A stretch of 58,432 nt of DNA, taken from assembly GCA_937921735.1 (NCBI GenBank), contig CAKZTQ010000021.1, positions 1 to 58,432 on the forward strand. Direction: 5' to 3'. This document shows positions 1 to 58,432 of this stretch, one piece after another (within the stretch, counting starts at the first letter, position 1; each line of letters opens with the position of its first letter). This stretch comes from an uncultured archaeon. GTDB lineage: Archaea > Hadarchaeota > Hadarchaeia > Hadarchaeales > Hadarchaeaceae. A program made the position numbers and the translations under genes. The notes below the pieces were generated by a model that was not told the DNA's origin, ran no database searches, and worked only from the letters and a program-made list of their open reading frames with translations.

Positions 1-2
1 TT

Positions 3-968
3 TTAAAATGATATGAAGGTGCCCTCAAGCCGTCGGTTCAGCCCTTTGAGCTCGAGTTTCGCTTCTCTTTCCACCCTCTTCAGAACTTCCTTGCTCTTTT
101 CATCCTCCGCCACTTTAAGAGAGCTGCGAACGAACCTGAGCACGTCCTCGAGGTGACGCTCGGGCTTGAAGTTCCGGTCGCCCCAATCAAAGATCGCACA
201 CATGTTCCCCGCTAAAAAGCTCGTTTCGTAATCACCGTATAGCTTGCTCACTCGCTGCTTGGTTTCATCTGGCAGGATCGCCTCCCCCTCCCTCCTGAAG
301 AGCAAGTCGGTGCCGTTGTCTGCCAGCCCGAACAGGGCCTCGGCGACGAACACGTACATCTTAAACTCCGGCCACCACTCCTTGAAGCGCTGTTCCCACT
401 CGAGCAAACGAGAGCAGCCTTTAAAGGATGCGGCGATGCTGAAGATGAGCAGCTTTTGCACGCCGTAGTCGCGCCTTCGGAGCTCATCGCGGACCTCCGC
501 AAGCGTACGGCTCAACGAGACACCGGTCGCTATCGTGTCGCCCGTCAGCAACACGCCGTTGTTCGGCAACGGGTCGAAGTTGCGATAGTTGATCTCCGCC
601 CCGAACTCTCCACCGGAGATCCTGAACCTCCTCGCGCCGACGAAACACCTGGGCAAATAGCTCCCGAAGAGCTTCTCGAAGGCCTCGTCGAAGCAATAGC
701 CGAGGCTCCCCCGAAGCACCACGATCTCGCACACATCGCGTGAGCGAATTTTTCTCAAGGACGGTAAAAGGGTCCACGCCACCTTTAGGAAGACCTTGCT
801 GCACTCGAGCGAGAGCTTTTTAAGTCTATCGCCGCACACTACCGGGTTGAACAGGATCTTCCTCGCTTCGGGCATGCAGACGATGTAGGTATTTTTTGGC
901 AGCTCGGGATGATCAACTTTATAAATGCTTTCTTTCAGCGGGAGGTCGAGTTTCCTGAGGGCATCCAC
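3..968 (-). CDS. phosphoribosyltransferase-like protein
   Basis: ORF of 321 aa; PRTase-like PRPP loop 'GVLLTGDTIATGVSL'. Confidence 0.6.
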   Translation of the reverse strand: MDALRKLDLPLKESIYKVDHPELPKNTYIVCMPEARKILFNPVVCGDRLKKLSLECSKVFLKVAWTLLPSLRKIRSRDVCEIVVLRGSLGYCFDEAFEKLFGSYLPRCFVGARRFRISGGEFGAEINYRNFDPLPNNGVLLTGDTIATGVSLSRTLAEVRDELRRRDYGVQKLLIFSIAASFKGCSRLLEWEQRFKEWWPEFKMYVFVAEALFGLADNGTDLLFRREGEAILPDETKQRVSKLYGDYETSFLAGNMCAIFDWGDRNFKPERHLEDVLRFVRSSLKVAEDEKSKEVLKRVEREAKLELKGLNRRLEGTFISF

Positions 969-1087
969 GCCAACACCGTAAAGCCTTAACGTCCACGGTT
1001 TATAAGCCCTCTGAAGGAGCTGGCGATATCACGCAATTTTTGAACATCGGGGATATCTCTAATAGACTTTGACCCGAATTTTAAAAT

Positions 1088-3979
1088 GTGGTCGAATTGG
1101 AAGCCCCCAGCGTCTTGGAGCTCTTCTCAAAGCCCATGAGGGAAGCCATAAACCGAAGGGGATTTTTGGCCCTGACGGATCCCCAGAAGGAGGCCATACC
1201 CCACATCCTAAGGGGCGAAAACGTGCTGCTGATCGCTCCCTCGGGCACGGGAAAGACGGAAGCGGCGATGTTGCCCATCTTCGATTTGTTGCTTCGCTCC
1301 GAGAGGCCGCCTGGAATCAAGCTCCTCTACATAACCCCGCTCCGCGCCCTCAACCGGGACCTGCTCGAGAGACTGGAATGGTGGTGCAAAGCGCTCGACC
1401 TCCGCATAGCCATCAGACATGGCGACACCGAGATCAGGGAGAGGGCAAAACAGGCGCTGGCGCCACCTGACATCCTGATCACGACGCCCGAGACGCTTCA
1501 AGCGATCTTGGTGGGCAGGGTGCTCCAGCGCCACCTGAGGGCGTTGCGATGGGTGGTCGTCGACGAGGTGCACGAGCTTGTAAACAACAAACGAGGGAGC
1601 CAGCTCGCGGTATCGCTTGAGAGGCTCAGGATGGTGGCGGGCCAAGATTTCCAAATCGTCGGGCTCTCCGCGACCGTGGGCTCGCCGGAGGAAGTGGCGA
1701 GGGCACTCGTGGGCGAAGGGAGGAAGTGCGTCGTCTTGAGGGTCCCCGTCGCGAGGATGATGCGCCTGCAGATCCTGTACCCGAAACCTAAGAAAGGGGA
1801 TATGGAGCTCGCGGCCAGGCTCTACACGTATCCCGACGTCGCCGCCCGTTTGCGCGTGATGAGGGAGCTCATCGAAAGCCACCGTTCGACGCTTCTCTTC
1901 ACCAACACCCGCTCCATCGCCGAGATACTGGCCAGTCGCTTCAGGACCTGGGACTTAAGCGTGCCTATCAGCATCCATCATGGCAGCCTATCCAAGCCCT
2001 CGAGGCTTCAAGCCGAGGGTGGGCTCAAGGGGGGCACGTTGAGAGGGGTCGTCTGCACCTCCTCGCTCGAGCTGGGGATAGACGTGGGCTCCATAGAGCT
2101 CGTGATCCAGTACAACTCGCCTAGGCAAGTCAGCAGGCTGGTGCAGAGGGTGGGGAGGAGCGGTCACTGGCTAGAGTGGGTAGCGAAGGGAGCGATCGTC
2201 TGCATGGACTCCGACGACCTCTGGGAGGCTGCGGTCATAGCGAGACGAAGCCTGCAGGAGGACCTCGAGCCCATCAGGATACCAGAGAAGCCCCTCGACG
2301 TCCTAGCCCAGCAGATCGCCGGCTTGTTGATTCAACGGGAGACCTGGTCCACCAAGGAGATGCTTGAGCTCATCAGGAGAGCGTATCCATATCGCGACCT
2401 AGACGAGCGCGAGCTGAGGGAAGTCTTAACCTACATGAGCGGCAGAAGTCCACGCCTCGCCAACCTCTCCCGCGACGGGAGGATCGTCTCAAGGCCGCTA
2501 GGAAAAAAGCCGCTCTACGATTACTATTTCTCGAGGCTCTCCATGATCCCCGAGGAGAGACAATATCTGGCCGTGGACGAGGCGACGAACATGCCGGTTG
2601 GGCTGCTAGACGAGGTCTTCCTCGCCGAACACGGCGAGCCGGGGACGAGGCTCATCCTGGCGGGCTCGGCCTGGAAGATCCTCCACATCCATGAAAACGT
2701 GGTCTACCTGAAGCCTGAAGAGGACCCCACGGGAGCGATCCCAAGTTGGGCAGGAGAGGAGATCCCCGTGCCGCTAGAGGTGGCGATGGAGGTCGGGGCC
2801 ATCAGGAGGAAGGTGAATGAAGCGATCGCGAGCCATAAGCCGATATCCGAAATCGTGGGGGAGTTGACCTCGAGGTACCCCGTGGGGGAGGAAGAGGCCG
2901 AGCTGGGGATTTCCGAGATGTTGGAGCAATTGAAGCGTGGGCTGCCCCTGCCCACGGATCGAAGGGTGACGGTCGAAGGATGGGAGGAAATGGTGATCGT
3001 GAACTGCACGTTTGGTTTGTTGGTCAACAGGACCGTCGCCAGGCTTTTGGCCCACCTCCTCAGCGAACGCATCGGGGCATCCGTCGGCGTACATCAGGAC
3101 CCGTACAGGATCGTGCTGAAAAGTCCGGACATCAGCCCACAGGAGGTGATGTCCACGATGCGACAACTGGCCGCCTTGCCCATCGAACCCCTGCTCCGTC
3201 AAGCCGCGGCGAAGACCGGGCTATTCAAGCGCAGGTTCGTTCATGTCGCCAGGCGCTTTGGGGCCATAGAGGAGGGGGCAGAACTAAGCTCCGTGAGGAT
3301 GTCCAAGTTACTGAAGGCGTTTGAGGGTACCGTAGTTTACGAGGAAGCGCTGAAGGAGACGCTCTTCAACGACTTCGACCTCGAGGGAGCGAAAAAGGTG
3401 ATGAACATGATAAATCGTGGCGAGATAACGATCGAGCAAGTGGAAAACCACGGCGAGCTGACCCCCATCTCCAGAATAGGGATAATCGAGCTCACTTGGA
3501 AGAGCGACATAGTGCCGCCGGAGCGCATGAAGAAGGTGCTAATCGAATCCATGCGCGCTAGGATAATGGGTGAAAGCAAGGTCCTCGCGTGCGCCGAGTG
3601 TTGGAAATATTGTGAGCTCAAGGCAATCAAGGATATACCGCGCGAGCTTAAATGCCCCGCCTGCGGCTCGCGTTTGATAGGCGCCGTCGACGAGGATCAG
3701 GAGTTGGTCAAAGAAGTGTTGGAGAAGGTCTCGTGCGGCAAGAAGTTGGCCCCAGTTGAGGCGAGGATAAGGGGCGAGATATCCAAAACATCTAAATTAG
3801 TCGCAAAATATGGCTTAGCGGCGCTCGCGGCGCTCTCGGCGCGCGGTTTGGCGGCGAGCGAGGTCGAGTCCATCCTACATGAGGGGGGAAAGCTGAACCA
3901 GCGCTTCTTCGAGCTGCTCCTAGAGGCTGAAAGACAAGCGTTGAGAAGGAGGTTTTTATTCAGACCGAGGCGTCGATGA
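1088..3979 (+). CDS. Lhr-family DEAD/DEAH-box helicase with C-terminal Zn-ribbon
   Basis: 963 aa; Walker A 'APSGTGKTEA', 'DEVHE' box, motif VI 'QRVGRSGH', C-terminal CxxC..CPAC. Confidence 0.9.
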   Translation: MVELEAPSVLELFSKPMREAINRRGFLALTDPQKEAIPHILRGENVLLIAPSGTGKTEAAMLPIFDLLLRSERPPGIKLLYITPLRALNRDLLERLEWWCKALDLRIAIRHGDTEIRERAKQALAPPDILITTPETLQAILVGRVLQRHLRALRWVVVDEVHELVNNKRGSQLAVSLERLRMVAGQDFQIVGLSATVGSPEEVARALVGEGRKCVVLRVPVARMMRLQILYPKPKKGDMELAARLYTYPDVAARLRVMRELIESHRSTLLFTNTRSIAEILASRFRTWDLSVPISIHHGSLSKPSRLQAEGGLKGGTLRGVVCTSSLELGIDVGSIELVIQYNSPRQVSRLVQRVGRSGHWLEWVAKGAIVCMDSDDLWEAAVIARRSLQEDLEPIRIPEKPLDVLAQQIAGLLIQRETWSTKEMLELIRRAYPYRDLDERELREVLTYMSGRSPRLANLSRDGRIVSRPLGKKPLYDYYFSRLSMIPEERQYLAVDEATNMPVGLLDEVFLAEHGEPGTRLILAGSAWKILHIHENVVYLKPEEDPTGAIPSWAGEEIPVPLEVAMEVGAIRRKVNEAIASHKPISEIVGELTSRYPVGEEEAELGISEMLEQLKRGLPLPTDRRVTVEGWEEMVIVNCTFGLLVNRTVARLLAHLLSERIGASVGVHQDPYRIVLKSPDISPQEVMSTMRQLAALPIEPLLRQAAAKTGLFKRRFVHVARRFGAIEEGAELSSVRMSKLLKAFEGTVVYEEALKETLFNDFDLEGAKKVMNMINRGEITIEQVENHGELTPISRIGIIELTWKSDIVPPERMKKVLIESMRARIMGESKVLACAECWKYCELKAIKDIPRELKCPACGSRLIGAVDEDQELVKEVLEKVSCGKKLAPVEARIRGEISKTSKLVAKYGLAALAALSARGLAASEVESILHEGGKLNQRFFELLLEAERQALRRRFLFRPRRR

Positions 3980-4030
3980 TCATGGGTAACGTCTTCTACC
4001 CTTGTCGCTGATGAGTTAAAAAAAACGCCA

Positions 4031-4594
4031 TCATAATTTTACCTCTTTCCCCATCACCTGCCGAAGCAGAAGTCTGCTATCTATCTCCGCCCTGGCTTTC
4101 CAGCCCGTGTAAAGCATATCCTGCTCGTCCTGCATCAGATAACCCCGCCTAATGAAGCGGTCGAGCGTCATGCCAACCGCCCATTCCGGAAACTTCTCCT
4201 TTAAAAGCTGTTCCACCTCCGCCCTAGGTACCTTGCCATGTTTGGAATGGATGTAGGCCAGTGCAACCGCAAGCATCGCCAGTTCGTCCACCCTCCATCC
4301 CGAGAGCTGAGCCTCCGTGGCGGTTATTGCCTCCTTTGCGACGACGTAGAACCTAGCGCGCTCAAGCTGTTCCTCCGTCGGCTTCGTGGGCTCCTCGGCT
4401 TGCTCGTACACCACCTTGATATCCAAACCCAGCTCGTCGAGATGTCTTCGCGTGAGCTCAATTATCTTCACGTAATCTTTCCCCAAGCACTTCCTCAATT
4501 CCCAACCACGCACGCCAGGCGAGCGATGCCTCTGGAAGAGCAATAGACGGACCGCTCGCCTTACCTTCTGAATCAACTCAGCTTCCTCGGCCAT
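4031..4594 (-). CDS. small winged-helix (kite-like) SMC partner; resembles Nse3/MAGE homology domain
   Basis: 187 aa, third gene of the SMC operon, overlaps kleisin ORF by 17 nt; N-terminal 'VRLLLFQRHRS.GVRGWELRKCLGKDY' and C-terminal 'RRGYL...DMLYTGWKARAEIDSRLLLRQVM' pattern like MAGE WH-A/WH-B. Confidence 0.5.
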   Translation of the reverse strand: MAEEAELIQKVRRAVRLLLFQRHRSPGVRGWELRKCLGKDYVKIIELTRRHLDELGLDIKVVYEQAEEPTKPTEEQLERARFYVVAKEAITATEAQLSGWRVDELAMLAVALAYIHSKHGKVPRAEVEQLLKEKFPEWAVGMTLDRFIRRGYLMQDEQDMLYTGWKARAEIDSRLLLRQVMGKEVKL

Positions 4595-5375
4595 GTTCCC
4601 TTGACCTCCTTTCCTTCCACCGCTCGTAGGTGAGGGCGATGGGCACAGAGCTGGTGGCGGCCGCCTTTCCCTCTAAGGGCTTGAGGTAAATCTCCTCGCT
4701 GAGGGGATCTAGCTCCAGCGTCGCGAGCCCCTGGGAGATCATGAACGCGACGTAGTAGGCCCTTTCGACCGACTTCTCGTAAGTATCCTGCACGACGAAA
4801 TCCCAGTAATCCACCTTCCCCGACCTCGCCTCCTCCTTGAGCCTCCGATGGAGCTCCTCGATCCTTCCCTGCAGCTCGGCCGTGGAGACGAACTTAAACC
4901 TCAGCAACTCCGAGAACGACACCGTCCCTGGGGAAGCCTCGACGACCTCCTCCATCCGCATTCGCTCTCGAAGCGGCGGCAAGGTATTCCAGTAGTCTAT
5001 GGCCTCCTGAAGCCTTTGAGGCGTGACCTGCTCGAGGGACATTATCGGCCTCCAAGCCGCCAGCAGGCAACGCGCTAGCTCCGCCGGCTCGAGGAGCTTG
5101 AGCTTGGCCTCCACCAGCTCCGGGTCGACGTAAAGCATGGCCGCCTGGCGCTTCAACCAATCGCCCTGAAGTTTGATGACCGTCGAGAGCTCGTTGAAGG
5201 CCTCGGCATCCAAAAGCAGCTCGTCTATCGCCTTCCATTTAGGCAAGTATTTCCTCAGCACCTCAAGCTTTTTCCTGACGTCGATCTCAAAGGGATCTAG
5301 GCCCTTGAGCCTCACGCTTTGGCAAAGGCTAATTATCCTCATGAGCTCCGCCAGAGCCACCTTTCTGCCCGACAT
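4578..5375 (-). CDS. kleisin-like protein (ScpA/Nse4 type)
   Basis: 265 aa; N-terminal 'KGLDPFEIDVRKKLE', C-terminal WHD-like 'AYYVAFMISQGLATLELDPLSEEIYLKP' similar to ScpA C-terminal; immediately downstream of SMC gene. Confidence 0.6.
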   Translation of the reverse strand: MSGRKVALAELMRIISLCQSVRLKGLDPFEIDVRKKLEVLRKYLPKWKAIDELLLDAEAFNELSTVIKLQGDWLKRQAAMLYVDPELVEAKLKLLEPAELARCLLAAWRPIMSLEQVTPQRLQEAIDYWNTLPPLRERMRMEEVVEASPGTVSFSELLRFKFVSTAELQGRIEELHRRLKEEARSGKVDYWDFVVQDTYEKSVERAYYVAFMISQGLATLELDPLSEEIYLKPLEGKAAATSSVPIALTYERWKERRSREHGRGS

Positions 5376-7228
5376 CAGCTCACCACAGATACCTCGGATT
5401 TTCCTTGAACCTTCTGCACGAGTATCATGTTCGCTACCTCGCTGCTGAACACGACTTGGCTTGGGGTGATGAACACGTACTGGGCGTCGGAATCCGCGGC
5501 CGAGTCGATTATCAGCTTGGCCATCAGCTCGCGGTTGAGGGGATCCATGTGTATGTCGAACTCGTCCACCGCGCGGAAGGGGGAGCGCAGGTGTTGTTGA
5601 AGCGAGAGGAGAAAGGCCATCAGGGCGACGGTGCGCTCGCCGCCGCTTTGGGTATAGGCGTCCAGCACCAGCGGCTCGCCGCCCCTGTAGCCGACGAGCA
5701 GCTCAAGTCCAGCTCCCTCGATGTCTTCCATGTTCACCAGCCTGACGGAACCGGTTGCCCCCACCCTCGCGAGGTTAGCTTGATAAAGGGGGTTCACCTC
5801 GTCGATGAGCCTCTCGAGCGTCCTCCTCCACAGCGACTTCCTTAGCTCAACGTCCTCGAGCGCCCTCCGCCTGTTTTCTGAGACCTCCTTTATCCTATCG
5901 CTCAGCTTGCTGTAGATCTCCAAGTGATGGTTGTAGACCTCCTCCGCCTCCTCCGGCACCTCAGCTAGGGCGGCGAGCTGGGCGCTGACGTACTTGAGCT
6001 CCTCTAGCACTTCGCCGGGCGTCCTCTTCGTCTCTATCCTCACCCCCGCCTTCGCGCGCTCGGGCTCGAGCTGCCTCAGATCCTCCTCCTCTTCGGAAAG
6101 CCTCTTGTTGAGGTGGCGGATCTCCCTTTCCAACAACCCCTTCCGATATCTCGAGACCGCCTCGTCTACCTTAACGTCGACCACCTCGTCGAAAAGTTTG
6201 GAGATCTCCTTCTCCGACTCGGTTATCTGCCCCTCGATTTTTGCCTTGGCCCGTTGAAGCTTCCTCACCTCTTGGCGGACTTTAGATCGTTCGCCGGTGC
6301 TCTCGCCCGATGCCTCCAGCTGCGCCATTTGTCTCTCGATCGAGATCAGATCGTAGAAGAGTCCTCGGTACCTGAATCGCTCCTGCTCCAACCTTCGGGA
6401 GAGTGACTCATGGGCCAATCGCCTTTCGGATATCCTGCGCGCCAGCGACTCGAGCGTGGCCTCCATCCGTTTTATCCTTTCCTTAAGCTCCTCGATGTCC
6501 CTCTCGTGCTTTATTATCCTGGCCCAGATTTCCTCCCTCTCGAGCATGGCCTTGCGGGACCTGAGCTCTCGCTTCAACTTGAGCTTCTCGTATTGCTCCT
6601 TCCAGTAAGCTAGGGTTTGCTCGGCCGATTTCAGCAGGTTGGCCACCGCCTCCTCCTCGCCGACCAGCCTGTTCAGCTTCTCCTGCGCTTCCAGCACCCT
6701 GCGCCTGTAATCCTGAAACCCGACCGCCTCCTCGACGAGCTGCAGCCTCTCCTCCGGCGAGATGATGCCGAATTGCTCGATCATGTTTTGGTGCATTATG
6801 ACGAGCATGTTGTCGGGGTTCAAACCGATGCCCCTGAAGATGCGCTCGACCCTGCCCTTTGGCACCTGCTTGTAGTCCATCTCGTACCAGTAGGTGCCAT
6901 CGTCCTTGAGGTACCTAGACAGCGCGACGGAATCCGAACGGCTGAAGGGGAAAGGCCTTACCCCGTCGACGGGCGTATTATCGAACAGTAGAGTCACCCT
7001 CGCCGCCCTCTTGCCGTGCCTTATCAAATCTCGGAGCTTCCTGGCGCGCTCGGTGTAGCTTTGACCCATCGCGACGGATATCGCCACGAGGATCGCCGAT
7101 TTTCCGGCACCGTTGGGGCCACAGATGAGGTTGAGGCCCCGCTTGAAAGGTATCCTAGCGTACTCATAGGACATGAAGTTCTCCAGGATTACTTCCTGGA
7201 GGTAGGTCTTCGGAGCACGAATAGCCAT
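5375..7228 (-). CDS. compact SMC-family ATPase (Smc5/6-like head)
   Basis: 617 aa; Walker A 'GPNGAGKSA', coiled-coil middle, signature 'TQSGGERTVALMAFLLSLQ', Walker B region 'PFRAVDEFDIHMDPLNRELM'. Confidence 0.9.
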   Translation of the reverse strand: MAIRAPKTYLQEVILENFMSYEYARIPFKRGLNLICGPNGAGKSAILVAISVAMGQSYTERARKLRDLIRHGKRAARVTLLFDNTPVDGVRPFPFSRSDSVALSRYLKDDGTYWYEMDYKQVPKGRVERIFRGIGLNPDNMLVIMHQNMIEQFGIISPEERLQLVEEAVGFQDYRRRVLEAQEKLNRLVGEEEAVANLLKSAEQTLAYWKEQYEKLKLKRELRSRKAMLEREEIWARIIKHERDIEELKERIKRMEATLESLARRISERRLAHESLSRRLEQERFRYRGLFYDLISIERQMAQLEASGESTGERSKVRQEVRKLQRAKAKIEGQITESEKEISKLFDEVVDVKVDEAVSRYRKGLLEREIRHLNKRLSEEEEDLRQLEPERAKAGVRIETKRTPGEVLEELKYVSAQLAALAEVPEEAEEVYNHHLEIYSKLSDRIKEVSENRRRALEDVELRKSLWRRTLERLIDEVNPLYQANLARVGATGSVRLVNMEDIEGAGLELLVGYRGGEPLVLDAYTQSGGERTVALMAFLLSLQQHLRSPFRAVDEFDIHMDPLNRELMAKLIIDSAADSDAQYVFITPSQVVFSSEVANMILVQKVQGKSEVSVVS

Positions 7229-7283
7229 AGCATCGCCATGCCTCGGTCTCTTTAATTATTTTAGTCCTCCAGCCTTAAGAGAT

Positions 7284-7991
7284 ATGAGCTCAGGTGGGGA
7301 AATGGTCACCGCTGGAAAGATATTCACGCTCAGGGAGGAGATAGGGCTCAAGGCGATGGCGGCGAAGCTCAAGGGCTACAGGGAGGAGAGAGTTCAACCC
7401 CTCGAGGGGGGAGGAGAAGCCACGCTTTTAACCGAGATCTCCGACCTCACCCTTACGACGGACGAGCTGAAGGGCATCTTCTCCCAAGATAACGTCGTGG
7501 ACATCTACCAGCGAGGAAAGTTCATCCAACAGGTGAGGACGAGGGAGACGCCCTTCGTGTTTTCGCTTTACCGGGGACGCGTGCTCCTAACCGTGCTCGA
7601 GAGGAAGTTTCAAGCGAACAACATAGCCAACCAGCTCAGCAGGGCCCTGTTCGTCACCTCCGGACAAATAGTCGAGGCCAAGATCCCGCCGGAAACGCTC
7701 AAGGCATTTCACGAACGAAACCCCGAGGATACGAAGGTGATATTCTTCGACGAGGTCGACATGCCGAACATCAGCAAGCTCTCGCTCTACGGCTCTAGCT
7801 TGATAAACACCTCGCTGTACGAGAATTACTGCAGCCATGGAAAGATTTGGTACCTAGTTTTCAAGTCGAAGAAGCACGGGTATGTCGTGGGCGTGACGCG
7901 GAATGCTATTGTGACGATATTTAACAACGTCTCCGAGGAGGAATTCATGGATTACGTAAGGGGCGAGGTCTTTCCATTGTTATCTCTTTAG
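7284..7991 (+). CDS. hypothetical protein, divergent from SMC operon
   Basis: 235 aa ORF with no family recognised; 55-nt gap to the SMC start. Confidence 0.6.
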   Translation: MSSGGEMVTAGKIFTLREEIGLKAMAAKLKGYREERVQPLEGGGEATLLTEISDLTLTTDELKGIFSQDNVVDIYQRGKFIQQVRTRETPFVFSLYRGRVLLTVLERKFQANNIANQLSRALFVTSGQIVEAKIPPETLKAFHERNPEDTKVIFFDEVDMPNISKLSLYGSSLINTSLYENYCSHGKIWYLVFKSKKHGYVVGVTRNAIVTIFNNVSEEEFMDYVRGEVFPLLSL

Positions 7992-8119
7992 GCCACCTTT
8001 TGGTATGCATATTTTCACTAACATCAAGGAAGTCGAGGGTGCAGCCCAGCCCTAGGACTCGCTTAAAGTTAGGTGGACCGGGCGGTATGATAAATAAATC
8101 CTGAAAAATATTTTTTGGT

Positions 8120-8554
8120 ATGGGTGGGGTTAAAGTGAGGCTGTGGTTAATTCATCCTAAATATCTCGATTGTAAGGGTTTGATTGCTGTTTGGAGGGAA
8201 GGCCTTTTGGCAAAGAAGGTTCTGGAGGGAAAAACTAGGGGCTATACGAATCACCCACAACTCAAAATTTTTAAAGAGCACGAGAAGCCTGTTGATCTGA
8301 TTAACGCTTATTTATTTCAAATTTACCTCGAAGCCCAGAGGAGAGGCTATTCTTTTAATTTTTCAAAGATAGAGCCCTTGAACTTGAAAGAGGTTGTAAC
8401 TGTTGCAAGAGGACAATTGAAAGACGAGTTTCGGTTGTTACTGGAAAAGTTAAAAACAAGAGACAAAAAGAAGTTTGAAGAAATAAAGAACTTGGAACTT
8501 GATAGCGTAGAGCCAAATCCAATTTTCAGAGTGGCGGAGAAACAAAGGTTTTAA
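8120..8554 (+). CDS. pyrimidine-dimer DNA glycosylase (T4 endonuclease V / Pyr_excise-like)
   Basis: 'VRLWLIHPKYLDCKGLIAVWREGLLAKKVLEGKTRGYTNHPQL' signature. Confidence 0.8.
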   Translation: MGGVKVRLWLIHPKYLDCKGLIAVWREGLLAKKVLEGKTRGYTNHPQLKIFKEHEKPVDLINAYLFQIYLEAQRRGYSFNFSKIEPLNLKEVVTVARGQLKDEFRLLLEKLKTRDKKKFEEIKNLELDSVEPNPIFRVAEKQRF

Positions 8555-8614
8555 AATTATGTTATGATGTGGTAGAACCCTTTATGGTTTAATCATTATT
8601 AATAAAAAATTAAG

Positions 8615-8700
8615 TGGACCGGGCGGGATTCGAACCCGCGGCCTCCCGCTTTCTCGGGCACCATGCGAAGCGGGCGTTCATACCGCTGAACTACCGGCCC
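8615..8700 (-). tRNA. tRNA-Ala(CGC) with 13-nt intron at 37/38 (intron 8651..8663)
   Basis: Reverse complement folds to full cloverleaf: GGGCCGG/CCGGTCC with G3:U70, anticodon stem CCCGC/GCGGG interrupted by TGGTGCCCGAGAA, T arm GCGGG-TTCGAAT-CCCGC. Confidence 0.9.
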
Positions 8701-8807
8701 AAAATTAATTTTGACCGATGACTTAAATTTATGCCCCCCATTTGAACAAGAGAAATCCCAACCCGTGAAGCCTGCCAAAATAAGTCAAGTTCTCGCGGGC
8801 CGTTAGA

Positions 8808-9140
8808 TCATCGTAGGGGGTCGAATCCTTGCGGTACTACGCCTATTTTCTTTCTGACCTCCCTCGGATGTCGCCTGATATCATGGCCGCCGACCCACGC
8901 GGTCCCCGCGTAGGCGTAAGGACCGTTGCCAGCATCGCCACCCGTGGTGCTCTTGCCAGCGCCGTTGGGGCCGAGCAGACCGAAGATTTCCCCTTCCTCG
9001 ACCATCAGGTTTAGGCGATCCAACCGCCTTCCGTCCATCGAAACCTTGGTGAGCTCACGGTTTCTACGATTGCCATAATGACCGATAGGTATCCCTTTTC
9101 GCTCAAAAAGTAAAAACATTGGGGCACCCAAACCGCACAT
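8808..9140 (-). pseudogene. remnant of ABC transporter ATP-binding protein
   Basis: Walker A '[12 protein letters not shown]' followed by apparently frame-disrupted segment, then '[21 protein letters not shown]'; stops after the Q-loop with no signature or Walker B. Confidence 0.65.
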
Positions 9141-9252
9141 TTATAAGCAACCTTGGAGCAGTCAAAGCGGATACAACGGGGTAAAAACCCTTAGGAAAAC
9201 AGCTGGGCTGTTTTTCTTGAGTTGTATCCAGAAAAGAAAGAGGAGAGTAGGA

Positions 9253-9423
9253 ATGGCGTACAGACAGTTTGGGCGCAGGGAAGGTTTCAAGCGAGAGATG
9301 TACAAAGCGATCTGCTCCGATTGCGGGGCCGAAACCGAGGTCCCATTTAAGCCGACCGAGGGCAGACCGGTGTACTGTAGGGCTTGCTTCCAAAAGCGCC
9401 GAGGGTCAAGGGGCCGGTACTAG
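9253..9423 (+). CDS. small CxxC...CxxC zinc-binding protein
   Basis: 'AICSDCGAETEVPFKPTEGRPVYCRACFQKRRGSRG'; track ORF begins at 9217, ATG at 9253 preferred. Confidence 0.75.
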   Translation: MAYRQFGRREGFKREMYKAICSDCGAETEVPFKPTEGRPVYCRACFQKRRGSRGRY

Positions 9424-9552
9424 GGCTATTTAAAGAGCTTTAGTTCTGGGCGCTGAGCGCTGGACTAGTGGTGGATATCTTTCAAAGTGGCGAACGTTCG
9501 CCAGCTCCAACCCGGAATCGATTTTAAATAGAACAACGAAAATTCTCGTGGT

Positions 9553-9628
9553 GGGCCCGTAGCTCAGCTTGGCTCGGAGCGCTCGGCTGATAACCGGGAG
9601 GTCCGGGGTTCGAATCCCCGCGGGCCCA
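9553..9628 (+). tRNA. tRNA-Ile(GAT)
   Basis: GGGCCCG/CGGGCCC acceptor, anticodon loop CTGATAA, T arm CGGGG-TTCGAAT-CCCCG. Confidence 0.95.
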
Positions 9629-9757
9629 CTCTTCGAGCAACTTGCTGTCGATAAGCGAGCTTTAAACACCAAATGGGGCTATTTGAATCTTTTAAAGAGA
9701 AGCTTCTATCCACAAATCTTTTAAATATACAACATAAAGAGGGATGGAGGGTGAAAA

Positions 9758-10282
9758 ATGGCCAGAAAATTTGGGATGTTAGACGTTGTCCTCACCATTG
9801 TCGGCGCAGTGATCTATGGACTAGGATGCTACGCTACAATGGGCATCGCAATCGGTTTCATCACCCTCAGACCAGCTTCGTTCATAGCCTGCCTTTGGGG
9901 AGTGCTCTTCGGTCCATGGGTCGGTGGTTTAGCTGCTGGAATAGGTAATACCTTTATCTCGGATATCCTCGCTGGCTGGTTCGGAGTTGGCGGAGTAGGG
10001 GGCTTCGTCGGAAACTTCATGATGGGATTCATCCCGGGACTACTAGTTAGGGACGCTCGAAACTGGAAAGCGGTGGCCCTTTGGTCCGGTGTGTCGGCGG
10101 TGGTCTGTGCCTTCTTCGTTGGGGGTTGGATTGCCCTCATGGGCTACGCTCCCTTCTGGGTACTCTTCTGGACGGTGATCCTCGTCGATGTACCACCCAA
10201 CGTCATAGCGACGCCGATTGCCGTTAACTATCTGCTGGAGCCCATAAGGAAAAGAGGCTTATACTGGAGAGAGAGGAAATAG
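9758..10282 (+). CDS. ECF transporter S component (substrate-binding membrane protein)
   Basis: 174 aa multi-TM; 'GPWVGGLAAGIGNTFISD'-type S-component pattern; T/A/A' genes later in same island. Confidence 0.7.
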   Translation: MARKFGMLDVVLTIVGAVIYGLGCYATMGIAIGFITLRPASFIACLWGVLFGPWVGGLAAGIGNTFISDILAGWFGVGGVGGFVGNFMMGFIPGLLVRDARNWKAVALWSGVSAVVCAFFVGGWIALMGYAPFWVLFWTVILVDVPPNVIATPIAVNYLLEPIRKRGLYWRERK

Positions 10283-10426
10283 CCCCGTAAAGCTCCATAC
10301 TAGCTATGTTATTTTTTATTTTTTTTAAAGTGAAGAGATTTTTCTCTATCAAAATAAAAATCGTCTAAAATAAATGACTCTAAATGACTCACAGCCTTGA
10401 TGGAACTTTGCTATGGTTTTAAAAAT

Positions 10427-10519
10427 CTAAGCAATAGAAGCAAGCCAAGCCACTAAAGCGCTCACAACGAAAGCAGCTATTATTGCACCTATAATCCCAG
10501 CTACTACTTTCCAGGACAT
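10427..10519 (-). CDS. 30-aa single-TM small protein
   Basis: Reading ATG..TAG on minus strand gives MSWKVVAGIIGAIIAAFVVSALVAWLASIA; preceded by strong SD 'TAAGGAGGT'; below ORF-track cutoff. Confidence 0.55.
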   Translation of the reverse strand: MSWKVVAGIIGAIIAAFVVSALVAWLASIA

Positions 10520-10634
10520 TTTTACCTCCTTACACCCCTTAAATTCTCCATATAAAAATGTTTTCTTTTTTGAAAAGAAGGAGATAAGGAGATAAAATCT
10601 TTATATTCCGAAATTTCAATTAATCAAAGATAAC

Positions 10635-12569
10635 ATGTACGGATGGGCAGGAAACGTTCTTTGGGTAAATCTTTCGTCGGAGAAAATTATAAAAAAACCG
10701 TTAGATGAGAAGATTGCCCACGATTTTTTGGGGGGAAGAGGATTCAACTCGAAGGTACTTTTTGACAATGTTGGGTCAAAAACCGACCCCCTCTCTCCTG
10801 AAAACGTTCTCTGTTTCGGAGTCGGTCCCATAACTGGTACCCCTTTTCCGAATAATGGAAGAATTCAAGTCAGCACCTTATCTCCCCTTTCCGGAATACT
10901 GGGAGATGGGAGCGCGGGGGGGTTCTTTCCCGCCTCCCTGAAGTTCGCAGGCTATGATCAAATAGTTGTAATTGGAAAAGCTGTTAAACCCAAATACTTG
11001 CTGATCGATGATGACCACGTGGAGTTAAGAGATGCTGGAGATCTGTGGGAAAGAAACGTGTGGGAAACTACGGATATGCTGCAGGAGGAACACGGCGATG
11101 ACTTTTGCGTCGCTGCAATCGGGCAAGCTGGCGAACATCTCGTGAGATTTGCATCGGTGATGTTCGATAAATATAGCTCCGCGGCTAGGGGGAGCGGGGC
11201 GGTCGCGGGCTCGAAGAACTTAAAGGCAATTGCCGTTCGTGGCACAAAAGAAGTGAAAATAGCTAGACCAGAAGAATTTGATACGATGGTGGAAGAGTCC
11301 AAGGAATTTTTCCTGAACGATGAGTTGCAGAAAGAAATAGCAACCTATGGATCTCATCTGGGGATGGTCCGATGGTGGCCCGGTTACAAATATTTTAAAA
11401 AACGCCTTGCACCGGACGAAGTTCCTTCCCCGCTTAAACCCGAAAGCTGGAAAAAATATGAAGTGGGTAGGATTAAGTGCTATGGATGTGTTGTTCCTTG
11501 CAAAAATGTTTACAAAATCCCAGATGAAAAGTATAATAACGAAATCGGTAAGGGCCTTCAGTTCGAGACCATCTATTGCTTAGGGACAAATTGTGGAGTA
11601 GTTGACCCAGTAGCTATCATGATCATGGGGAACTTAGCTGATAAATATGGGATGGATGCTATTGCTCTCGGAAATGCTATAGCGTTTGCCAAACAGCTTT
11701 ACGAACTTGGTATAATAACAAAAGAACATACCGGCGGACTCTCGCTCGAATGGGATGCGAAAGACGATCAAATAGAGCTCATCCATCAGATTGCAATGAG
11801 AGAGGGTTTTGGAAATATCGTTGCAGAGGGCATGTATTATATCGCGAAGAAATTCGGGGAAAAAGCCATGGAGTACTGTTATCATGTTAAGGGATTATGT
11901 CGAGGCCCTGGCAACGATATGCCGCCCTTATGGGGGCTGGGGAACGCCACTTCAACTCGGGGTGCAGATCACCTTCGTGGACGGACGCTAGCGATATCGC
12001 CGAACGACAAACACATTTTTTCAAAGCTGATACAAGCTGGGCATTTACCTCGAGATCCGGTCCCTCTGTTGATTACCGCGGAGAATGCTAGCACGCTCGC
12101 AGATTCGCTGGGATGCTGTAAGGGTTCCGTTATAACGTGGTCAAGTACCCTCCCGCTAATCTACAAATATCCACTTTGGGAAGGGGTAGTGAAACTTTTG
12201 GCGGTTGTTACCGGTGTAGAATTTAGTATTCATGCCATCGTTGATTGTTTAGAAAGGATATATGCCATAGAAAGAGCACTGTTGGTAAAAAGAGGGATAA
12301 AGCGAAAACATGATAGGCTCCCACTACATCCTTCGGTTAGCAAAACAGAGGGAAAAAATCTCCAAATAGAACACGAAAAACTCCTAACCGAGTATTATAC
12401 GCTTCGAGGTTGGGATCCGCACTCTGGCGCCCCTACAAGGGAAAATCTTGAAAGGCTTGGTTTGAAATATGTTGCGGACGAGCTAGAGTCTCACGGGCCA
12501 TATCCTGACTGGGACGGTCCACCCTATTGGCCCCTCGAGAAGTATCCTACCGGTGGCGCTAGAGCTTAG
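10635..12569 (+). CDS. aldehyde ferredoxin oxidoreductase family (W-pterin) protein
   Basis: 'MYGWAGNVLWVNLSSEKI', 'GGRGFNSKVLF', 'CYGCVVPC', late Cys 'DSLGCC'. Confidence 0.9.
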   Translation: MYGWAGNVLWVNLSSEKIIKKPLDEKIAHDFLGGRGFNSKVLFDNVGSKTDPLSPENVLCFGVGPITGTPFPNNGRIQVSTLSPLSGILGDGSAGGFFPASLKFAGYDQIVVIGKAVKPKYLLIDDDHVELRDAGDLWERNVWETTDMLQEEHGDDFCVAAIGQAGEHLVRFASVMFDKYSSAARGSGAVAGSKNLKAIAVRGTKEVKIARPEEFDTMVEESKEFFLNDELQKEIATYGSHLGMVRWWPGYKYFKKRLAPDEVPSPLKPESWKKYEVGRIKCYGCVVPCKNVYKIPDEKYNNEIGKGLQFETIYCLGTNCGVVDPVAIMIMGNLADKYGMDAIALGNAIAFAKQLYELGIITKEHTGGLSLEWDAKDDQIELIHQIAMREGFGNIVAEGMYYIAKKFGEKAMEYCYHVKGLCRGPGNDMPPLWGLGNATSTRGADHLRGRTLAISPNDKHIFSKLIQAGHLPRDPVPLLITAENASTLADSLGCCKGSVITWSSTLPLIYKYPLWEGVVKLLAVVTGVEFSIHAIVDCLERIYAIERALLVKRGIKRKHDRLPLHPSVSKTEGKNLQIEHEKLLTEYYTLRGWDPHSGAPTRENLERLGLKYVADELESHGPYPDWDGPPYWPLEKYPTGGARA

Positions 12570-12575
12570 TTTTAT

Positions 12576-13586
12576 TTGAGGTGCACAATATTGAAGGGGG
12601 AATACTTGAACTACAAATACAGGAAATCGATGGACGAATTCGAGAAACTTTTGGTACCTACAATAAATGGGCGCACACCCACATTTCTCGGCGTGCCACG
12701 GGCAAAAAACAAGGAAGATCTAAAAAGTGCTGATGCCGCAATAATTGGTATCCCATTTTTGCGTTCCCCCCCAGTCGGTAGAGAACTTCAACCTTCAATA
12801 CTTGACGTTTACAATCTGCGACGAGCGTCTTTGAAGTATGGGGGATATTTACCTGAGCTAGATCTAGAAGTATTCGAATACGTAAAACTCGTGGACTATG
12901 GAAACATCGAAGTCATACAAGGGAACGTCGAAAAATCTATCGACCAAACGGCGAACAAAATCTGTGAAATATTGGAGGCGGGATGTGTTCCGATCACCAT
13001 AGGCACCCCTCCCGCTGGATGTTATCCAGTAGCCAAAGCGATGGTAGAGAAACTAAACAAGGTTGGCATAGTCCATTTGGATGCCCATTGCGATAACCTA
13101 GAAGAGCACGCCGGGGGCAAATGGTCCGGAGCATGTTGGGTCGCTAGGCTTTCTGAACTTGAGAACTTTGATATGAAAAATTTCGTCCAGATCGGCATCA
13201 GAGGGCCTAGGATCTCCAAAGAACAAATAGACTGGCATAAAAAGAAAGGCAGCCATTTTTTTACCATTCGAGACATCAGAGAAAAAGGCGTTGAGGAAAT
13301 TCTAGATGACACATTACGTCACATCTCCGGTAACAAAGTTCTCCTTGCTATCGATTTCGATGTTTTGGATTTGGGCGCCGGACCTGGTCTCGACGAGCCC
13401 GCCGGAATTTCAACATGGGAGTTGCTAAAAATTTCCTATGAAATTGGAAAAAGTAACTTTGGCGGATTATGTGTGGAGTGGATACCTTCTTCCATCACTC
13501 CCTTGTACTGGATAGTTACATGGACTATTTTATATACGTTGGCCGGGATGGCTATGGGAAAGATCGGGATCTCTCAAAGTCCTTAG
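12576..13586 (+). CDS. ureohydrolase (arginase/agmatinase) superfamily protein
   Basis: 'GIVHLDAHCDN' and 'LLAIDFDVLDLGAGPGLDEPAGIS'; canonical GGDH motif replaced by 'IGTPPAG'. Confidence 0.75.
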   Translation: MRCTILKGEYLNYKYRKSMDEFEKLLVPTINGRTPTFLGVPRAKNKEDLKSADAAIIGIPFLRSPPVGRELQPSILDVYNLRRASLKYGGYLPELDLEVFEYVKLVDYGNIEVIQGNVEKSIDQTANKICEILEAGCVPITIGTPPAGCYPVAKAMVEKLNKVGIVHLDAHCDNLEEHAGGKWSGACWVARLSELENFDMKNFVQIGIRGPRISKEQIDWHKKKGSHFFTIRDIREKGVEEILDDTLRHISGNKVLLAIDFDVLDLGAGPGLDEPAGISTWELLKISYEIGKSNFGGLCVEWIPSSITPLYWIVTWTILYTLAGMAMGKIGISQSP

Positions 13587-13622
13587 ACCAAAAATCGTAA
13601 TCGTGCGAAGGAAAACGGGACC

Positions 13623-14996
13623 GTGATGAAGGTAGACATGGTAATAGAAAATGGCAAGATTTTCGTTGATGGGAAAATAGTAAAAGCAGCGATCGGCATA
13701 AATGAAGGCAAAATAGTTGCTATAAAGAAAGACCTAAATCAATTCGTGCCCAATCAAACTGTGAACGCTGGCGGAAATCTGGTCATACCAGGTCCAATAG
13801 ATGCGCACGTCCATGCCCATATTTTTGGTCTACTTCACCGAGATGATTTCAAAACAGTGACGGAAGCAGCGGCGGCCGGCGGGACTACTACAATTGTGGA
13901 TTTTGTTAACCCTACAAATAGAACGCTCAGAAAAGCTTTTCTCAAGAAAAAGGCGGCTGGTGAGAAAAAATGTCTTATCGACTTTGGCTTACATGCTTAC
14001 GTTTGTAGTGAAAGAAACCTAGCCGAGATAGGGGAACTAACAAAATTAGGAGTGTTTTCATTTAAACACTTCATGGCAAGCCCTGATGGCGTTCCAGCTG
14101 TAAATGATGACCTTTTATTGCGATCCTTTGAGGTAATAAAAAAATATAGGGCCATGGCCTCTGTACATGCTGAAGATGAAGACCTTTGTTCAAAACTAAA
14201 ACAAAAATTTATCGAGATCGGTAGAAGAGATCCATTATCTCACTGCTTATCCAGACCGCCAATAACGGAAACTAGGGCGATCTCGAAAGCTATCGCTTTC
14301 GCAATTAAAGTAGGGGTTCCACTTCATGTCTTCCACGTAAGTACTGGAAAAGGATCAGCGCTAATAGGCGAAGCCAAGAGAAAGGGAAGACCCATTACTG
14401 CGGAGACTTGTCCTCATTATTTAATTTTTACCCGCAATGACTTAAAAAAACTCGGCCCTTTTCTACAGGTGACACCGCCATTAAGATCCTCAAAAGATAA
14501 AGCTAAGCTCTGGCAAGCCCTTACAAATGGGACTATAGATTTTGTTACTTCTGATCATTATGCCCCGCTCTTTGATGAAAAGAAAAAGGGCTGGGAAAAT
14601 ATTTGGGAAGTCGAAGCTGGCATTCCAGGTGTTGAAACAAGAGTTCCACTGATTTTTGGAGAAGGATTCCATAAACGTGGGGTTCCAATAAAAAGAATAA
14701 TAGAGATGCTTTCAACTTCCCCGGCGAAAGTTTTTGGCATTTACCCAAAAAAAGGTACGATCAGATCTGGTTCTGATGCCGATTTGGTGATAATAGACCT
14801 TAAAAGAAAGCTCAAAATAGAGGCCACTAAACTGCATCAACAAGCGAATTGGACCCCATTTGAGGGAATGGAGGTGAGGGGGATCCCAATTCGGACTATA
14901 GTAAGGGGAGAAATGATCGCGGTAGAGGGAGAAGTGATAGGGAAGCCTGGTTATGGGAGATTCATCAAAAAGTCAGATATTAACATAACTATTTGA
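13623..14996 (+). CDS. dihydropyrimidinase/hydantoinase/allantoinase-like cyclic amidohydrolase
   Basis: 457 aa; 'GPIDAHVHAH', 'GGTTTIVDF', 'SFKHFMA', 'TAETCPHYL', 'TSDHYA'. Confidence 0.85.
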   Translation: MMKVDMVIENGKIFVDGKIVKAAIGINEGKIVAIKKDLNQFVPNQTVNAGGNLVIPGPIDAHVHAHIFGLLHRDDFKTVTEAAAAGGTTTIVDFVNPTNRTLRKAFLKKKAAGEKKCLIDFGLHAYVCSERNLAEIGELTKLGVFSFKHFMASPDGVPAVNDDLLLRSFEVIKKYRAMASVHAEDEDLCSKLKQKFIEIGRRDPLSHCLSRPPITETRAISKAIAFAIKVGVPLHVFHVSTGKGSALIGEAKRKGRPITAETCPHYLIFTRNDLKKLGPFLQVTPPLRSSKDKAKLWQALTNGTIDFVTSDHYAPLFDEKKKGWENIWEVEAGIPGVETRVPLIFGEGFHKRGVPIKRIIEMLSTSPAKVFGIYPKKGTIRSGSDADLVIIDLKRKLKIEATKLHQQANWTPFEGMEVRGIPIRTIVRGEMIAVEGEVIGKPGYGRFIKKSDINITI

Positions 14997-15948
14997 GGAT
15001 CCTTACGAAATGTTTGTACCTCGATTCAGGAAATATACCCATTTTTAGAAGGATCGTTTCTGCTTCTTGAATAGAAGTCGTTGAAGATAATTTGTTTGCG
15101 ATCCCCATTTCAGCCACTACATTTGGATCGAAAAAGAGGATGACCGCCGCTAGAGGATTTGGCTTAACTATTCTCGATCCTAGCACTCGATATGTTCGAT
15201 GATCGCCCTTGGCAGCGGCAATTATTAGAGGATTGATCGGATCCGAGACCACGGAATGAGCTTTTTCTAAGTCGAGAACGTCTTTTTGCGTGAGTCCATA
15301 TGCCCCGAGAAAGCCTCCCAGTTTCATTATTTTTGACACTATTGAGTCCAGCTCCTCTACTGAAAGCTCCCCGTCCATGGCATAGTTGCTGAGCGCAAGA
15401 AATGAAGGTATGTTGGTTTGAACTATCGCCGATAAAAGCAATGAATCATGGAGGGGGGTCTGAACGGCGCCCGTTTTTCCGTCATATAGAGAGTCTGATC
15501 CCGAATCGATGTCAATGAGTATATCCAAATTCAGTTTTTTGATCACTTCTCGTAAACCGCTAACAATTCCCATGACACCTTGTCGGGCCGAGATGACCAA
15601 ACAGCGAATGCCAAAGAGTTTGGAGATCTTAGCTTCGGGCGGTACTCCCTCAAAAACGCGCGTTTTTATCCACGTTTTTTCTGATACAAAAGCCACAGTA
15701 TCCGACAATATTTCCACATTTTTCATGTGTTTTATCGAATAAAATTCCGGCCCAAAAGTTTCGTAATTTTTTTTCTTCCACCACTGACAGGCCAAGTTGC
15801 CTAAATAAATATTTTCAACCCCTAGACGACGGAGATAATTCACCAACGGAATGCCATTAACAAAGTCGGTCGCTCCCGCACCTATTATCAATGCGCTTCT
15901 AGACTTGAGCGCAACCTCATCTAAGCTAGCTTTTGGTATTTTAGCCAT
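14989..15948 (-). CDS. DUF1152-like protein
   Basis: 'ALIIGAGATDFVNGIPLVNYLRRLGVENIYLGNL', 'DILIDIDSGSDSLYDG'. Confidence 0.5.
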   Translation of the reverse strand: MAKIPKASLDEVALKSRSALIIGAGATDFVNGIPLVNYLRRLGVENIYLGNLACQWWKKKNYETFGPEFYSIKHMKNVEILSDTVAFVSEKTWIKTRVFEGVPPEAKISKLFGIRCLVISARQGVMGIVSGLREVIKKLNLDILIDIDSGSDSLYDGKTGAVQTPLHDSLLLSAIVQTNIPSFLALSNYAMDGELSVEELDSIVSKIMKLGGFLGAYGLTQKDVLDLEKAHSVVSDPINPLIIAAAKGDHRTYRVLGSRIVKPNPLAAVILFFDPNVVAEMGIANKLSSTTSIQEAETILLKMGIFPESRYKHFVRILK

Positions 15949-16020
15949 GGACCCGCCGCCTTTTTCATTTCAATCTAAGATTTATATACCGTATCGTAAC
16001 TTCAGTAAAAGGGGAAAAAT

Positions 16021-17022
16021 TTGACCAAAGTGTACTACGACAAACATGCGGACATCTCAATTTTGAAAGATAAGCGGATAGCGGTTATCGGATATGGAAA
16101 CCAGGGAAGATCACAAGCATTAAATATGCGGGATAGTGGGCTCGATGTAATCGTGGGAGGAATTAGAGATAAGAGCTGGAGGATTGCTAAAAAAGATGGT
16201 TTTGAAACCTATCCGATCAAAAAAGCATCGGAAATAGCAGATATCATTTGCTTGTTAATCCCGGATGAGGTACAACCGGCAGTTTATGAGAAGGAAATTA
16301 AGGATAAACTTCAGGAGGAGGATGTTCTGTATTTCTCCCATGGATACAATATTTACTACGGATTCATTAAACCTCCGTCCTTCGTTGATGTCATAATGGT
16401 TGCCCCAAAAATGATTGGGGTGGGAGTAAGGGAACTATTTGTCAAAGGTTTGGGTGTACCCGCTATGATGGCGGTTCATCAGGATTTTTCCGGGAAGGCC
16501 AAAAAGATAGCTTTAGCCATAGCAAAAGCAATAGGGGCCACTAGGGTCGGAGTCATTGAGTCCTCTTTTGAAGAAGAAACGGTTTTGGATATTTTTGGTG
16601 AACAAATGATGGCCGGCGGTTCTCTCTTTATGACAAAGCTGGCCTTTGAAGTTTTAGTAAATGCTGGATACGATCCACTTACAGTTATTTTTAATCTTTA
16701 CTTATCGGGGGAGAGCATCGAGGAAGCTAAATTGCGAGCAAAACACGGTTTATTTAAACAACTAAAGTTTCACTCCACTACAAGTCAATACGGACAACTT
16801 ACTCGAGGTGCTTCCTTGGTTTCCGAGGAATTGAAAAAGAAGCTCCAAGATACTATCGATGAAATCAAGTCGGGGAAATTTGCGAAGGAATGGGCAAAAG
16901 AAATACATAACAATTACTCGTACTTCAACAAGCTGTGGGAGGATGTGTTGAAACATCCGATAAATAAACTTGAAGAAGAGGCCAAAAAGAGGATAAAAAT
17001 GGAGTACTTGTTAGGGTCCTAA
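16021..17022 (+). CDS. ketol-acid reductoisomerase-like protein (divergent IlvC paralogue)
   Basis: 'IAVIGYGNQGRSQALNMRDSG', 'VAPKMIG', 'EEETVLDIFGEQMMAGG', 'TSQYG'. Confidence 0.8.
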   Translation: MTKVYYDKHADISILKDKRIAVIGYGNQGRSQALNMRDSGLDVIVGGIRDKSWRIAKKDGFETYPIKKASEIADIICLLIPDEVQPAVYEKEIKDKLQEEDVLYFSHGYNIYYGFIKPPSFVDVIMVAPKMIGVGVRELFVKGLGVPAMMAVHQDFSGKAKKIALAIAKAIGATRVGVIESSFEEETVLDIFGEQMMAGGSLFMTKLAFEVLVNAGYDPLTVIFNLYLSGESIEEAKLRAKHGLFKQLKFHSTTSQYGQLTRGASLVSEELKKKLQDTIDEIKSGKFAKEWAKEIHNNYSYFNKLWEDVLKHPINKLEEEAKKRIKMEYLLGS

Positions 17023-17032
17023 ACTATGGGCC

Positions 17033-18880
17033 TCAAAGTTCAGATAATTCTAGCTCAGAAAGTTTTTCAGCCTTGGGCATACCTGTCTGCGCATCCCAGC
17101 CACGAAGTCTATAATATTCAGACAGCATTTCGTCCAATTTTACCACGACGTTCGCTACCGGACCTTGTTTTAAAGGTTCGCGGAGCAGGCGTGTAGGAAG
17201 TGTATCCTCAGAGGGTAGACAGCCGTGTTTTAAATTGAAAATTCTTTTAAGATTAAATATCCGTTCCCCTACTTTCATGAACTCGTCAACATCCATTGAT
17301 ATTCCGGTAACATGTTTAAATAGGTTGAGATTGTCGGCCACCGTAAACCATCCAATTTCCATGAATTGACAGAATCCCATGGCACTAAAGCCGGCGACAT
17401 AATTTTGTCTTTTTATGACCACTTCAGCTTTCCCCTCGGTAGAAAATCTGTCCATGGGTTTTATCCCCAGTTCAGGCGGGCCCCCGAACCACTCCCAAAA
17501 TGAAGGTAGCCCCTCCGTATGCCTTCCCCCTGTGTTTGCGGTAGCATAGTGGAGTCCCGCTCCCTGTGCTGCCAGAGGGCTATGCATCGCAATTTCTATA
17601 CCCTTAACGTGGATCGCGAATTCTTCGCCACCTAAAACTTTTGATGCTCCCCTAACCCCTTCAGCAAGGATGTTTCCTATTCCCTCCCTTAGTGATATCT
17701 TTCGAAGCATTTCGATGGCTGCCTCAGCATTGCCAAACATCAGTTTTACATCGCCAACATCTTTCTTGGTGATTAACCCCCGTTCATAGCATTCCATTGC
17801 CCAGGCTATCACAGATCCGGTGGAAATCGTGTCCAGACCCAACACGTTGCAAAGGTCGTTGATCTTTGCGATGGCTTCGATATCGGTTATTCCACAATTA
17901 GCACCAAAAACAGCTACGGTCTCATATTCCGGTCCTTCCACTTCCCCATCTATTTTATAAGGACCCGAAGTTACTTTTACTACTCTCCGGCAGCCGATTG
18001 GACAGCTGTAGCAAGCTCTCTTCCCTGAAAATATTTTCTCATAACCCCCTGGCATACATAGGTTTTCGTACCCATTCAAAATTCCTTTCGACCAGTTGTG
18101 TATTGGGACATCGCCGAGCTCATAAACTGAAGCGAAATCACCCGGAGTTCCATATTTGCTGAAATTCTGAGAAAGTTCATTTTCTTTCCATCGGGAGAGA
18201 AGTTTTCTTACGTACTCTCTCAAACTATCCTCATCTGCTACGGGCACCTTCTTCTCACCATTTATAGCGACGGCCTTGAGTTTTTTTGAGCCCATCACGG
18301 CGCCTAAGCCACACCTTCCTGCAAATCTTTCTGCATTGTCATTTGTTATGCAGGCAAATTTAACGAGATTTTCTCCTGCGAGGCCTATTGTCGCCACTTT
18401 AGTGTTTTTTTCACCATGATCCTGTCTGATGATTCGATCGGTTTCTCTGGCGTCTTTTCCCCATAAATGGCTAGCATCTAATATCTCTATTTCGTCTTCA
18501 TTGATCCAAAGGTATACGGGCTTCTCAGCACGACCGCTGATAATAATCATATCATAACCAGCAAATTTGATGGTGGGGCCGAAGAAACCACCACCATTTG
18601 CATCACCAAAATATCCAGTTTGCGGAGATTTTGCGACCACCGTATAGCGAGAAGCGGCCGGAGATTGAGTTCCTGTGACGGGCCCTGTACTGAATATCAG
18701 CAAGTTTTGGGGATCAAAGGGTTTCACTTCCGGTAAAACCTCCTTGTATAGAATTTCTCCAGCAGTTCCATAACCGCCTATGAACTTTTTGATAGACTTC
18801 GCATTAAGTTCCTCTTTTCTAATCATGCCGCTACTTAAATCCACTCTAAGGATTTTCCCCATGTATCCTCCTTTAAACAT
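17033..18880 (-). CDS. aldehyde ferredoxin oxidoreductase family (W-pterin) protein
   Basis: 'GYMGKILRVDLSSG', 'CYSCPIGCRR', 'GANCGI', 'FAGRCGLGAVMGSKKLKA'. Confidence 0.92.
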   Translation of the reverse strand: MFKGGYMGKILRVDLSSGMIRKEELNAKSIKKFIGGYGTAGEILYKEVLPEVKPFDPQNLLIFSTGPVTGTQSPAASRYTVVAKSPQTGYFGDANGGGFFGPTIKFAGYDMIIISGRAEKPVYLWINEDEIEILDASHLWGKDARETDRIIRQDHGEKNTKVATIGLAGENLVKFACITNDNAERFAGRCGLGAVMGSKKLKAVAINGEKKVPVADEDSLREYVRKLLSRWKENELSQNFSKYGTPGDFASVYELGDVPIHNWSKGILNGYENLCMPGGYEKIFSGKRACYSCPIGCRRVVKVTSGPYKIDGEVEGPEYETVAVFGANCGITDIEAIAKINDLCNVLGLDTISTGSVIAWAMECYERGLITKKDVGDVKLMFGNAEAAIEMLRKISLREGIGNILAEGVRGASKVLGGEEFAIHVKGIEIAMHSPLAAQGAGLHYATANTGGRHTEGLPSFWEWFGGPPELGIKPMDRFSTEGKAEVVIKRQNYVAGFSAMGFCQFMEIGWFTVADNLNLFKHVTGISMDVDEFMKVGERIFNLKRIFNLKHGCLPSEDTLPTRLLREPLKQGPVANVVVKLDEMLSEYYRLRGWDAQTGMPKAEKLSELELSEL

Positions 18881-18882
18881 GG

Positions 18883-20211
18883 CTAACCTCCGGATTTTGC
18901 CCTTTCATATAAATCCTGAGCCGCCTTCTCAGCCTTTCGCAGAACCTCCTCTTCACGTAAACTTTTAACTTTTCTATCCTCCATTAGAATCCTTCCATCC
19001 ACAATAGTCGTATCAACATCTCCAGCGTTTGCAGAATACACTAAATTTTCCACTAAGTTGGTAGGACCCCTTAGAAAAAGTGGATAGAGATGGGGAGAAC
19101 TTAAATTTACCAGGATTATATCGGCTTTTTTACCCACTTCTAGACTCCCGATTTCTTTGTCCATATCCAAACATGCAGCACTCCCCAACGTCGCCATTTT
19201 TAGCATTTCTCTACAAGGCAATGCAGAAGCGCTAGTTTGGTATAACTTTTGAAGATACGAACCGATCCTCATTTCCTCAAACATGTCTAAATTATTGTTG
19301 CTGAGAAAGGAGTCTGTCCCCAAACCGATGATTATCCCATTTGCCTGCATTTTTAAAATGGGAGCTACACCTGAGGCCAACTTCATATTACTCGTCGGGT
19401 TATACGCAACTGTTACCCTTCTTTTTTTGAGTATAGCTATATCTTTCGCGGTTAAATGTACGCAATGAGCTGCGTGGACTCTGCTCTTTAAAAAATCTAT
19501 TTTATCGAGATATTCGACTGGCGTGACCCCATGCTCTTTTTTAATCCTTTTAACTTCATCACGAGTTTCAGCGATATGGATGTGTATCCCCACGCGATAT
19601 CTCTCCGCCATCTCTTTTACCCTCAGAAGAGTTTCCTCGGAGCAAGTATATGGTGAATGTGCTCCGAACCATGTTATAATTCTCCCGTTTGCCTTGCCGT
19701 TCCATTCTTTTACCAGCCTCTCATTTGTAACGATGGTTTCAGTTCGATAAGATTCGTCCATAATCTGGCAACTCAAAACAGCGCGAAGCCCTGAAATTTT
19801 AACCACTTTTGCGACCTCTTCCTGAAATCTAAAAATGTCTATAAAAGTGGTGGTGCCTGATTTTATCATCTCCAACTGATTCAAAAGCGCGGCAGCCCGC
19901 ATATGCTCTCGTCGGAGCGCTCGCTCCGCTGGTAAACATATCTTACTTAACCAACTCATCAAAGGGAGGTCTTCGCACAGACCGCGAAGCAGACATTCGT
20001 GCATGTGGGCATTTACTAAACCGGGCAAGACAGCTTTTCCTTTTGCATTTAAATATTTTTCAGCCTTAAATGTCCGGGAAATTCGTGAAGGTCGACCTAT
20101 AGCAACTATTTTGTTACCCTTTATGCATACGCTGCCCTCGAATGGCTCTGAATCGTATTTTGTTAGAAGAATCCCGTCGCAAATCATTAGGTCCACTTTT
20201 TCCTTTTCCAT
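18883..20211 (-). CDS. amidohydrolase family deaminase (cytosine/guanine/SAH deaminase-like)
   Basis: 'LPGLVNAHMHECLLRG', 'HIHIAETRDEV', 'AAHCVHLT', 'GLGTDSFLSNNNLDM'. Confidence 0.85.
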   Translation of the reverse strand: MEKEKVDLMICDGILLTKYDSEPFEGSVCIKGNKIVAIGRPSRISRTFKAEKYLNAKGKAVLPGLVNAHMHECLLRGLCEDLPLMSWLSKICLPAERALRREHMRAAALLNQLEMIKSGTTTFIDIFRFQEEVAKVVKISGLRAVLSCQIMDESYRTETIVTNERLVKEWNGKANGRIITWFGAHSPYTCSEETLLRVKEMAERYRVGIHIHIAETRDEVKRIKKEHGVTPVEYLDKIDFLKSRVHAAHCVHLTAKDIAILKKRRVTVAYNPTSNMKLASGVAPILKMQANGIIIGLGTDSFLSNNNLDMFEEMRIGSYLQKLYQTSASALPCREMLKMATLGSAACLDMDKEIGSLEVGKKADIILVNLSSPHLYPLFLRGPTNLVENLVYSANAGDVDTTIVDGRILMEDRKVKSLREEEVLRKAEKAAQDLYERAKSGG

Positions 20212-21108
20212 TTAGCCCCTCCTCTTATGTTGTCTAAAGGCTAACCCGGTTAGCTCCCTTATCTCAGTAAAGCCTTTCCGATGCATAAAGGTTAGTATCT
20301 CGTCCACTATGTTACCAAAAATGTTTCTATTACTTATCGCAGCGGTATGTAAACTGATGAGCGTGGCCCCCGCCATCAGCATTTCGATCGCATCTTTTCC
20401 GCTTGCTATGCCTCCTCCTCCGAATATCGGACAATCGGTATTCATGTATACCTTGGCTACGCATGCTAAGGCCACCGGTTTAATCGCCGGCCCTGAAAGA
20501 TACCCAAATCCATATTCTCCACCTAACAAAGGTTTCCCTAATTCGATGTCGATCGCCAAGGCTGGACCAATAGTATTGATGCAAGAAAAGGCATCAGCGC
20601 CTGCTTGTTGGAATTTTCGAAGAAAAATGGGTAAGTCTAGGAGATTTGGACCAAATTTAACTACTAGAGGAATACCGATCCTCTTTTTCACGGTTTTAAT
20701 GAGCCTCACTAACGATGGAAGGGAGGCAGATGGGACAGGTACCTCTATCATCGAAGCTCCCGCATCTTGGAACGATTTGGCTAGCTCCGAAGTTTCCTTG
20801 GGCGTTTTTCCTTTTACGCTCGCTATTATTGGTAAATTACATTTTTTAGCTATTTCAAATTCTTGGAGCCATCTTTCTCTACCTATATCAGACCAGTCTA
20901 TGTTGAGGAGCCCGTGATTAACTTTGATAATGGAAGGTTTGGGAGCTTCTGCTGGCTCAGGATAAATAGTCTTGGTTACTACGCCACCCACTCCCCTTTG
21001 TGAAGCTATTGCTAGAATTGATTTCCCATCTTTAGTCAACGGGCCCGCTGAGATCACTGTTGGATACCTGAAATTAACTCCTGCCACCTCGACTTGGAGC
21101 TTGGACAT
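20212..21108 (-). CDS. dihydroorotate dehydrogenase/PreA-like flavoprotein
   Basis: TIM-barrel DHOD pattern 'GVVTKTIYPEP', 'VVKFGPNL', 'LSGPAIKPVALACVAKVY', 'IFGGGGIASGKDAIEMLMAGA'. Confidence 0.8.
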   Translation of the reverse strand: MSKLQVEVAGVNFRYPTVISAGPLTKDGKSILAIASQRGVGGVVTKTIYPEPAEAPKPSIIKVNHGLLNIDWSDIGRERWLQEFEIAKKCNLPIIASVKGKTPKETSELAKSFQDAGASMIEVPVPSASLPSLVRLIKTVKKRIGIPLVVKFGPNLLDLPIFLRKFQQAGADAFSCINTIGPALAIDIELGKPLLGGEYGFGYLSGPAIKPVALACVAKVYMNTDCPIFGGGGIASGKDAIEMLMAGATLISLHTAAISNRNIFGNIVDEILTFMHRKGFTEIRELTGLAFRQHKRRG

Positions 21109-21118
21109 TCGACTTCAC

Positions 21119-22522
21119 CTACATAGGGAGAGACCAGGGGGGAGCAATGGGTTTTGCGATGGCTCGCTCTTGATATTTTTCCGCACATTCGATAGCTCTG
21201 TTGATCACTTCCTGCTCATCAACCGTGAGCACTTTCCCTTTCCTAGCTACAATGTTCCCATCGACCATCACGATTTCAACGTCGGATGCCCTTGCTCCAA
21301 ATGCCAGAACGCTCATTTTATCGAATGCTGGGGTCAGATGGGATTTTCCTGAAATATCTACTACAATAATATCAGCTTTTTTCCCGACTTCTAACGAACC
21401 AATTTCTTTTTCTAGCCTCAAAGCTTTTGCACCCCCTAAAGTAGCAAGTTCAAGAACTTGGGAGGGCGGCAAAATCGTGCGATCGAGGTGATGAACCCGG
21501 AGAAGGGCAGCAGCTAGAAGCATGAGTTCAAACATGTCAAAAACGTTAACTCCATCAATACCCAAGCCTACCGTGCATCCTCTCCGAAGCAACTCCACAA
21601 CAGGAGCGACGCCATTTCCTCCGAGCATATTGCTTTTGACGTTAAAAGCCAACTTAATATCATTTCTCTGCCATATGTCGAGTTCCTTCTTTGAGATGTA
21701 AATTCCATGAGCTGCAACCAAATCCGGACCTAAAAAGTTTAAACTGTCCAAGTATTCTATGGGGCCATTAAATCCTCGATGCCGTTTAATGAATTCTACT
21801 TCAAATGGTCCTTGGGCCACGTGTAGCTGGATACCGCATCCGTACTTGTTCGCGATTTCCCTAGTTTTAATAAGCGTTTCTGGATGACATGAGAAAGCCG
21901 TATGGACACACATCATTCCTTTTATTCTGGAATCTTTTCTCATATTCATTTTTCTCACGAAATTTTCATTTTCTTTTACCCCGAGCTCCCCGTTTTCTCT
22001 GCTTATCCTATCCGTTGCTTCAAAAGAACACACCGCACGAATGCCTACTTCCTCAACTGCCTTAGCAACATGATCCAATACTCCTGGCAGAGCATTCGGT
22101 GCTTCAATGATATCCGCCGTGCAAGTGATGCCACGTTTTAGCATTTCAACCGCAGCGAGAAGTGTTCCAACATAAGCGTCTTCCTTGGTACATGTCTCCT
22201 CTATCTTTGGCCACCACCACCGAGTCAATCGCTCGCCGAAGTCGGAGAAGTTTATTTCAGATGGAATGGGCAACTGCATATATCTCGTTAAGGAATTGTA
22301 CATGTGGTTATGGCAGGAAACAAATCCAGGTAATATAGCCCTTCCAGTTGCATCGATATGCTCATCTGCCCTCCACTCCTTTTTGATTTGTGATGTTTCA
22401 CCAACCGCTACTATCCTATTTTCCTCCACCACGACAGCGCCCTTTTCTATGATCCTCCTTTTTTCATCCATTGTGACAACATATCCATTCTCGAGAATGA
22501 CTGAAGCCATCAGCAAAAGCAA
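21119..22522 (-). CDS. amidohydrolase family deaminase
   Basis: 'LPGFVSCHNHMYNSLTRYM', 'AHGIYI', 'GLGIDGVNVFDMFE'. Confidence 0.85.
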   Translation of the reverse strand: MLLLMASVILENGYVVTMDEKRRIIEKGAVVVEENRIVAVGETSQIKKEWRADEHIDATGRAILPGFVSCHNHMYNSLTRYMQLPIPSEINFSDFGERLTRWWWPKIEETCTKEDAYVGTLLAAVEMLKRGITCTADIIEAPNALPGVLDHVAKAVEEVGIRAVCSFEATDRISRENGELGVKENENFVRKMNMRKDSRIKGMMCVHTAFSCHPETLIKTREIANKYGCGIQLHVAQGPFEVEFIKRHRGFNGPIEYLDSLNFLGPDLVAAHGIYISKKELDIWQRNDIKLAFNVKSNMLGGNGVAPVVELLRRGCTVGLGIDGVNVFDMFELMLLAAALLRVHHLDRTILPPSQVLELATLGGAKALRLEKEIGSLEVGKKADIIVVDISGKSHLTPAFDKMSVLAFGARASDVEIVMVDGNIVARKGKVLTVDEQEVINRAIECAEKYQERAIAKPIAPPWSLPM

Positions 22523-22583
22523 AGCAATACGACAATAAAAAGATTGTGCTTAAAGCACAATAGTAAGAAAAACTAATGCTTGA

Positions 22584-23570
22584 TCACGTTTCTCTGAGCC
22601 TCTGGAAAGTTCTCCCCAGAATCCCGATAGCCCTTTCTGGGTCTTTACCAATAGGGGCCGAACAAACAAGCTGAGTTACTCCGGCAGATATATGTTCCTT
22701 AACTTTTTTTAAACACTCATCAGGCGTGCCTGCTATAGCAAAGTTTTCAATCATTTCATCCGTCACGTGCTCTGAAGCTTTTTTCTCATCGGGTAAAGCG
22801 TCGATAATAGGTTTAATATCCTGCGCCGACATGTCAACACTTTTCAATACATACTGGGGCGTCACGGCCATACTGTAAACCAAGTAGGGGCGAGCCATTT
22901 GGAAAGCCTCTTCACGTGTATCAGCGACCGAAAAGATTACGGAGTTGGCAACATCGAAATTCGTTTTCTCCCGAGCCGAAGTTTCCAGACCTTTTTCGAT
23001 ATATTCGCGCGCGATCTCCACATACTTTGGTGGAACACTGCCAAGTAGCACACCATCTGCAATTTCACCAGCGAGTTTTAACATCTGGGGGCCCCTGCAT
23101 GCCAGATAAACTGGAATCTGCACGGGAGGAAAAGATAAACGAACATTTTCTATATTTATCATCTCTCCTTTAAAGCTTGTTTCATGTCCACTTATAACGG
23201 ATCTAAATACGTGCACAAATTCTCTTAAAACTTTCAAAGGTTTTCGAACGGCAAACTGAAGTGGGTTGAGTAAGTTTAATCCACCGATTCCCACCGCGAA
23301 AACCGCTCGTCCCCTCGCCAATTCTTGTAAAGAGGCCATAGCGATGGCGGTGATAACTGGGTGTCGCGTATAAGGATTTGTACATCCTGGGCCGACCAAC
23401 ACTTTGGAAGTCCGGAGTACGATCGCGCTCATCGTCACATAAACATCTCTATAAAAATCCTCGTCTGCAATCCAAATGTATTTAAAACCATTTTCTTCTG
23501 CAACTTGAGAAAGACGAACGAGATTTGTTATCTCCATATTTGGGATAAATAACAAACCAAACTCGACCAT
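22584..23570 (-). CDS. LLM-class F420-dependent oxidoreductase
   Basis: 'VEFGLLFIPNMEITNLVRLSQVAEENGFKYIWIADE', 'RHPVITAIAMASLQEL..GRAVFAVGIG'. Confidence 0.85.
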   Translation of the reverse strand: MVEFGLLFIPNMEITNLVRLSQVAEENGFKYIWIADEDFYRDVYVTMSAIVLRTSKVLVGPGCTNPYTRHPVITAIAMASLQELARGRAVFAVGIGGLNLLNPLQFAVRKPLKVLREFVHVFRSVISGHETSFKGEMINIENVRLSFPPVQIPVYLACRGPQMLKLAGEIADGVLLGSVPPKYVEIAREYIEKGLETSAREKTNFDVANSVIFSVADTREEAFQMARPYLVYSMAVTPQYVLKSVDMSAQDIKPIIDALPDEKKASEHVTDEMIENFAIAGTPDECLKKVKEHISAGVTQLVCSAPIGKDPERAIGILGRTFQRLRET

Positions 23571-23582
23571 GACAGTCCCTGA

Positions 23583-24401
23583 TTACAAATATCGCCAGAA
23601 GAAAACTCCTGACAAATTCGTTCGCACCTTGAAATAAATAGCGACCGCTAGAATGAAAATACCCGTGATCATGAAAAGGTAATCTTTCCAAGTATATACA
23701 TTCGGTTTTAAAAAGGTTCTCCTTTTTTCGGCGCCGAACCCTTTTAGTTGTAAGGCTATTGCCATCTGTCTAGCTTTATCGAGAAAAGTAAGAATAAGCG
23801 GAATGAAAATTGGCACGTATGCCTTGATCCTTTGAACTAGTCCACCTGTATCAAATTTTTGACCCCTGCATGCGAAGGAATCCTTTATGTTAGAAAAGTG
23901 TGCAAATGATTCCGGCAAGAACTTAAAGCTAGAAATCACCATAAATGGCCCGGTATAAGAAAAGCCTAAGTGCTCTTGGGCAAACTGTCCAACTGAGCAA
24001 GCCAAATCAGTCATATCCGTTACCATAACGAAAAACAAACAAATCGTAACTGACGTTATTATCCGGAGACCCATAGCTAGAGCATAAATAACGCCATCTA
24101 CAGTTATAAGGCCGCCCAATATTGGTGTGCCGGTTCTATAGAAGAATGGCCAAACGACTATGATAAACGCTACCAGGAGTGGGTACGCTATCTTTACTAC
24201 TTTAGCGAATTCCCTCCCAATCCTAGCCATTTTAGTCATGCTAAGAACCAAAATTAGGACGGCCGATAGGAAAATGGGGTTAGTAATGATAATGGGTACA
24301 ATGATAAGACAAATCCACCAAATTGCCTTCACGAGCGGATTAAGGAGGTGGAAGGGAGAATCCCTTTTTGCTGCATCAACTACGATGTCAACTATTCGCA
24401 T
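23583..24401 (-). CDS. ECF transporter T component
   Basis: 272 aa multi-TM with 'DSFACRGQ' and 'ALQLKGFG' Ala-Arg/Lys-Gly coupling motifs; adjacent to two ECF ATPases. Confidence 0.85.
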   Translation of the reverse strand: MRIVDIVVDAAKRDSPFHLLNPLVKAIWWICLIIVPIIITNPIFLSAVLILVLSMTKMARIGREFAKVVKIAYPLLVAFIIVVWPFFYRTGTPILGGLITVDGVIYALAMGLRIITSVTICLFFVMVTDMTDLACSVGQFAQEHLGFSYTGPFMVISSFKFLPESFAHFSNIKDSFACRGQKFDTGGLVQRIKAYVPIFIPLILTFLDKARQMAIALQLKGFGAEKRRTFLKPNVYTWKDYLFMITGIFILAVAIYFKVRTNLSGVFFWRYL

Positions 24402-25221
24402 GTTTCTCTCTCCTCAATTTTTTGATTAGCTCGGCGGATATTTTTTCAATTGTAAAGTCGTCTACATTGATAAATTTAGATAAATAAGGCTGTAACAAGT
24501 AGCTCGTCGGAGGAATTATATGTGCGTTTTTCAGCGTTTCAAATTTAAGAAACGCCTCACGGGTCTGGCCGTCTATCAGGATCTGCCCTCTCGCCATAAC
24601 TACCACCCGTTCAACAAATTGGGCAACTACTTTCATGTTGTGGGTAATTACTATTACTGTCTTTCCCTCTTTTTGCAGCTTTTTAAGAAGCTCCATCATT
24701 TGGATGCTCTCCCTCCAGTCAAGTCCAGTGGTTGGTTCGTCCACTATTAGCACGGAAGGTTGCATCGTCAGAATTGAAGCGACTGCTACCTTCTGTCTTT
24801 GGCCCCTACTTAGGTTATAGGGTGCCTCATCTAGGAACTCGTATAATCCAAGTGTTTTTGCCACCTCTTCAACTACCTCTTTTATTCTTTTCTCAGAGAA
24901 TCCTAAGTTCCGAGGACCAAAGCTCATCTCCTCTCTAACCGACTCAGCGAAAATTTGATGATCAGGATTTTGAAATACGTATCCTATCCGCCCCGCCAAC
25001 TGTGAGATCTTATATTCCCTTATATCACGCCCGTCGATCAAAACTTGTCCTTTAGTGGGCTTTAATAAGCCAACAAAATGTTTCACGAGGGTGGTTTTAC
25101 CCGAACCATTGTGCCCTACTATTGCTAAAAACTCCCCATCTCTAATCTTAAGATTGACATCGCGAAGGGCGACGACACCCGATGGTTGATATACATACCA
25201 TAAATTTTTTACTTCAATCAT
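24388..25221 (-). CDS. ECF transporter ATP-binding protein
   Basis: Walker A 'GHNGSGKTTL', 'LSRGQRQKVAVAS', 'VLIVDEPTTGLD'. Confidence 0.92.
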   Translation of the reverse strand: MIEVKNLWYVYQPSGVVALRDVNLKIRDGEFLAIVGHNGSGKTTLVKHFVGLLKPTKGQVLIDGRDIREYKISQLAGRIGYVFQNPDHQIFAESVREEMSFGPRNLGFSEKRIKEVVEEVAKTLGLYEFLDEAPYNLSRGQRQKVAVASILTMQPSVLIVDEPTTGLDWRESIQMMELLKKLQKEGKTVIVITHNMKVVAQFVERVVVMARGQILIDGQTREAFLKFETLKNAHIIPPTSYLLQPYLSKFINVDDFTIEKISAELIKKLRREKHANS

Positions 25222-26072
25222 TTTTTCGCCTTTATAAGTTTTGTAAACAACTCTACCCCTTCCTCAAATCTAACGGGAATTTTAGGAAGGCGGACGCCCG
25301 CCTTTAACAAATTATAGGCTATTTGGGCAACTGCAGGAGGATCTAATCCATGCTTTTTTAAGAAGTCAACTTGAGATAATACCTCGTCCGGAGAACCCAT
25401 CGCAACTATCTTACCCTCACTTATCACCACAATTTTGTCTGCAAACTCAGCGAGTATCTCTATGTTGTGATCCACCATCACTATTGTTTTACCTTCCTTT
25501 TTAAGACGCGCAACTACTTCCATTACTTCCTCGACACCTAACGGATCCAAATCGGATAGGGTCTCATCTAAAACCAGTACTTCTGGGCGAAAAGCTAAGA
25601 TTGTAGCTATTACTACCCTTTGTTTTTCTCCCCCGGAGAGAAAGAAAGGATGTCTTTTTCGATATCCCTCTAAGCGCGTAATTTTAAGGGCTTCGTCTAC
25701 CCTTTTCTGGATTTCTTCCCGTGGATATGCAAAGTTTTCTAATTGGAAAGCTACTTCTTTTTCCACATCCGTCATAAAGAGCTGAGATTCTGCATCTTGT
25801 AAACATATCCCCACGGTTTTCAATATTTCCTTAAGAGAGAGTTCTTTGGTATCTTTTCCCTTAATCAGAATTTTGCCGCTCAACTCACCTTCTACCGCAT
25901 GAGGTATAACACCAGCGAGACAATAGCATAATGTTGTCTTCCCAGCCCCTGATGCACCACATATCCCAACAAATTCTCCTTTTTTGATCTCTAGAGATAC
26001 CCGCTCAAGCGCTTTTTTGCTGCTTTGTTTGTACGTGAAACTTACGTCCTGAAGTTCGAGCAGTGCCCCCAT
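25218..26072 (-). CDS. ECF transporter ATP-binding protein
   Basis: Walker A 'GASGAGKTTL', 'LSGGEKQRVVIATI', 'VLVLDETLSDLD'. Confidence 0.92.
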   Translation of the reverse strand: MGALLELQDVSFTYKQSSKKALERVSLEIKKGEFVGICGASGAGKTTLCYCLAGVIPHAVEGELSGKILIKGKDTKELSLKEILKTVGICLQDAESQLFMTDVEKEVAFQLENFAYPREEIQKRVDEALKITRLEGYRKRHPFFLSGGEKQRVVIATILAFRPEVLVLDETLSDLDPLGVEEVMEVVARLKKEGKTIVMVDHNIEILAEFADKIVVISEGKIVAMGSPDEVLSQVDFLKKHGLDPPAVAQIAYNLLKAGVRLPKIPVRFEEGVELFTKLIKAKK

Positions 26073-26217
26073 CTTTATCTCACGACCATTGTTTTTCTGT
26101 ATTTTTATCTTTTTCCGATTCTAATTTGGTCAATTTGACAAACGGTCTTAAAATAGAAAGTGGAAGAAAAAAATATTTTTCATTTTGTCTCACATAATCT
26201 AATGGCAAGGGGTTAAC

Positions 26218-27582
26218 ATGATCGTAAAAAATGCGACGGAAATCATTGATAACGCAAAAAATAAAAAACTGCAAAAAGCGAGAAAAATCTTAGTAGAACT
26301 AGTCGATTATGTCATAAAAAATGTTGATCCTTACCTTGCGGTAAAGAAAAATGTGAAAGTAGAAGGCAGAAAACTTAAAGTGAAAAAACGTGTTTTTGAT
26401 CTATCCAAGATCGAAAGAGTTCTTGTCATAGGAGGAGGCAAGGCGAGCGTAAGAATGGCAGAAGCTTTAGAGGAGCTTTTAGATGAAAAAATTACCGATG
26501 GAATTATCGTTGCACCTAAGAGAAAATCTTTGAGAAAGATAGAAGTGGTTGAAGCCGGACATCCAATTCCTACGTTGGACGGAATAAAAGGAACCGAAAA
26601 AATGCTCTCTTTGCTGGAACAAGTGAATGAGAAAGATCTAGTTTTCTGTTTATTGAGTGGCGGTGGCTCCGCGCTAATATGCCTGCCCTCGACAGATCTA
26701 ACGCTAGAGGACCTAAGAGAAACCACCGATCTTTTATTAAAAAGCGGTGCTACGATCCATGAAATAAACATCGTTAGAAAACACTTATCCCAAGTAAAAG
26801 GAGGACAACTAGCGGCTAAAGCCCAACCTGCTCAAGTCGTTAGTTTAATCATCTCCGATGTTCTTGGAAACAGGATCGATACGATCGCTAGTGGCCCTAC
26901 CTCCCCAGATCCGAGCACGTATGCGGACGCCCTCCGCGTTTTAAAAAAACGTGAGATCCTCAAAAAAATTCCAAGCAGGGTTTTAACGCATTTGAGGAAA
27001 GGAGCTGATGGAAAAATTCCTGAGACCCCTAAGCCAAATGATCCCTTGTTCAAAAATGTGGTAAATTTAATCATTGCGGATAATTCCGACGCTCTCAAGG
27101 CAGCTGCTGAAGTTGGAAAAATCCATCGCTTAAACGTGCACGTATTTTCGAAAAACATGTCAGGAGAAGCTAGGAAATTCGGTGAGAGATTCGCTGGTGT
27201 AGCAAAAAATGTGATCGCATCGGGAGCTCCGGTGAAAAGACCTGCCCTCCTCTTATGTGGAGGAGAGACAACGGTCAAAGTCGAGGGAGAAGGAAAGGGT
27301 GGACGCAATCAAGAATTAGTACTGGGCGCAGCACTTCAGATCGACGGTTTAAACGTGGCGATCGCCTCATTTGGAACAGATGGAATAGATGGGCCAACCG
27401 ATGCTGCAGGAGCAGTGGCGGATGGGTTCACCCTTTGGAGAGCGAGGCATCTGGGATTAGATCCCGTCGCTTTCCTCGAAAGGAATGATTCATATAATTT
27501 CTTCAAACATCTAGACGACCTGATCATCACCGGGCCAACCGAGACCAATGTAATGGATGTCGCCTTAGCCATAATACCCTAA
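26218..27582 (+). CDS. glycerate 2-kinase (MOFRL family)
   Basis: 'VLVIGGGKASVRMAEALEELL', 'LLSGGGSALI', 'LLCGGETTV', 'GTDGIDGPTDAAGA'. Confidence 0.92.
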   Translation: MIVKNATEIIDNAKNKKLQKARKILVELVDYVIKNVDPYLAVKKNVKVEGRKLKVKKRVFDLSKIERVLVIGGGKASVRMAEALEELLDEKITDGIIVAPKRKSLRKIEVVEAGHPIPTLDGIKGTEKMLSLLEQVNEKDLVFCLLSGGGSALICLPSTDLTLEDLRETTDLLLKSGATIHEINIVRKHLSQVKGGQLAAKAQPAQVVSLIISDVLGNRIDTIASGPTSPDPSTYADALRVLKKREILKKIPSRVLTHLRKGADGKIPETPKPNDPLFKNVVNLIIADNSDALKAAAEVGKIHRLNVHVFSKNMSGEARKFGERFAGVAKNVIASGAPVKRPALLLCGGETTVKVEGEGKGGRNQELVLGAALQIDGLNVAIASFGTDGIDGPTDAAGAVADGFTLWRARHLGLDPVAFLERNDSYNFFKHLDDLIITGPTETNVMDVALAIIP

Positions 27583-27637
27583 AATCCAGAATAGTTCATA
27601 CATTGCTATTGTCATGTGCGGTTAGCGAAAATTTTAT

Positions 27638-29041
27638 GTGACTTTTAAAGGATTTCCTAAGAGATTGGGAGTATCGATGGAGGAGATCAGGGAAGCGCCT
27701 GAGGCCGTTAGGGAGTGGGAAAGGATCTCAGCCCACTCGCACATCACTGGGCTGGGACTAGAGGGCCTAAAGGCGAAACCAGTAGCTGGAGGCATGGTCG
27801 GCCAAGTCGAGGCGAGGGAAGCTGCTGGCATAATCGTCGACATGGTGAAGAAGGGAAAGTTCGCCGGCAGGGCGATACTGTTGGCCGGTCCCCCCGGCAC
27901 CGGCAAGACAGCGCTGGCGACGGCTATAGCAAAGGAATTGGGGCGAGATGTACCCTTCGTGCCGATAGCTGCGAGCGAGATCTACTCGGCGGAGATCAAG
28001 AAGACCGAGTTCCTCACACAAGCGTTGAGGAAGGCGATAGGCGTGCGCATACATGAGATGCGCAGGATCTACGAGGGTGAGGTCAAGGAGCTCTCGGTGA
28101 AGGAACAACCCCACCCATACAATCCTTACGTGAAGGTGCCCACGGGAGCGACGATAAAGCTCGCCACCACCGACGCCTCCCAGAAGCTAACCATGGATCA
28201 GTCCTTCGCCATCTCCCTAATCAGGCAAGGGGTCGAAACGGGCGACGTCGTGCAGATCGACGCGGACAGCGGGAGGATAGTCAAGCTCGGTAAGTCCAAA
28301 GAGGCGGCGGAGAGGGAGAAGCTCGACCTGAGCTCGGTCCAAGTTGTTGACGTCCCCAGCGGGCCGGTGTTGAAGCACAAGGAATTCGTCTACACCCTGA
28401 CGCTGCACAACCTCGACGTCGCTCAATCTCGTGCTGGCATGAGCATGTTCAGCCTCCTCTTCGGCGGCGAGGAGAGGAAGGAGATATCCGACGAAACTAG
28501 AAGGAGCGTAGACGAAGCGGTCAAATCTTGGGTCGAGGAGGGGCGAGCGGAGATCATCCCTGGCGTGGTCTTCATCGACGAATGCTCGATGCTGGACATA
28601 GAAACTTTTTCCTTCTTGAATAGGGCGATGGAACAGGAGCTAGCGCCAATAATCATCTTCGCCACCAATCGCGGCGTCACGGTCGTTAGGGGAACCGACC
28701 TAAAAGCGCCCCATGGCATGCCGCTCGACCTCTTGGATCGAATGCTGATCATAAGCACCAAGCCCTACTCGCGCGACGAGATACTCGAGATCCTGAAGAT
28801 AAGGGCAAGGGCGGAGAAGATCGAGATCACAAAAGATGCGCTTGAGTACCTCGCGGACATAGGCGAGGAATCCTCGCTGAGGTATGCGGTTCAACTATTA
28901 GCGCCAGCCGCGAATTATGCGGAAGCGGAGGGATCGAAGAAGATAACCAAGGAGCATGTGGAGAGGGTTAAGCAACTTTTCGCGGACGTAAAGAGGTCAG
29001 TGACATATCTACAGGAATACGAGGAGAAAATGCTCAAGTGA
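27638..29041 (+). CDS. TIP49/RuvBL (pontin/reptin-like) AAA+ ATPase
   Basis: 'HSHITGLGL', Walker A 'AGPPGTGKTALA', 'GVVFIDECSMLDIETFSFLNRA', 'PHGMPLDLLDRMLI'. Confidence 0.95.
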   Translation: MTFKGFPKRLGVSMEEIREAPEAVREWERISAHSHITGLGLEGLKAKPVAGGMVGQVEAREAAGIIVDMVKKGKFAGRAILLAGPPGTGKTALATAIAKELGRDVPFVPIAASEIYSAEIKKTEFLTQALRKAIGVRIHEMRRIYEGEVKELSVKEQPHPYNPYVKVPTGATIKLATTDASQKLTMDQSFAISLIRQGVETGDVVQIDADSGRIVKLGKSKEAAEREKLDLSSVQVVDVPSGPVLKHKEFVYTLTLHNLDVAQSRAGMSMFSLLFGGEERKEISDETRRSVDEAVKSWVEEGRAEIIPGVVFIDECSMLDIETFSFLNRAMEQELAPIIIFATNRGVTVVRGTDLKAPHGMPLDLLDRMLIISTKPYSRDEILEILKIRARAEKIEITKDALEYLADIGEESSLRYAVQLLAPAANYAEAEGSKKITKEHVERVKQLFADVKRSVTYLQEYEEKMLK

Positions 29042-29053
29042 ACTCATGAGCGG

Positions 29054-29803
29054 TCAACGGATCTGAATCCTCCTTATCAATTCCTCGCTTAGCCCTTCGG
29101 CGATTACCAACCTCGGCAAATCGCCCCAACTCCCGAGGTAAGCACCACATATGACTACAGCCGCTTTGACGCCGAATATCTTTTTCGCGTGCTCCAAGCC
29201 AGCCCTCACGGCTCGCTCAGGTTCGCCTCGCGTTTGGTTGCACACCGCCGTCGCAGCTGCGTCAGCCAATGCCCCGGAGTCAGCTAGCACCGTTGCCGCG
29301 TCCGCTTCCCCAAAGCTCAAGGACGGTCCCACCGTGGCTGAGCTCGTGCAAACCGCGATCGGAAGCTTTTCGGGAGGGATCTCCAATGCAAGTTTGTTCG
29401 ATAAGGGGCTTGTACCCGCATGAATTGCGACGACATAGTCTTGGTCTCCATGGATGAAGATATCCCCACCGTTGTCCACCAGCACGTTCTTTGCCCCGGC
29501 GGCGACGGCCTCTTCGACGGCGAGTTGCGCCAGCGCCCCCGCGACGGCAGCCATCGGCCCCACGCCGGCCAGACTAGCTGCCTCAGCCATTAGTTGTACT
29601 ACCTTTGGGGCATTCCCGTTTACCTCGATGGGCTCCAAAGATAGCTCAAAAAAGGGGTTGCGCGCGATGTACCGTTCCAATGCGCTTCGGTTCCTCAGGA
29701 TGGAGCGTTTTACCGCCTCGATCGCCTCTGAACTATCTGCCTTTATCAGGACGTCTGTCTGCCTGCACGTCCAGTGTTCCGAGAGTAAGGGCTTCGCGTG
29801 CAA
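29054..29803 (-). CDS. UPF0280 family protein (COG2122)
   Basis: 'APKVVQLMAEAASLAGVGPMAAVAGALAQLAVE...NVLVDNGGDIFI'. Confidence 0.8.
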   Translation of the reverse strand: MHAKPLLSEHWTCRQTDVLIKADSSEAIEAVKRSILRNRSALERYIARNPFFELSLEPIEVNGNAPKVVQLMAEAASLAGVGPMAAVAGALAQLAVEEAVAAGAKNVLVDNGGDIFIHGDQDYVVAIHAGTSPLSNKLALEIPPEKLPIAVCTSSATVGPSLSFGEADAATVLADSGALADAAATAVCNQTRGEPERAVRAGLEHAKKIFGVKAAVVICGAYLGSWGDLPRLVIAEGLSEELIRRIQIR

Positions 29804-29884
29804 GGATGACCCATATCTGTAATCGCTTGGGTAGGATAAACGCTTTAGCTATCCAACGAAACTTTCAAGTCGAATGGGCTATAG

Positions 29885-30706
29885 TTGTCAGGCGATGGTA
29901 AAATGGCCCTGAACGAGAAGATGCGGCACCTTAAATCCATCGTGACCAACTGTGAAAGTGCAGTCGTAGCCTTTTCCGGAGGCGTCGATTCCTCTCTAGT
30001 TTGTGCGGTCGCACGTGAAACCTTGGGCGACCGAGCCATCGCCGTCACGGCGGTCTCTCCTACTTATCCCCCCGACGAGCTGGAGGTCGCCAAGAGCGTT
30101 GCCAAATTCATCGGCATCGACCACCGGATCATCGCCACGGATGAGCTCCGGAACCCGAAGTTCGTGGCGAATCCAGTGGAGCGATGCTACTTTTGCAAAA
30201 GCGAACTTTATAGGAAGCTAGATGGGATTCGAAGGGAACTGGGCTTCAAGAAGATCCTCGATGGAACGAACTACGACGATCTTTCGGATTTCAGGCCAGG
30301 GCTGAAGGCGGCTGAGGAGTTTGAAGTCGTGAGTCCCCTTGCCCTAGCAGAGCTTACCAAAGCGGAAGTGCGAGAGCTGGCCTCCATGTACGGCTTACCC
30401 AACGCCGATAAACCGGCAAACCCCTGCCTCGCCTCTAGGATACCCTTTGGCTGTACGATCACGGCCGAAAAACTCGAAAGGATCTCGAAGGGCGAAAGAT
30501 TCTTGCGCTCGCTCGGCTTCAGGATCGTGCGCCTCCGGGATCACGGCGATTTGGCTAAAATAGAAGTAGGGGAAGACGAGCTACCGAAAGTGCTAGAGCT
30601 AAAAGATGCGATCGTGGAAGAACTCAAAAAGTTGGGTTACACCTATGTCCTGCTTGACCTCGAGGGCTATCGCCCTGGAAGCTTGGTGAAAACTAAAAAG
30701 GTTTGA
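29885..30706 (+). CDS. larE: LarE-like ATP-dependent sacrificial sulfur transferase
   Basis: 'VVAFSGGVDSSLV' PP-loop, 'RCYFCKSELY', 'DGTNYDDLSDFRPGLKAAEE'. Confidence 0.88.
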   Translation: MSGDGKMALNEKMRHLKSIVTNCESAVVAFSGGVDSSLVCAVARETLGDRAIAVTAVSPTYPPDELEVAKSVAKFIGIDHRIIATDELRNPKFVANPVERCYFCKSELYRKLDGIRRELGFKKILDGTNYDDLSDFRPGLKAAEEFEVVSPLALAELTKAEVRELASMYGLPNADKPANPCLASRIPFGCTITAEKLERISKGERFLRSLGFRIVRLRDHGDLAKIEVGEDELPKVLELKDAIVEELKKLGYTYVLLDLEGYRPGSLVKTKKV

Positions 30707-31097
30707 AGACCTTGATGGCCCTCACCGGACAAGCTGGGACGCAAACCTCGCACATGATACATTTGCCCTCGTCCAACTTCACCGAATAGTCCTCCCCCAT
30801 GCTCAGCGCTCCGGTTGGACACAGCGAGAGACAAGCGCCGCAGTGCATGCACGTCTCCTCATCGAGCTCCACCGTGCGCTCTAGTCTTTGGGCATCGACC
30901 CCCCGCTCCTTGAATAGTTTTATCATCCTCTCGATCTCCCCTTCCTCGGCCTCCACGCCTATCAAGATCTCACCCTTCCTTGCGTTCAGCTCCGCATGCA
31001 AGATGTTTATCTCCGCCGACGTCTGCCTGATCACCTCGGCCAATATCGGTTTGTCAAGCGCCTCGGCCGAGTACTTCAGCAGCATCTTAACGTTCAC
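30693..31097 (-). CDS. NIL-domain / 4Fe-4S ferredoxin protein (homocysteine synthesis partner)
   Basis: NIL-like N-terminus and two clusters 'CMHCGACLSLCP', 'CIMCEVCVPACP'; start overlaps DUF39 gene. Confidence 0.85.
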   Translation of the reverse strand: MNVKMLLKYSAEALDKPILAEVIRQTSAEINILHAELNARKGEILIGVEAEEGEIERMIKLFKERGVDAQRLERTVELDEETCMHCGACLSLCPTGALSMGEDYSVKLDEGKCIMCEVCVPACPVRAIKVFKPF

Positions 31098-32626
31098 CTG
31101 ATCCTCCTCCCGATCAACTTCGAGATGTCTTGGCTGGTTATTATGCCTTTAACCAGGCCAGCTGCGTCCACCACGGGTAGGCCCGAGATATTGTGCTGCT
31201 CTAACTTCCTAGCCGCGGCCTCGATGGGCTCGTCCTCATGCGCTGTTATCACCCTCCGTGTCATTATCTCCTCCAGCTTTTCCTTTCCGGTGCCGAGCGC
31301 CACGGCGATATCCCAAGAAGTTACTATGCCTAGCAGCCTCCCTTGCTCGTCGACGATCGGCAGGTGGTTGAACTCCCTTTCAGCGAAGATCTTGGCGGCA
31401 TGCGCTATCGTATCGTCAGGCTTAGCTGTCGTTGCTGGCCTCGTCATCACGTCCTTTACGAGCACCACCTCGACGACCTGCCTCATCGGTTTAAACGTGG
31501 TATCACGGGACAGGAGCTCAACTGGGGAGCTGAGGAAGAACTCGCCTCGTTCGATCCATCGCTTCAACTTCTCCGCGATCTCCCTAGCCATCTTAAAGCT
31601 GCTGAGGGGACTGACCGGCACCTCCTTGCCCATGACCTCTATCCTGCCCGACCTGAGCTCGGCATAGGTGACCTCTCGCACGACCGGCCTCTCGCGTCGG
31701 GCGACGCCGTAATCGAGCAGATCGATTTTTATTTGGTCTTCGTCTAGGCTTACGCTCCGCGCGACCCTTTCGTTGAGGATCGGTATGGGTATCCCCAAAC
31801 CTACGTAAAGGGAAGTCCCGTAGGCTTGGATGGTACAACCGCGGAGGTAGCGGGGATCCATCTCCTTTAGGTTGCCTATCGCCATTATCGTGCCCATTCC
31901 TTTGACTGGGTTGTGTTGGGTACCCTCCCAAATGATGTAGCCCTGGGCACCGGCCAAAAATATCCGCGTCCCGACGCCGATCGTCTCGTAATTCGGATCC
32001 CTTTGAAGCGGGCTGAGCACCCCCGTGCCGGAGAACGTGACGTTGCCGTAGTTTGGCAATAACGTGCCCATGTAGGTGTGGATGGTCTCGTCTCGGGAAT
32101 TCGTCGCCGCCACGTAGCGCTGGTATGCGTTTCGCGGGTTACATAGTACCGCTTGGTTCAAGTCGTCTATGGTGATGGTCGTCTTGATCTCCTTCCTCGG
32201 GTAGCAATCCGTACCGTACGCGGTCGCACGGAGCTCGATTTCCTTCCCTCGCACCAAGTCCTCAATAACATGACCGCCGCCGTACTCCATGCCCCTCGTC
32301 TCGCTGAGCTGCGTTGCGCCGATGTAGGCGTCGACTGCTGCTACGCCAGTGTAAGCCTCCACGTCGTTGAGCCAGACGCGCTGCATTTTTATCGGGGGAT
32401 CGGCATGTCCGAAGTTCAGCCAGGCGCCGGAACTACACATCGCGCCAAAGGTGCCCGTGGTGACGACGTCGACCTCTTTAGCCACGGCTTCCGGTCCCTT
32501 TTCCCGTGCTAGCTTTACGACCTCTTCGGCCGTTAGCACCACCACATCGCCGTCGCGGATCTTTTGGTTGATCTCCTCGTACGTTCGAAGCATCTCCAAG
32601 GTTACCCCGATGCAAGGGGGTTTCAT
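31094..32626 (-). CDS. L-aspartate semialdehyde sulfurtransferase-like (DUF39 + two CBS domains)
   Basis: DUF39 'VVTTGTFGAMCSSGAWLNFGHADPPIKM' followed by CBS pair 'DVMTRPATTAKPDDTI...'. Confidence 0.88.
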   Translation of the reverse strand: MKPPCIGVTLEMLRTYEEINQKIRDGDVVVLTAEEVVKLAREKGPEAVAKEVDVVTTGTFGAMCSSGAWLNFGHADPPIKMQRVWLNDVEAYTGVAAVDAYIGATQLSETRGMEYGGGHVIEDLVRGKEIELRATAYGTDCYPRKEIKTTITIDDLNQAVLCNPRNAYQRYVAATNSRDETIHTYMGTLLPNYGNVTFSGTGVLSPLQRDPNYETIGVGTRIFLAGAQGYIIWEGTQHNPVKGMGTIMAIGNLKEMDPRYLRGCTIQAYGTSLYVGLGIPIPILNERVARSVSLDEDQIKIDLLDYGVARRERPVVREVTYAELRSGRIEVMGKEVPVSPLSSFKMAREIAEKLKRWIERGEFFLSSPVELLSRDTTFKPMRQVVEVVLVKDVMTRPATTAKPDDTIAHAAKIFAEREFNHLPIVDEQGRLLGIVTSWDIAVALGTGKEKLEEIMTRRVITAHEDEPIEAAARKLEQHNISGLPVVDAAGLVKGIITSQDISKLIGRRIR

Positions 32627-32715
32627 CTTTATTTATATTTTTCGCTAAAAAATATTCCTATTAGTAATTTCAGCGCGCCGGAAACCATTTTAAATCGCGA
32701 CGATGAGCTTAAAGC

Positions 32716-33258
32716 ATGGACGAATTCACGCTTCGGGTGACCTACTGCGCGTATTCAGCGATCTTGGTTGCGCTCCTTCTATTCCTGTTATCCAAAGGGC
32801 TCAAAAGAGGGCTCCTCCTACGGCCCGTGCTGCTGGGGTTTTTGGCGGGCATGGGTTGTTACATGCTACTCGGGGCAGGTACGTTCGCCCTCCTAGTGAG
32901 CGGGCTGATCACGGGCTATCTCTTCTCGGATAAGGTTGAGGGGTGGGGCAAGCACATGCGCGCCGGGGGATTAACTGGCATGCTGTTCCTTCCAAACCTC
33001 TCGCTAGTCCCGATCGCCTATGTGCTCTTTAGGTATAGCATCGCGGAAATAGCGAAAAAGCTCGAGCGGGCGGTGGGCGGTGGGGAGCTGCTGACAAACC
33101 TATGTGGGCGGACGTTGCTAGATGCCCTTTTCCTGATCGCCCTTGTGGGGCTGAGCGCGGTTTTAGGCGGATTTCTGCGTAAAACATTAAAGCCGAGGTA
33201 CCCAACTAAAAATGGTAGCGGGGTAGGGCAGATAGGAGTGCCCGCCGGTCGTGGGTAA
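32716..33258 (+). CDS. hypothetical membrane protein
   Basis: Multiple hydrophobic segments; ORF 3' end overlaps initiator tRNA by 42 nt. Confidence 0.5.
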   Translation: MDEFTLRVTYCAYSAILVALLLFLLSKGLKRGLLLRPVLLGFLAGMGCYMLLGAGTFALLVSGLITGYLFSDKVEGWGKHMRAGGLTGMLFLPNLSLVPIAYVLFRYSIAEIAKKLERAVGGGELLTNLCGRTLLDALFLIALVGLSAVLGGFLRKTLKPRYPTKNGSGVGQIGVPAGRG

Positions 33259-33377
33259 CCACGGGCGAAGCTCATAAGGCGTCGAGCCGTGAGTTCGGCG
33301 CTCCTGTGAGACCCGGAGGTCGGTGGTTCAAGGGAGGGATGGTAAACCTTCCTCTGAGATTCCACCCCCCGCTACCA
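33217..33377 (+). tRNA. initiator tRNA-Met(CAT) interrupted by three putative introns; CCA encoded
   Basis: Exons give AGCGGGG TA GGGC-AGATAGGAGT-GCCC G CCGG|G CTCATA|A CCCGG AGGTC GGTGG TTCA(A)|(A)TT CCACC CCCCGCT A CCA: A1:U72, CCGGG/CCCGG anticodon stem with three G:C, CAT anticodon. Introns approx 33249..33269, 33277..33310, 33332..33359. Confidence 0.85.
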
Positions 33378-33380
33378 CAC

Positions 33381-35498
33381 TCATAGGATCGACGAATCGA
33401 ACTTGCTCCTCAGGCGGAACTCCTCCTGTTTTCCTGCGTTCCACCGCCTGACGGGACGGTAATATCCAACCACGCGGGAGTAAACCTCGCACTCCTTACC
33501 GCACACTGGGCAGTTGAAATGCTCACCGGACATGTAACCGTGATTTTCGCAAAGCGAGAAAGTCGGCGTTAAGGTGAAGTACGGTACCCTAAAACCACCG
33601 ACGATTTTTCGGACCACGTCTGAACAGCCTCGGGGAGACGATATAAGGTCTCCCACCATAACTGGTACCTTCAAATCGGGCAACCTCTCAAATGCCCCCG
33701 AAAGGTAAACATGAAAGACCGTCCCGCCGCTGTAGAGGCACTGAAGCTCCTCCTGGTGCCGGAGCGCTTCCCTAAGGCTTAGGTCATGGTTCACTGGAAG
33801 GCAGGTCGAGTTTGTATAAAATGGTTCGCGCTCACCAGCGGTGATTATTTCCGGATATTTTCGCTTGTCTATCCTAGCCAGTCTGTAGCTCGTCCCCTCA
33901 GCGGGTGTCGCCTCGAGGTTATAGAGGTTTCCGGTCTCCTCCTGAAATTCGCGCAACTTTTCACGCATGAACTTAAGGACTTTAACCGCAAATCTACGTC
34001 CATCCTCGCCCACGATACCTCGATCGATATCCATGTTCAAAAGCGCCTCGTGCATTCCGACTAGGCCCACCGTGGAGAAGTGGTTCCTGAGCGTCCCCAA
34101 GTAGCGCTTCGTGTAGGGCAGCAACCCGTTTTGAATGTTTCTCTCCACCAACTTACGCTTGATCTCCAGTGCCTCCTTTGCTAGCTGCATGAGCCATTCC
34201 AAGCGCTCGAAGAACTCGTCTTCGTCCTTCGAAAGATGCCCCAGGCGGGGCATGTTCAACGTCACCACTCCCACGCTGCCCGTGGCATCAGACGAGCCAA
34301 AGAGCCCTCCTGTGACATTTCGACGAAGCTCCCTCAAGTCAAGCTGTAGCCGGCAGCACATGGCGCGGACGTCGCTTGGCTTCATATCGCTGTTGACGAA
34401 GTTCTGGAAATAAGGCGATCCGTACTTCGCGGTGAGTTTGAAGAGGGCAGCCGCCAGCTCCGAGTCCCAAGGAAACTCTTTTGTTATACCATAGGTCGGG
34501 ATTGGGAAGGTAAAGACGCGCCCTGCGGGATCGCCCTCCAACATGACCTCTATGAACGCCTTGTTGAGCATTTCGATTTCCTCCGAGAATTCTGAGTATG
34601 TCCTGTCCTGAGGCTTTCCTCCGACGATGGCGGGCTTATCCGCTAAATCCTCCGGGCAGGTCAGGGCAAAGGTTAAGTTCGTGAAGGGGGTCTGCCCGCC
34701 CCACCGCGAGCTGATGTTGAGGTTGAACACAAACATCTGTACGGCCTGTTTTACCTCCTCGTAGCTGAGCCCATCTGCCCGGATGAATGGAGCGAGCAAG
34801 ACGTCCATGTGATTGAAGGCCTGTGCTCCCGCCCATTCGTTTTGGAGTGAGCCTATGAAATTGACCATCTGCATGAGCGCGGTATCGAGGTGCTTGGGCG
34901 GATTGCAGTGTATTTTGCCCGGAGCATTGAAGCCCTCCGCGAGCAACATCTCAAGCGACCAGCCCGCGCAGTAGCCGCATAGCGACATTTGAAGATCGTG
35001 GATGTGTAGATCGCCGTTAACGTGGGCATCCGCAACCTCGGGCGGATATACTTTCACCAACGCATAGTTCGCCAACACGGCGTTGGAGGCGTGAAACATC
35101 AGCCCTGGGACGGTCTGCCCGTTGATGTTTGCGTTCTCGCGGACTCGCCAGTCAAGACCATTGAGGTAGGAGTCCACAAGCCCGACGACCGACAATTCCG
35201 CATCGCGCAGTTTTCTCAGCTCTTCCCTTTGCCTTCTGTATAAGATGAAAGCCTTTGCGGTTTTAGCATGACCATGATCAATCAGGACCTTTTCGATCAC
35301 ATCTTGGATGTCCTCGACGCTCGGTATCTTGTCGGCGAACCTTTGCTCGAGAATCCTCGCGACCTCGTCCGCAAGCCTTTCGGCGATCCTCCTATCTTTC
35401 CCACCCACGGCCTGTGCCGCCCTGAAAATTGCGTTGGTTATGCGGTTTTTATCGAAATCAACTAAGCTGCCATCGCGCTTTCGCACTTTCTCGATCAT
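33381..35498 (-). CDS. nrdD: anaerobic (class III) ribonucleoside-triphosphate reductase
   Basis: 705 aa; ATP-cone N-terminus, C-terminal Zn Cys cluster 'CPVCGKEC' and glycyl-radical 'RVVGYYRPVRRWNAGK'. Confidence 0.95.
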   Translation of the reverse strand: MIEKVRKRDGSLVDFDKNRITNAIFRAAQAVGGKDRRIAERLADEVARILEQRFADKIPSVEDIQDVIEKVLIDHGHAKTAKAFILYRRQREELRKLRDAELSVVGLVDSYLNGLDWRVRENANINGQTVPGLMFHASNAVLANYALVKVYPPEVADAHVNGDLHIHDLQMSLCGYCAGWSLEMLLAEGFNAPGKIHCNPPKHLDTALMQMVNFIGSLQNEWAGAQAFNHMDVLLAPFIRADGLSYEEVKQAVQMFVFNLNISSRWGGQTPFTNLTFALTCPEDLADKPAIVGGKPQDRTYSEFSEEIEMLNKAFIEVMLEGDPAGRVFTFPIPTYGITKEFPWDSELAAALFKLTAKYGSPYFQNFVNSDMKPSDVRAMCCRLQLDLRELRRNVTGGLFGSSDATGSVGVVTLNMPRLGHLSKDEDEFFERLEWLMQLAKEALEIKRKLVERNIQNGLLPYTKRYLGTLRNHFSTVGLVGMHEALLNMDIDRGIVGEDGRRFAVKVLKFMREKLREFQEETGNLYNLEATPAEGTSYRLARIDKRKYPEIITAGEREPFYTNSTCLPVNHDLSLREALRHQEELQCLYSGGTVFHVYLSGAFERLPDLKVPVMVGDLISSPRGCSDVVRKIVGGFRVPYFTLTPTFSLCENHGYMSGEHFNCPVCGKECEVYSRVVGYYRPVRRWNAGKQEEFRLRSKFDSSIL

Positions 35499-35607
35499 TT
35501 ATACCGCTCTCGGTTTACTCTCCTTGTGCTCATTTAACCCTTTTTAGGAGAGATCACCGAAAATGACTTCCACATCAGAAACTATGAGAAGATCGTCCGA
35601 GCTACGG

Positions 35608-36675
35608 TTACTTCAAGTAACCCCTCGCCCTCAGCAGCTCAGCGTTGAGCACTGCTGCCCCCGCCGCCCCGCGGATCACGTTGTGGCTACAGCACACGAA
35701 CTTAATGCCGTTGGGGAGGGCTCGATCGCCGCGGACCCTGCCCACGACCACCGCCATACCCGGCACGGAGCCGGCGTTCCTCGCGTACCTAGGCTGTGGC
35801 ATGTCCTCCTCCGGCGACACGATGACGGGTTGCCTAGGCGCCGTCGGCAGCTCCAACTCCTGCGGCAGGCCCCTGAAGTTGCTCAATACCTCTACTACCT
35901 CAGCGGGCGTAGCTTCTCGCCCCAGCTCCACGAACACCGCTATCGTGTGCCCGTCGAGCACTGGGACGCGATGGCAACTCGCGCTCACCCGAATGGGCGC
36001 GAGCTCGACGCGACCATCCCTAAGCGAGCCGAGGAGTTTGAGCGGCTCCTCCTCGCACTTGTCCTCCTCCTTGGCGATGAATGGGATGATGTTGTCCTCT
36101 ATCGCCATGGAGGGCACGCCCGCCCATCCGGCGCCCGATAAGGCCTGCATCGAGGAGATGAAGACCCGACGGATGCCGAATTCATCGTACAGGGGCTTGA
36201 GCGGCAACACGAAGGTGATGGTGGTGCAGTTGGGGTTCTTCACTATGTAGCCATCCCAGCCTCGTCTTTCCCTCTGCACGTCGATGAGCGCGAGGTGATC
36301 GGGGTTGACTTCTGGAATTATCAGAGGGATATCTGAGTCCATCCGGAAGTTGCTCGAGTTGGAGCTCACGACGAAGCCGGCCTCCGCGCAGGCCGGCTCG
36401 ACCCTTTGCGCCTCGTCGGCCGGCATGGCGGAAAACAGCAACTCCACATCCTCCACGGCCTTTGGGTCGGTGGGCCTCACCTCTATATCGGCCACCTCTC
36501 GAGGCACCTCTTCGCTGAGGTACCACTTCGCCACCTCGGCGTAGCGCTTGCCGGCGGAGCGCTCAGACGCGGTCAGCGCCGCGAGCTCGAACCAAGGGTG
36601 ATCTAACAACAATTTGACGAAGTGCTGTCCCACCGTGCCCGTGGCGCCCAACACGCCGACCGGGATCTTGGCCAT
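35608..36675 (-). CDS. asd: aspartate-semialdehyde dehydrogenase
   Basis: 'VGVLGATGTVGQHF', 'IVKNPNCTTI', 'QALSGAG'. Confidence 0.95.
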   Translation of the reverse strand: MAKIPVGVLGATGTVGQHFVKLLLDHPWFELAALTASERSAGKRYAEVAKWYLSEEVPREVADIEVRPTDPKAVEDVELLFSAMPADEAQRVEPACAEAGFVVSSNSSNFRMDSDIPLIIPEVNPDHLALIDVQRERRGWDGYIVKNPNCTTITFVLPLKPLYDEFGIRRVFISSMQALSGAGWAGVPSMAIEDNIIPFIAKEEDKCEEEPLKLLGSLRDGRVELAPIRVSASCHRVPVLDGHTIAVFVELGREATPAEVVEVLSNFRGLPQELELPTAPRQPVIVSPEEDMPQPRYARNAGSVPGMAVVVGRVRGDRALPNGIKFVCCSHNVIRGAAGAAVLNAELLRARGYLK

Positions 36676-36745
36676 GGAAACCCCCGGCTACCTTCATACG
36701 TAAGTAGATTTATACCTCTCGGGACTTACTGAAGTCGGTGCCCCA

Positions 36746-36868
36746 TTGCCTAGGCGGAAGTATGGACGCATGGTGAAACCCTTACCCCAGCCACCACCCC
36801 CGGAAAAGTGCCGATTTTGCAAGCTGGGGAGGCCCTGCCCGATCCACGGGCGAAAGGATCGCGCTTGA
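36746..36868 (+). CDS. small Cys-rich peptide
   Basis: TTG-initiated 40-aa reading frame ending ...PPPPEKCRFCKLGRPCPIHGRKDRA; CxxC and CPIH suggest a metal site. Confidence 0.35.
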   Translation: MPRRKYGRMVKPLPQPPPPEKCRFCKLGRPCPIHGRKDRA

Positions 36869-36884
36869 GCGAGATCTAAGGACA

Positions 36885-37712
36885 GTGAGCAACATGAGGA
36901 AAAAACGTGGGGCAAAAGCTCCGGTGATCGTGCTTTCGTTGGCCGTCGCGATATTGGCTTGCGCCTCCCTTTTTCTCTGGCTCAACGCGCGTCAACTCAG
37001 CCGAGAGCTCGAGCGGCGCGAGGAGGAGCTGCTCGAAATCAGCCGGGCGGTGGAGGAGGCCAGGGCGCTCATCGAGAGGCTGGCGGAGAACCTGAGGGCA
37101 AGCAAGGCAACGCTGGAGGTACTGCGTGGACGGGTGGATAAGCTCAGCGAGGAGATAGGGGAACTCGAGTCTAGGTTGGAGGCTCTCAGGCCCAAGGTCA
37201 CGGAGTACTTTGCCATCGGTATCTCGGAGGAGAACGTCGGGGAGGTCATTTCGGTGCGCGTGACGCTGATCGGGGAGGACAACTGGGTGTCGGTCGACCT
37301 CTCCTACGTCTCCTACGGTGAGGACCTCCAAAGGTCCGCGAGGGAGGCGGTGGTAGCCGTCGCCTTTCTGGAGAACAAAAGCTCGCTCGGCGTGGGGGTC
37401 GTGGTCAGGTTTGGAAGTCCAGGTAAGTCGATCAGGGTGGACGGACCTAGCGCGGGGGCAGCGATCGCGATCGCCATCTACGCCTGCCTGCACGGCAAGC
37501 AGGTGGACAACCGAGTGCTGATCACCGGAGCCATAAGGCCCAACGCTACTATAGGCTGGGTTGGCTCGGTCGAGGAGAAGGCGATCGCCGCTCGCGACTG
37601 GGGCGCCAAACTGCTGCTCGTCCCCCGAGGGCAGCACGTAGACGTGCAGGGGATCGAGATCGTCGAGGTCTCCGACCTGCGGGAGGCGCTCGCCTACGTG
37701 TTGAGGGATTGA
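36885..37712 (+). CDS. membrane-anchored Lon (S16) protease-domain protein without AAA+ module
   Basis: N-terminal TM, coiled coil, then 'VDGPSAGAAIAIAIYACLHGK' (Ser) and 'VGSVEEKAIAARDWGAKLLLVP' (Lys). Confidence 0.85.
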   Translation: MSNMRKKRGAKAPVIVLSLAVAILACASLFLWLNARQLSRELERREEELLEISRAVEEARALIERLAENLRASKATLEVLRGRVDKLSEEIGELESRLEALRPKVTEYFAIGISEENVGEVISVRVTLIGEDNWVSVDLSYVSYGEDLQRSAREAVVAVAFLENKSSLGVGVVVRFGSPGKSIRVDGPSAGAAIAIAIYACLHGKQVDNRVLITGAIRPNATIGWVGSVEEKAIAARDWGAKLLLVPRGQHVDVQGIEIVEVSDLREALAYVLRD

Positions 37713-37717
37713 GGGGT

Positions 37718-38542
37718 TCATCGACGCAGGCCGAGCACGTCCTGCATGTCGTGCACCTCTCCAGCCCCGCACTTGACGACGTGACGTATCGCCAGCATCG
37801 CTCCCCTCGCGAAGGCCTCCCTGCTGTGGGCGCGGTGCACGAGCTCGAGGCGCTCGCCTGGGGCGGCGAAGGTCACGATGTGCTCGCCTACGATATCGCC
37901 GGCGCGGATGGAGTGGATGCAGATTTCCTCCTTGGTCCTGGGCTGCCTACCCTTCGGCCTGCCGCACCTTATGCTGTCCTTATCCAGCCCCAGCTTCTCG
38001 GCGATTATCTCCGCCGCCCTCAGCGCCGTCCCGCTTGGGGAGTCAACCTTGTGCGAGTGGTGTGCCTCCACGATCTCCACGTCGTAGCCCTTTCCCAGCA
38101 GTTCGGCGGCCACCTCCAGGAGCTTGAAGAAAACGTTCACGCCTATCGACATGTTGGGCGCCACTACCGCGGCGATGCCGGCCTCCCTTATCGTCCTTAA
38201 CATCTCCTCTCTCTGCTCCGGGGTGAAACCGGTGGTCCCCACGACGACCCTCACGCCGCTCTCGGCCGCTGCTCGAACGTTCTCGAGCGCCGCCTCTGGG
38301 TTCGTGAAGTCCACCAGCACATCCGGCCTCACCTCCGCAAGCACCTCCCTCAGCCTCTCCGCGCCCACCGTGCGCACGCCGAGTCCTTCGATGCCCGCGA
38401 GCTCACCGGCGTCCTTACCCGCAAGCGGGGTGTGGGGCGCATCCACGGCCGCGACGAGCTTCATATCAGGCTGTCCCGCGATTTCCCTAACTACTAGCTT
38501 ACCCATCCGCCCGCCCGCGCCACAGACCGCGACCCTAATCAC
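37718..38542 (-). CDS. dapB: 4-hydroxy-tetrahydrodipicolinate reductase
   Basis: 'VAVCGAGGRMGKLVV', 'VVGTTGFT', 'EAHHSHKVDSPSGTAL'. Confidence 0.95.
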   Translation of the reverse strand: MIRVAVCGAGGRMGKLVVREIAGQPDMKLVAAVDAPHTPLAGKDAGELAGIEGLGVRTVGAERLREVLAEVRPDVLVDFTNPEAALENVRAAAESGVRVVVGTTGFTPEQREEMLRTIREAGIAAVVAPNMSIGVNVFFKLLEVAAELLGKGYDVEIVEAHHSHKVDSPSGTALRAAEIIAEKLGLDKDSIRCGRPKGRQPRTKEEICIHSIRAGDIVGEHIVTFAAPGERLELVHRAHSREAFARGAMLAIRHVVKCGAGEVHDMQDVLGLRR

Positions 38543-39428
38543 CCTTCATCAACCCCATGTCCATCAATACCCTGCGCAGCTTCTCCCTGTTCTCAGGCTG
38601 GAGCTCCACCAGCGGGAGCCTGGGCTTGCCGGCTGGCATGCCCATCATCTCCATCGCCGCCTTCACGGGCGAGGGGTTGGTCTCGATGAACAGCGCCTTG
38701 AACAAGGGCATCAGCTCGTAGTGGATTCGCCTGGCCTCCTCCAGCCTGCCCTCGAAGAAGGCGTCCACCAACCTCGCGACCCTCTCCGGCACCAGGTTGG
38801 ACGCCACAGAGATCACGCCCACCCCCCCGAGCGCCAGGATGGGGAAGGTCAGCGAGTCTTCGCCTGCGGTCACGAAGAACTCCCTGTCGTGGGTCAGCTG
38901 AATGATCCTCATCACCTGATCCAAGTTGCCGCTAGCCTCCTTCACGCCGACCACGTTTTTTAGCTCCGCTAGCTTGGCCATGGTCTCTGGCTCGATGTTG
39001 ACGCCGGTGCGGGATGGGATGTTGTACAGCACTTGCGGAATGTCCACCGTTTCCGCGATCTTCTTGAAGTGCTCGTAGAGGCCTCGCTGGGTGGGCTTGT
39101 TGTAGTAGGGCGCCACCAGCAGCGCTCCATCCGCGCCTATCTCCTTGGCGTGCTCGGTCAGCATTATCGCCTCCCAAGTGCTGTTGCTTCCCGTGCCCGC
39201 GAGGACGGGAACCCTACCCTTGGCGGCGTCCACGGTGATCTCTATCACCCTCTTGTGTTCCTCGTACGAGAGCGTCGCGCACTCGCCCGTCGTGCCAACT
39301 GGCACCAAGCCGTGGATGCCCTTCCTTATTTGAAACTCGACGTTCGCGCGCAGCCCCTCCTCATCAACCTCGCCCCTCGCGTCGAAGGGCGTAACCATGG
39401 CCGTGTAGGCCCCTCTAAACACCCTCAA
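38535..39428 (-). CDS. dapA: 4-hydroxy-tetrahydrodipicolinate synthase
   Basis: 'LVPVGTTGECATLSYEEH', 'APYYNKPTQRGLYEHF', 'YNIPSRTG', 'GVKEASGN'. Confidence 0.95.
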   Translation of the reverse strand: MRVFRGAYTAMVTPFDARGEVDEEGLRANVEFQIRKGIHGLVPVGTTGECATLSYEEHKRVIEITVDAAKGRVPVLAGTGSNSTWEAIMLTEHAKEIGADGALLVAPYYNKPTQRGLYEHFKKIAETVDIPQVLYNIPSRTGVNIEPETMAKLAELKNVVGVKEASGNLDQVMRIIQLTHDREFFVTAGEDSLTFPILALGGVGVISVASNLVPERVARLVDAFFEGRLEEARRIHYELMPLFKALFIETNPSPVKAAMEMMGMPAGKPRLPLVELQPENREKLRRVLMDMGLMKGD

Positions 39429-40663
39429 CTACCCACCTCCTTCATGGCTTGCTCCAAGAGCTCGACCGCCCGCTCCCTATCGGCCCAATTCACGAAGAAG
39501 GTGATCGAGGCCCTGCTCGAGAAGATCTCGATGATGTTTATGCCTTCCTTGGCCAGCGGCTCCGTCAGCTTGGCGATGACCCCCGGGGTCTCGATGAACT
39601 TCTCGCTCTCCGCGATGATCATGGCGATGTCCTCCTCGCTCGTCACCGACTTCATCACCTTGTTCCTCACCACGACTCGATGCAGGAGCTCGATCGCGCG
39701 TTTGGCCTCGCGCTTGTTGACGTAGAGCGAGAAGGACCTGGGACCTATCGAGACGCCGAAGATGTTTATTTTTTCCCTGCTGAGCGGCTCCACCGCCCTC
39801 TTCAGCACACCCGGCGTCGATTGCATCTCCTCCCCTACCACCGTCAGCATCGCTAACGGCTTCTCGTACAGGCTCACCCCCATGCTACCACCCCTTGGCC
39901 CAGTTATCACCGTGCCGCGCGCCGAGAGGTCGCCGTGGCGGAAGTGTATCACCTTAGCATTTATCTTTGGGTCCTTATAATCCAGCGCACGCGGGTGAAG
40001 GACTTTGGCGCCATACCTCGCCAAGTCCCGCATTTCCTCCACGGAGATGCTCTCCAACAACCTCGGATCCTTGACCGTGTTCGGGTCGCCGCTCATCACC
40101 CCCTCCACGTCCTTGACCAAGATCACCTCGTCCGCGTCGAGGCAGGCGCCGATGAGGAATGCCGTGATATCGCTCCCTCCCCTGCCCAAAGTTGTGATGC
40201 GACCCTCGGCGTCCTTGCCCAAGAAACCGCAGATCACCGGGATCGCTCCCTCCTCTAGCAGGGGTAGGATGAACCTCCGCACCCTCCGCCGGGTTTCGGG
40301 CAAATCCACCCTCGCGTTGCCGAACGAGCTATCCGTGACCACCGGCCATTCCTCACGGGCGGGGTCTATGCAGCGCGCATCCGCGCCAAAGCTGCGAAGG
40401 GCGGAGGCGAATATTCTGGCGCTCGTTCGCTCGCCCATTGCCAAGATGTCGTCCAACTCCGCGGGGCTGATCCTATCGCCAGTGCTCGACCTGGCCGCCT
40501 CGAGCAACTCATCGGTGGCGTGGCCCATCGCCGACACTACCACCGCCACCTGTGCTCCCCTCTCGACCTCGCGCGCGACGGACCTCGCGGCCAAGCGTAC
40601 CCTCTCGCCGTCGCCCACGCTCATCCCGCCGAACTTCACTACGATCCGCCTCACGTCAACCAC
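39425..40663 (-). CDS. lysC: aspartate kinase
   Basis: 'VKFGGMSVGDGERV', 'TLGRGGSDITA', ACT domains. Confidence 0.95.
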   Translation of the reverse strand: MVDVRRIVVKFGGMSVGDGERVRLAARSVAREVERGAQVAVVVSAMGHATDELLEAARSSTGDRISPAELDDILAMGERTSARIFASALRSFGADARCIDPAREEWPVVTDSSFGNARVDLPETRRRVRRFILPLLEEGAIPVICGFLGKDAEGRITTLGRGGSDITAFLIGACLDADEVILVKDVEGVMSGDPNTVKDPRLLESISVEEMRDLARYGAKVLHPRALDYKDPKINAKVIHFRHGDLSARGTVITGPRGGSMGVSLYEKPLAMLTVVGEEMQSTPGVLKRAVEPLSREKINIFGVSIGPRSFSLYVNKREAKRAIELLHRVVVRNKVMKSVTSEEDIAMIIAESEKFIETPGVIAKLTEPLAKEGINIIEIFSSRASITFFVNWADRERAVELLEQAMKEVGS

Positions 40664-41964
40664 CCAGGTATGCGATCCAAGCGGGTGAGGTCCTCGCAGG
40701 TCTCGCGCAGCCTCACCACCTCCGCCCTGCCAGAATTCACCAGCACCATCGCGGGGCGAGGTTGGGCCGTGTGCTGGTTGGACATCGCCAGCCCATAAGC
40801 CCCCACGTCGAAGATCGCGAGCAGGTCACCGGGCTCCACTCGCGGCAGCCTTCGCTCCTTGCCCAGGAAATCGCCGGACTCGCACAGGGGACCTGCGACG
40901 TTCACCACCTGCTCGGGCTCGGCGGTCATCTTGTTCGCGACCTCGATGTGATGGTAGGCCCCATAGAGCGCTGGCCTTATCAGCGCGTTCATGCCCGCAT
41001 CGACCGCCACCCAGCCGGGCATCCCTTGCCTCTCCTTACAGTAGCCGACCCTGGCGAGGAGCACGCCGGCATCGCCTACGATGTAGCGCCCCGGCTCGAA
41101 GGCGAGCGTGGGGGGCACCAGCCCGTGCTCGTCCACCTCCCGCTCGATTATCGGCACCACTCTGGAGGCCAGCTGCTCGGGATGCAATTCCACATCGCCT
41201 GGCTTGTAGGGGATGCCGAGGCCGCCGCCCATATCGAGGAAACGGATGTCCACGTCGAGCTCAGCCTTCAGCTGGGCGACGAGCGCCATTAGCCTCTCCG
41301 CCTCCTCCTCGAACGGCGCGGGGTCCAAGATCTGGGAGCCGATGTGGCAGTGGATGCCCACCACCTCCACGGTTTCCATCCCGGAGGCCATGCGGTACGC
41401 CTCAAGGGCTTGGCCGCTGGCGACGTCGAGGCCGAACTTGCTCTCCCTCAAGCCAGTGGCGATGTAGGGATGGGTGGGCGCGCTGATATCTGGGTTCACC
41501 CTAAAGCCGATGCGCGCGCGGCGTCCGAGCCTAGACGCGATGCGGTCGACGGTGTGGAGCTCCTGGAGGCTGTCGACGTTTACCAACACGTCCTCCGCTA
41601 TCGCCAGCTCCAGCTCGGCTGACGACTTGTTGTTGCCGTTGAAGACCGTCCGCTCGCCGGGCACGCCCACGCGGCGGGCTATGTTGAGCTCGCAGAGAGA
41701 GCTGACCTCCGCGCCGGCGCCCTCGCTCTGCAATATCTTGCAGATCGCGAGGTTGGAGTTCGCCTTGTAGGCGTAGCAGACCATGACGTCCCGCCAACGC
41801 CGAGCGAAGGCGCGGTAAAAGCGCCTGTAGTTCTCGCGGACCCGCTGCTCGTCGACGACGTAAAGTGGCGTGCCGAAGCGCTCCGCCAGCTCGACGGAGT
41901 CGCAGCCCCCGATTATCAGGTGTCCCTGCTCGTCGACCTCGAAATGGGATTTCAACATCAGCAT
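40651..41964 (-). CDS. lysA: diaminopimelate decarboxylase
   Basis: '[26 protein letters not shown]', 'HCHIGSQI', '[10 protein letters not shown]'. Confidence 0.95.
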
Positions 41965-43403
41965 GCCCTCTCCACCTCCTCGAGCGCCCGCCCGAACAGG
42001 TCTAGCCCCAGCTCCAGCTCCTTCCTGCTTATGATCAGGGGAGGGGCTATGCGGATGGTCGAGCGCCCCCCGCGGAAGACTATCACCCCCCTGTTCAAGG
42101 CCTTGCGCACCACGGCGTCGCGCTCCTCCACCGCTGGCTGCTTACGCTCGCGATCCTTCACGAGCTCCACCGCCAGCAGCAGGCCCTTGCCCCTGACCTC
42201 GCCCACGAGCTTGCTTTTTTCAGCCATCTCCTGCAGCCTCGCCAGCGCCAGCCTGCCAAGCTTCTCCGCCCGCTCGACCAATTTTTGCCGCTTCAGGACC
42301 TTCAGGCCCGCGAGGGCCGCGGCGCAGGCGAGGAGGTTGCCGCCGAAGGTGCTGGCGTGGGCGCCAGGCGACCAATCCATGACGTCGGCGCGCGCTACGG
42401 TGGCGCCCATGGGCACCATTCCCCCCGCTAGGGCTTTAGCCAGGCAGATGATGTCCGGCGCCACGCGCCAGTGCTCCATCGCGAACATCTTGCCCGTCCT
42501 GCCCAGGCCCGTCTGGATCTCGTCCGCTATCAGCAGCCAGCCGTGCTCCTCGCACAGCTCCTTGAGCATGGGGTAGAACTCGGGCGGGGGGATGATGTAG
42601 CCCGCGTTGCCCTGGATGGGCTCGGTTATCACCGCCGCCACCTCCTCGGGGGGCGTGGTGGTGGCTAGCGAGCTTCGGAGGTACTCGAAGCACAGGAAGT
42701 CGCAGCCGGGGTAGCTCTGCCCGAACTGGCAGCGGTAGCAGTAGGGGAAAGGCGCAAAGCTCACGCCCGGCACCAAGGGCTCGAAGAACCTCCGGTGCGT
42801 CGCGCTGCTCGACGACAAGCTCATCGCGCCGAAGGTTCGGCCGTGAAAGGCGCCCGCGAACGCGATCATGCGTGGGCGGCGGGTGTGCCAGCGAGCGCAC
42901 TTGAACGCCGCCTCCACCGCCTCGGTGCCGCTGTTGGCGAAGAACACGCGCTTCTCGAAGCTGCCCGGCGCGAGCGAAACCAGCTCCTCCGCGAGCTCCA
43001 CCTGAAGCTCATAGTAGAAGTCGGTGCCCGCGAAGTGCGTCAGCCTGGCGGCCTGCCTCTGCACCGCTCGAACCAGCGCGGGGTGGGAATAACCGTAGTT
43101 GAGCACGAACATGCCGGACGAGAGATCGAGGAAGACATTGCCGTCGACGTCGCGCACGTAAACGCCCCAGCCCTCCTCCCCCACCAGCGGGTCGGCTCGC
43201 GTGTAGGAAGGCGAGATCACGCGCTCGTCGCGCTCGATGATCCTCCTCGCTCTTGGGCCTGGGATCTGTTTGATCACGCGCGGCCCACCCCTGACCCAAC
43301 TCGGCCTGGACAAGGAGATCACCGACGGCATTAATGAAAACGAGCAGGTATTTAATAAGCTCGATGAGGGCGGGCTAGCTAGCGACGAGCACCTTAAAGC
43401 CAT
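41958..43403 (-). CDS. class III PLP aminotransferase (GABA/acetylornithine-type)
   Basis: '[14 protein letters not shown]', '[19 protein letters not shown]', '[12 protein letters not shown]'; true start probably downstream of track start (near VIKQIPGP). Confidence 0.9.
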
Positions 43404-43623
43404 CAGCCCTTAAAGCCCTCACCCATCTTCTGCCCCAGCTAGCTATTCGGCGCGGGTTTAAAAAAGCTTTCGTTGCGGCGATGATCATTCGTGGTGAAGC
43501 TCCTATCGCTTGGCCCGCCGGACGAGCTGATCGGCTGCTACTCCCGAGCGATTTCCTCGCCATCTACGGGGTCCGTGACGCCACTTCCCCTAGGCACCTA
43601 CCTTTTTTATACTGCAGGACAAC

Positions 43624-45159
43624 TTGCTTTGGAGGCAAATGATAACCCCGCAGCGCATGCGAGCGCTTGAGGCGAACGCCGCCTGGCTGGGCGTCCCCCG
43701 GCTGTTGCTGATGGAGAACGCGGGTGCAGCGGTGGCTAGGGAGGTGGCTAGGCGAGGCGTCGTCGGCAAGCGCGTGGTGGTGTTCGCAGGACTAGGCAAC
43801 AACGGCGGCGACGGCCTCGTGGCGGCGAGGCACCTGGCCAACGCGGGCGCAAGCGTCGAGGTTGTGCTCCTCGGCGACCCTAAGCTCATCGCCACCCCCG
43901 AGGCGAGGGCCAATTGGCAGGTGCTCCAGAACCTGCGGAGGAGCGTGAAGTGCCTCGTGGTCAAGGACTCGTCGGAGCTTCGGGCGCTCGGTGAGAAAAA
44001 GGCCGACGTGGTGATCGACGCGATGCTCGGCACCGGGGCGGCAGGGAGGCTGCGGGAGCCCATCGCCAGCGCCGCTAGGGCGATCAACTCCATGAGGGCC
44101 TACAAGGTGGCCGTCGACGTGCCCACCGGCGTGGATCCGCTGACCGGCGAGGCCTCGCCCGAAGCGGTAAAGTGCCATCTGACGGTCACCTTCCACGACG
44201 TGAAACCCGGGCTGAAGAAGGGCAAGCGCTACGCCGGCGAGGTGGTCATAGCCGACATAGGACTGCCTCGGGAGGCCGAGACCACCGCGGGCCCGGGCGA
44301 CGTGCTCATGGCGCTGCCCGAGCGGAGGCCGGAGTCGCACAAGGGCGAACACGGAAGGCTGCTGGTCGTGGGGGGGAGTTCGAGCTACACGGGCGCTCCC
44401 GCTCTCGTGGGGCTGGCGGCGCTTAGGGCTGGCGTCGACCTGGCGACGATAGCCGCACCCGCCGAGGTGGCGACGGTCATAAGCTCCTTCTCGCCAGACC
44501 TCATCGTGGCCAAGCTTCCGGGCAAGGACCTGACGCCGGAGGCCCTCCCAGCGCTGCGGGCGCAACTCGAGCGCTCCAGCGCCGTAGTGGTGGGGCCGGG
44601 CTTGGGCACCTCGAACGCCACGAGGGATGCCGTGGTCGAGCTGGCCCGCCTGCTATCGCAGAGGCATCCCGAGCTCCCGGCGTTGTTCGACGCCGACGGA
44701 CTGAAGGCAATCGCGTCCGAGCGAAAGCTGTTGCGCGGGCGGGGATGGGTGCTCACGCCCCACGCGAGGGAGTTCGAGCTGCTCACGGGCATCGACCTTC
44801 CCGCGGACGTCGAGGGCAGGCTCGAGCAGGTGAGGGCTGCCGCGAAGGAGCTCGATTGCGTGATGCTGCTGAAGGCTCACGTCGACGTCATCGCCTCCCC
44901 CAACGGCGAGTTCGCCCTCAACTACACCGGCAACCCTGGCATGACCGTGGGCGGCACGGGCGACGTGCTCGCGGGCATAGTAGGCGCCTTTCTATCGCAG
45001 GGGGTGGAACCCTTCCGCGCCGCCGTGGCAGGAGCCTTCGCCTGCGGCAGGGCGGGCGACCTTTGCAAGCTGGAGAAGGGATACGAGTTCACCGCCAGCG
45101 ACGTCATCGAGAAGCTGCCGGCGGTCTTCTCCGAGGCTAGGACAGCTGCAAATTTATAG
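43624..45159 (+). CDS. nnr: bifunctional NAD(P)H-hydrate epimerase / dehydratase
   Basis: YjeF_N '[16 protein letters not shown]' plus kinase-like '[21 protein letters not shown]'. Confidence 0.95.
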
Positions 45160-45190
45160 CTCGGGCGAGATATCGATTCCGGGGTCTGCC

Positions 45191-45337
45191 ATGGCGAGGT
45201 TCGAGGTCGCCGAGAGGCGTCTGTTCAACGTCAAGATATGCAGGCGCTGCAACGCACGTAACCCTTGGAAGGCGACGAAGTGTAGGAAGTGCGGCTACGG
45301 TGCGTTGCGCCCGAAGGCTAAGGAGCCGAGGGGATGA
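45191..45337 (+). CDS. ribosomal protein L40e
   Basis: Below track cutoff: [48 protein letters not shown]; CxxC-x10-CxxC. Confidence 0.9.
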
Positions 45338-46113
45338 AGGTAGAGAAGTATTTGCTGAGGATCATCGAGCGCGAGGGGGCCGCGCACCTCTCGCTCATAG
45401 ACCCGGCAAAGCAGTCGCCGGAGGTCGCCGGGAGGATGGCCTCGAGCGTGGCCGAGGGGGGAAGCGATGGGATAATGGTTGGGGGCTCCACCGGCGCCGG
45501 CGGCGAGCTGCTCGACGAGACCGTGCTCGCGATAAAGGACGCGGTGGACCTGCCGGTGATACTCTTCCCCGCGAGCGAGCTCTGCATAAGCGGGCATGCG
45601 GACGCCATCTTTTTCATGAGCATGCTGAACTCGGCCGACCCCTACTACATAACCGGTGCTCAGAGGCTGGGCGCCCCACGCGTCAAGGAGTTCGGGCTGG
45701 AAGCGATACCCATGGCTTACTTGGTGGTGGAGCCGGGCGGCGCCGCTGGAAGGGTGGGGAAGGCGAACCTGATCCCCCGCGATGAGCCGGAGCTCGCGGC
45801 TTCGTATGCGCTCGCGGCGCAGTACCTAGGCATGAGGTTCATTTACTTGGAGGCGGGCTCGGGCGCCGAGGCACCTGTGCCGGTCGAGATGGTCCGAGCG
45901 GTCAGGCGGGCGGTGGACTCAACGCTACTCGTGGGAGGAGGCATAAGGACACCCGAGGCCGCGGCTGAGCGCGTCGAGGCGGGGGCTGATATCGTGGTGA
46001 CGGGGACCTTGGTGGAGGAGGTCAAAAACAGGGCCGAGAGGATAAGGGGGATCGTCAGGGCGATCAAATCAGGCCGCGGTGCTTCGCGCAGGAGATGCAA
46101 GCGTAGCCCTTGA
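45334..46113 (+). CDS. geranylgeranylglyceryl phosphate synthase
   Basis: '[15 protein letters not shown]', '[15 protein letters not shown]', 'YLEAGSGA', '[13 protein letters not shown]'. Confidence 0.92.
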
Positions 46114-46282
46114 TGCCGGAGGTGAAGACGCGGCGCCTGTCTATGCCCGGGATCTTGGGATCGATCCTGAACCCCTTGTGGACGACGATCGCCTTGATGC
46201 GAGGCGTGAGGCGACCGCAGTAAATGCACGGCACCGGCTGACTTCGACCACCCGCCTTGTAGTGTCCCCACTTCTTGCCCAT
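46064..46282 (-). CDS. ribosomal protein S26e
   Basis: 'QPVPCIYCGRLTPRIKAI...[13 protein letters not shown]' C2C2 pattern. Confidence 0.85.
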   Translation of the reverse strand: MGKKWGHYKAGGRSQPVPCIYCGRLTPRIKAIVVHKGFRIDPKIPGIDRRRVFTSGIKGYACISCAKHRGLI

Positions 46283-46300
46283 TCTCCCACCCTTCCGAGC

Positions 46301-46596
46301 GCCGACGAGTCGGCCGTAACCCGTCTTCTGTTTTCAGGCGGCATTCTGCTGAGCGGGCTACCACCCGCCTCAGGCGGGCGCTCATCGGCGGCGACTTGCC
46401 CTTGCATCTCGCGGATTGGCCGTTTCACCCTCGCTCGGCCCGACCTCAACGTCCCCGCATCATCGCGCGGGCCGGGAGGTGTCGTTTCTGTGCCAGGGTC
46501 TGGCCTCTCGGCCAGGTCCTCGCGGACCCGCGAGCCCGCCGGATGGACGGAGTTTCCTCAGGCCTTCGCCCGACGGCCGCCCACCGACTCGCCGGC
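46301..46596 (-). ncRNA. rnpB: RNase P RNA
   Basis: Reverse complement has P1 GCCGGCGAGTCGG/CCGACTCGTCGGC, 'TGAGGAAACTCCGTCC', 'CAGAAACGACACC', 'GGGTGAAACGGCC', 'AGAATGCCGCC', and 3' 'ACAGAAGACGGGTTACGGCC'. Confidence 0.93.
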
Positions 46597-46677
46597 ATAC
46601 AACTTTAGCCTCAACTCGGTTAAGAAGGTTTCCCTTAGCGCTTCAGAGCAGCGCGGACATACCCCACGGGCATCTGC

Positions 46678-47142
46678 ATGCCTTTTAAAAATCGCACGCA
46701 AAGGTTGAGCGGTGGTGACTTGAAGATCTTCATCGCCGGGCCGCTCTTCTCACAAGCCGAGAGGGAGTTCAACCTCAAGGTCGACGAGCACCTTCGCGAG
46801 CAGGGCTTCGAGACCTTCCTGCCCCAGCGCGACGTGGGCGAGCTGGACGAGCTCCTCCGCAAGAAGGGCAGGCGGGCCTACCGCGAGGTCTTCGAGCGGG
46901 ACCTAGCCGGCATGGATCGGTCGGACGTCGTCGTCGCCATCCTCGATGGAGCGGACGTCGACAGCGGTACCGCCTTCGAGGTCGGCTACGCCTTCGCGAA
47001 GGGCAAGCCGGTGATCGGCCTCAAGACGGACATGAGGGTGTTCGCGAAGGGCGAGGAGCTCAACAACATGCTGGCCCAAGCCATACGTGCGCTGGCGAGG
47101 AACTTGGACGAGCTCGTCGAGGAGCTGAGGAGGCTTGGTTGA
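46678..47142 (+). CDS. nucleoside 2-deoxyribosyltransferase-like protein
   Basis: 'LKIFIAGPLFSQAEREFN', 'DVVVAILDGADVDSGTAFEVGYAFAKGKPVIGL'. Confidence 0.9.
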   Translation: MPFKNRTQRLSGGDLKIFIAGPLFSQAEREFNLKVDEHLREQGFETFLPQRDVGELDELLRKKGRRAYREVFERDLAGMDRSDVVVAILDGADVDSGTAFEVGYAFAKGKPVIGLKTDMRVFAKGEELNNMLAQAIRALARNLDELVEELRRLG

Positions 47143-47425
47143 TCCCGCGTTCGCGAACGTCGAGCAGCGAGCGAACATGTTCCTCATCAGGCTCGCCCCT
47201 GGAAAATATGCGTACCTGAAGTACCACCTGGAGGGCGAGACCATGCACATCGATGCCACCTTCACGCCCGAGGAACATCGCGGCCGAGGCTTGGCGGAGA
47301 GGCTCACCAGGGCCGCCATCGAATACGCGAGGGAGAAGGGGTTCAAGGTCATGCCCAACTGCAGCTACGCTAAGCGCTACTTCGAGCGACACCCGGAGCT
47401 TCGAGAGATGCTCGCGAGCGAGTAG
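47135..47425 (+). CDS. GNAT-like N-acetyltransferase
   Basis: 'MHIDATFTPEEHRGRGLAERLTRAAIEYAREKGFKVMPNCSYAKRYFERHPE'. Confidence 0.85.
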   Translation: MVDPAFANVEQRANMFLIRLAPGKYAYLKYHLEGETMHIDATFTPEEHRGRGLAERLTRAAIEYAREKGFKVMPNCSYAKRYFERHPELREMLASE

Positions 47426-47515
47426 GCCTGCCTTGACATGAGCTGCGGCATGAAGGATAAGTCAACCAGATTTCTCGGGAAGCGAACGAGCCGCTGCGAA
47501 GCGAAGTTATTTTTA

Positions 47516-47531
47516 TGTTACATATGTAACA
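47516..47531. promoter_or_regulatory. 16-bp perfect palindrome TGTTACATATGTAACA (possible operator)
   Basis: Read directly; in AT-rich interval followed by TTTAAA. Confidence 0.4.
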
Positions 47532-47563
47532 AAAAATTTAAAAAAATCGCCGCGGTGGTAGCG

Positions 47564-47695
47564 ATGAAGTCGCTGTGCAAGAGGTGCTGGCGGAGGCAGG
47601 AGTGCAGACCCAACTACCCCCTCGTCGGCGGCGCCGGGGTGGTGGTCTGCGACAGGTTCAAGGGGGGAGAAGGCGCGGCGGATAAAAGCTTATAG
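47564..47695 (+). CDS. small Cys-rich hypothetical protein
   Basis: MKSLCKRCWRRQECRPNYPLVGGAGVVVCDRFKGGEGAADKSL; track gives a longer in-frame start at 47438. Confidence 0.4.
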   Translation: MKSLCKRCWRRQECRPNYPLVGGAGVVVCDRFKGGEGAADKSL

Positions 47696-47721
47696 CCCGG
47701 CGATGAGTGTAAGATGGTCGC

Positions 47722-48255
47722 ATGATAGAGGTGAGGTTCCACGGCCGCGGTGGCCAGGGAGCGGTGACCGCCGCCAGGCTGCTGGTGGAGGCGGCCTTCC
47801 TCGAGGGCAAGTACGGCCAAGCGTTCCCCTTCTTCGGCGCCGAGCGCAGGGGGGCACCGATCGTGGCCTTCGCGCGGATCGACGACAAGCCCATAAGGAC
47901 GAGGACGCAGGTGTACGAGCCGAGCCACGTCGTCGTGCTAGACCCCACGTTGCTCGAGGTGACGAACGTCGCGGCTGGCTTGAAAGCTGGCGGCATCGTC
48001 GTGGTGAACGCCAAGGAAGCACCCACCGGCCTCCCCGCGGGGAGGCTCGCCGTCGTCGACGCCACGGGCATCGCCCTCGAGACCCTCGGCGCGCCCATAA
48101 CCAACACGGCGATCCTCGGGGCCCTCGCGAGGGCGACGAAGCTCGTGTCGCTGGACTCCCTCGTGAGGGCGGTCGGGAACTACTTCGGCGACAAGCTCGC
48201 GGAGAAGAACATAGCCGCCGTCAGGGTCGCGTACGAGCGGACGAAGCTTTTGTGA
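47722..48255 (+). CDS. porG: 2-oxoacid (pyruvate) ferredoxin oxidoreductase, gamma subunit
   Basis: '[20 protein letters not shown]'. Confidence 0.93.
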
Positions 48256-48313
48256 GAGGACCAACGCGGCTGAGCGCACAAAAAACTTTTTAGCGAGTTA
48301 CGTAGCCTCTTGG

Positions 48314-48592
48314 ATGGTTGAGGGCGATATATTGAAGATAATCGCCGGAGCCGTCATAACCGAGCCGGGCAACACCGCGCAGACCGAGACCGGGAGCTGG
48401 CGCAACTTCAGGCCCGTGATCGACGAGGCGAAGTGCACGGGCTGCGGCATGTGCTGGATGTTCTGCCCGGAGCCCGCGATCTCCAAGGGCAAGCCCGCGA
48501 GGGTAGACTACCGCTACTGCAAGGGCTGCGGCATTTGCGCCAACGAGTGTCCCTTCAAGGCCATAACCATGGTCCCGGAGGGGAGGGATTGA
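48314..48592 (+). CDS. porD: 2-oxoacid ferredoxin oxidoreductase, delta (ferredoxin) subunit
   Basis: 'CTGCGMCWMFCPEPAI' and 'CKGCGICANECPFKAI'. Confidence 0.93.
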   Translation: MVEGDILKIIAGAVITEPGNTAQTETGSWRNFRPVIDEAKCTGCGMCWMFCPEPAISKGKPARVDYRYCKGCGICANECPFKAITMVPEGRD

Positions 48593-49773
48593 AGCAGGTG
48601 CTGACCGGCAACGAGGCGGCCGCGATCGCCGCGAAGCTGGCTCGCGTCAAGGTGATCTCCGCCTACCCGATAACCCCCCAGACGGCCATCGTGGAGAAGC
48701 TCGCGGAGTTCGTGGCCAACGGCGAGCTGGACGCGGAGTTCATGAAGGTCGAGTCGGAGCACAGCGCCATGAGCGCCTGCATAGGCGCCGCCGCCGTGGG
48801 GGCCAGAGCCTTTACCGCCACCTCCTCGCAGGGGCTAATGCTCATGAGCGAGATGCTCTACATCGCGGCCGGCCTGAGGCTGCCCATCGTCATGGCCAAC
48901 GCCAACCGGGCGCTTTCGGCACCGCTTAACATCTGGTGCGACCAGCAGGACTCCATGGCCGTGCGAGACAGCGGCTGGGTGCAGCTCTACTGCGAGGACA
49001 ATCAGGAGATCCTCGACTCGATACTGCAGGCCTATCGCGTGGCCGAGGAGCTGATGCTGCCCGTGATGGTGTGCTTCGACGGCTACATCCTATCGCACAC
49101 GGCCGAGCCCGTGGACGTGCCAGAGCAGGAGGAGGTCGACGACTTTCTGCCGCCCTACAGGCCTCGCCACCCCTTGGATCCAGCCATGCCCGTCACCATG
49201 GGGCCCGTGGGCGTGCCGGAGTACTACCAGGAGATAAGGTATATGCTGCACGAGGCGGTGCGTGCGGCGAGGGACAAGATAGTCGAGGTGGACAGGGAAT
49301 ACGGCAAGCGGTTCGGCAGGCGCTATGGCCTGGTCGAGTGCTACCGAAGCGATGACGCGGAGATAATCCTCCTCACGCTGGGCTCGCTGAGCGGCACCGC
49401 GAAGGACCTCATCGACCGCTCCCGCAAGCGGGGGGAGAGGGTGGGGCTGGTGAGGGTGCGCGCCTACAGGCCCTTCCCGCGAGAGGTGCTGGTGAAGGCT
49501 TTGGAGCACGCGAAGGTGGTCGCCGTGCTCGAGAAGGACATCTCGCTGGGCTGGGCCGGGGCGCTTTTCGCCGACGTCTCCTGTGCGCTGGCCAACGTCG
49601 AGGGGGCGCCCCTCCTCATGAACTTCATCTGCGGGCTCGGAGGGCGCGATGTATCGCCCCTCCAAATCAGGGAGGCGCTGCGCGCGGCGGCGAGGGCGGC
49701 GGAGGTGGGGGAGGTGAAGAGGCCCGTGCGCTGGCTTGGGCTCAGGGAGAAGCTCGTGGGGCTGGGGATATGA
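48589..49773 (+). CDS. porA: 2-oxoacid ferredoxin oxidoreductase, alpha subunit
   Basis: TTG start overlapping porD stop; 'LTGNEAAAIAAKLARVKVISAYPITPQT'. Confidence 0.93.
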   Translation: MKQVLTGNEAAAIAAKLARVKVISAYPITPQTAIVEKLAEFVANGELDAEFMKVESEHSAMSACIGAAAVGARAFTATSSQGLMLMSEMLYIAAGLRLPIVMANANRALSAPLNIWCDQQDSMAVRDSGWVQLYCEDNQEILDSILQAYRVAEELMLPVMVCFDGYILSHTAEPVDVPEQEEVDDFLPPYRPRHPLDPAMPVTMGPVGVPEYYQEIRYMLHEAVRAARDKIVEVDREYGKRFGRRYGLVECYRSDDAEIILLTLGSLSGTAKDLIDRSRKRGERVGLVRVRAYRPFPREVLVKALEHAKVVAVLEKDISLGWAGALFADVSCALANVEGAPLLMNFICGLGGRDVSPLQIREALRAAARAAEVGEVKRPVRWLGLREKLVGLGI

Positions 49774-50654
49774 CGGCAGCGCCGCCCGGCATTCCAGAGG
49801 AGGAGCTCCTAGCTCCTGGCCACCGCGCCTGCGCGGGCTGCGGTTGCGTGCTGGCGATGAGGTACCTGCTGAAGGCGCTGGGGAGGAACATCGTCGTCAG
49901 CATGGCGACGGGCTGCATGGAGGTGGTGACGACCCCCTACCCCGAGACGTCTTGGAGGGTGCCTTGGATCCACTCGGCCTTCGAGAACGCCGCGGCCACG
50001 GCGGCGGGCATAGCGGCTGGGTTGAAGGCGTTGGGGAAAAAGGGGGTAAAATCCGTGGCGATCGCCGGCGACGGCGGCACGGCGGACATAGGCCTGCAGG
50101 CGCTCTCGGGCGCGGTGGAGAGGGGGGACAACGTGTTGTTCTGCTGCTACGACAACGAGGCCTACCAGAACACGGGCATCCAGCGCAGCGGGGCCACGCC
50201 GTTCGGCGCGTGGACGACCACCACCCCCATAGGCAGGGTCAAGAGGGGGGAGGACAGGCCCAAGAAGGACGTGCCGGCGATCATCGCCGCCCACGGCGCC
50301 CCCTACGTGGCCACCGCCTCGGTCGCCTACCCTCTGGACTTCATCAACAAGCTCAGGAGGGCCGCCGCCATAGAGGGGCCCACCTACGTGCACGTGCACG
50401 CGCCCTGCGTGCCAGGTTGGCGCATAGAGACGAGCAAGACCATCGAGGTGGCTAGGCTGGCGGTGCTCACCGGCGCATGGGTGCTCTACGAGATCGAGCG
50501 GGGGCAGCTGAGGGTCACCTTCAAGCCCCCCAAGCGCAGGCCCGTCGCCGACTACCTCAAGCTCCAGGGGAGGTTCAGGCACCTCACCGAAGAGGAGATC
50601 GCCCAGATCCAGCGAATGGTGGACGAGCAGTGCAGGCGCTTCGGCATCGAGTGA
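49770..50654 (+). CDS. porB: 2-oxoacid ferredoxin oxidoreductase, beta subunit
   Basis: 'GHRACAGCGCVLAMRYLL', TPP motif 'AGDGGTADIGLQALSGAVERGDNVLFCCYDNEAYQNTGIQRS'. Confidence 0.95.
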   Translation: MTAAPPGIPEEELLAPGHRACAGCGCVLAMRYLLKALGRNIVVSMATGCMEVVTTPYPETSWRVPWIHSAFENAAATAAGIAAGLKALGKKGVKSVAIAGDGGTADIGLQALSGAVERGDNVLFCCYDNEAYQNTGIQRSGATPFGAWTTTTPIGRVKRGEDRPKKDVPAIIAAHGAPYVATASVAYPLDFINKLRRAAAIEGPTYVHVHAPCVPGWRIETSKTIEVARLAVLTGAWVLYEIERGQLRVTFKPPKRRPVADYLKLQGRFRHLTEEEIAQIQRMVDEQCRRFGIE

Positions 50655-50692
50655 ACCACCGAAGCACCTCGAAGCGGGCTGAGGCTGGCAAC

Positions 50693-53038
50693 ATGCGAGC
50701 GCGAGCGGAGATCGCGGTCACCGGCATCGTCCAAGGTGTCGGCTTCAGGCCCTTCGTCTACAGGCTTGCCACCCGCTACGGCCTCGTCGGCTTCGTCCGC
50801 AACATGGGCGACGCCGGCGTGCAGGTGGTGGTGGAGGGGGAGAGGGAGGCGATCGAGGGCTTCCTCAGCTCCTTGAGGGCGGAGCGGCCGCCCCTCTCCA
50901 GGGTGGACGACGTCCGCGTCCTCTGGGGGGAGGCGAAGGGCGAGTTCAAGCGCTTCGAGGTGGCGCCGAGCGAGCGCGGTGGGCTTGGGCTGCCCTCCGT
51001 GGTGCCCCCTGACCTGGCGCTGTGCGACGACTGCTTGAGGGAGATGCTCGACCCCCGCGACAGGCGCTACCGCTACCCCTTCATCACCTGCGTCAACTGC
51101 GGCCCCCGGTTCACCATCATAGAGGAGCTTCCCTACGACCGCTCGAGGACCTCGATGAGGGCCTTCCCGCTCTGCGCCGACTGCGAGAGGGAGTACCACG
51201 ACCCAGGCGACAGGCGCTACCGCGCGGAGCCGACGTGCTGCCCCGCCTGCGGGCCCAAGCTGCAGCTCTACTCGGCCAGCGGGGAGGCCCTCGAGAACGA
51301 GGAGCCGCTGCGGGAGGTGGCCGAGCTGCTAGACGAGGGGAACGTCGTGGCGATAAAGGGCATAGGGGGCATCCACGTGGCCGCCGACGCTACCGACGAC
51401 GGGGTGCTCGAGCGCCTCCGACGGTCCTTCAGCCGCCCGCAACAGCCGTTCGCGGTGATGTCCAGGGACTTGGAGGCGGTGCGAACGTTCGCCAGGGTCA
51501 GCGAGGCGGAGGCGGAGCTCCTGACCTCATACAGGAGGCCCATCGTGGTGCTCGAGCGCCTCCCGAGCTGCGAGCTCTCGGAGCTGGTGGCGCCGGGGCT
51601 CGACAGCGTGGGGGTGATGCTGCCTTACTCCGGCATCCACTACCTCATCCTTCGCCACGGCAGGAGGCCGGCCTACGTCATGACCAGCGCCAACCCGCCC
51701 GGCCTGCCGATGATCATCGACAACGCCCAGGCGCTCGCCGAGCTGCGGGACAAGGTGGACTACCTCCTCCTCCACGACCGCGAGATAGTGAACAGGTGCG
51801 ACGACTCCGTGGTGAAGGTGGTCGACGGCAGGGCGACTTTCCTCAGGCGCTCCCGCGGCTACGTGCCCGAGCCCATAAAGCTGGCGTTCGAGAGCGACGT
51901 CGTGGTGCTGGCGCTCGGCGCCGAGCTCAACGTCACCACCTGCCTACTCGTCGGCGACAGGTGCTTCGTGAGCCAGCACATAGGCGATGCCACGAAGGTG
52001 GAGACCCTTGAGTACCTTCGAGTCGCCGCGCAGCGGCTCATGCGCCTCTTGGGCATCGAACGCGTCGATGTGGTCGCGCATGACCTGCACCCGAGCTACT
52101 CGACGACGAGGCTAGCGCCAAAGCTGGCGGGGGAGCTGGGGGCGAGGATGGCGGCTGTTCAGCACCACCACGCCCACCTCTGTTCGCTGCTGGCGGAGCA
52201 GGGCCTAGACGAGCTCGTGGGGATAGCTGCGGACGGGGTGGGCTACGGCGAGGATGGCACGGTTTGGGGGGGAGAGGTGATGGTCGTCAGCTGCGGCTCC
52301 TACGCCCGCGTGGGAGGGCTGATGAGGCAGCCCATGCCCGGCGGCGACTTGGCGACGAGGTTCCCCGCGCGGATGGTGGCGGGCATGCTCTGGCAAGTGC
52401 TCTCGCCCGCTGAGGTGGAGGGGGTTTTGCGAGAGTTCTGCGCCGATGGCTTAAAGCGAGGCGAGATCGAGGTGCGGGCGATATTGAGGCAGCTGGAGCG
52501 CGGGCTCCTGGTGCACTGGACGAGCAGCTGCGGCAGGGTGCTCGACGCCGTCTCCTGCCTGCTCGGCTTCTGCCGCGAGCGCACGTACGAGGGCGAACCG
52601 GCGATCAAGCTCGAGGCGGCGGCGAACGGCGGAGACCCCTATCGGCTCGAGCTGAAGCCCATCGTGAGCGAGGTCGACGGGATGCGGGTGGTCGACACCT
52701 CGGAGCTCCTGCTTGGGGTGCTGGGGGCGCTTCGAGAGAGGGTGCCCCGCAGGCACATCGCCGCCGCCGCGCAGCGCGCGCTGGCGGAGGGGCTGGCGGA
52801 GGTGGCCATAGAAGCGGCGCTGGAGGAGGGGATAAAAGCGGTCGGCGCCTCGGGGGGCGTTTTCTACAATCGGGCGATCACAAAGGTCGTCAGGGAGGCG
52901 GTGGAGGGGGCCGGGCTGAGGTTTTTCTCGCACCGGCTCCTGCCGCCGGGCGACGGGGGGATCTCGGTGGGACAAGCCGTCGTCGCAGCCAAAGGAGCCC
53001 TGAGCGCGAGCTCGCCCGTGCGAGGCGTTAACCTTTAG
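50693..53038 (+). CDS. hypF: carbamoyltransferase HypF
   Basis: Acylphosphatase 'GIVQGVGFRPFVYRLA', CxxC zinc motifs, YrdC-like and Kae1-like C-terminal; track start at 50477 is an upstream extension. Confidence 0.92.
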   Translation: MRARAEIAVTGIVQGVGFRPFVYRLATRYGLVGFVRNMGDAGVQVVVEGEREAIEGFLSSLRAERPPLSRVDDVRVLWGEAKGEFKRFEVAPSERGGLGLPSVVPPDLALCDDCLREMLDPRDRRYRYPFITCVNCGPRFTIIEELPYDRSRTSMRAFPLCADCEREYHDPGDRRYRAEPTCCPACGPKLQLYSASGEALENEEPLREVAELLDEGNVVAIKGIGGIHVAADATDDGVLERLRRSFSRPQQPFAVMSRDLEAVRTFARVSEAEAELLTSYRRPIVVLERLPSCELSELVAPGLDSVGVMLPYSGIHYLILRHGRRPAYVMTSANPPGLPMIIDNAQALAELRDKVDYLLLHDREIVNRCDDSVVKVVDGRATFLRRSRGYVPEPIKLAFESDVVVLALGAELNVTTCLLVGDRCFVSQHIGDATKVETLEYLRVAAQRLMRLLGIERVDVVAHDLHPSYSTTRLAPKLAGELGARMAAVQHHHAHLCSLLAEQGLDELVGIAADGVGYGEDGTVWGGEVMVVSCGSYARVGGLMRQPMPGGDLATRFPARMVAGMLWQVLSPAEVEGVLREFCADGLKRGEIEVRAILRQLERGLLVHWTSSCGRVLDAVSCLLGFCRERTYEGEPAIKLEAAANGGDPYRLELKPIVSEVDGMRVVDTSELLLGVLGALRERVPRRHIAAAAQRALAEGLAEVAIEAALEEGIKAVGASGGVFYNRAITKVVREAVEGAGLRFFSHRLLPPGDGGISVGQAVVAAKGALSASSPVRGVNL

Positions 53039-53070
53039 AAAGCCGGCGGCGTTGTGCTATTGGCGATGGG

Positions 53071-53925
53071 TTGTGGTTCACGCTCGCTACGCCTAGGCTC
53101 GAGCTCAAGCTGGGGCTCGAGGAGCTGGCCAAGGTCAAGATCCACGAGGAGATCATACCCGAGCTGCTCGACGCCCTCATGAGGGAGATAAGGTCAGACG
53201 GAGAGATGAGGCATCCCGTCATCGTCGACGCCTCGACCCTCGTGGTGCTGGACGGCATGCACCGCGTCGCCGCCCTCCGCGAGCTGGGCTGCGCCTACCT
53301 GCCCGTCTGCCTCGTGGACTATAGGAATCCCCACATCCACGTCGGCTCCTGGTATCGCTCGGTGCGCGGCGAGGCCGACGCCGCCGAACTTCTGGAGGCG
53401 ATGACCTCGCTGGGCCTAAAAGCGGCGCCATCCTCGTCGGAGGCGGCGCTTCAAGCCCTGGACGAGCGCTCCGCGAGCTTCGCCCTGCTGACGAAGGAGG
53501 GCTGCCACCTGCTCAAGGGGGAGGGGAGGAGCATCAGGGAGAGCTACGCTTGGGTCAAGAGGGCCGAGGATGTCCTCAGGGGTAAGGGGCTGGAGGTGCG
53601 CTACGAGGCGGAGAGGGACGCCAAGAGGATGGTGGACTCAGGCGAGGCGATCGCGGCCCTAGCGACGCCCAAGGCCAAGAAGGAGGAGGTGATAGCCGCT
53701 GCCCTGAGGGGCGAGCCCTTCGCGCATAAGACGACGAGGCACGTGGTGCCCGCCAGGCCCATGGGCGTGGATGTTCCGCTGGAGTGGCTGCTAGGCGGGA
53801 GGCCGCTGAGGGAGGCGAACGAGCTCCTGCTGAGGCGGCTCTCCGAGCGAAGGGTCAGGCGCTTACCCAAGGGGAGCGAGTTGGAGGGAAGGCGCTACGA
53901 GGAGGAGCTCTGGGTCTTCGAGTGA
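53071..53925 (+). CDS. ParB/Srx-fold SerK-like protein (putative free-serine kinase)
   Basis: 'RHPVIVDASTLVVLDGMHRVAALRELGCAYLPVCLVDYRNPHIHVGSW'. Confidence 0.6.
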   Translation: MWFTLATPRLELKLGLEELAKVKIHEEIIPELLDALMREIRSDGEMRHPVIVDASTLVVLDGMHRVAALRELGCAYLPVCLVDYRNPHIHVGSWYRSVRGEADAAELLEAMTSLGLKAAPSSSEAALQALDERSASFALLTKEGCHLLKGEGRSIRESYAWVKRAEDVLRGKGLEVRYEAERDAKRMVDSGEAIAALATPKAKKEEVIAAALRGEPFAHKTTRHVVPARPMGVDVPLEWLLGGRPLREANELLLRRLSERRVRRLPKGSELEGRRYEEELWVFE

Positions 53926-54016
53926 CCGCCCGACGGCTACCCCTTCAGCCGCGGCACTCGATGCCTCGTCCTGCGCGGCGACCGGCAATCGAATGATTTA
54001 AATACAAGTTCTGTAT

Positions 54017-54193
54017 ATGAAAAGCAAATCTCAGAAGCGGCGTTGGCCGCAATCTACGGCGATAGCAGCTACTATTCTGAGGTTTGAGGTGGTCAAGATG
54101 AAGAGCATCTATCCTAGACTAGGTCGCATCGCGGGCAAGAACGCCCGCAAGAACTTGGATAGGCTGAAGAATCTTTCGCTCGTGTATCCTTAG
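54017..54193 (+). CDS. 58-aa basic small protein
   Basis: MKSKSQKRRWPQSTAIAATILRFEVVKMKSIYPRLGRIAGKNARKNLDRLKNLSLVYP; TTTAAATA box just upstream; below track cutoff. Confidence 0.35.
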   Translation: MKSKSQKRRWPQSTAIAATILRFEVVKMKSIYPRLGRIAGKNARKNLDRLKNLSLVYP

Positions 54194-54280
54194 CTGGGCC
54201 TCTCTCTCGAATTTTTCCACCTGCTCGCGCGCGGTCTTCTTCGGAGGACCCCTCGCCCCCTTGTCGGATATTCGACATCG

Positions 54281-55450
54281 TCACGCCCGACGCCGCTCCC
54301 TAAGCACCACGAGCAGAACAGCCGCAGCAGCGAACGACAGCGCCGCCCCGTACGCGAAGGCCGCGCCGGAGCTTACCTCCGCCCAGATGACGCCCGCGAT
54401 GAGGCTCGAGGGAAACGTCGCTAGCCCGACGAAGGTGTCGAACGCCCCCATCGCCGTCCCCCTGAGTTCGGGAGTTACCAGATCGGCGACGTACGCCTTC
54501 TGCACCCCCTCGACGATGCCCCTGGAGAGGCCATAGGCGGCGAAGAGCAGCAGGGCATGCCAGGCGCTGGAAGCGAGGGCGAAGCCGACGCAGGTCAGGG
54601 CGAAGGTGCAGTAGCCCAGCGCGATCACCGGACGCCTGCCCACGCGGTCGGAGAGCACGCCCGCCGGCAGCGAGGCGAACGCGTACACCACGTTGTGGAA
54701 CATGTAGAGCAGGACCGCGTGCGCGGCGGCGATGCCCAGCTCCCTCGCCCTAAGCATGAGGAAGGCCCAGCTGAAGTTGCCTAGCGCGAAAATCGTCGCC
54801 ACCGCCACGTAGAGCCTGAACTCGGGGCTCAGGGACCCGACGCCCAGCCCGAGCGAGGTGCCGACCGCCCGCCTCCGCACCTCCCCCACGAACAAAGCCA
54901 GCACGAGGACGGCCAGGGCGGCGGGCAGGACCGACGCGAGGAAGACGCGCCTGTAGCCGAGGATCGGCAGGAGGGCGAACGCCAGACCTGGCCCCAGCAC
55001 CGCGCCGAGGGTGTCGAGCGTACGGTGAAGGCCGAAGGCCTTGCCCCTCACGTGAGCTTCGCTGGAATCCGCGATCATGGCATCCCTCGGCGCGGTCCTC
55101 ATGCCCTTCCCCACGCGGTCAGCGAACCTCACGCCAAGCGCGTGGGGCCAGGAGGTGGCGAGCGCGAGCATCGGCTTCGCCGCCGTCGAGAGCCCGTAGC
55201 CAAAGAGCAGGAAGGGCTTCCGCCTGCCCACCTTGTCCGACCACCAGCCCGAGACCACCCTCAGCAGGCTGGCCGCGCTCTCCGCGAGCCCCTCCATCAG
55301 CCCCAGCAGGGCCGGACTGGCGAGGAGCACCTCGGTGACGAAGAGGGGAAAGAGGGGGAGGATCATCTCCGTGCTCACGTCGGTCAGGAAGCTGGCGACG
55401 CCCAGCACGAGGACGTTGAGGCCCAAGCCAGCAAGCAGGCCGCGGCGCAT
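54281..55450 (-). CDS. MFS transporter
   Basis: 389 aa multi-TM, 'GWWSDKVGRRKPFLLFGYGLS' and 'GVLSDRVGRRPVIALGY'. Confidence 0.92.
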   Translation of the reverse strand: MRRGLLAGLGLNVLVLGVASFLTDVSTEMILPLFPLFVTEVLLASPALLGLMEGLAESAASLLRVVSGWWSDKVGRRKPFLLFGYGLSTAAKPMLALATSWPHALGVRFADRVGKGMRTAPRDAMIADSSEAHVRGKAFGLHRTLDTLGAVLGPGLAFALLPILGYRRVFLASVLPAALAVLVLALFVGEVRRRAVGTSLGLGVGSLSPEFRLYVAVATIFALGNFSWAFLMLRARELGIAAAHAVLLYMFHNVVYAFASLPAGVLSDRVGRRPVIALGYCTFALTCVGFALASSAWHALLLFAAYGLSRGIVEGVQKAYVADLVTPELRGTAMGAFDTFVGLATFPSSLIAGVIWAEVSSGAAFAYGAALSFAAAAVLLVVLRERRRA

Positions 55451-55470
55451 GATATCAGCTGCTCGTTTGC

Positions 55471-56160
55471 CTAACGGCCTTGACCCTCGGGCGAGGAGTA
55501 GATGTCCGGTTCCCTCCTCGCGCGGAGCAGGCGCTCGATCTCCTCGTCGCCCCGCAGCTTGCTAGCGTCGAGACGCTCGAGGTGGGTGAAGTCGCCCGTG
55601 GCCCTTCTAAACCTGGGCCTCGCCTCCTCCCCGGGGTAGCCCAGCTGGAGGACCTCCAGCACCCGTAAATGCTGGGGCAGGCCGAGGAGCCGGGCAAGCG
55701 CCCCCTCGCAGAGGCGGTCGACGGTGCCCCAGCTAAGCGCCAGCCCGCAAGCCCTCGCGGCGAGCATCATGTTCTGGATCGCCGCCGCCACGCTGACGTG
55801 CAATATCCTCTCCCTGTACCCCACCTTCGGGTAGGCCCTCTTGAAGCGTGAGTCGGCGCAGACCGCGATGAGCAAGGGCGCCTCGGTGAACCTCGCCCGC
55901 AGCCGCTCTTCCCCCTCGTAGGGGAAGCCCAAGTCGACCTCCCTCGCCTTCCGATGGGCGGCGGCGAAGATCCTCGCGACCTCGCGCTTGAGCTCAGGAG
56001 CCCCGATCACCACCAGCTCCCAGGGCTGGGTGTTGGCGCCCGAGGGGGCCCAACGAGCCGCCTCGAGAATCTTCTGCAGGCAATCGTCGGGCACTCGGTC
56101 TGGCCTGAAGCTCCTGACGGTGCCCTTGGCCATGAGCTCGAGGAGATCGTCGACCCGCAT
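55471..56160 (-). CDS. nitroreductase-family FMN protein
   Basis: 'VRSFRPDRVPDDCLQKILEAARWAPSGANTQPWELVVI'; ATG at 56160 preferred over track start. Confidence 0.9.
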   Translation of the reverse strand: MRVDDLLELMAKGTVRSFRPDRVPDDCLQKILEAARWAPSGANTQPWELVVIGAPELKREVARIFAAAHRKAREVDLGFPYEGEERLRARFTEAPLLIAVCADSRFKRAYPKVGYRERILHVSVAAAIQNMMLAARACGLALSWGTVDRLCEGALARLLGLPQHLRVLEVLQLGYPGEEARPRFRRATGDFTHLERLDASKLRGDEEIERLLRARREPDIYSSPEGQGR

Positions 56161-56176
56161 TGACCTCGCCACAGCG

Positions 56177-58027
56177 TTACCCCACGAAAGCCGGCCGCCT
56201 GGAGAGCAGCCTAGGCAGGGGCAGGGACCTGAAGGGGTAACCCTTGGTCCTCTCCTCGACGTAGCGGACGAGCTCCTGCAGCCCCATCTCCACCATCCTG
56301 CCCTCATCCCTGAGCCTCACCTGAAACCTGCCGGTCCCCCTCTCCCTCTCGCCCACCACGACGATGACGTTGATCCACTCCACCTCCGCGTCCCTCACCT
56401 TCCTCGCCACGCTCTCGTCCCTGTCGTCGATGTCCACGCGTATGCCGTGCGCCTCCAGCTTCGAGGCGACCTCCTCGGCGAAGGACACGAGCGACTCGTT
56501 GACGGGGCAGAGCCTAACTTGCGTGGGCGAGAGCCAGAGCGGCAGGCTCGGACGACCCCCGGCCTTCATGCGCTTGGCCGCCTCCTCCAAAAGGGCGTAG
56601 ATCCATCGCTCTATCGACCCCATCGAGGAGTGGAGGATGATGCAGCCCCTCCTCTCTCCGCGCTCGTCGACGTAGAAGATGCCGTAGCGCTCGGAGTCCT
56701 CGACGTCGAGCTGCACCGTCGCCAGCTGGGCGTTGCCGCCCACGGAGTCGATCGCCTGAAGCTCGTGCTTCATCACCCAGTAGTGCTTCCGCTCGGGGAG
56801 GAGCTCGATGAGCGCGGGCTTGCCCATGCGCCCGACTAGGCCGGCGATGAAGTCCTTGTTGCCCTCGTAGAACTCCTTGACCACGCGGAAGGCGACGACG
56901 TACTCCACCCCCATGGCGTCGACGAGCTCAGCGTACTTCAGGAAGAGCCTCTCGTATTCCTCCAGCCCCTGCTTTAAGTCGCGGCAGAAGCAGTGCACGT
57001 CGGGCATGGTGAAGGCACGAAGGCGTTTGAGGCCCACGCACTCGCCGCTCTGCTCCAGGCGATAGGACGGCGAGAGCTCGAACACCCTCAGGGGCAAGTG
57101 GCGGTAGCTGAGCACGGCGTCCCTCATCATCCGAAACAGCCCGAAGTCGCCGGCGAACCGCAGCAGCAGCGACCTGCCCGGCAGCTCGACCTTGTACTCC
57201 CGCTGGAGGAACCTCGAAGCCTGCTCGCCTATGTCGGGCTCGTCCGCCCGGTAGAGCGCCGGGGTCTCTATCCTCACCGCCCCCAGCTGCTCGGCGAACC
57301 TCGCCGCCAGGTCCTCGAGAAGGCCCTTCACGAGGGCCCCCTTGGGGTAGAAGCGGAGGTGGCCGACGTCGCTCGCCGGCTCGCGGTCGACCAACTCCAG
57401 GCGGCGCATCAGCTTGACGTGCGGCGGCTCCTCCCCCGGCCTCACGCCGAGCTCCTCGCTGAGCACGAACTGCTTGAGCAGGGGATGTTCGCGGAGCACC
57501 TCGCAGGCCTCGATGTTGCCCAAGTCGAGCCGGTGCTCCCCGCCGTCGGGCGTCAGCAGGAGGTACTCGCTCGGCGGCTTGGCCTCCCTAGGCGCCGGAG
57601 CCGCCTCCGCGGTTATCGTGCGGGAGAGCTCGCTCAGCGGGTGCCCCTTGCAGCTGAGCTTGAAGGCCTTGTACCAGCCGAACGGTAGGCGGAGCACCTC
57701 CAGCCCCCTAGCGAGAAGCCCCTCGCGGATCAGCTCGAGGACCCTCATCGCCGCCGCGGGAGAGGCGAGGGAGGGGCTGAGGTGGGCGTAGGGATAGAGC
57801 ACGACCCTCTCGGCGCCCACGCGCTCGCGGACGCTGGCTATCTCCTCCGCCGCCCTCTCCGCGACGCCCTCTGGGTTCGAGCCATCGGCCTCCTCGACCG
57901 CCACGAACGCGACCAGCGCCTCCTCCGCCCTCCCCCGCTTGAGCTCCTCCGGCAGGGGCTCCGCTGCAGGGGTGGGTTGCGTGGCCTCGAACTCCAGGTG
58001 ATCCACGTGGATCAACAACATGCGCAA
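56177..58027 (-). CDS. thrS: threonyl-tRNA synthetase, archaeal type
   Basis: N-terminal DTD-like editing domain 'MLLIHVDHLEFEAT', class II motifs 'LRFAGDFGLFRMMRDAVLSYRHLPLRVFELSPSYRLE', 'LHSSMGSIERWIYALLEE'. Confidence 0.95.
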   Translation of the reverse strand: MRMLLIHVDHLEFEATQPTPAAEPLPEELKRGRAEEALVAFVAVEEADGSNPEGVAERAAEEIASVRERVGAERVVLYPYAHLSPSLASPAAAMRVLELIREGLLARGLEVLRLPFGWYKAFKLSCKGHPLSELSRTITAEAAPAPREAKPPSEYLLLTPDGGEHRLDLGNIEACEVLREHPLLKQFVLSEELGVRPGEEPPHVKLMRRLELVDREPASDVGHLRFYPKGALVKGLLEDLAARFAEQLGAVRIETPALYRADEPDIGEQASRFLQREYKVELPGRSLLLRFAGDFGLFRMMRDAVLSYRHLPLRVFELSPSYRLEQSGECVGLKRLRAFTMPDVHCFCRDLKQGLEEYERLFLKYAELVDAMGVEYVVAFRVVKEFYEGNKDFIAGLVGRMGKPALIELLPERKHYWVMKHELQAIDSVGGNAQLATVQLDVEDSERYGIFYVDERGERRGCIILHSSMGSIERWIYALLEEAAKRMKAGGRPSLPLWLSPTQVRLCPVNESLVSFAEEVASKLEAHGIRVDIDDRDESVARKVRDAEVEWINVIVVVGERERGTGRFQVRLRDEGRMVEMGLQELVRYVEERTKGYPFRSLPLPRLLSRRPAFVG

Positions 58028-58157
58028 GGCGCCACCGGGCGTACTTGGGCTGAAAGGCTAAAATAGGTTGCCCCCGCCTAAGTCGCCCATGCGCTATTTC
58101 GTCCCTGACAGGCACCGTCGGAAAAGTGATCGAATGCGCATAACCTGTCCAATTAAC

Positions 58158-58432
58158 CTTTCAATTGTCACTTTCTGGGCACCCTCACTGAACCTAAGTT
58201 ATTGCAGTTAACGGTTCCCTTTACATCGCACTTTCAATCCTCACTTTACGAGGCCACCTACTGAAACCGGCCGGCTGGAGGTCAGCGGCAGCGGCCCCGA
58301 GCCTTTCAATCCTCACTTTACGAGGCCACCTACTGAAACCCTCAAGCTCGTGGGGGTGAGGTGGCGGTGGCTGTCTTTCAATCCTCACTTTACGAGGCCA
58401 CCTACTGAAACGTACTCGGCGAAGGTGACCGA
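58158..58432 (-). CRISPR. leader-distal end of CRISPR array, truncated by the window edge; crRNA sense on minus strand
   Basis: Three identical 37-nt repeats CTTTCAATCCTCACTTTACGAGGCCACCTACTGAAAC at 58231..58267, 58303..58339, 58375..58411; spacers 35 nt; degenerate repeat at 58158..58194; minus-strand repeat ends in ATTGAAAG handle. Confidence 0.97.

Follow-up and report, generated by a model that had tools for sequence, protein, structure and literature searches.

The window analysed here, the whole stretch of 58,432 nucleotides of contig CAKZTQ010000021.1, belongs to a Hadarchaeota MAG of 1.05 Mb in 59 contigs that is 83% complete. Positions 4031 to 7228 are spanned by three overlapping minus-strand open reading frames (ORFs) encoding an SMC ATPase, a kleisin and a kite (Table 1), with coordinates, overlapping ends and lengths exactly as a sequence-only reading of the same DNA had described them. 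The stop codon of the SMC gene shares one base with the start codon of the kleisin gene (TGATG), and the kleisin and kite genes overlap by 17 nt, with AGGAGGT, a sequence resembling a ribosome-binding site, preceding the kite ATG. A divergent gene lies 55 bp from the SMC gene; its 235-aa product has no match in Pfam, NCBIfam or PDB and is tied to the operon by conserved neighbourhood only. The convergent gene for an Lhr-type helicase adjoins the operon in 8 Hadarchaeota loci, which is likewise an association only. Both conserved neighbours fit a role in genome maintenance without proving one. The presumed archaeal origin of the DNA was borne out, the nearest named relative being a Hadarchaeota MAG (kleisin 74% identical). 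The same genome also encodes a separate canonical SMC and ScpA pair as well as Rad50, and the operon would therefore represent an additional complex.

Table 1. Genes of the operon and its flanks (positions in the window), with motifs and domains (positions in the protein)
Feature	Position	Strand	Basis or remark
Lhr-type DEAD/H helicase, 963 aa	1088..3979	+	convergent with operon
Nse1/Nse3-type kite, 187 aa	4031..4594	-	AlphaFold/Foldseek, sub-threshold Pfam, hhalign
Kite, two winged-helix domains	residues ~20-90 and ~100-165		
Nse4-type kleisin, 265 aa	4578..5375	-	Pfam, PDB profile, AlphaFold/Foldseek, hhalign
Kleisin, N-terminal helical domain	residues 2-80		followed by a flexible middle
Kleisin, C-terminal winged helix	residues ~165-262		
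SMC5/6-type SMC ATPase, hinge-less, 617 aa	5375..7228	-	profiles, motifs, hinge search
SMC, Walker A	near residue 37		GPNGAGKS
SMC, signature	residues 526-532		TQSGGER
SMC, Walker B	residues 555-563		DEFDIHMDP
SMC, motif after Walker B	residues 583-589		QYVFITP
Conserved gene of unknown function, 235 aa	7284..7991	+	divergent from SMC gene

The 617-aa protein is matched by the Pfam family SMC_N (E=8.7e-33) and the gene order is conserved in relatives; the ORF arrangement is therefore beyond chance. Another 20 Hadarchaeota loci have the order SMC-kleisin-kite, three of them being cut short at a contig end. Kleisin genes are present in all 20 of these loci, SMC genes in 19 and kite genes in 18, the missing ones coinciding with contig ends; the order never varies, neighbouring genes abut or overlap, and the proteins are 37-85% identical. 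At the level of genomes, the operon was found in 21 of 28 Hadarchaeota, with absences mostly in incomplete genomes and in the sole genome of another class. About 50 loci, mostly from Bathyarchaeota, have the same arrangement, with SMC proteins of 613-681 aa in nearly all of them, and a scan of GTDB contigs yielded 67 loci from Hadesarchaea/Hadarchaeota, Bathyarchaeota or other archaea. Searches with the kleisin profile add f19, f111 and f116, three archaeal families in which the kleisin gene is linked to genes for an SMC and a kite. A survey of gene-order conservation in TACK and Asgard genomes had been suggested; the cassette is not confined to those groups, as the window itself is from Hadarchaeota.

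Profile searches place the ATPase closest to Smc5 and Smc6. A profile of 35 operon SMC sequences matched human SMC6 (187 bits), yeast Smc5 (181 bits), yeast Smc6 (178 bits) and human Smc5 (162 bits) in the PDB, with canonical Smc (132 bits), SMC2 (111 bits) and SMC3 (101 bits) lower in the same search, and Rad50 scored less than 45 bits in a PDB search with a 20-sequence SMC profile. The margin for Smc5/6 over canonical Smc is thus about 50 bits, and the ranking is reversed for the genome's own canonical SMC (772 aa), which served as a control and matched canonical Smc at 530 bits, SMC2 at 197, SMC3 at 168 and Smc5 at 54. By these scores, the ATPase does not group with Rad50/SbcC or RecN. Head motifs show the same affinity. 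For example, the operon heads and yeast Smc5 have a two-residue insertion before the signature in common (LDAYTQSGGER and LDSHTQSGGER, respectively), and the QYxxITP of the operon heads resembles QYFLITP of Smc5, in contrast to the IT[LH] of most canonical SMCs. Likewise, Walker B reads DEFDxHMDPxNR in the operon heads, to be compared with DEFDVYMDxxNR in Smc6 and DE[IVA]D..LD in most canonical SMCs. The operon contains one SMC gene, and one SMC5/6-type gene was found in the 83% complete genome.

Phylogenies of the SMC heads favour a common branching of the operon proteins with Smc5/6 without proving it. The operon clade itself is solid (100/100), its grouping with eukaryotic Smc5 and Smc6 received SH-aLRT support of 83-84% and UFBoot support of 86-89%, and the split between all SMC5/6-type sequences and canonical SMCs plus Rad50 was supported at 94.5/92. 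It should be noted that these trees include three eukaryotic sequences only, transcribed from HMMER alignments. All main alternatives to the grouping of the operon with Smc5/6 survive AU tests; in particular, the union of operon and canonical SMCs is retained with p=0.13, and with p=0.49 in a smaller sequence set, where operon plus Asgard is the only arrangement rejected. In a larger tree with divergent Asgard SMCs, the deep order is scrambled and the operon and eukaryotic sequences alone do not form a clade. In published trees, SMC5/6 and an archaeal 'SMC5/6-related' clade group at 100% ML bootstrap (PMC9389158). The operon SMC very probably belongs to the same subfamily as these archaeal proteins (published 2021-22), which also branch with Smc5 and Smc6.

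The SMC of the operon has no recognizable hinge, the part that connects the arms in most SMC proteins. A profile built from the hinges of canonical and Asgard SMCs matched none of the 55 SMC entries from operons, a set in which some sequences occur in more than one alignment, and none of six short SMCs of other archaeal families; it found a hinge in 38 of 42 control SMCs (11/15 canonical, 19/19 Asgard long SMC5/6-type and 8/8 other Asgard SMCs). SMC_hinge is also absent from the Pfam families listed for 35 operon SMC members, and no CXXC of a zinc hook occurs between the heads in any of these 35. The stretch between Walker A+170 and signature-100 comprises about 220-290 residues, which implies short arms of roughly 110-150 residues each. 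The description of the locus as a minimal Smc5/6 therefore holds as a resemblance and fails as a matter of mere size, because the SMC lacks the hinge.

Profiles and a predicted structure identify the 265-aa protein as an Nse4-type kleisin. Of 19 members, 18 have a match to Nse4_C in Pfam, and even the best of these (E=1e-4) falls short of the curated cut-off. When the kleisin profile was compared with all PDB sequences, Nse4 and EID3 came first (2.1e-6 and 2.4e-4), and with a 42-sequence profile Nse4/EID3 were the sole PDB matches up to E=10 (best 1.4e-5). In the AlphaFold monomer (mean pLDDT 82), the N-terminal domain is helical, its third helix being 31 residues long, the middle is poorly defined and the C-terminal domain is a winged helix. 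Foldseek ranked Nse4 first and second with this model, followed by ScpA/Rad21/cohesin kleisins; the TM-score over the whole chain is low (0.24) because kleisin domains are flexibly joined. Nothing in Pfam links the protein to SMC_ScpA, which the genome's real ScpA matches at 2e-18. The kleisin-like character that had been read from the termini of this protein is thus upheld by Nse4_C, the PDB profile and the Foldseek ranking.

For the 187-aa protein, the sequence evidence is weak: in Pfam, MAGE was found in 10 of 19 members and Nse1 in 6 of 19, at sub-threshold E-values under the curated cut-offs, and the MAGE match of the 19-sequence kite profile vanished when 28 sequences were used. The assignment therefore rests on structure. 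The AlphaFold monomer is a tandem winged helix (pLDDT 82, pTM 0.64), in keeping with the two winged helices suggested earlier, and its best fold matches in Foldseek were Nse3 (1.8e-5), MAGE-G1/NSE1 (3.6e-5) and Nse1 (2.6e-4), then MAGE-A4, extending to 1e-3, with ScpB at rank 13. The prediction supports a kite of the Nse1/Nse3/MAGE type. No RING was detected in the kite of any locus, and a single kite gene is present throughout.

Related systems occur in Asgard archaea, here taken to be genomes with 20-55 Ras-type GTPases. These encode long, hinge-bearing SMC5/6-type SMCs with kleisin and kite genes of their own. In family f40, for instance, the order is AAA ATPase, SMC (1121-1145 aa), kleisin, kite and a zinc/winged-helix protein, and family f143, which is probably Asgard as a neighbour of Asgard families in genome sampling, combines a hinge-bearing SMC of 831-840 aa with a kleisin and a kite. 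In hhalign comparisons, the f40-type Asgard proteins match those of the operon at 1.3e-9 (kleisin) and 2.2e-5 (kite). The kite of f143 is recognized by the two kite profiles alike (1.6e-9 and 2.4e-17). Because of these kleisin and kite matches, the system is regarded as a broad archaeal family, of which the Hadarchaeota/Bathyarchaeia form is a hinge-less branch. Some Asgard versions adjoin RING, UBC-like and protease genes.

Taken together, profiles, predicted folds and conserved gene order make it highly likely that the three genes code for an SMC-kleisin-kite complex, archaeal but homologous to the Smc5/6 core of eukaryotes, with one copy of each part. All three subunit classes find their best matches there (Smc5/Smc6 for the heads, Nse4 for the kleisin and Nse3/Nse1 for the kite), which, with the single SMC gene, is what the sequence-only reading anticipated in calling the cassette a single-SMC relative or analogue of Smc5/6. 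The outcomes named there as refuting, heads grouping with Rad50/SbcC or RecN and partners lacking a kleisin or kite fold, were all contradicted. The operon is not the eukaryotic complex itself: where the latter has two SMCs and two kites, among them a RING-bearing Nse1, the operon has a single gene of either kind, and its SMC has short arms and no hinge. No Nse2, Nse5 or Nse6 partner was seen in the operon neighbourhood; zf-Nse (PF11789, the Nse2 SP-RING) was matched in 0 of 28 genomes, and the control genomes were likewise without a match.

The operon could instead have arisen by duplication of canonical archaeal Smc-ScpA(B), with one copy diverging and coming to resemble Smc5/6 by convergence. 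Archaeal Smc-ScpA and bacterial Smc-ScpAB also pair an SMC with a kleisin (and with a kite in bacteria), and the operon kleisin aligns with archaeal ScpA over nearly its full length (hhalign E=1.5e-7), as expected of any kleisin; the AU tests, too, leave the union with canonical SMCs standing. Duplication is nevertheless improbable, given that the operon SMC falls in another subfamily by some 50 bits, in an order opposite to that of the genome's canonical SMC, that the kleisin matches Nse4_C and not SMC_ScpA, that the kite is nearer to Nse3/Nse1 than to ScpB, and that archaeal Smc-ScpA was reported to lack kites (Jeon et al. 2020, PMC7055376). When the canonical SMC and ScpA of this genome were searched as controls, the outcome disfavoured a canonical identity of the operon. 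That the ATPase is of the Rad50/SbcC or coalescin (ASRP) type, and its small partners unrelated, can hardly be entertained. Both types are short SMC-superfamily ATPases present in archaea, and the operon SMC is short like ASRPs and RecN, but its scores with Rad50 models (42-73 bits) and the ASRP model (46 bits) are far under the cut-offs (300 bits for ASRP, 700 or more for Rad50). ASRPs and Rad50 carry a zinc hook in place of a hinge (PMC9389158) and have no kleisin or kite genes; the operon SMC lacks such a hook in all 35 members, has no Mre11 neighbour, and is accompanied by partners whose profiles and folds are those of a kleisin and a kite, in a genome with a Rad50 of its own. Identity with Rad50, RecN or coalescin was rejected on profile scores, the missing zinc hook and the partner folds. 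The earlier statement that the locus is neither Rad50-Mre11 nor canonical Smc-ScpAB accordingly stands, on the profile scores and on the types of kleisin and kite.

MukBEF, MksBEF and Wadjet (JetABCD) consist of identical kinds of parts, namely a single SMC, a kleisin and a kite, and eukaryotic Smc5/6 itself restricts circular viral DNA. These likenesses would suit a Wadjet/MksBEF-like module for defence against plasmids or phages. Such a module is, if anything, even less probable than a duplicated Smc-ScpA(B), however, because the SMC subfamily differs, no JetD-type nuclease gene lies in the conserved neighbourhood, and the operon is distributed at the level of orders with stable flanks and not in variable islands. 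PADLOC returned no Jet or Mks match for the kleisin or kite and gave the SMC 39 bits with JetC against 103 bits with the generic mad3 ATPase; Wadjet/Mks identity was rejected on these matches. A defence role via DNA clamping alone may nonetheless exist.

Under the preferred reading of an Smc5/6-related complex, the following mechanism can be proposed. Predicted structures were of monomers only; the assembly and function of the complex are inferred. Two copies of the SMC would sandwich two ATPs between their heads, and the kleisin would bridge them, its N-terminal helices bound to the neck of one SMC and its C-terminal winged helix capping the head of the other. A kite dimer would sit on the middle of the kleisin and press DNA onto the ATP-engaged heads, and the clamp would open and close with each ATP cycle. 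The comparable clamping in Smc5/6 is done mostly by Nse3 (PMC10512200). As there is no hinge, the short arms could not form the usual hinge-closed ring. Unless its arm tips pair unaided, the complex would probably be a clamp closed by the kleisin or a translocator that takes short steps. Alongside the housekeeping Smc-ScpA, it would serve in genome maintenance, through the repair of recombining or replicating DNA or through effects on its topology, and removal of foreign circular DNA is a further possible role.

Archaeal SMC5/6-related SMCs were already known (PMC9389158; PMC10003631). The 2022 study covers SMC proteins only and does not contain the word kleisin (PMC9389158), and a review describes the origin of the eukaryotic SMC partner proteins as little known (PMC10003631). 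Our literature search, which covered papers in PMC, came upon no description of the operon, of hinge loss or of partner proteins of the kleisin or kite class for these archaeal SMCs. The doubt originally expressed as to whether the system had been described is thus settled in part: the SMC subfamily had been, and for its partners no report was found.

These results suggest that the Smc5/6 core is older than eukaryotes. We consider it fairly likely that its three parts formed one pre-eukaryotic archaeal operon, which still exists in Asgard archaea as well as in Hadarchaeota, Bathyarchaeia and other families and from which eukaryotic Smc5/6 descended through duplication of its SMC and its kite, and that the Hadarchaeota/Bathyarchaeia version lost the hinge and is a natural hinge-less SMC-kleisin-kite machine. 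If the hinge is truly absent, the operon offers a direct test of whether SMC motors require a hinge-closed ring. The Asgard versions are the natural place to seek precursors of the eukaryotic complex. The operon supplies the missing partners of the archaeal SMC5/6-related proteins, and with it the origin of Smc5/6 becomes testable with small homomeric complexes.

A gene for a 235-aa protein adjoins the SMC gene divergently in almost every Hadarchaeota locus, in roughly half of those from Bathyarchaeota, and in the archaeal family f19; searches of this protein against Pfam, NCBIfam, and PDB returned no match. On the kite side of the operon, the convergent arrangement with an Lhr-type helicase gene is found at eight Hadarchaeota loci. 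The pyrimidine dimer glycosylase gene, which lies 3' of the 235-aa gene in the window, did not turn up in those loci of relatives that were compared. GC content changes stepwise along positions 1-56000 of the window: it is 0.57 over 1-8 kb, 0.44 over 12-28 kb, and 0.56-0.67 over 28-56 kb. These steps could stem from a segment of foreign origin, from pronounced compositional domains, or from chimerism of the contig.

Genes flanking the operon and related SMC loci.
Feature	Locus	Coordinates	Strand	Remarks
Lhr-type helicase	window	1088-3979	+	convergent to kite gene
235-aa protein	window	7284-7991	+	divergent from SMC gene, adjoining
T4-endonuclease-V-like pyrimidine dimer glycosylase	window	8120-8554	+	Pyr_excise, 2.4e-20
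Helicase similar to Lhr-type	L157	10809-13001		genome G312; starts directly behind kite gene
f143 M48/SprT-like protease	L195	8827-9534		neighbour of SMC/kleisin/kite genes
f143 RWD/UBC-like protein	L195	9829-10689		neighbour of SMC/kleisin/kite genes
f40 AAA ATPase	L159; also L147	6649-7716 (L159)		cassette flank
f40 TFIIB-type zinc/winged-helix protein	L159; also L147	1680-2093 (L159)		cassette flank
f152 SMC	L199	4406-7393		~1000 aa, hinge present
f152 SMC	L200	4527-7532		~1000 aa, hinge present
Hadarchaeota canonical SMC	L149	6123-8441		short (732-772 aa across the three loci)
Hadarchaeota canonical SMC	L151	5295-7493		as above
Hadarchaeota canonical SMC	L152	4215-6473		as above

In most loci of the archaeal family f40 the ATPase precedes the cassette and the zinc/winged-helix protein follows it. 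The f143 protease carries a RING-type zinc finger and the RWD/UBC-like protein a FANCL-like RING; eukaryotic Smc5/6 likewise has RING subunits. The f152 SMCs are placed with Smc6 in the ATPase-head tree, on long branches, and are followed downstream by a gene of 284-301 aa and then a winged-helix gene. Genome G312 encodes two SMC5/6-type sets (loci L157, L158, and L144), the kleisin of one carrying an extra N-terminal winged helix; the double set may represent an independent move towards a pair of distinct SMCs.

The hinge profile detected no hinge in the three Hadarchaeota canonical SMCs; in a relative from another class (L173), it identified one in a canonical SMC of 1140 aa. The Hadarchaeota lineage seems to have lost the hinge in both of its SMC types, canonical and SMC5/6-type.

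What the first reader, a model, noticed from the sequence alone, without database searches (positions are those of the whole stretch)
33217..33377. Initiator tRNA-Met split by three introns
Continuous sequence does not fold as a tRNA, but removing about 21 nt (within the anticodon stem, 30/31), 34 nt (37/38) and about 28 nt (T loop) yields a complete 75-nt initiator tRNA with A1:U72, anticodon CAT, CCGGG/CCCGG stem and encoded CCA. Intron 1 contains the hairpin CGTGG-GTAA-CCACG. Multi-intron tRNAs are known in some Thermoproteales, but three in the initiator is striking and would easily be missed.
Basis: seen in the sequence. Interest (0 to 1): 0.8.

Follow-up and report, generated by a model that had tools for sequence, protein, structure and literature searches.

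The report
Initiator tRNA gene with three introns
The gene for the tRNA that starts every protein in this uncultured archaeon (a hadarchaeote) is cut into four pieces by three small introns, and its relatives carry up to six in the same gene, although they appear to have only the simple kind of splicing enzyme thought unable to handle such introns.

Summary
Confirmed. Window 33217-33377 (+) is the only initiator tRNA-Met gene detected in this genome. It has three bulge-helix-bulge (BHB) introns: 21 nt at 30/31, 34 nt at 37/38 and 28 nt at 59/60. Splicing leaves a standard 78-nt archaeal initiator (A1:U72, CAU, GGG/CCC anticodon stem, encoded CCA). The host is not Thermoproteales: its closest named relatives are Hadesarchaea (Hadarchaeota).

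Comparison across the phylum makes it more interesting. The same gene in 22 hadarchaeal genomes carries 0 to 6 introns at nine positions, and the spliced products are nearly the same initiator. Introns at 30/31, 45/46 and 59/60 show compensatory base changes in their helices. Reviews I could read give three introns as the archaeal maximum per tRNA.

Hadarchaeal genomes yield at most one splicing-endonuclease gene each, a 175-182 aa protein resembling the homotetrameric M. jannaschii type, without the crenarchaeal or ARMAN loop credited with cleaving relaxed motifs. Yet several introns, including this gene's 30/31 intron, have relaxed motifs. That departs from the published enzyme-intron co-evolution rule. 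Multi-intron tRNAs as such are known, so this is a new variant of a known kind. Splicing itself is inferred; there are no RNA data.

The parts
33217..33248 (+). exon 1, tRNA-iMet nucleotides 1-30 (A1 to G30)
   Evidence: spliced sequence matches intronless hadarchaeal initiators G007 and G022 at 72 and 70 of 78 positions; model verbatim in window
33249..33269 (+). intron 1, 21 nt, at 30/31: relaxed BHB (HBh'): central helix CGCC/GGCG, bulges GG^T and AA^G, inner helix CGTGG/CCACG, GTAA loop
   Evidence: strict-register core 4 central + 5 inner pairs; 1 of 20000 shuffled introns does as well; compensatory changes in relatives
33270..33276 (+). exon 2, nucleotides 31-37, GCTCATA with anticodon CAT
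33277..33310 (+). intron 2, 34 nt, at the canonical 37/38 position: outer helix = anticodon stem, inner 9-bp hairpin; central helix has one U-U mismatch in the canonical register
   Evidence: orthologous intron in relatives; alone not better than shuffles
33311..33332 (+). exon 3, nucleotides 38-59
33333..33360 (+). intron 3, 28 nt, at 59/60 in the T loop: full hBHBh' motif (T stem, TTCA/TGAG, bulges AG^G and AT^T, inner helix of 6 bp)
   Evidence: 6 of 20000 shuffled introns do as well; 9 of 15 pairs covary across 7 genomes
33361..33377 (+). exon 4, nucleotides 60-76, with encoded CCA
33186..33191 (+). possible TATA box ATTAAA, about 22 nt upstream of GGTAGCGGGG
   Evidence: read by eye; relatives have TTTATC or CTTAAA in a similar place; inference only

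Best explanation
This is the working, and probably only, initiator tRNA-Met gene of a hadarchaeal archaeon. It is transcribed as a 161-nt precursor with three archaeal BHB introns. Most likely the splicing endonuclease first removes the 30/31 intron, which is a self-contained hairpin with a relaxed BHB. Its removal lets the anticodon stem form, which supplies the outer helix of the canonical 37/38 BHB, and that intron is cut next. The 59/60 intron is cut independently, because the T stem already supplies its outer helix. RtcB joins the exons to give a 78-nt initiator. Shown: gene anatomy, BHB cores, covariation in orthologous introns, phylum-wide distribution, one EndA-like gene and one RtcB gene. 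Inferred: transcription, order of cutting, and that this single-subunit (probably homotetrameric) endonuclease cuts the relaxed motifs.
For: Exons verbatim and spliced product of the same layout as intronless initiators of the same phylum, with T-stem pair changes compensated across intron 3. BHB cores with at least 3 of 4 central pairs in all 46 distinct introns modelled in the phylum. Covariation score above all 500 shuffles for the introns at 30/31, 59/60 and 45/46. Stepwise folding: the anticodon arm with its BHB appears only after the 30/31 intron is removed. No second initiator gene. One PF01974 gene in the genome, aligned nearly without gaps to M. jannaschii 1a79; one RtcB gene.
Against: No transcript or tRNA-seq data. 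The genome is an 83% complete MAG, so a second initiator or a second endonuclease subunit could be missing from it. The central helix of intron 2 has a U-U mismatch in the canonical register, and minimum-energy folding prefers a shifted register. Covariation was counted on 7-8 related sequences, and the shuffles do not remove relatedness.
Confidence: 0.9

Rival explanations
1. The locus is a decayed pseudogene and the real initiator tRNA gene lies in the missing part of the assembly.
For: The genome is 83% complete and no RNA data exist.
Against: Exons are intact, including compensatory T-stem changes. Orthologues split at the same places keep perfect exons and covarying intron helices. Genomes at 92-95% completeness (G002, G008, G013) also show only a split gene.
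Confidence: 0.05
2. The introns are removed by a heteromeric (alpha-beta)2-type endonuclease whose second subunit is too diverged to be found, so the enzyme side is ordinary.
For: The relaxed motif at 30/31 is of the kind that literature assigns to (alpha-beta)2 and epsilon2 enzymes (PMC6379350).
Against: All 11 hadarchaeal genomes at least 90% complete give exactly one hit at E <= 0.001. At E <= 10, seven near-complete ones give one hit each, apart from one weak extra. The same search finds two genes or two domains in several other archaea (G037, G042, G047, G052, G059). Both chains of the N. equitans enzyme (3iey) are found with our protein, the weaker at 1e-8.
Confidence: 0.2
3. The alignment is forced: chance similarity in a GC-rich stretch.
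Against: Score 42 against a maximum of -11 in the rest of the window and -19 in shuffles; orthologous split genes in sister genomes.
Confidence: 0.01

Closest known systems
Multi-intron tRNA genes of Thermoproteales (Sugahara et al. 2008; reviewed in PMC4390854, PMC4033280, PMC8450103)
   Same: Several short BHB introns in one tRNA gene at canonical and noncanonical positions
   Different: Different lineage (Hadarchaeota), the initiator itself, up to six introns in relatives against a stated maximum of three, and a single-subunit endonuclease
Permuted initiator tRNA gene of Thermofilum pendens (Chan et al. 2011, PMC3218864)
   Same: Initiator tRNA interrupted at exactly 59/60 and 37/38
   Different: There the two parts are in swapped order; here the order is linear and 59/60 is an ordinary intron
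Split initiator tRNA of Nanoarchaeum equitans (listed in PMC3218864)
   Same: Initiator tRNA interrupted at 37/38 with a BHB junction
   Different: Trans-spliced from two loci; here one transcript
Intron-rich tRNA genes of Asgard archaea (PMC11291895)
   Same: Most tRNA genes interrupted, often at noncanonical positions, several introns each
   Different: Other phylum. Genome G037, probably Odinarchaeia (my guess), has two PF01974 genes and an initiator with about five introns by eye
alpha4 splicing endonuclease of Methanocaldococcus jannaschii (PDB 1a79)
   Same: Single about 180-aa subunit, nearly gap-free alignment, conserved Y/H/K positions
   Different: The known enzyme class is reported to need a strict BHB; here relaxed motifs must be cut

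Membership tests
Archaeal initiator tRNA-Met | A1:U72, CAU anticodon, three G-C pairs at 29-31/39-41, complete cloverleaf after splicing | tested here: met
Archaeal BHB tRNA introns | 4-bp central helix flanked by 3-nt bulges with the splice sites in the bulges | tested here: met
   introns 1 and 3: 4 of 4 pairs; intron 2: 3 of 4 in the canonical register
Archaeal BHB tRNA introns | Helices maintained by compensatory change in orthologues | tested here: met
   (30/31, 59/60, 45/46); not counted for 37/38
Archaeal BHB tRNA introns | Cut by EndA and joined by RtcB | not testable with these tools
   genes for both present; no RNA or enzyme data
Thermoproteales multi-intron tRNA genes | Host belongs to Thermoproteales | tested here: not met
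   closest nrdD is Hadesarchaea MAG-18, 78% identical; related genomes form one separate phylum
Permuted tRNA gene (T. pendens type) | 3' part of the tRNA lies upstream of the 5' part | tested here: not met
   linear exon order
(alpha-beta)2 or epsilon2 splicing endonuclease system | Second subunit or fused beta unit, with CSL or ASL loop | tested here: not met
   one 175-182 aa gene; A. pernix loop residues are a gap in the alignment
alpha4 splicing endonuclease | Homotetramer of one subunit | not testable with these tools
   sequence fits 1a79 in length and layout; oligomeric state unknown
Group I intron | Self-splicing core of more than 200 nt | tested here: not met
   introns of 21-34 nt; no Rfam match

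The most novel reading that the evidence does not exclude
Hadarchaeota break the endonuclease-intron co-evolution rule: a loop-less single-subunit EndA removes up to six introns, including ones with relaxed BHB motifs, from one initiator tRNA, in an order imposed by competing exon-intron pairings.
Probability: 0.55. Interest if true: 0.8.

Novelty: new variant of a known kind. Interest (0 to 1): 0.68.

Why it matters
Every protein in the cell starts with this tRNA, so its precursor must lose three introns (six in a relative) before translation can run. Intron counts from 0 to 6 in one orthologous gene across one phylum give a rare series for studying tRNA intron gain and loss. The 59/60 intron lies exactly where the T. 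pendens initiator gene is permuted. A simple-looking endonuclease coexisting with relaxed-motif introns makes a long-held rule directly testable with one purified protein and one transcript.

Tried and rejected
Rfam tRNA model on the locus: nothing. A 15-mer pattern for the initiator 5' end missed most split relatives; a long BLAST query with the five-intron gene found them. Automatic spliced alignment recovers the window gene exactly but merges neighbouring introns in several genes with more introns, so those models rest on hand placement checked verbatim. Endonuclease tree too poorly resolved to polarise gains and losses. Structure prediction of the endonuclease was not run because its source lies outside the sequences that tool lists as allowed. 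Several paper look-ups failed or were not held. Considered and rejected: pseudogene, chance alignment, group I intron, permuted gene, Thermoproteales origin.

Full report
WHAT IS THERE. At window 33217-33377 (+) there is an initiator tRNA-Met gene in four exons: 33217-33248, 33270-33276, 33311-33332 and 33361-33377. The introns are 21 nt (30/31), 34 nt (37/38) and 28 nt (59/60). The full model is verbatim in the window. The spliced RNA is AGCGGGGTAGGGCAGATAGGAGTGCCCGCCGGGCTCATAACCCGGAGGTCGGTGGTTCAAGTCCACCCCCCGCTACCA and folds as a cloverleaf, which the unspliced sequence does not. ARAGORN and Rfam see no tRNA at the locus. An intron-tolerant alignment scores 42 there, against a maximum of -11 elsewhere in the window and -19 in shuffles.

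WHICH ORGANISM. The window is contig 21 of a 1.05-Mb, 83% complete assembly. The neighbouring anaerobic ribonucleotide reductase gene is closest to Hadesarchaea MAG-18 at 78% identity, and other Hadesarchaea follow at about 64%. NCBI taxonomy places these in phylum Hadarchaeota, kingdom Methanobacteriati. So this is not Thermoproteales. No other initiator gene was found in the genome.

THE BHB MOTIFS. Intron 1: 5' CGCC[GG^T]CGTGG ... CCACG GGCG[AA^G]. All four central pairs and five inner pairs are in the exact register, and 1 of 20000 shuffled introns does as well. There is no contiguous outer helix, so it is a relaxed HBh' motif. Intron 3: TTCA[AG^G] ... TGAG[AT^T] with the T stem as outer helix, a complete hBHBh' motif; 6 of 20000 shuffles do as well. 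Intron 2: the anticodon stem is the outer helix and there is a 9-bp inner hairpin; in the canonical register the central helix CTCA/TGTG has one U-U mismatch, so on this score alone it is not better than shuffles (11%). Relatives G003, G009 and G021 have all four pairs there. Stepwise folding shows the anticodon arm only after intron 1 is removed, which suggests an order of splicing.

THE PHYLUM SERIES. I found this gene in 22 hadarchaeal genomes. Six introns: G002 (4/5, 15/16, 30/31, 37/38, 45/46, 59/60). Five: G003, G008, G013. Four: G001, G009, G015, G018, G019. Three: G000 (the window), G005, G014, G017, G021, G025. One: G006, G023, G024. None: G007, G012, G022, G027. Sixteen intron-containing and three intron-free models were checked verbatim, and all give a 77-79 nt initiator; G012, G015 and G017 were read by eye or by the automatic aligner. 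All 46 distinct introns have at least three of four central BHB pairs in the expected register. In orthologous introns the helices covary: 30/31, 3 of 9 pairs changed on both sides and 100% of cells paired; 59/60, 9 of 15 pairs; 45/46, 6 of 13 pairs; the covariation score exceeded all 500 shuffles in each case. These are separate assemblies, so a single assembly error cannot explain the pattern.

THE REST OF THE GENOME. Twelve other tRNA genes examined in the window's genome carry 16 introns. Glu(TTC), Gly(GCC), Val(TAC) and Phe(GAA) have two each, one of them noncanonical (D arm or 30/31); Gln(TTG), Arg(GCG) and elongator Met have one noncanonical intron each. The initiator is therefore part of a genome-wide habit.

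THE ENZYME. Hadarchaeal genomes have at most one PF01974 gene each, and a search at E <= 10 adds only one weak extra, while several other archaea give two genes or a fused pair. The window genome's protein has 182 aa and aligns nearly without gaps to the homotetrameric M. jannaschii enzyme (1a79). The A. pernix alignment needs a gap where the Crenarchaea-specific loop lies. Reviews state that only (alpha-beta)2 and epsilon2 enzymes cut relaxed motifs efficiently, and that Euryarchaeota, mostly with alpha4 or alpha2 enzymes, have few tRNA introns (PMC6379350, PMC4090602). Hadarchaeota do not fit this. A conserved GKPLxGG[KR]LQL stretch at the same place might substitute for the loop; that is a guess. 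RtcB is present.

NOVELTY. The library gives three introns as the most seen in one archaeal tRNA (PMC4033280, PMC8450103) and reports multi-intron genes in Asgard archaea without a maximum that I could read (PMC11291895). One other genome pair (G037, G059; probably Odinarchaeia, inferred only from genome size and its phylum) appears to have about five introns in its initiator, by eye. I therefore do not claim a record. I found no paper on tRNA introns in Hadarchaeota.

LIMITS. No RNA evidence; MAG completeness of 83%; oligomeric state of EndA unknown; models for genes with more than three introns placed by hand; literature search limited to open-licence papers.

Noticed in passing
L206 (G002), L198 (G013), L199 (G008), L207 (G003): Initiator tRNA genes with five or six introns in other hadarchaeal genomes, including an acceptor-stem intron at 4/5.
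   Followed up: yes
L217, L202, L203, L198, L206, L218, L199, just upstream of the initiator tRNA: Leader hairpin GGTAGCGGGGAA-GCTACC built from copies of the tRNA's own 5' end (AGCGGGG) and 3' end (GCTACCA), absent in the window gene; possibly a remnant of tandem duplication or of a permutation intermediate.
   Followed up: no
33277-33310 and orthologous introns: The 37/38 intron is about 31 of 34 identical between the window and G008, including its loop; more conserved than a spacer needs.
   Followed up: no
L120, L121 (genomes G059, G037): Initiator tRNA with about five introns in another archaeal phylum, probably Asgard; decoded by eye only.
   Followed up: partly
L037, L038, L033, L006, L035, L036, L029 (same genome as the window): Two-intron genes for Glu(TTC), Gly(GCC), Val(TAC), Phe(GAA) and single noncanonical introns in Gln(TTG), Arg(GCG) and elongator Met; the automatic finder misses or misnames several of these.
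   Followed up: partly
32716-33258: The upstream membrane-protein-like ORF runs about 42 nt into the tRNA gene, so the tRNA promoter probably lies inside its coding sequence.
   Followed up: no
46305-46592 (-): Full-length archaeal RNase P RNA (Rfam 201 bits), a further sign that the host is not a Thermoproteaceae-type archaeon (general knowledge of their reduced RNase P RNA).
   Followed up: no
8614-8700 (-): Called tRNA-Arg(TCG) by ARAGORN; by eye it is tRNA-Ala(CGC) with a 12-nt intron at 37/38.
   Followed up: partly
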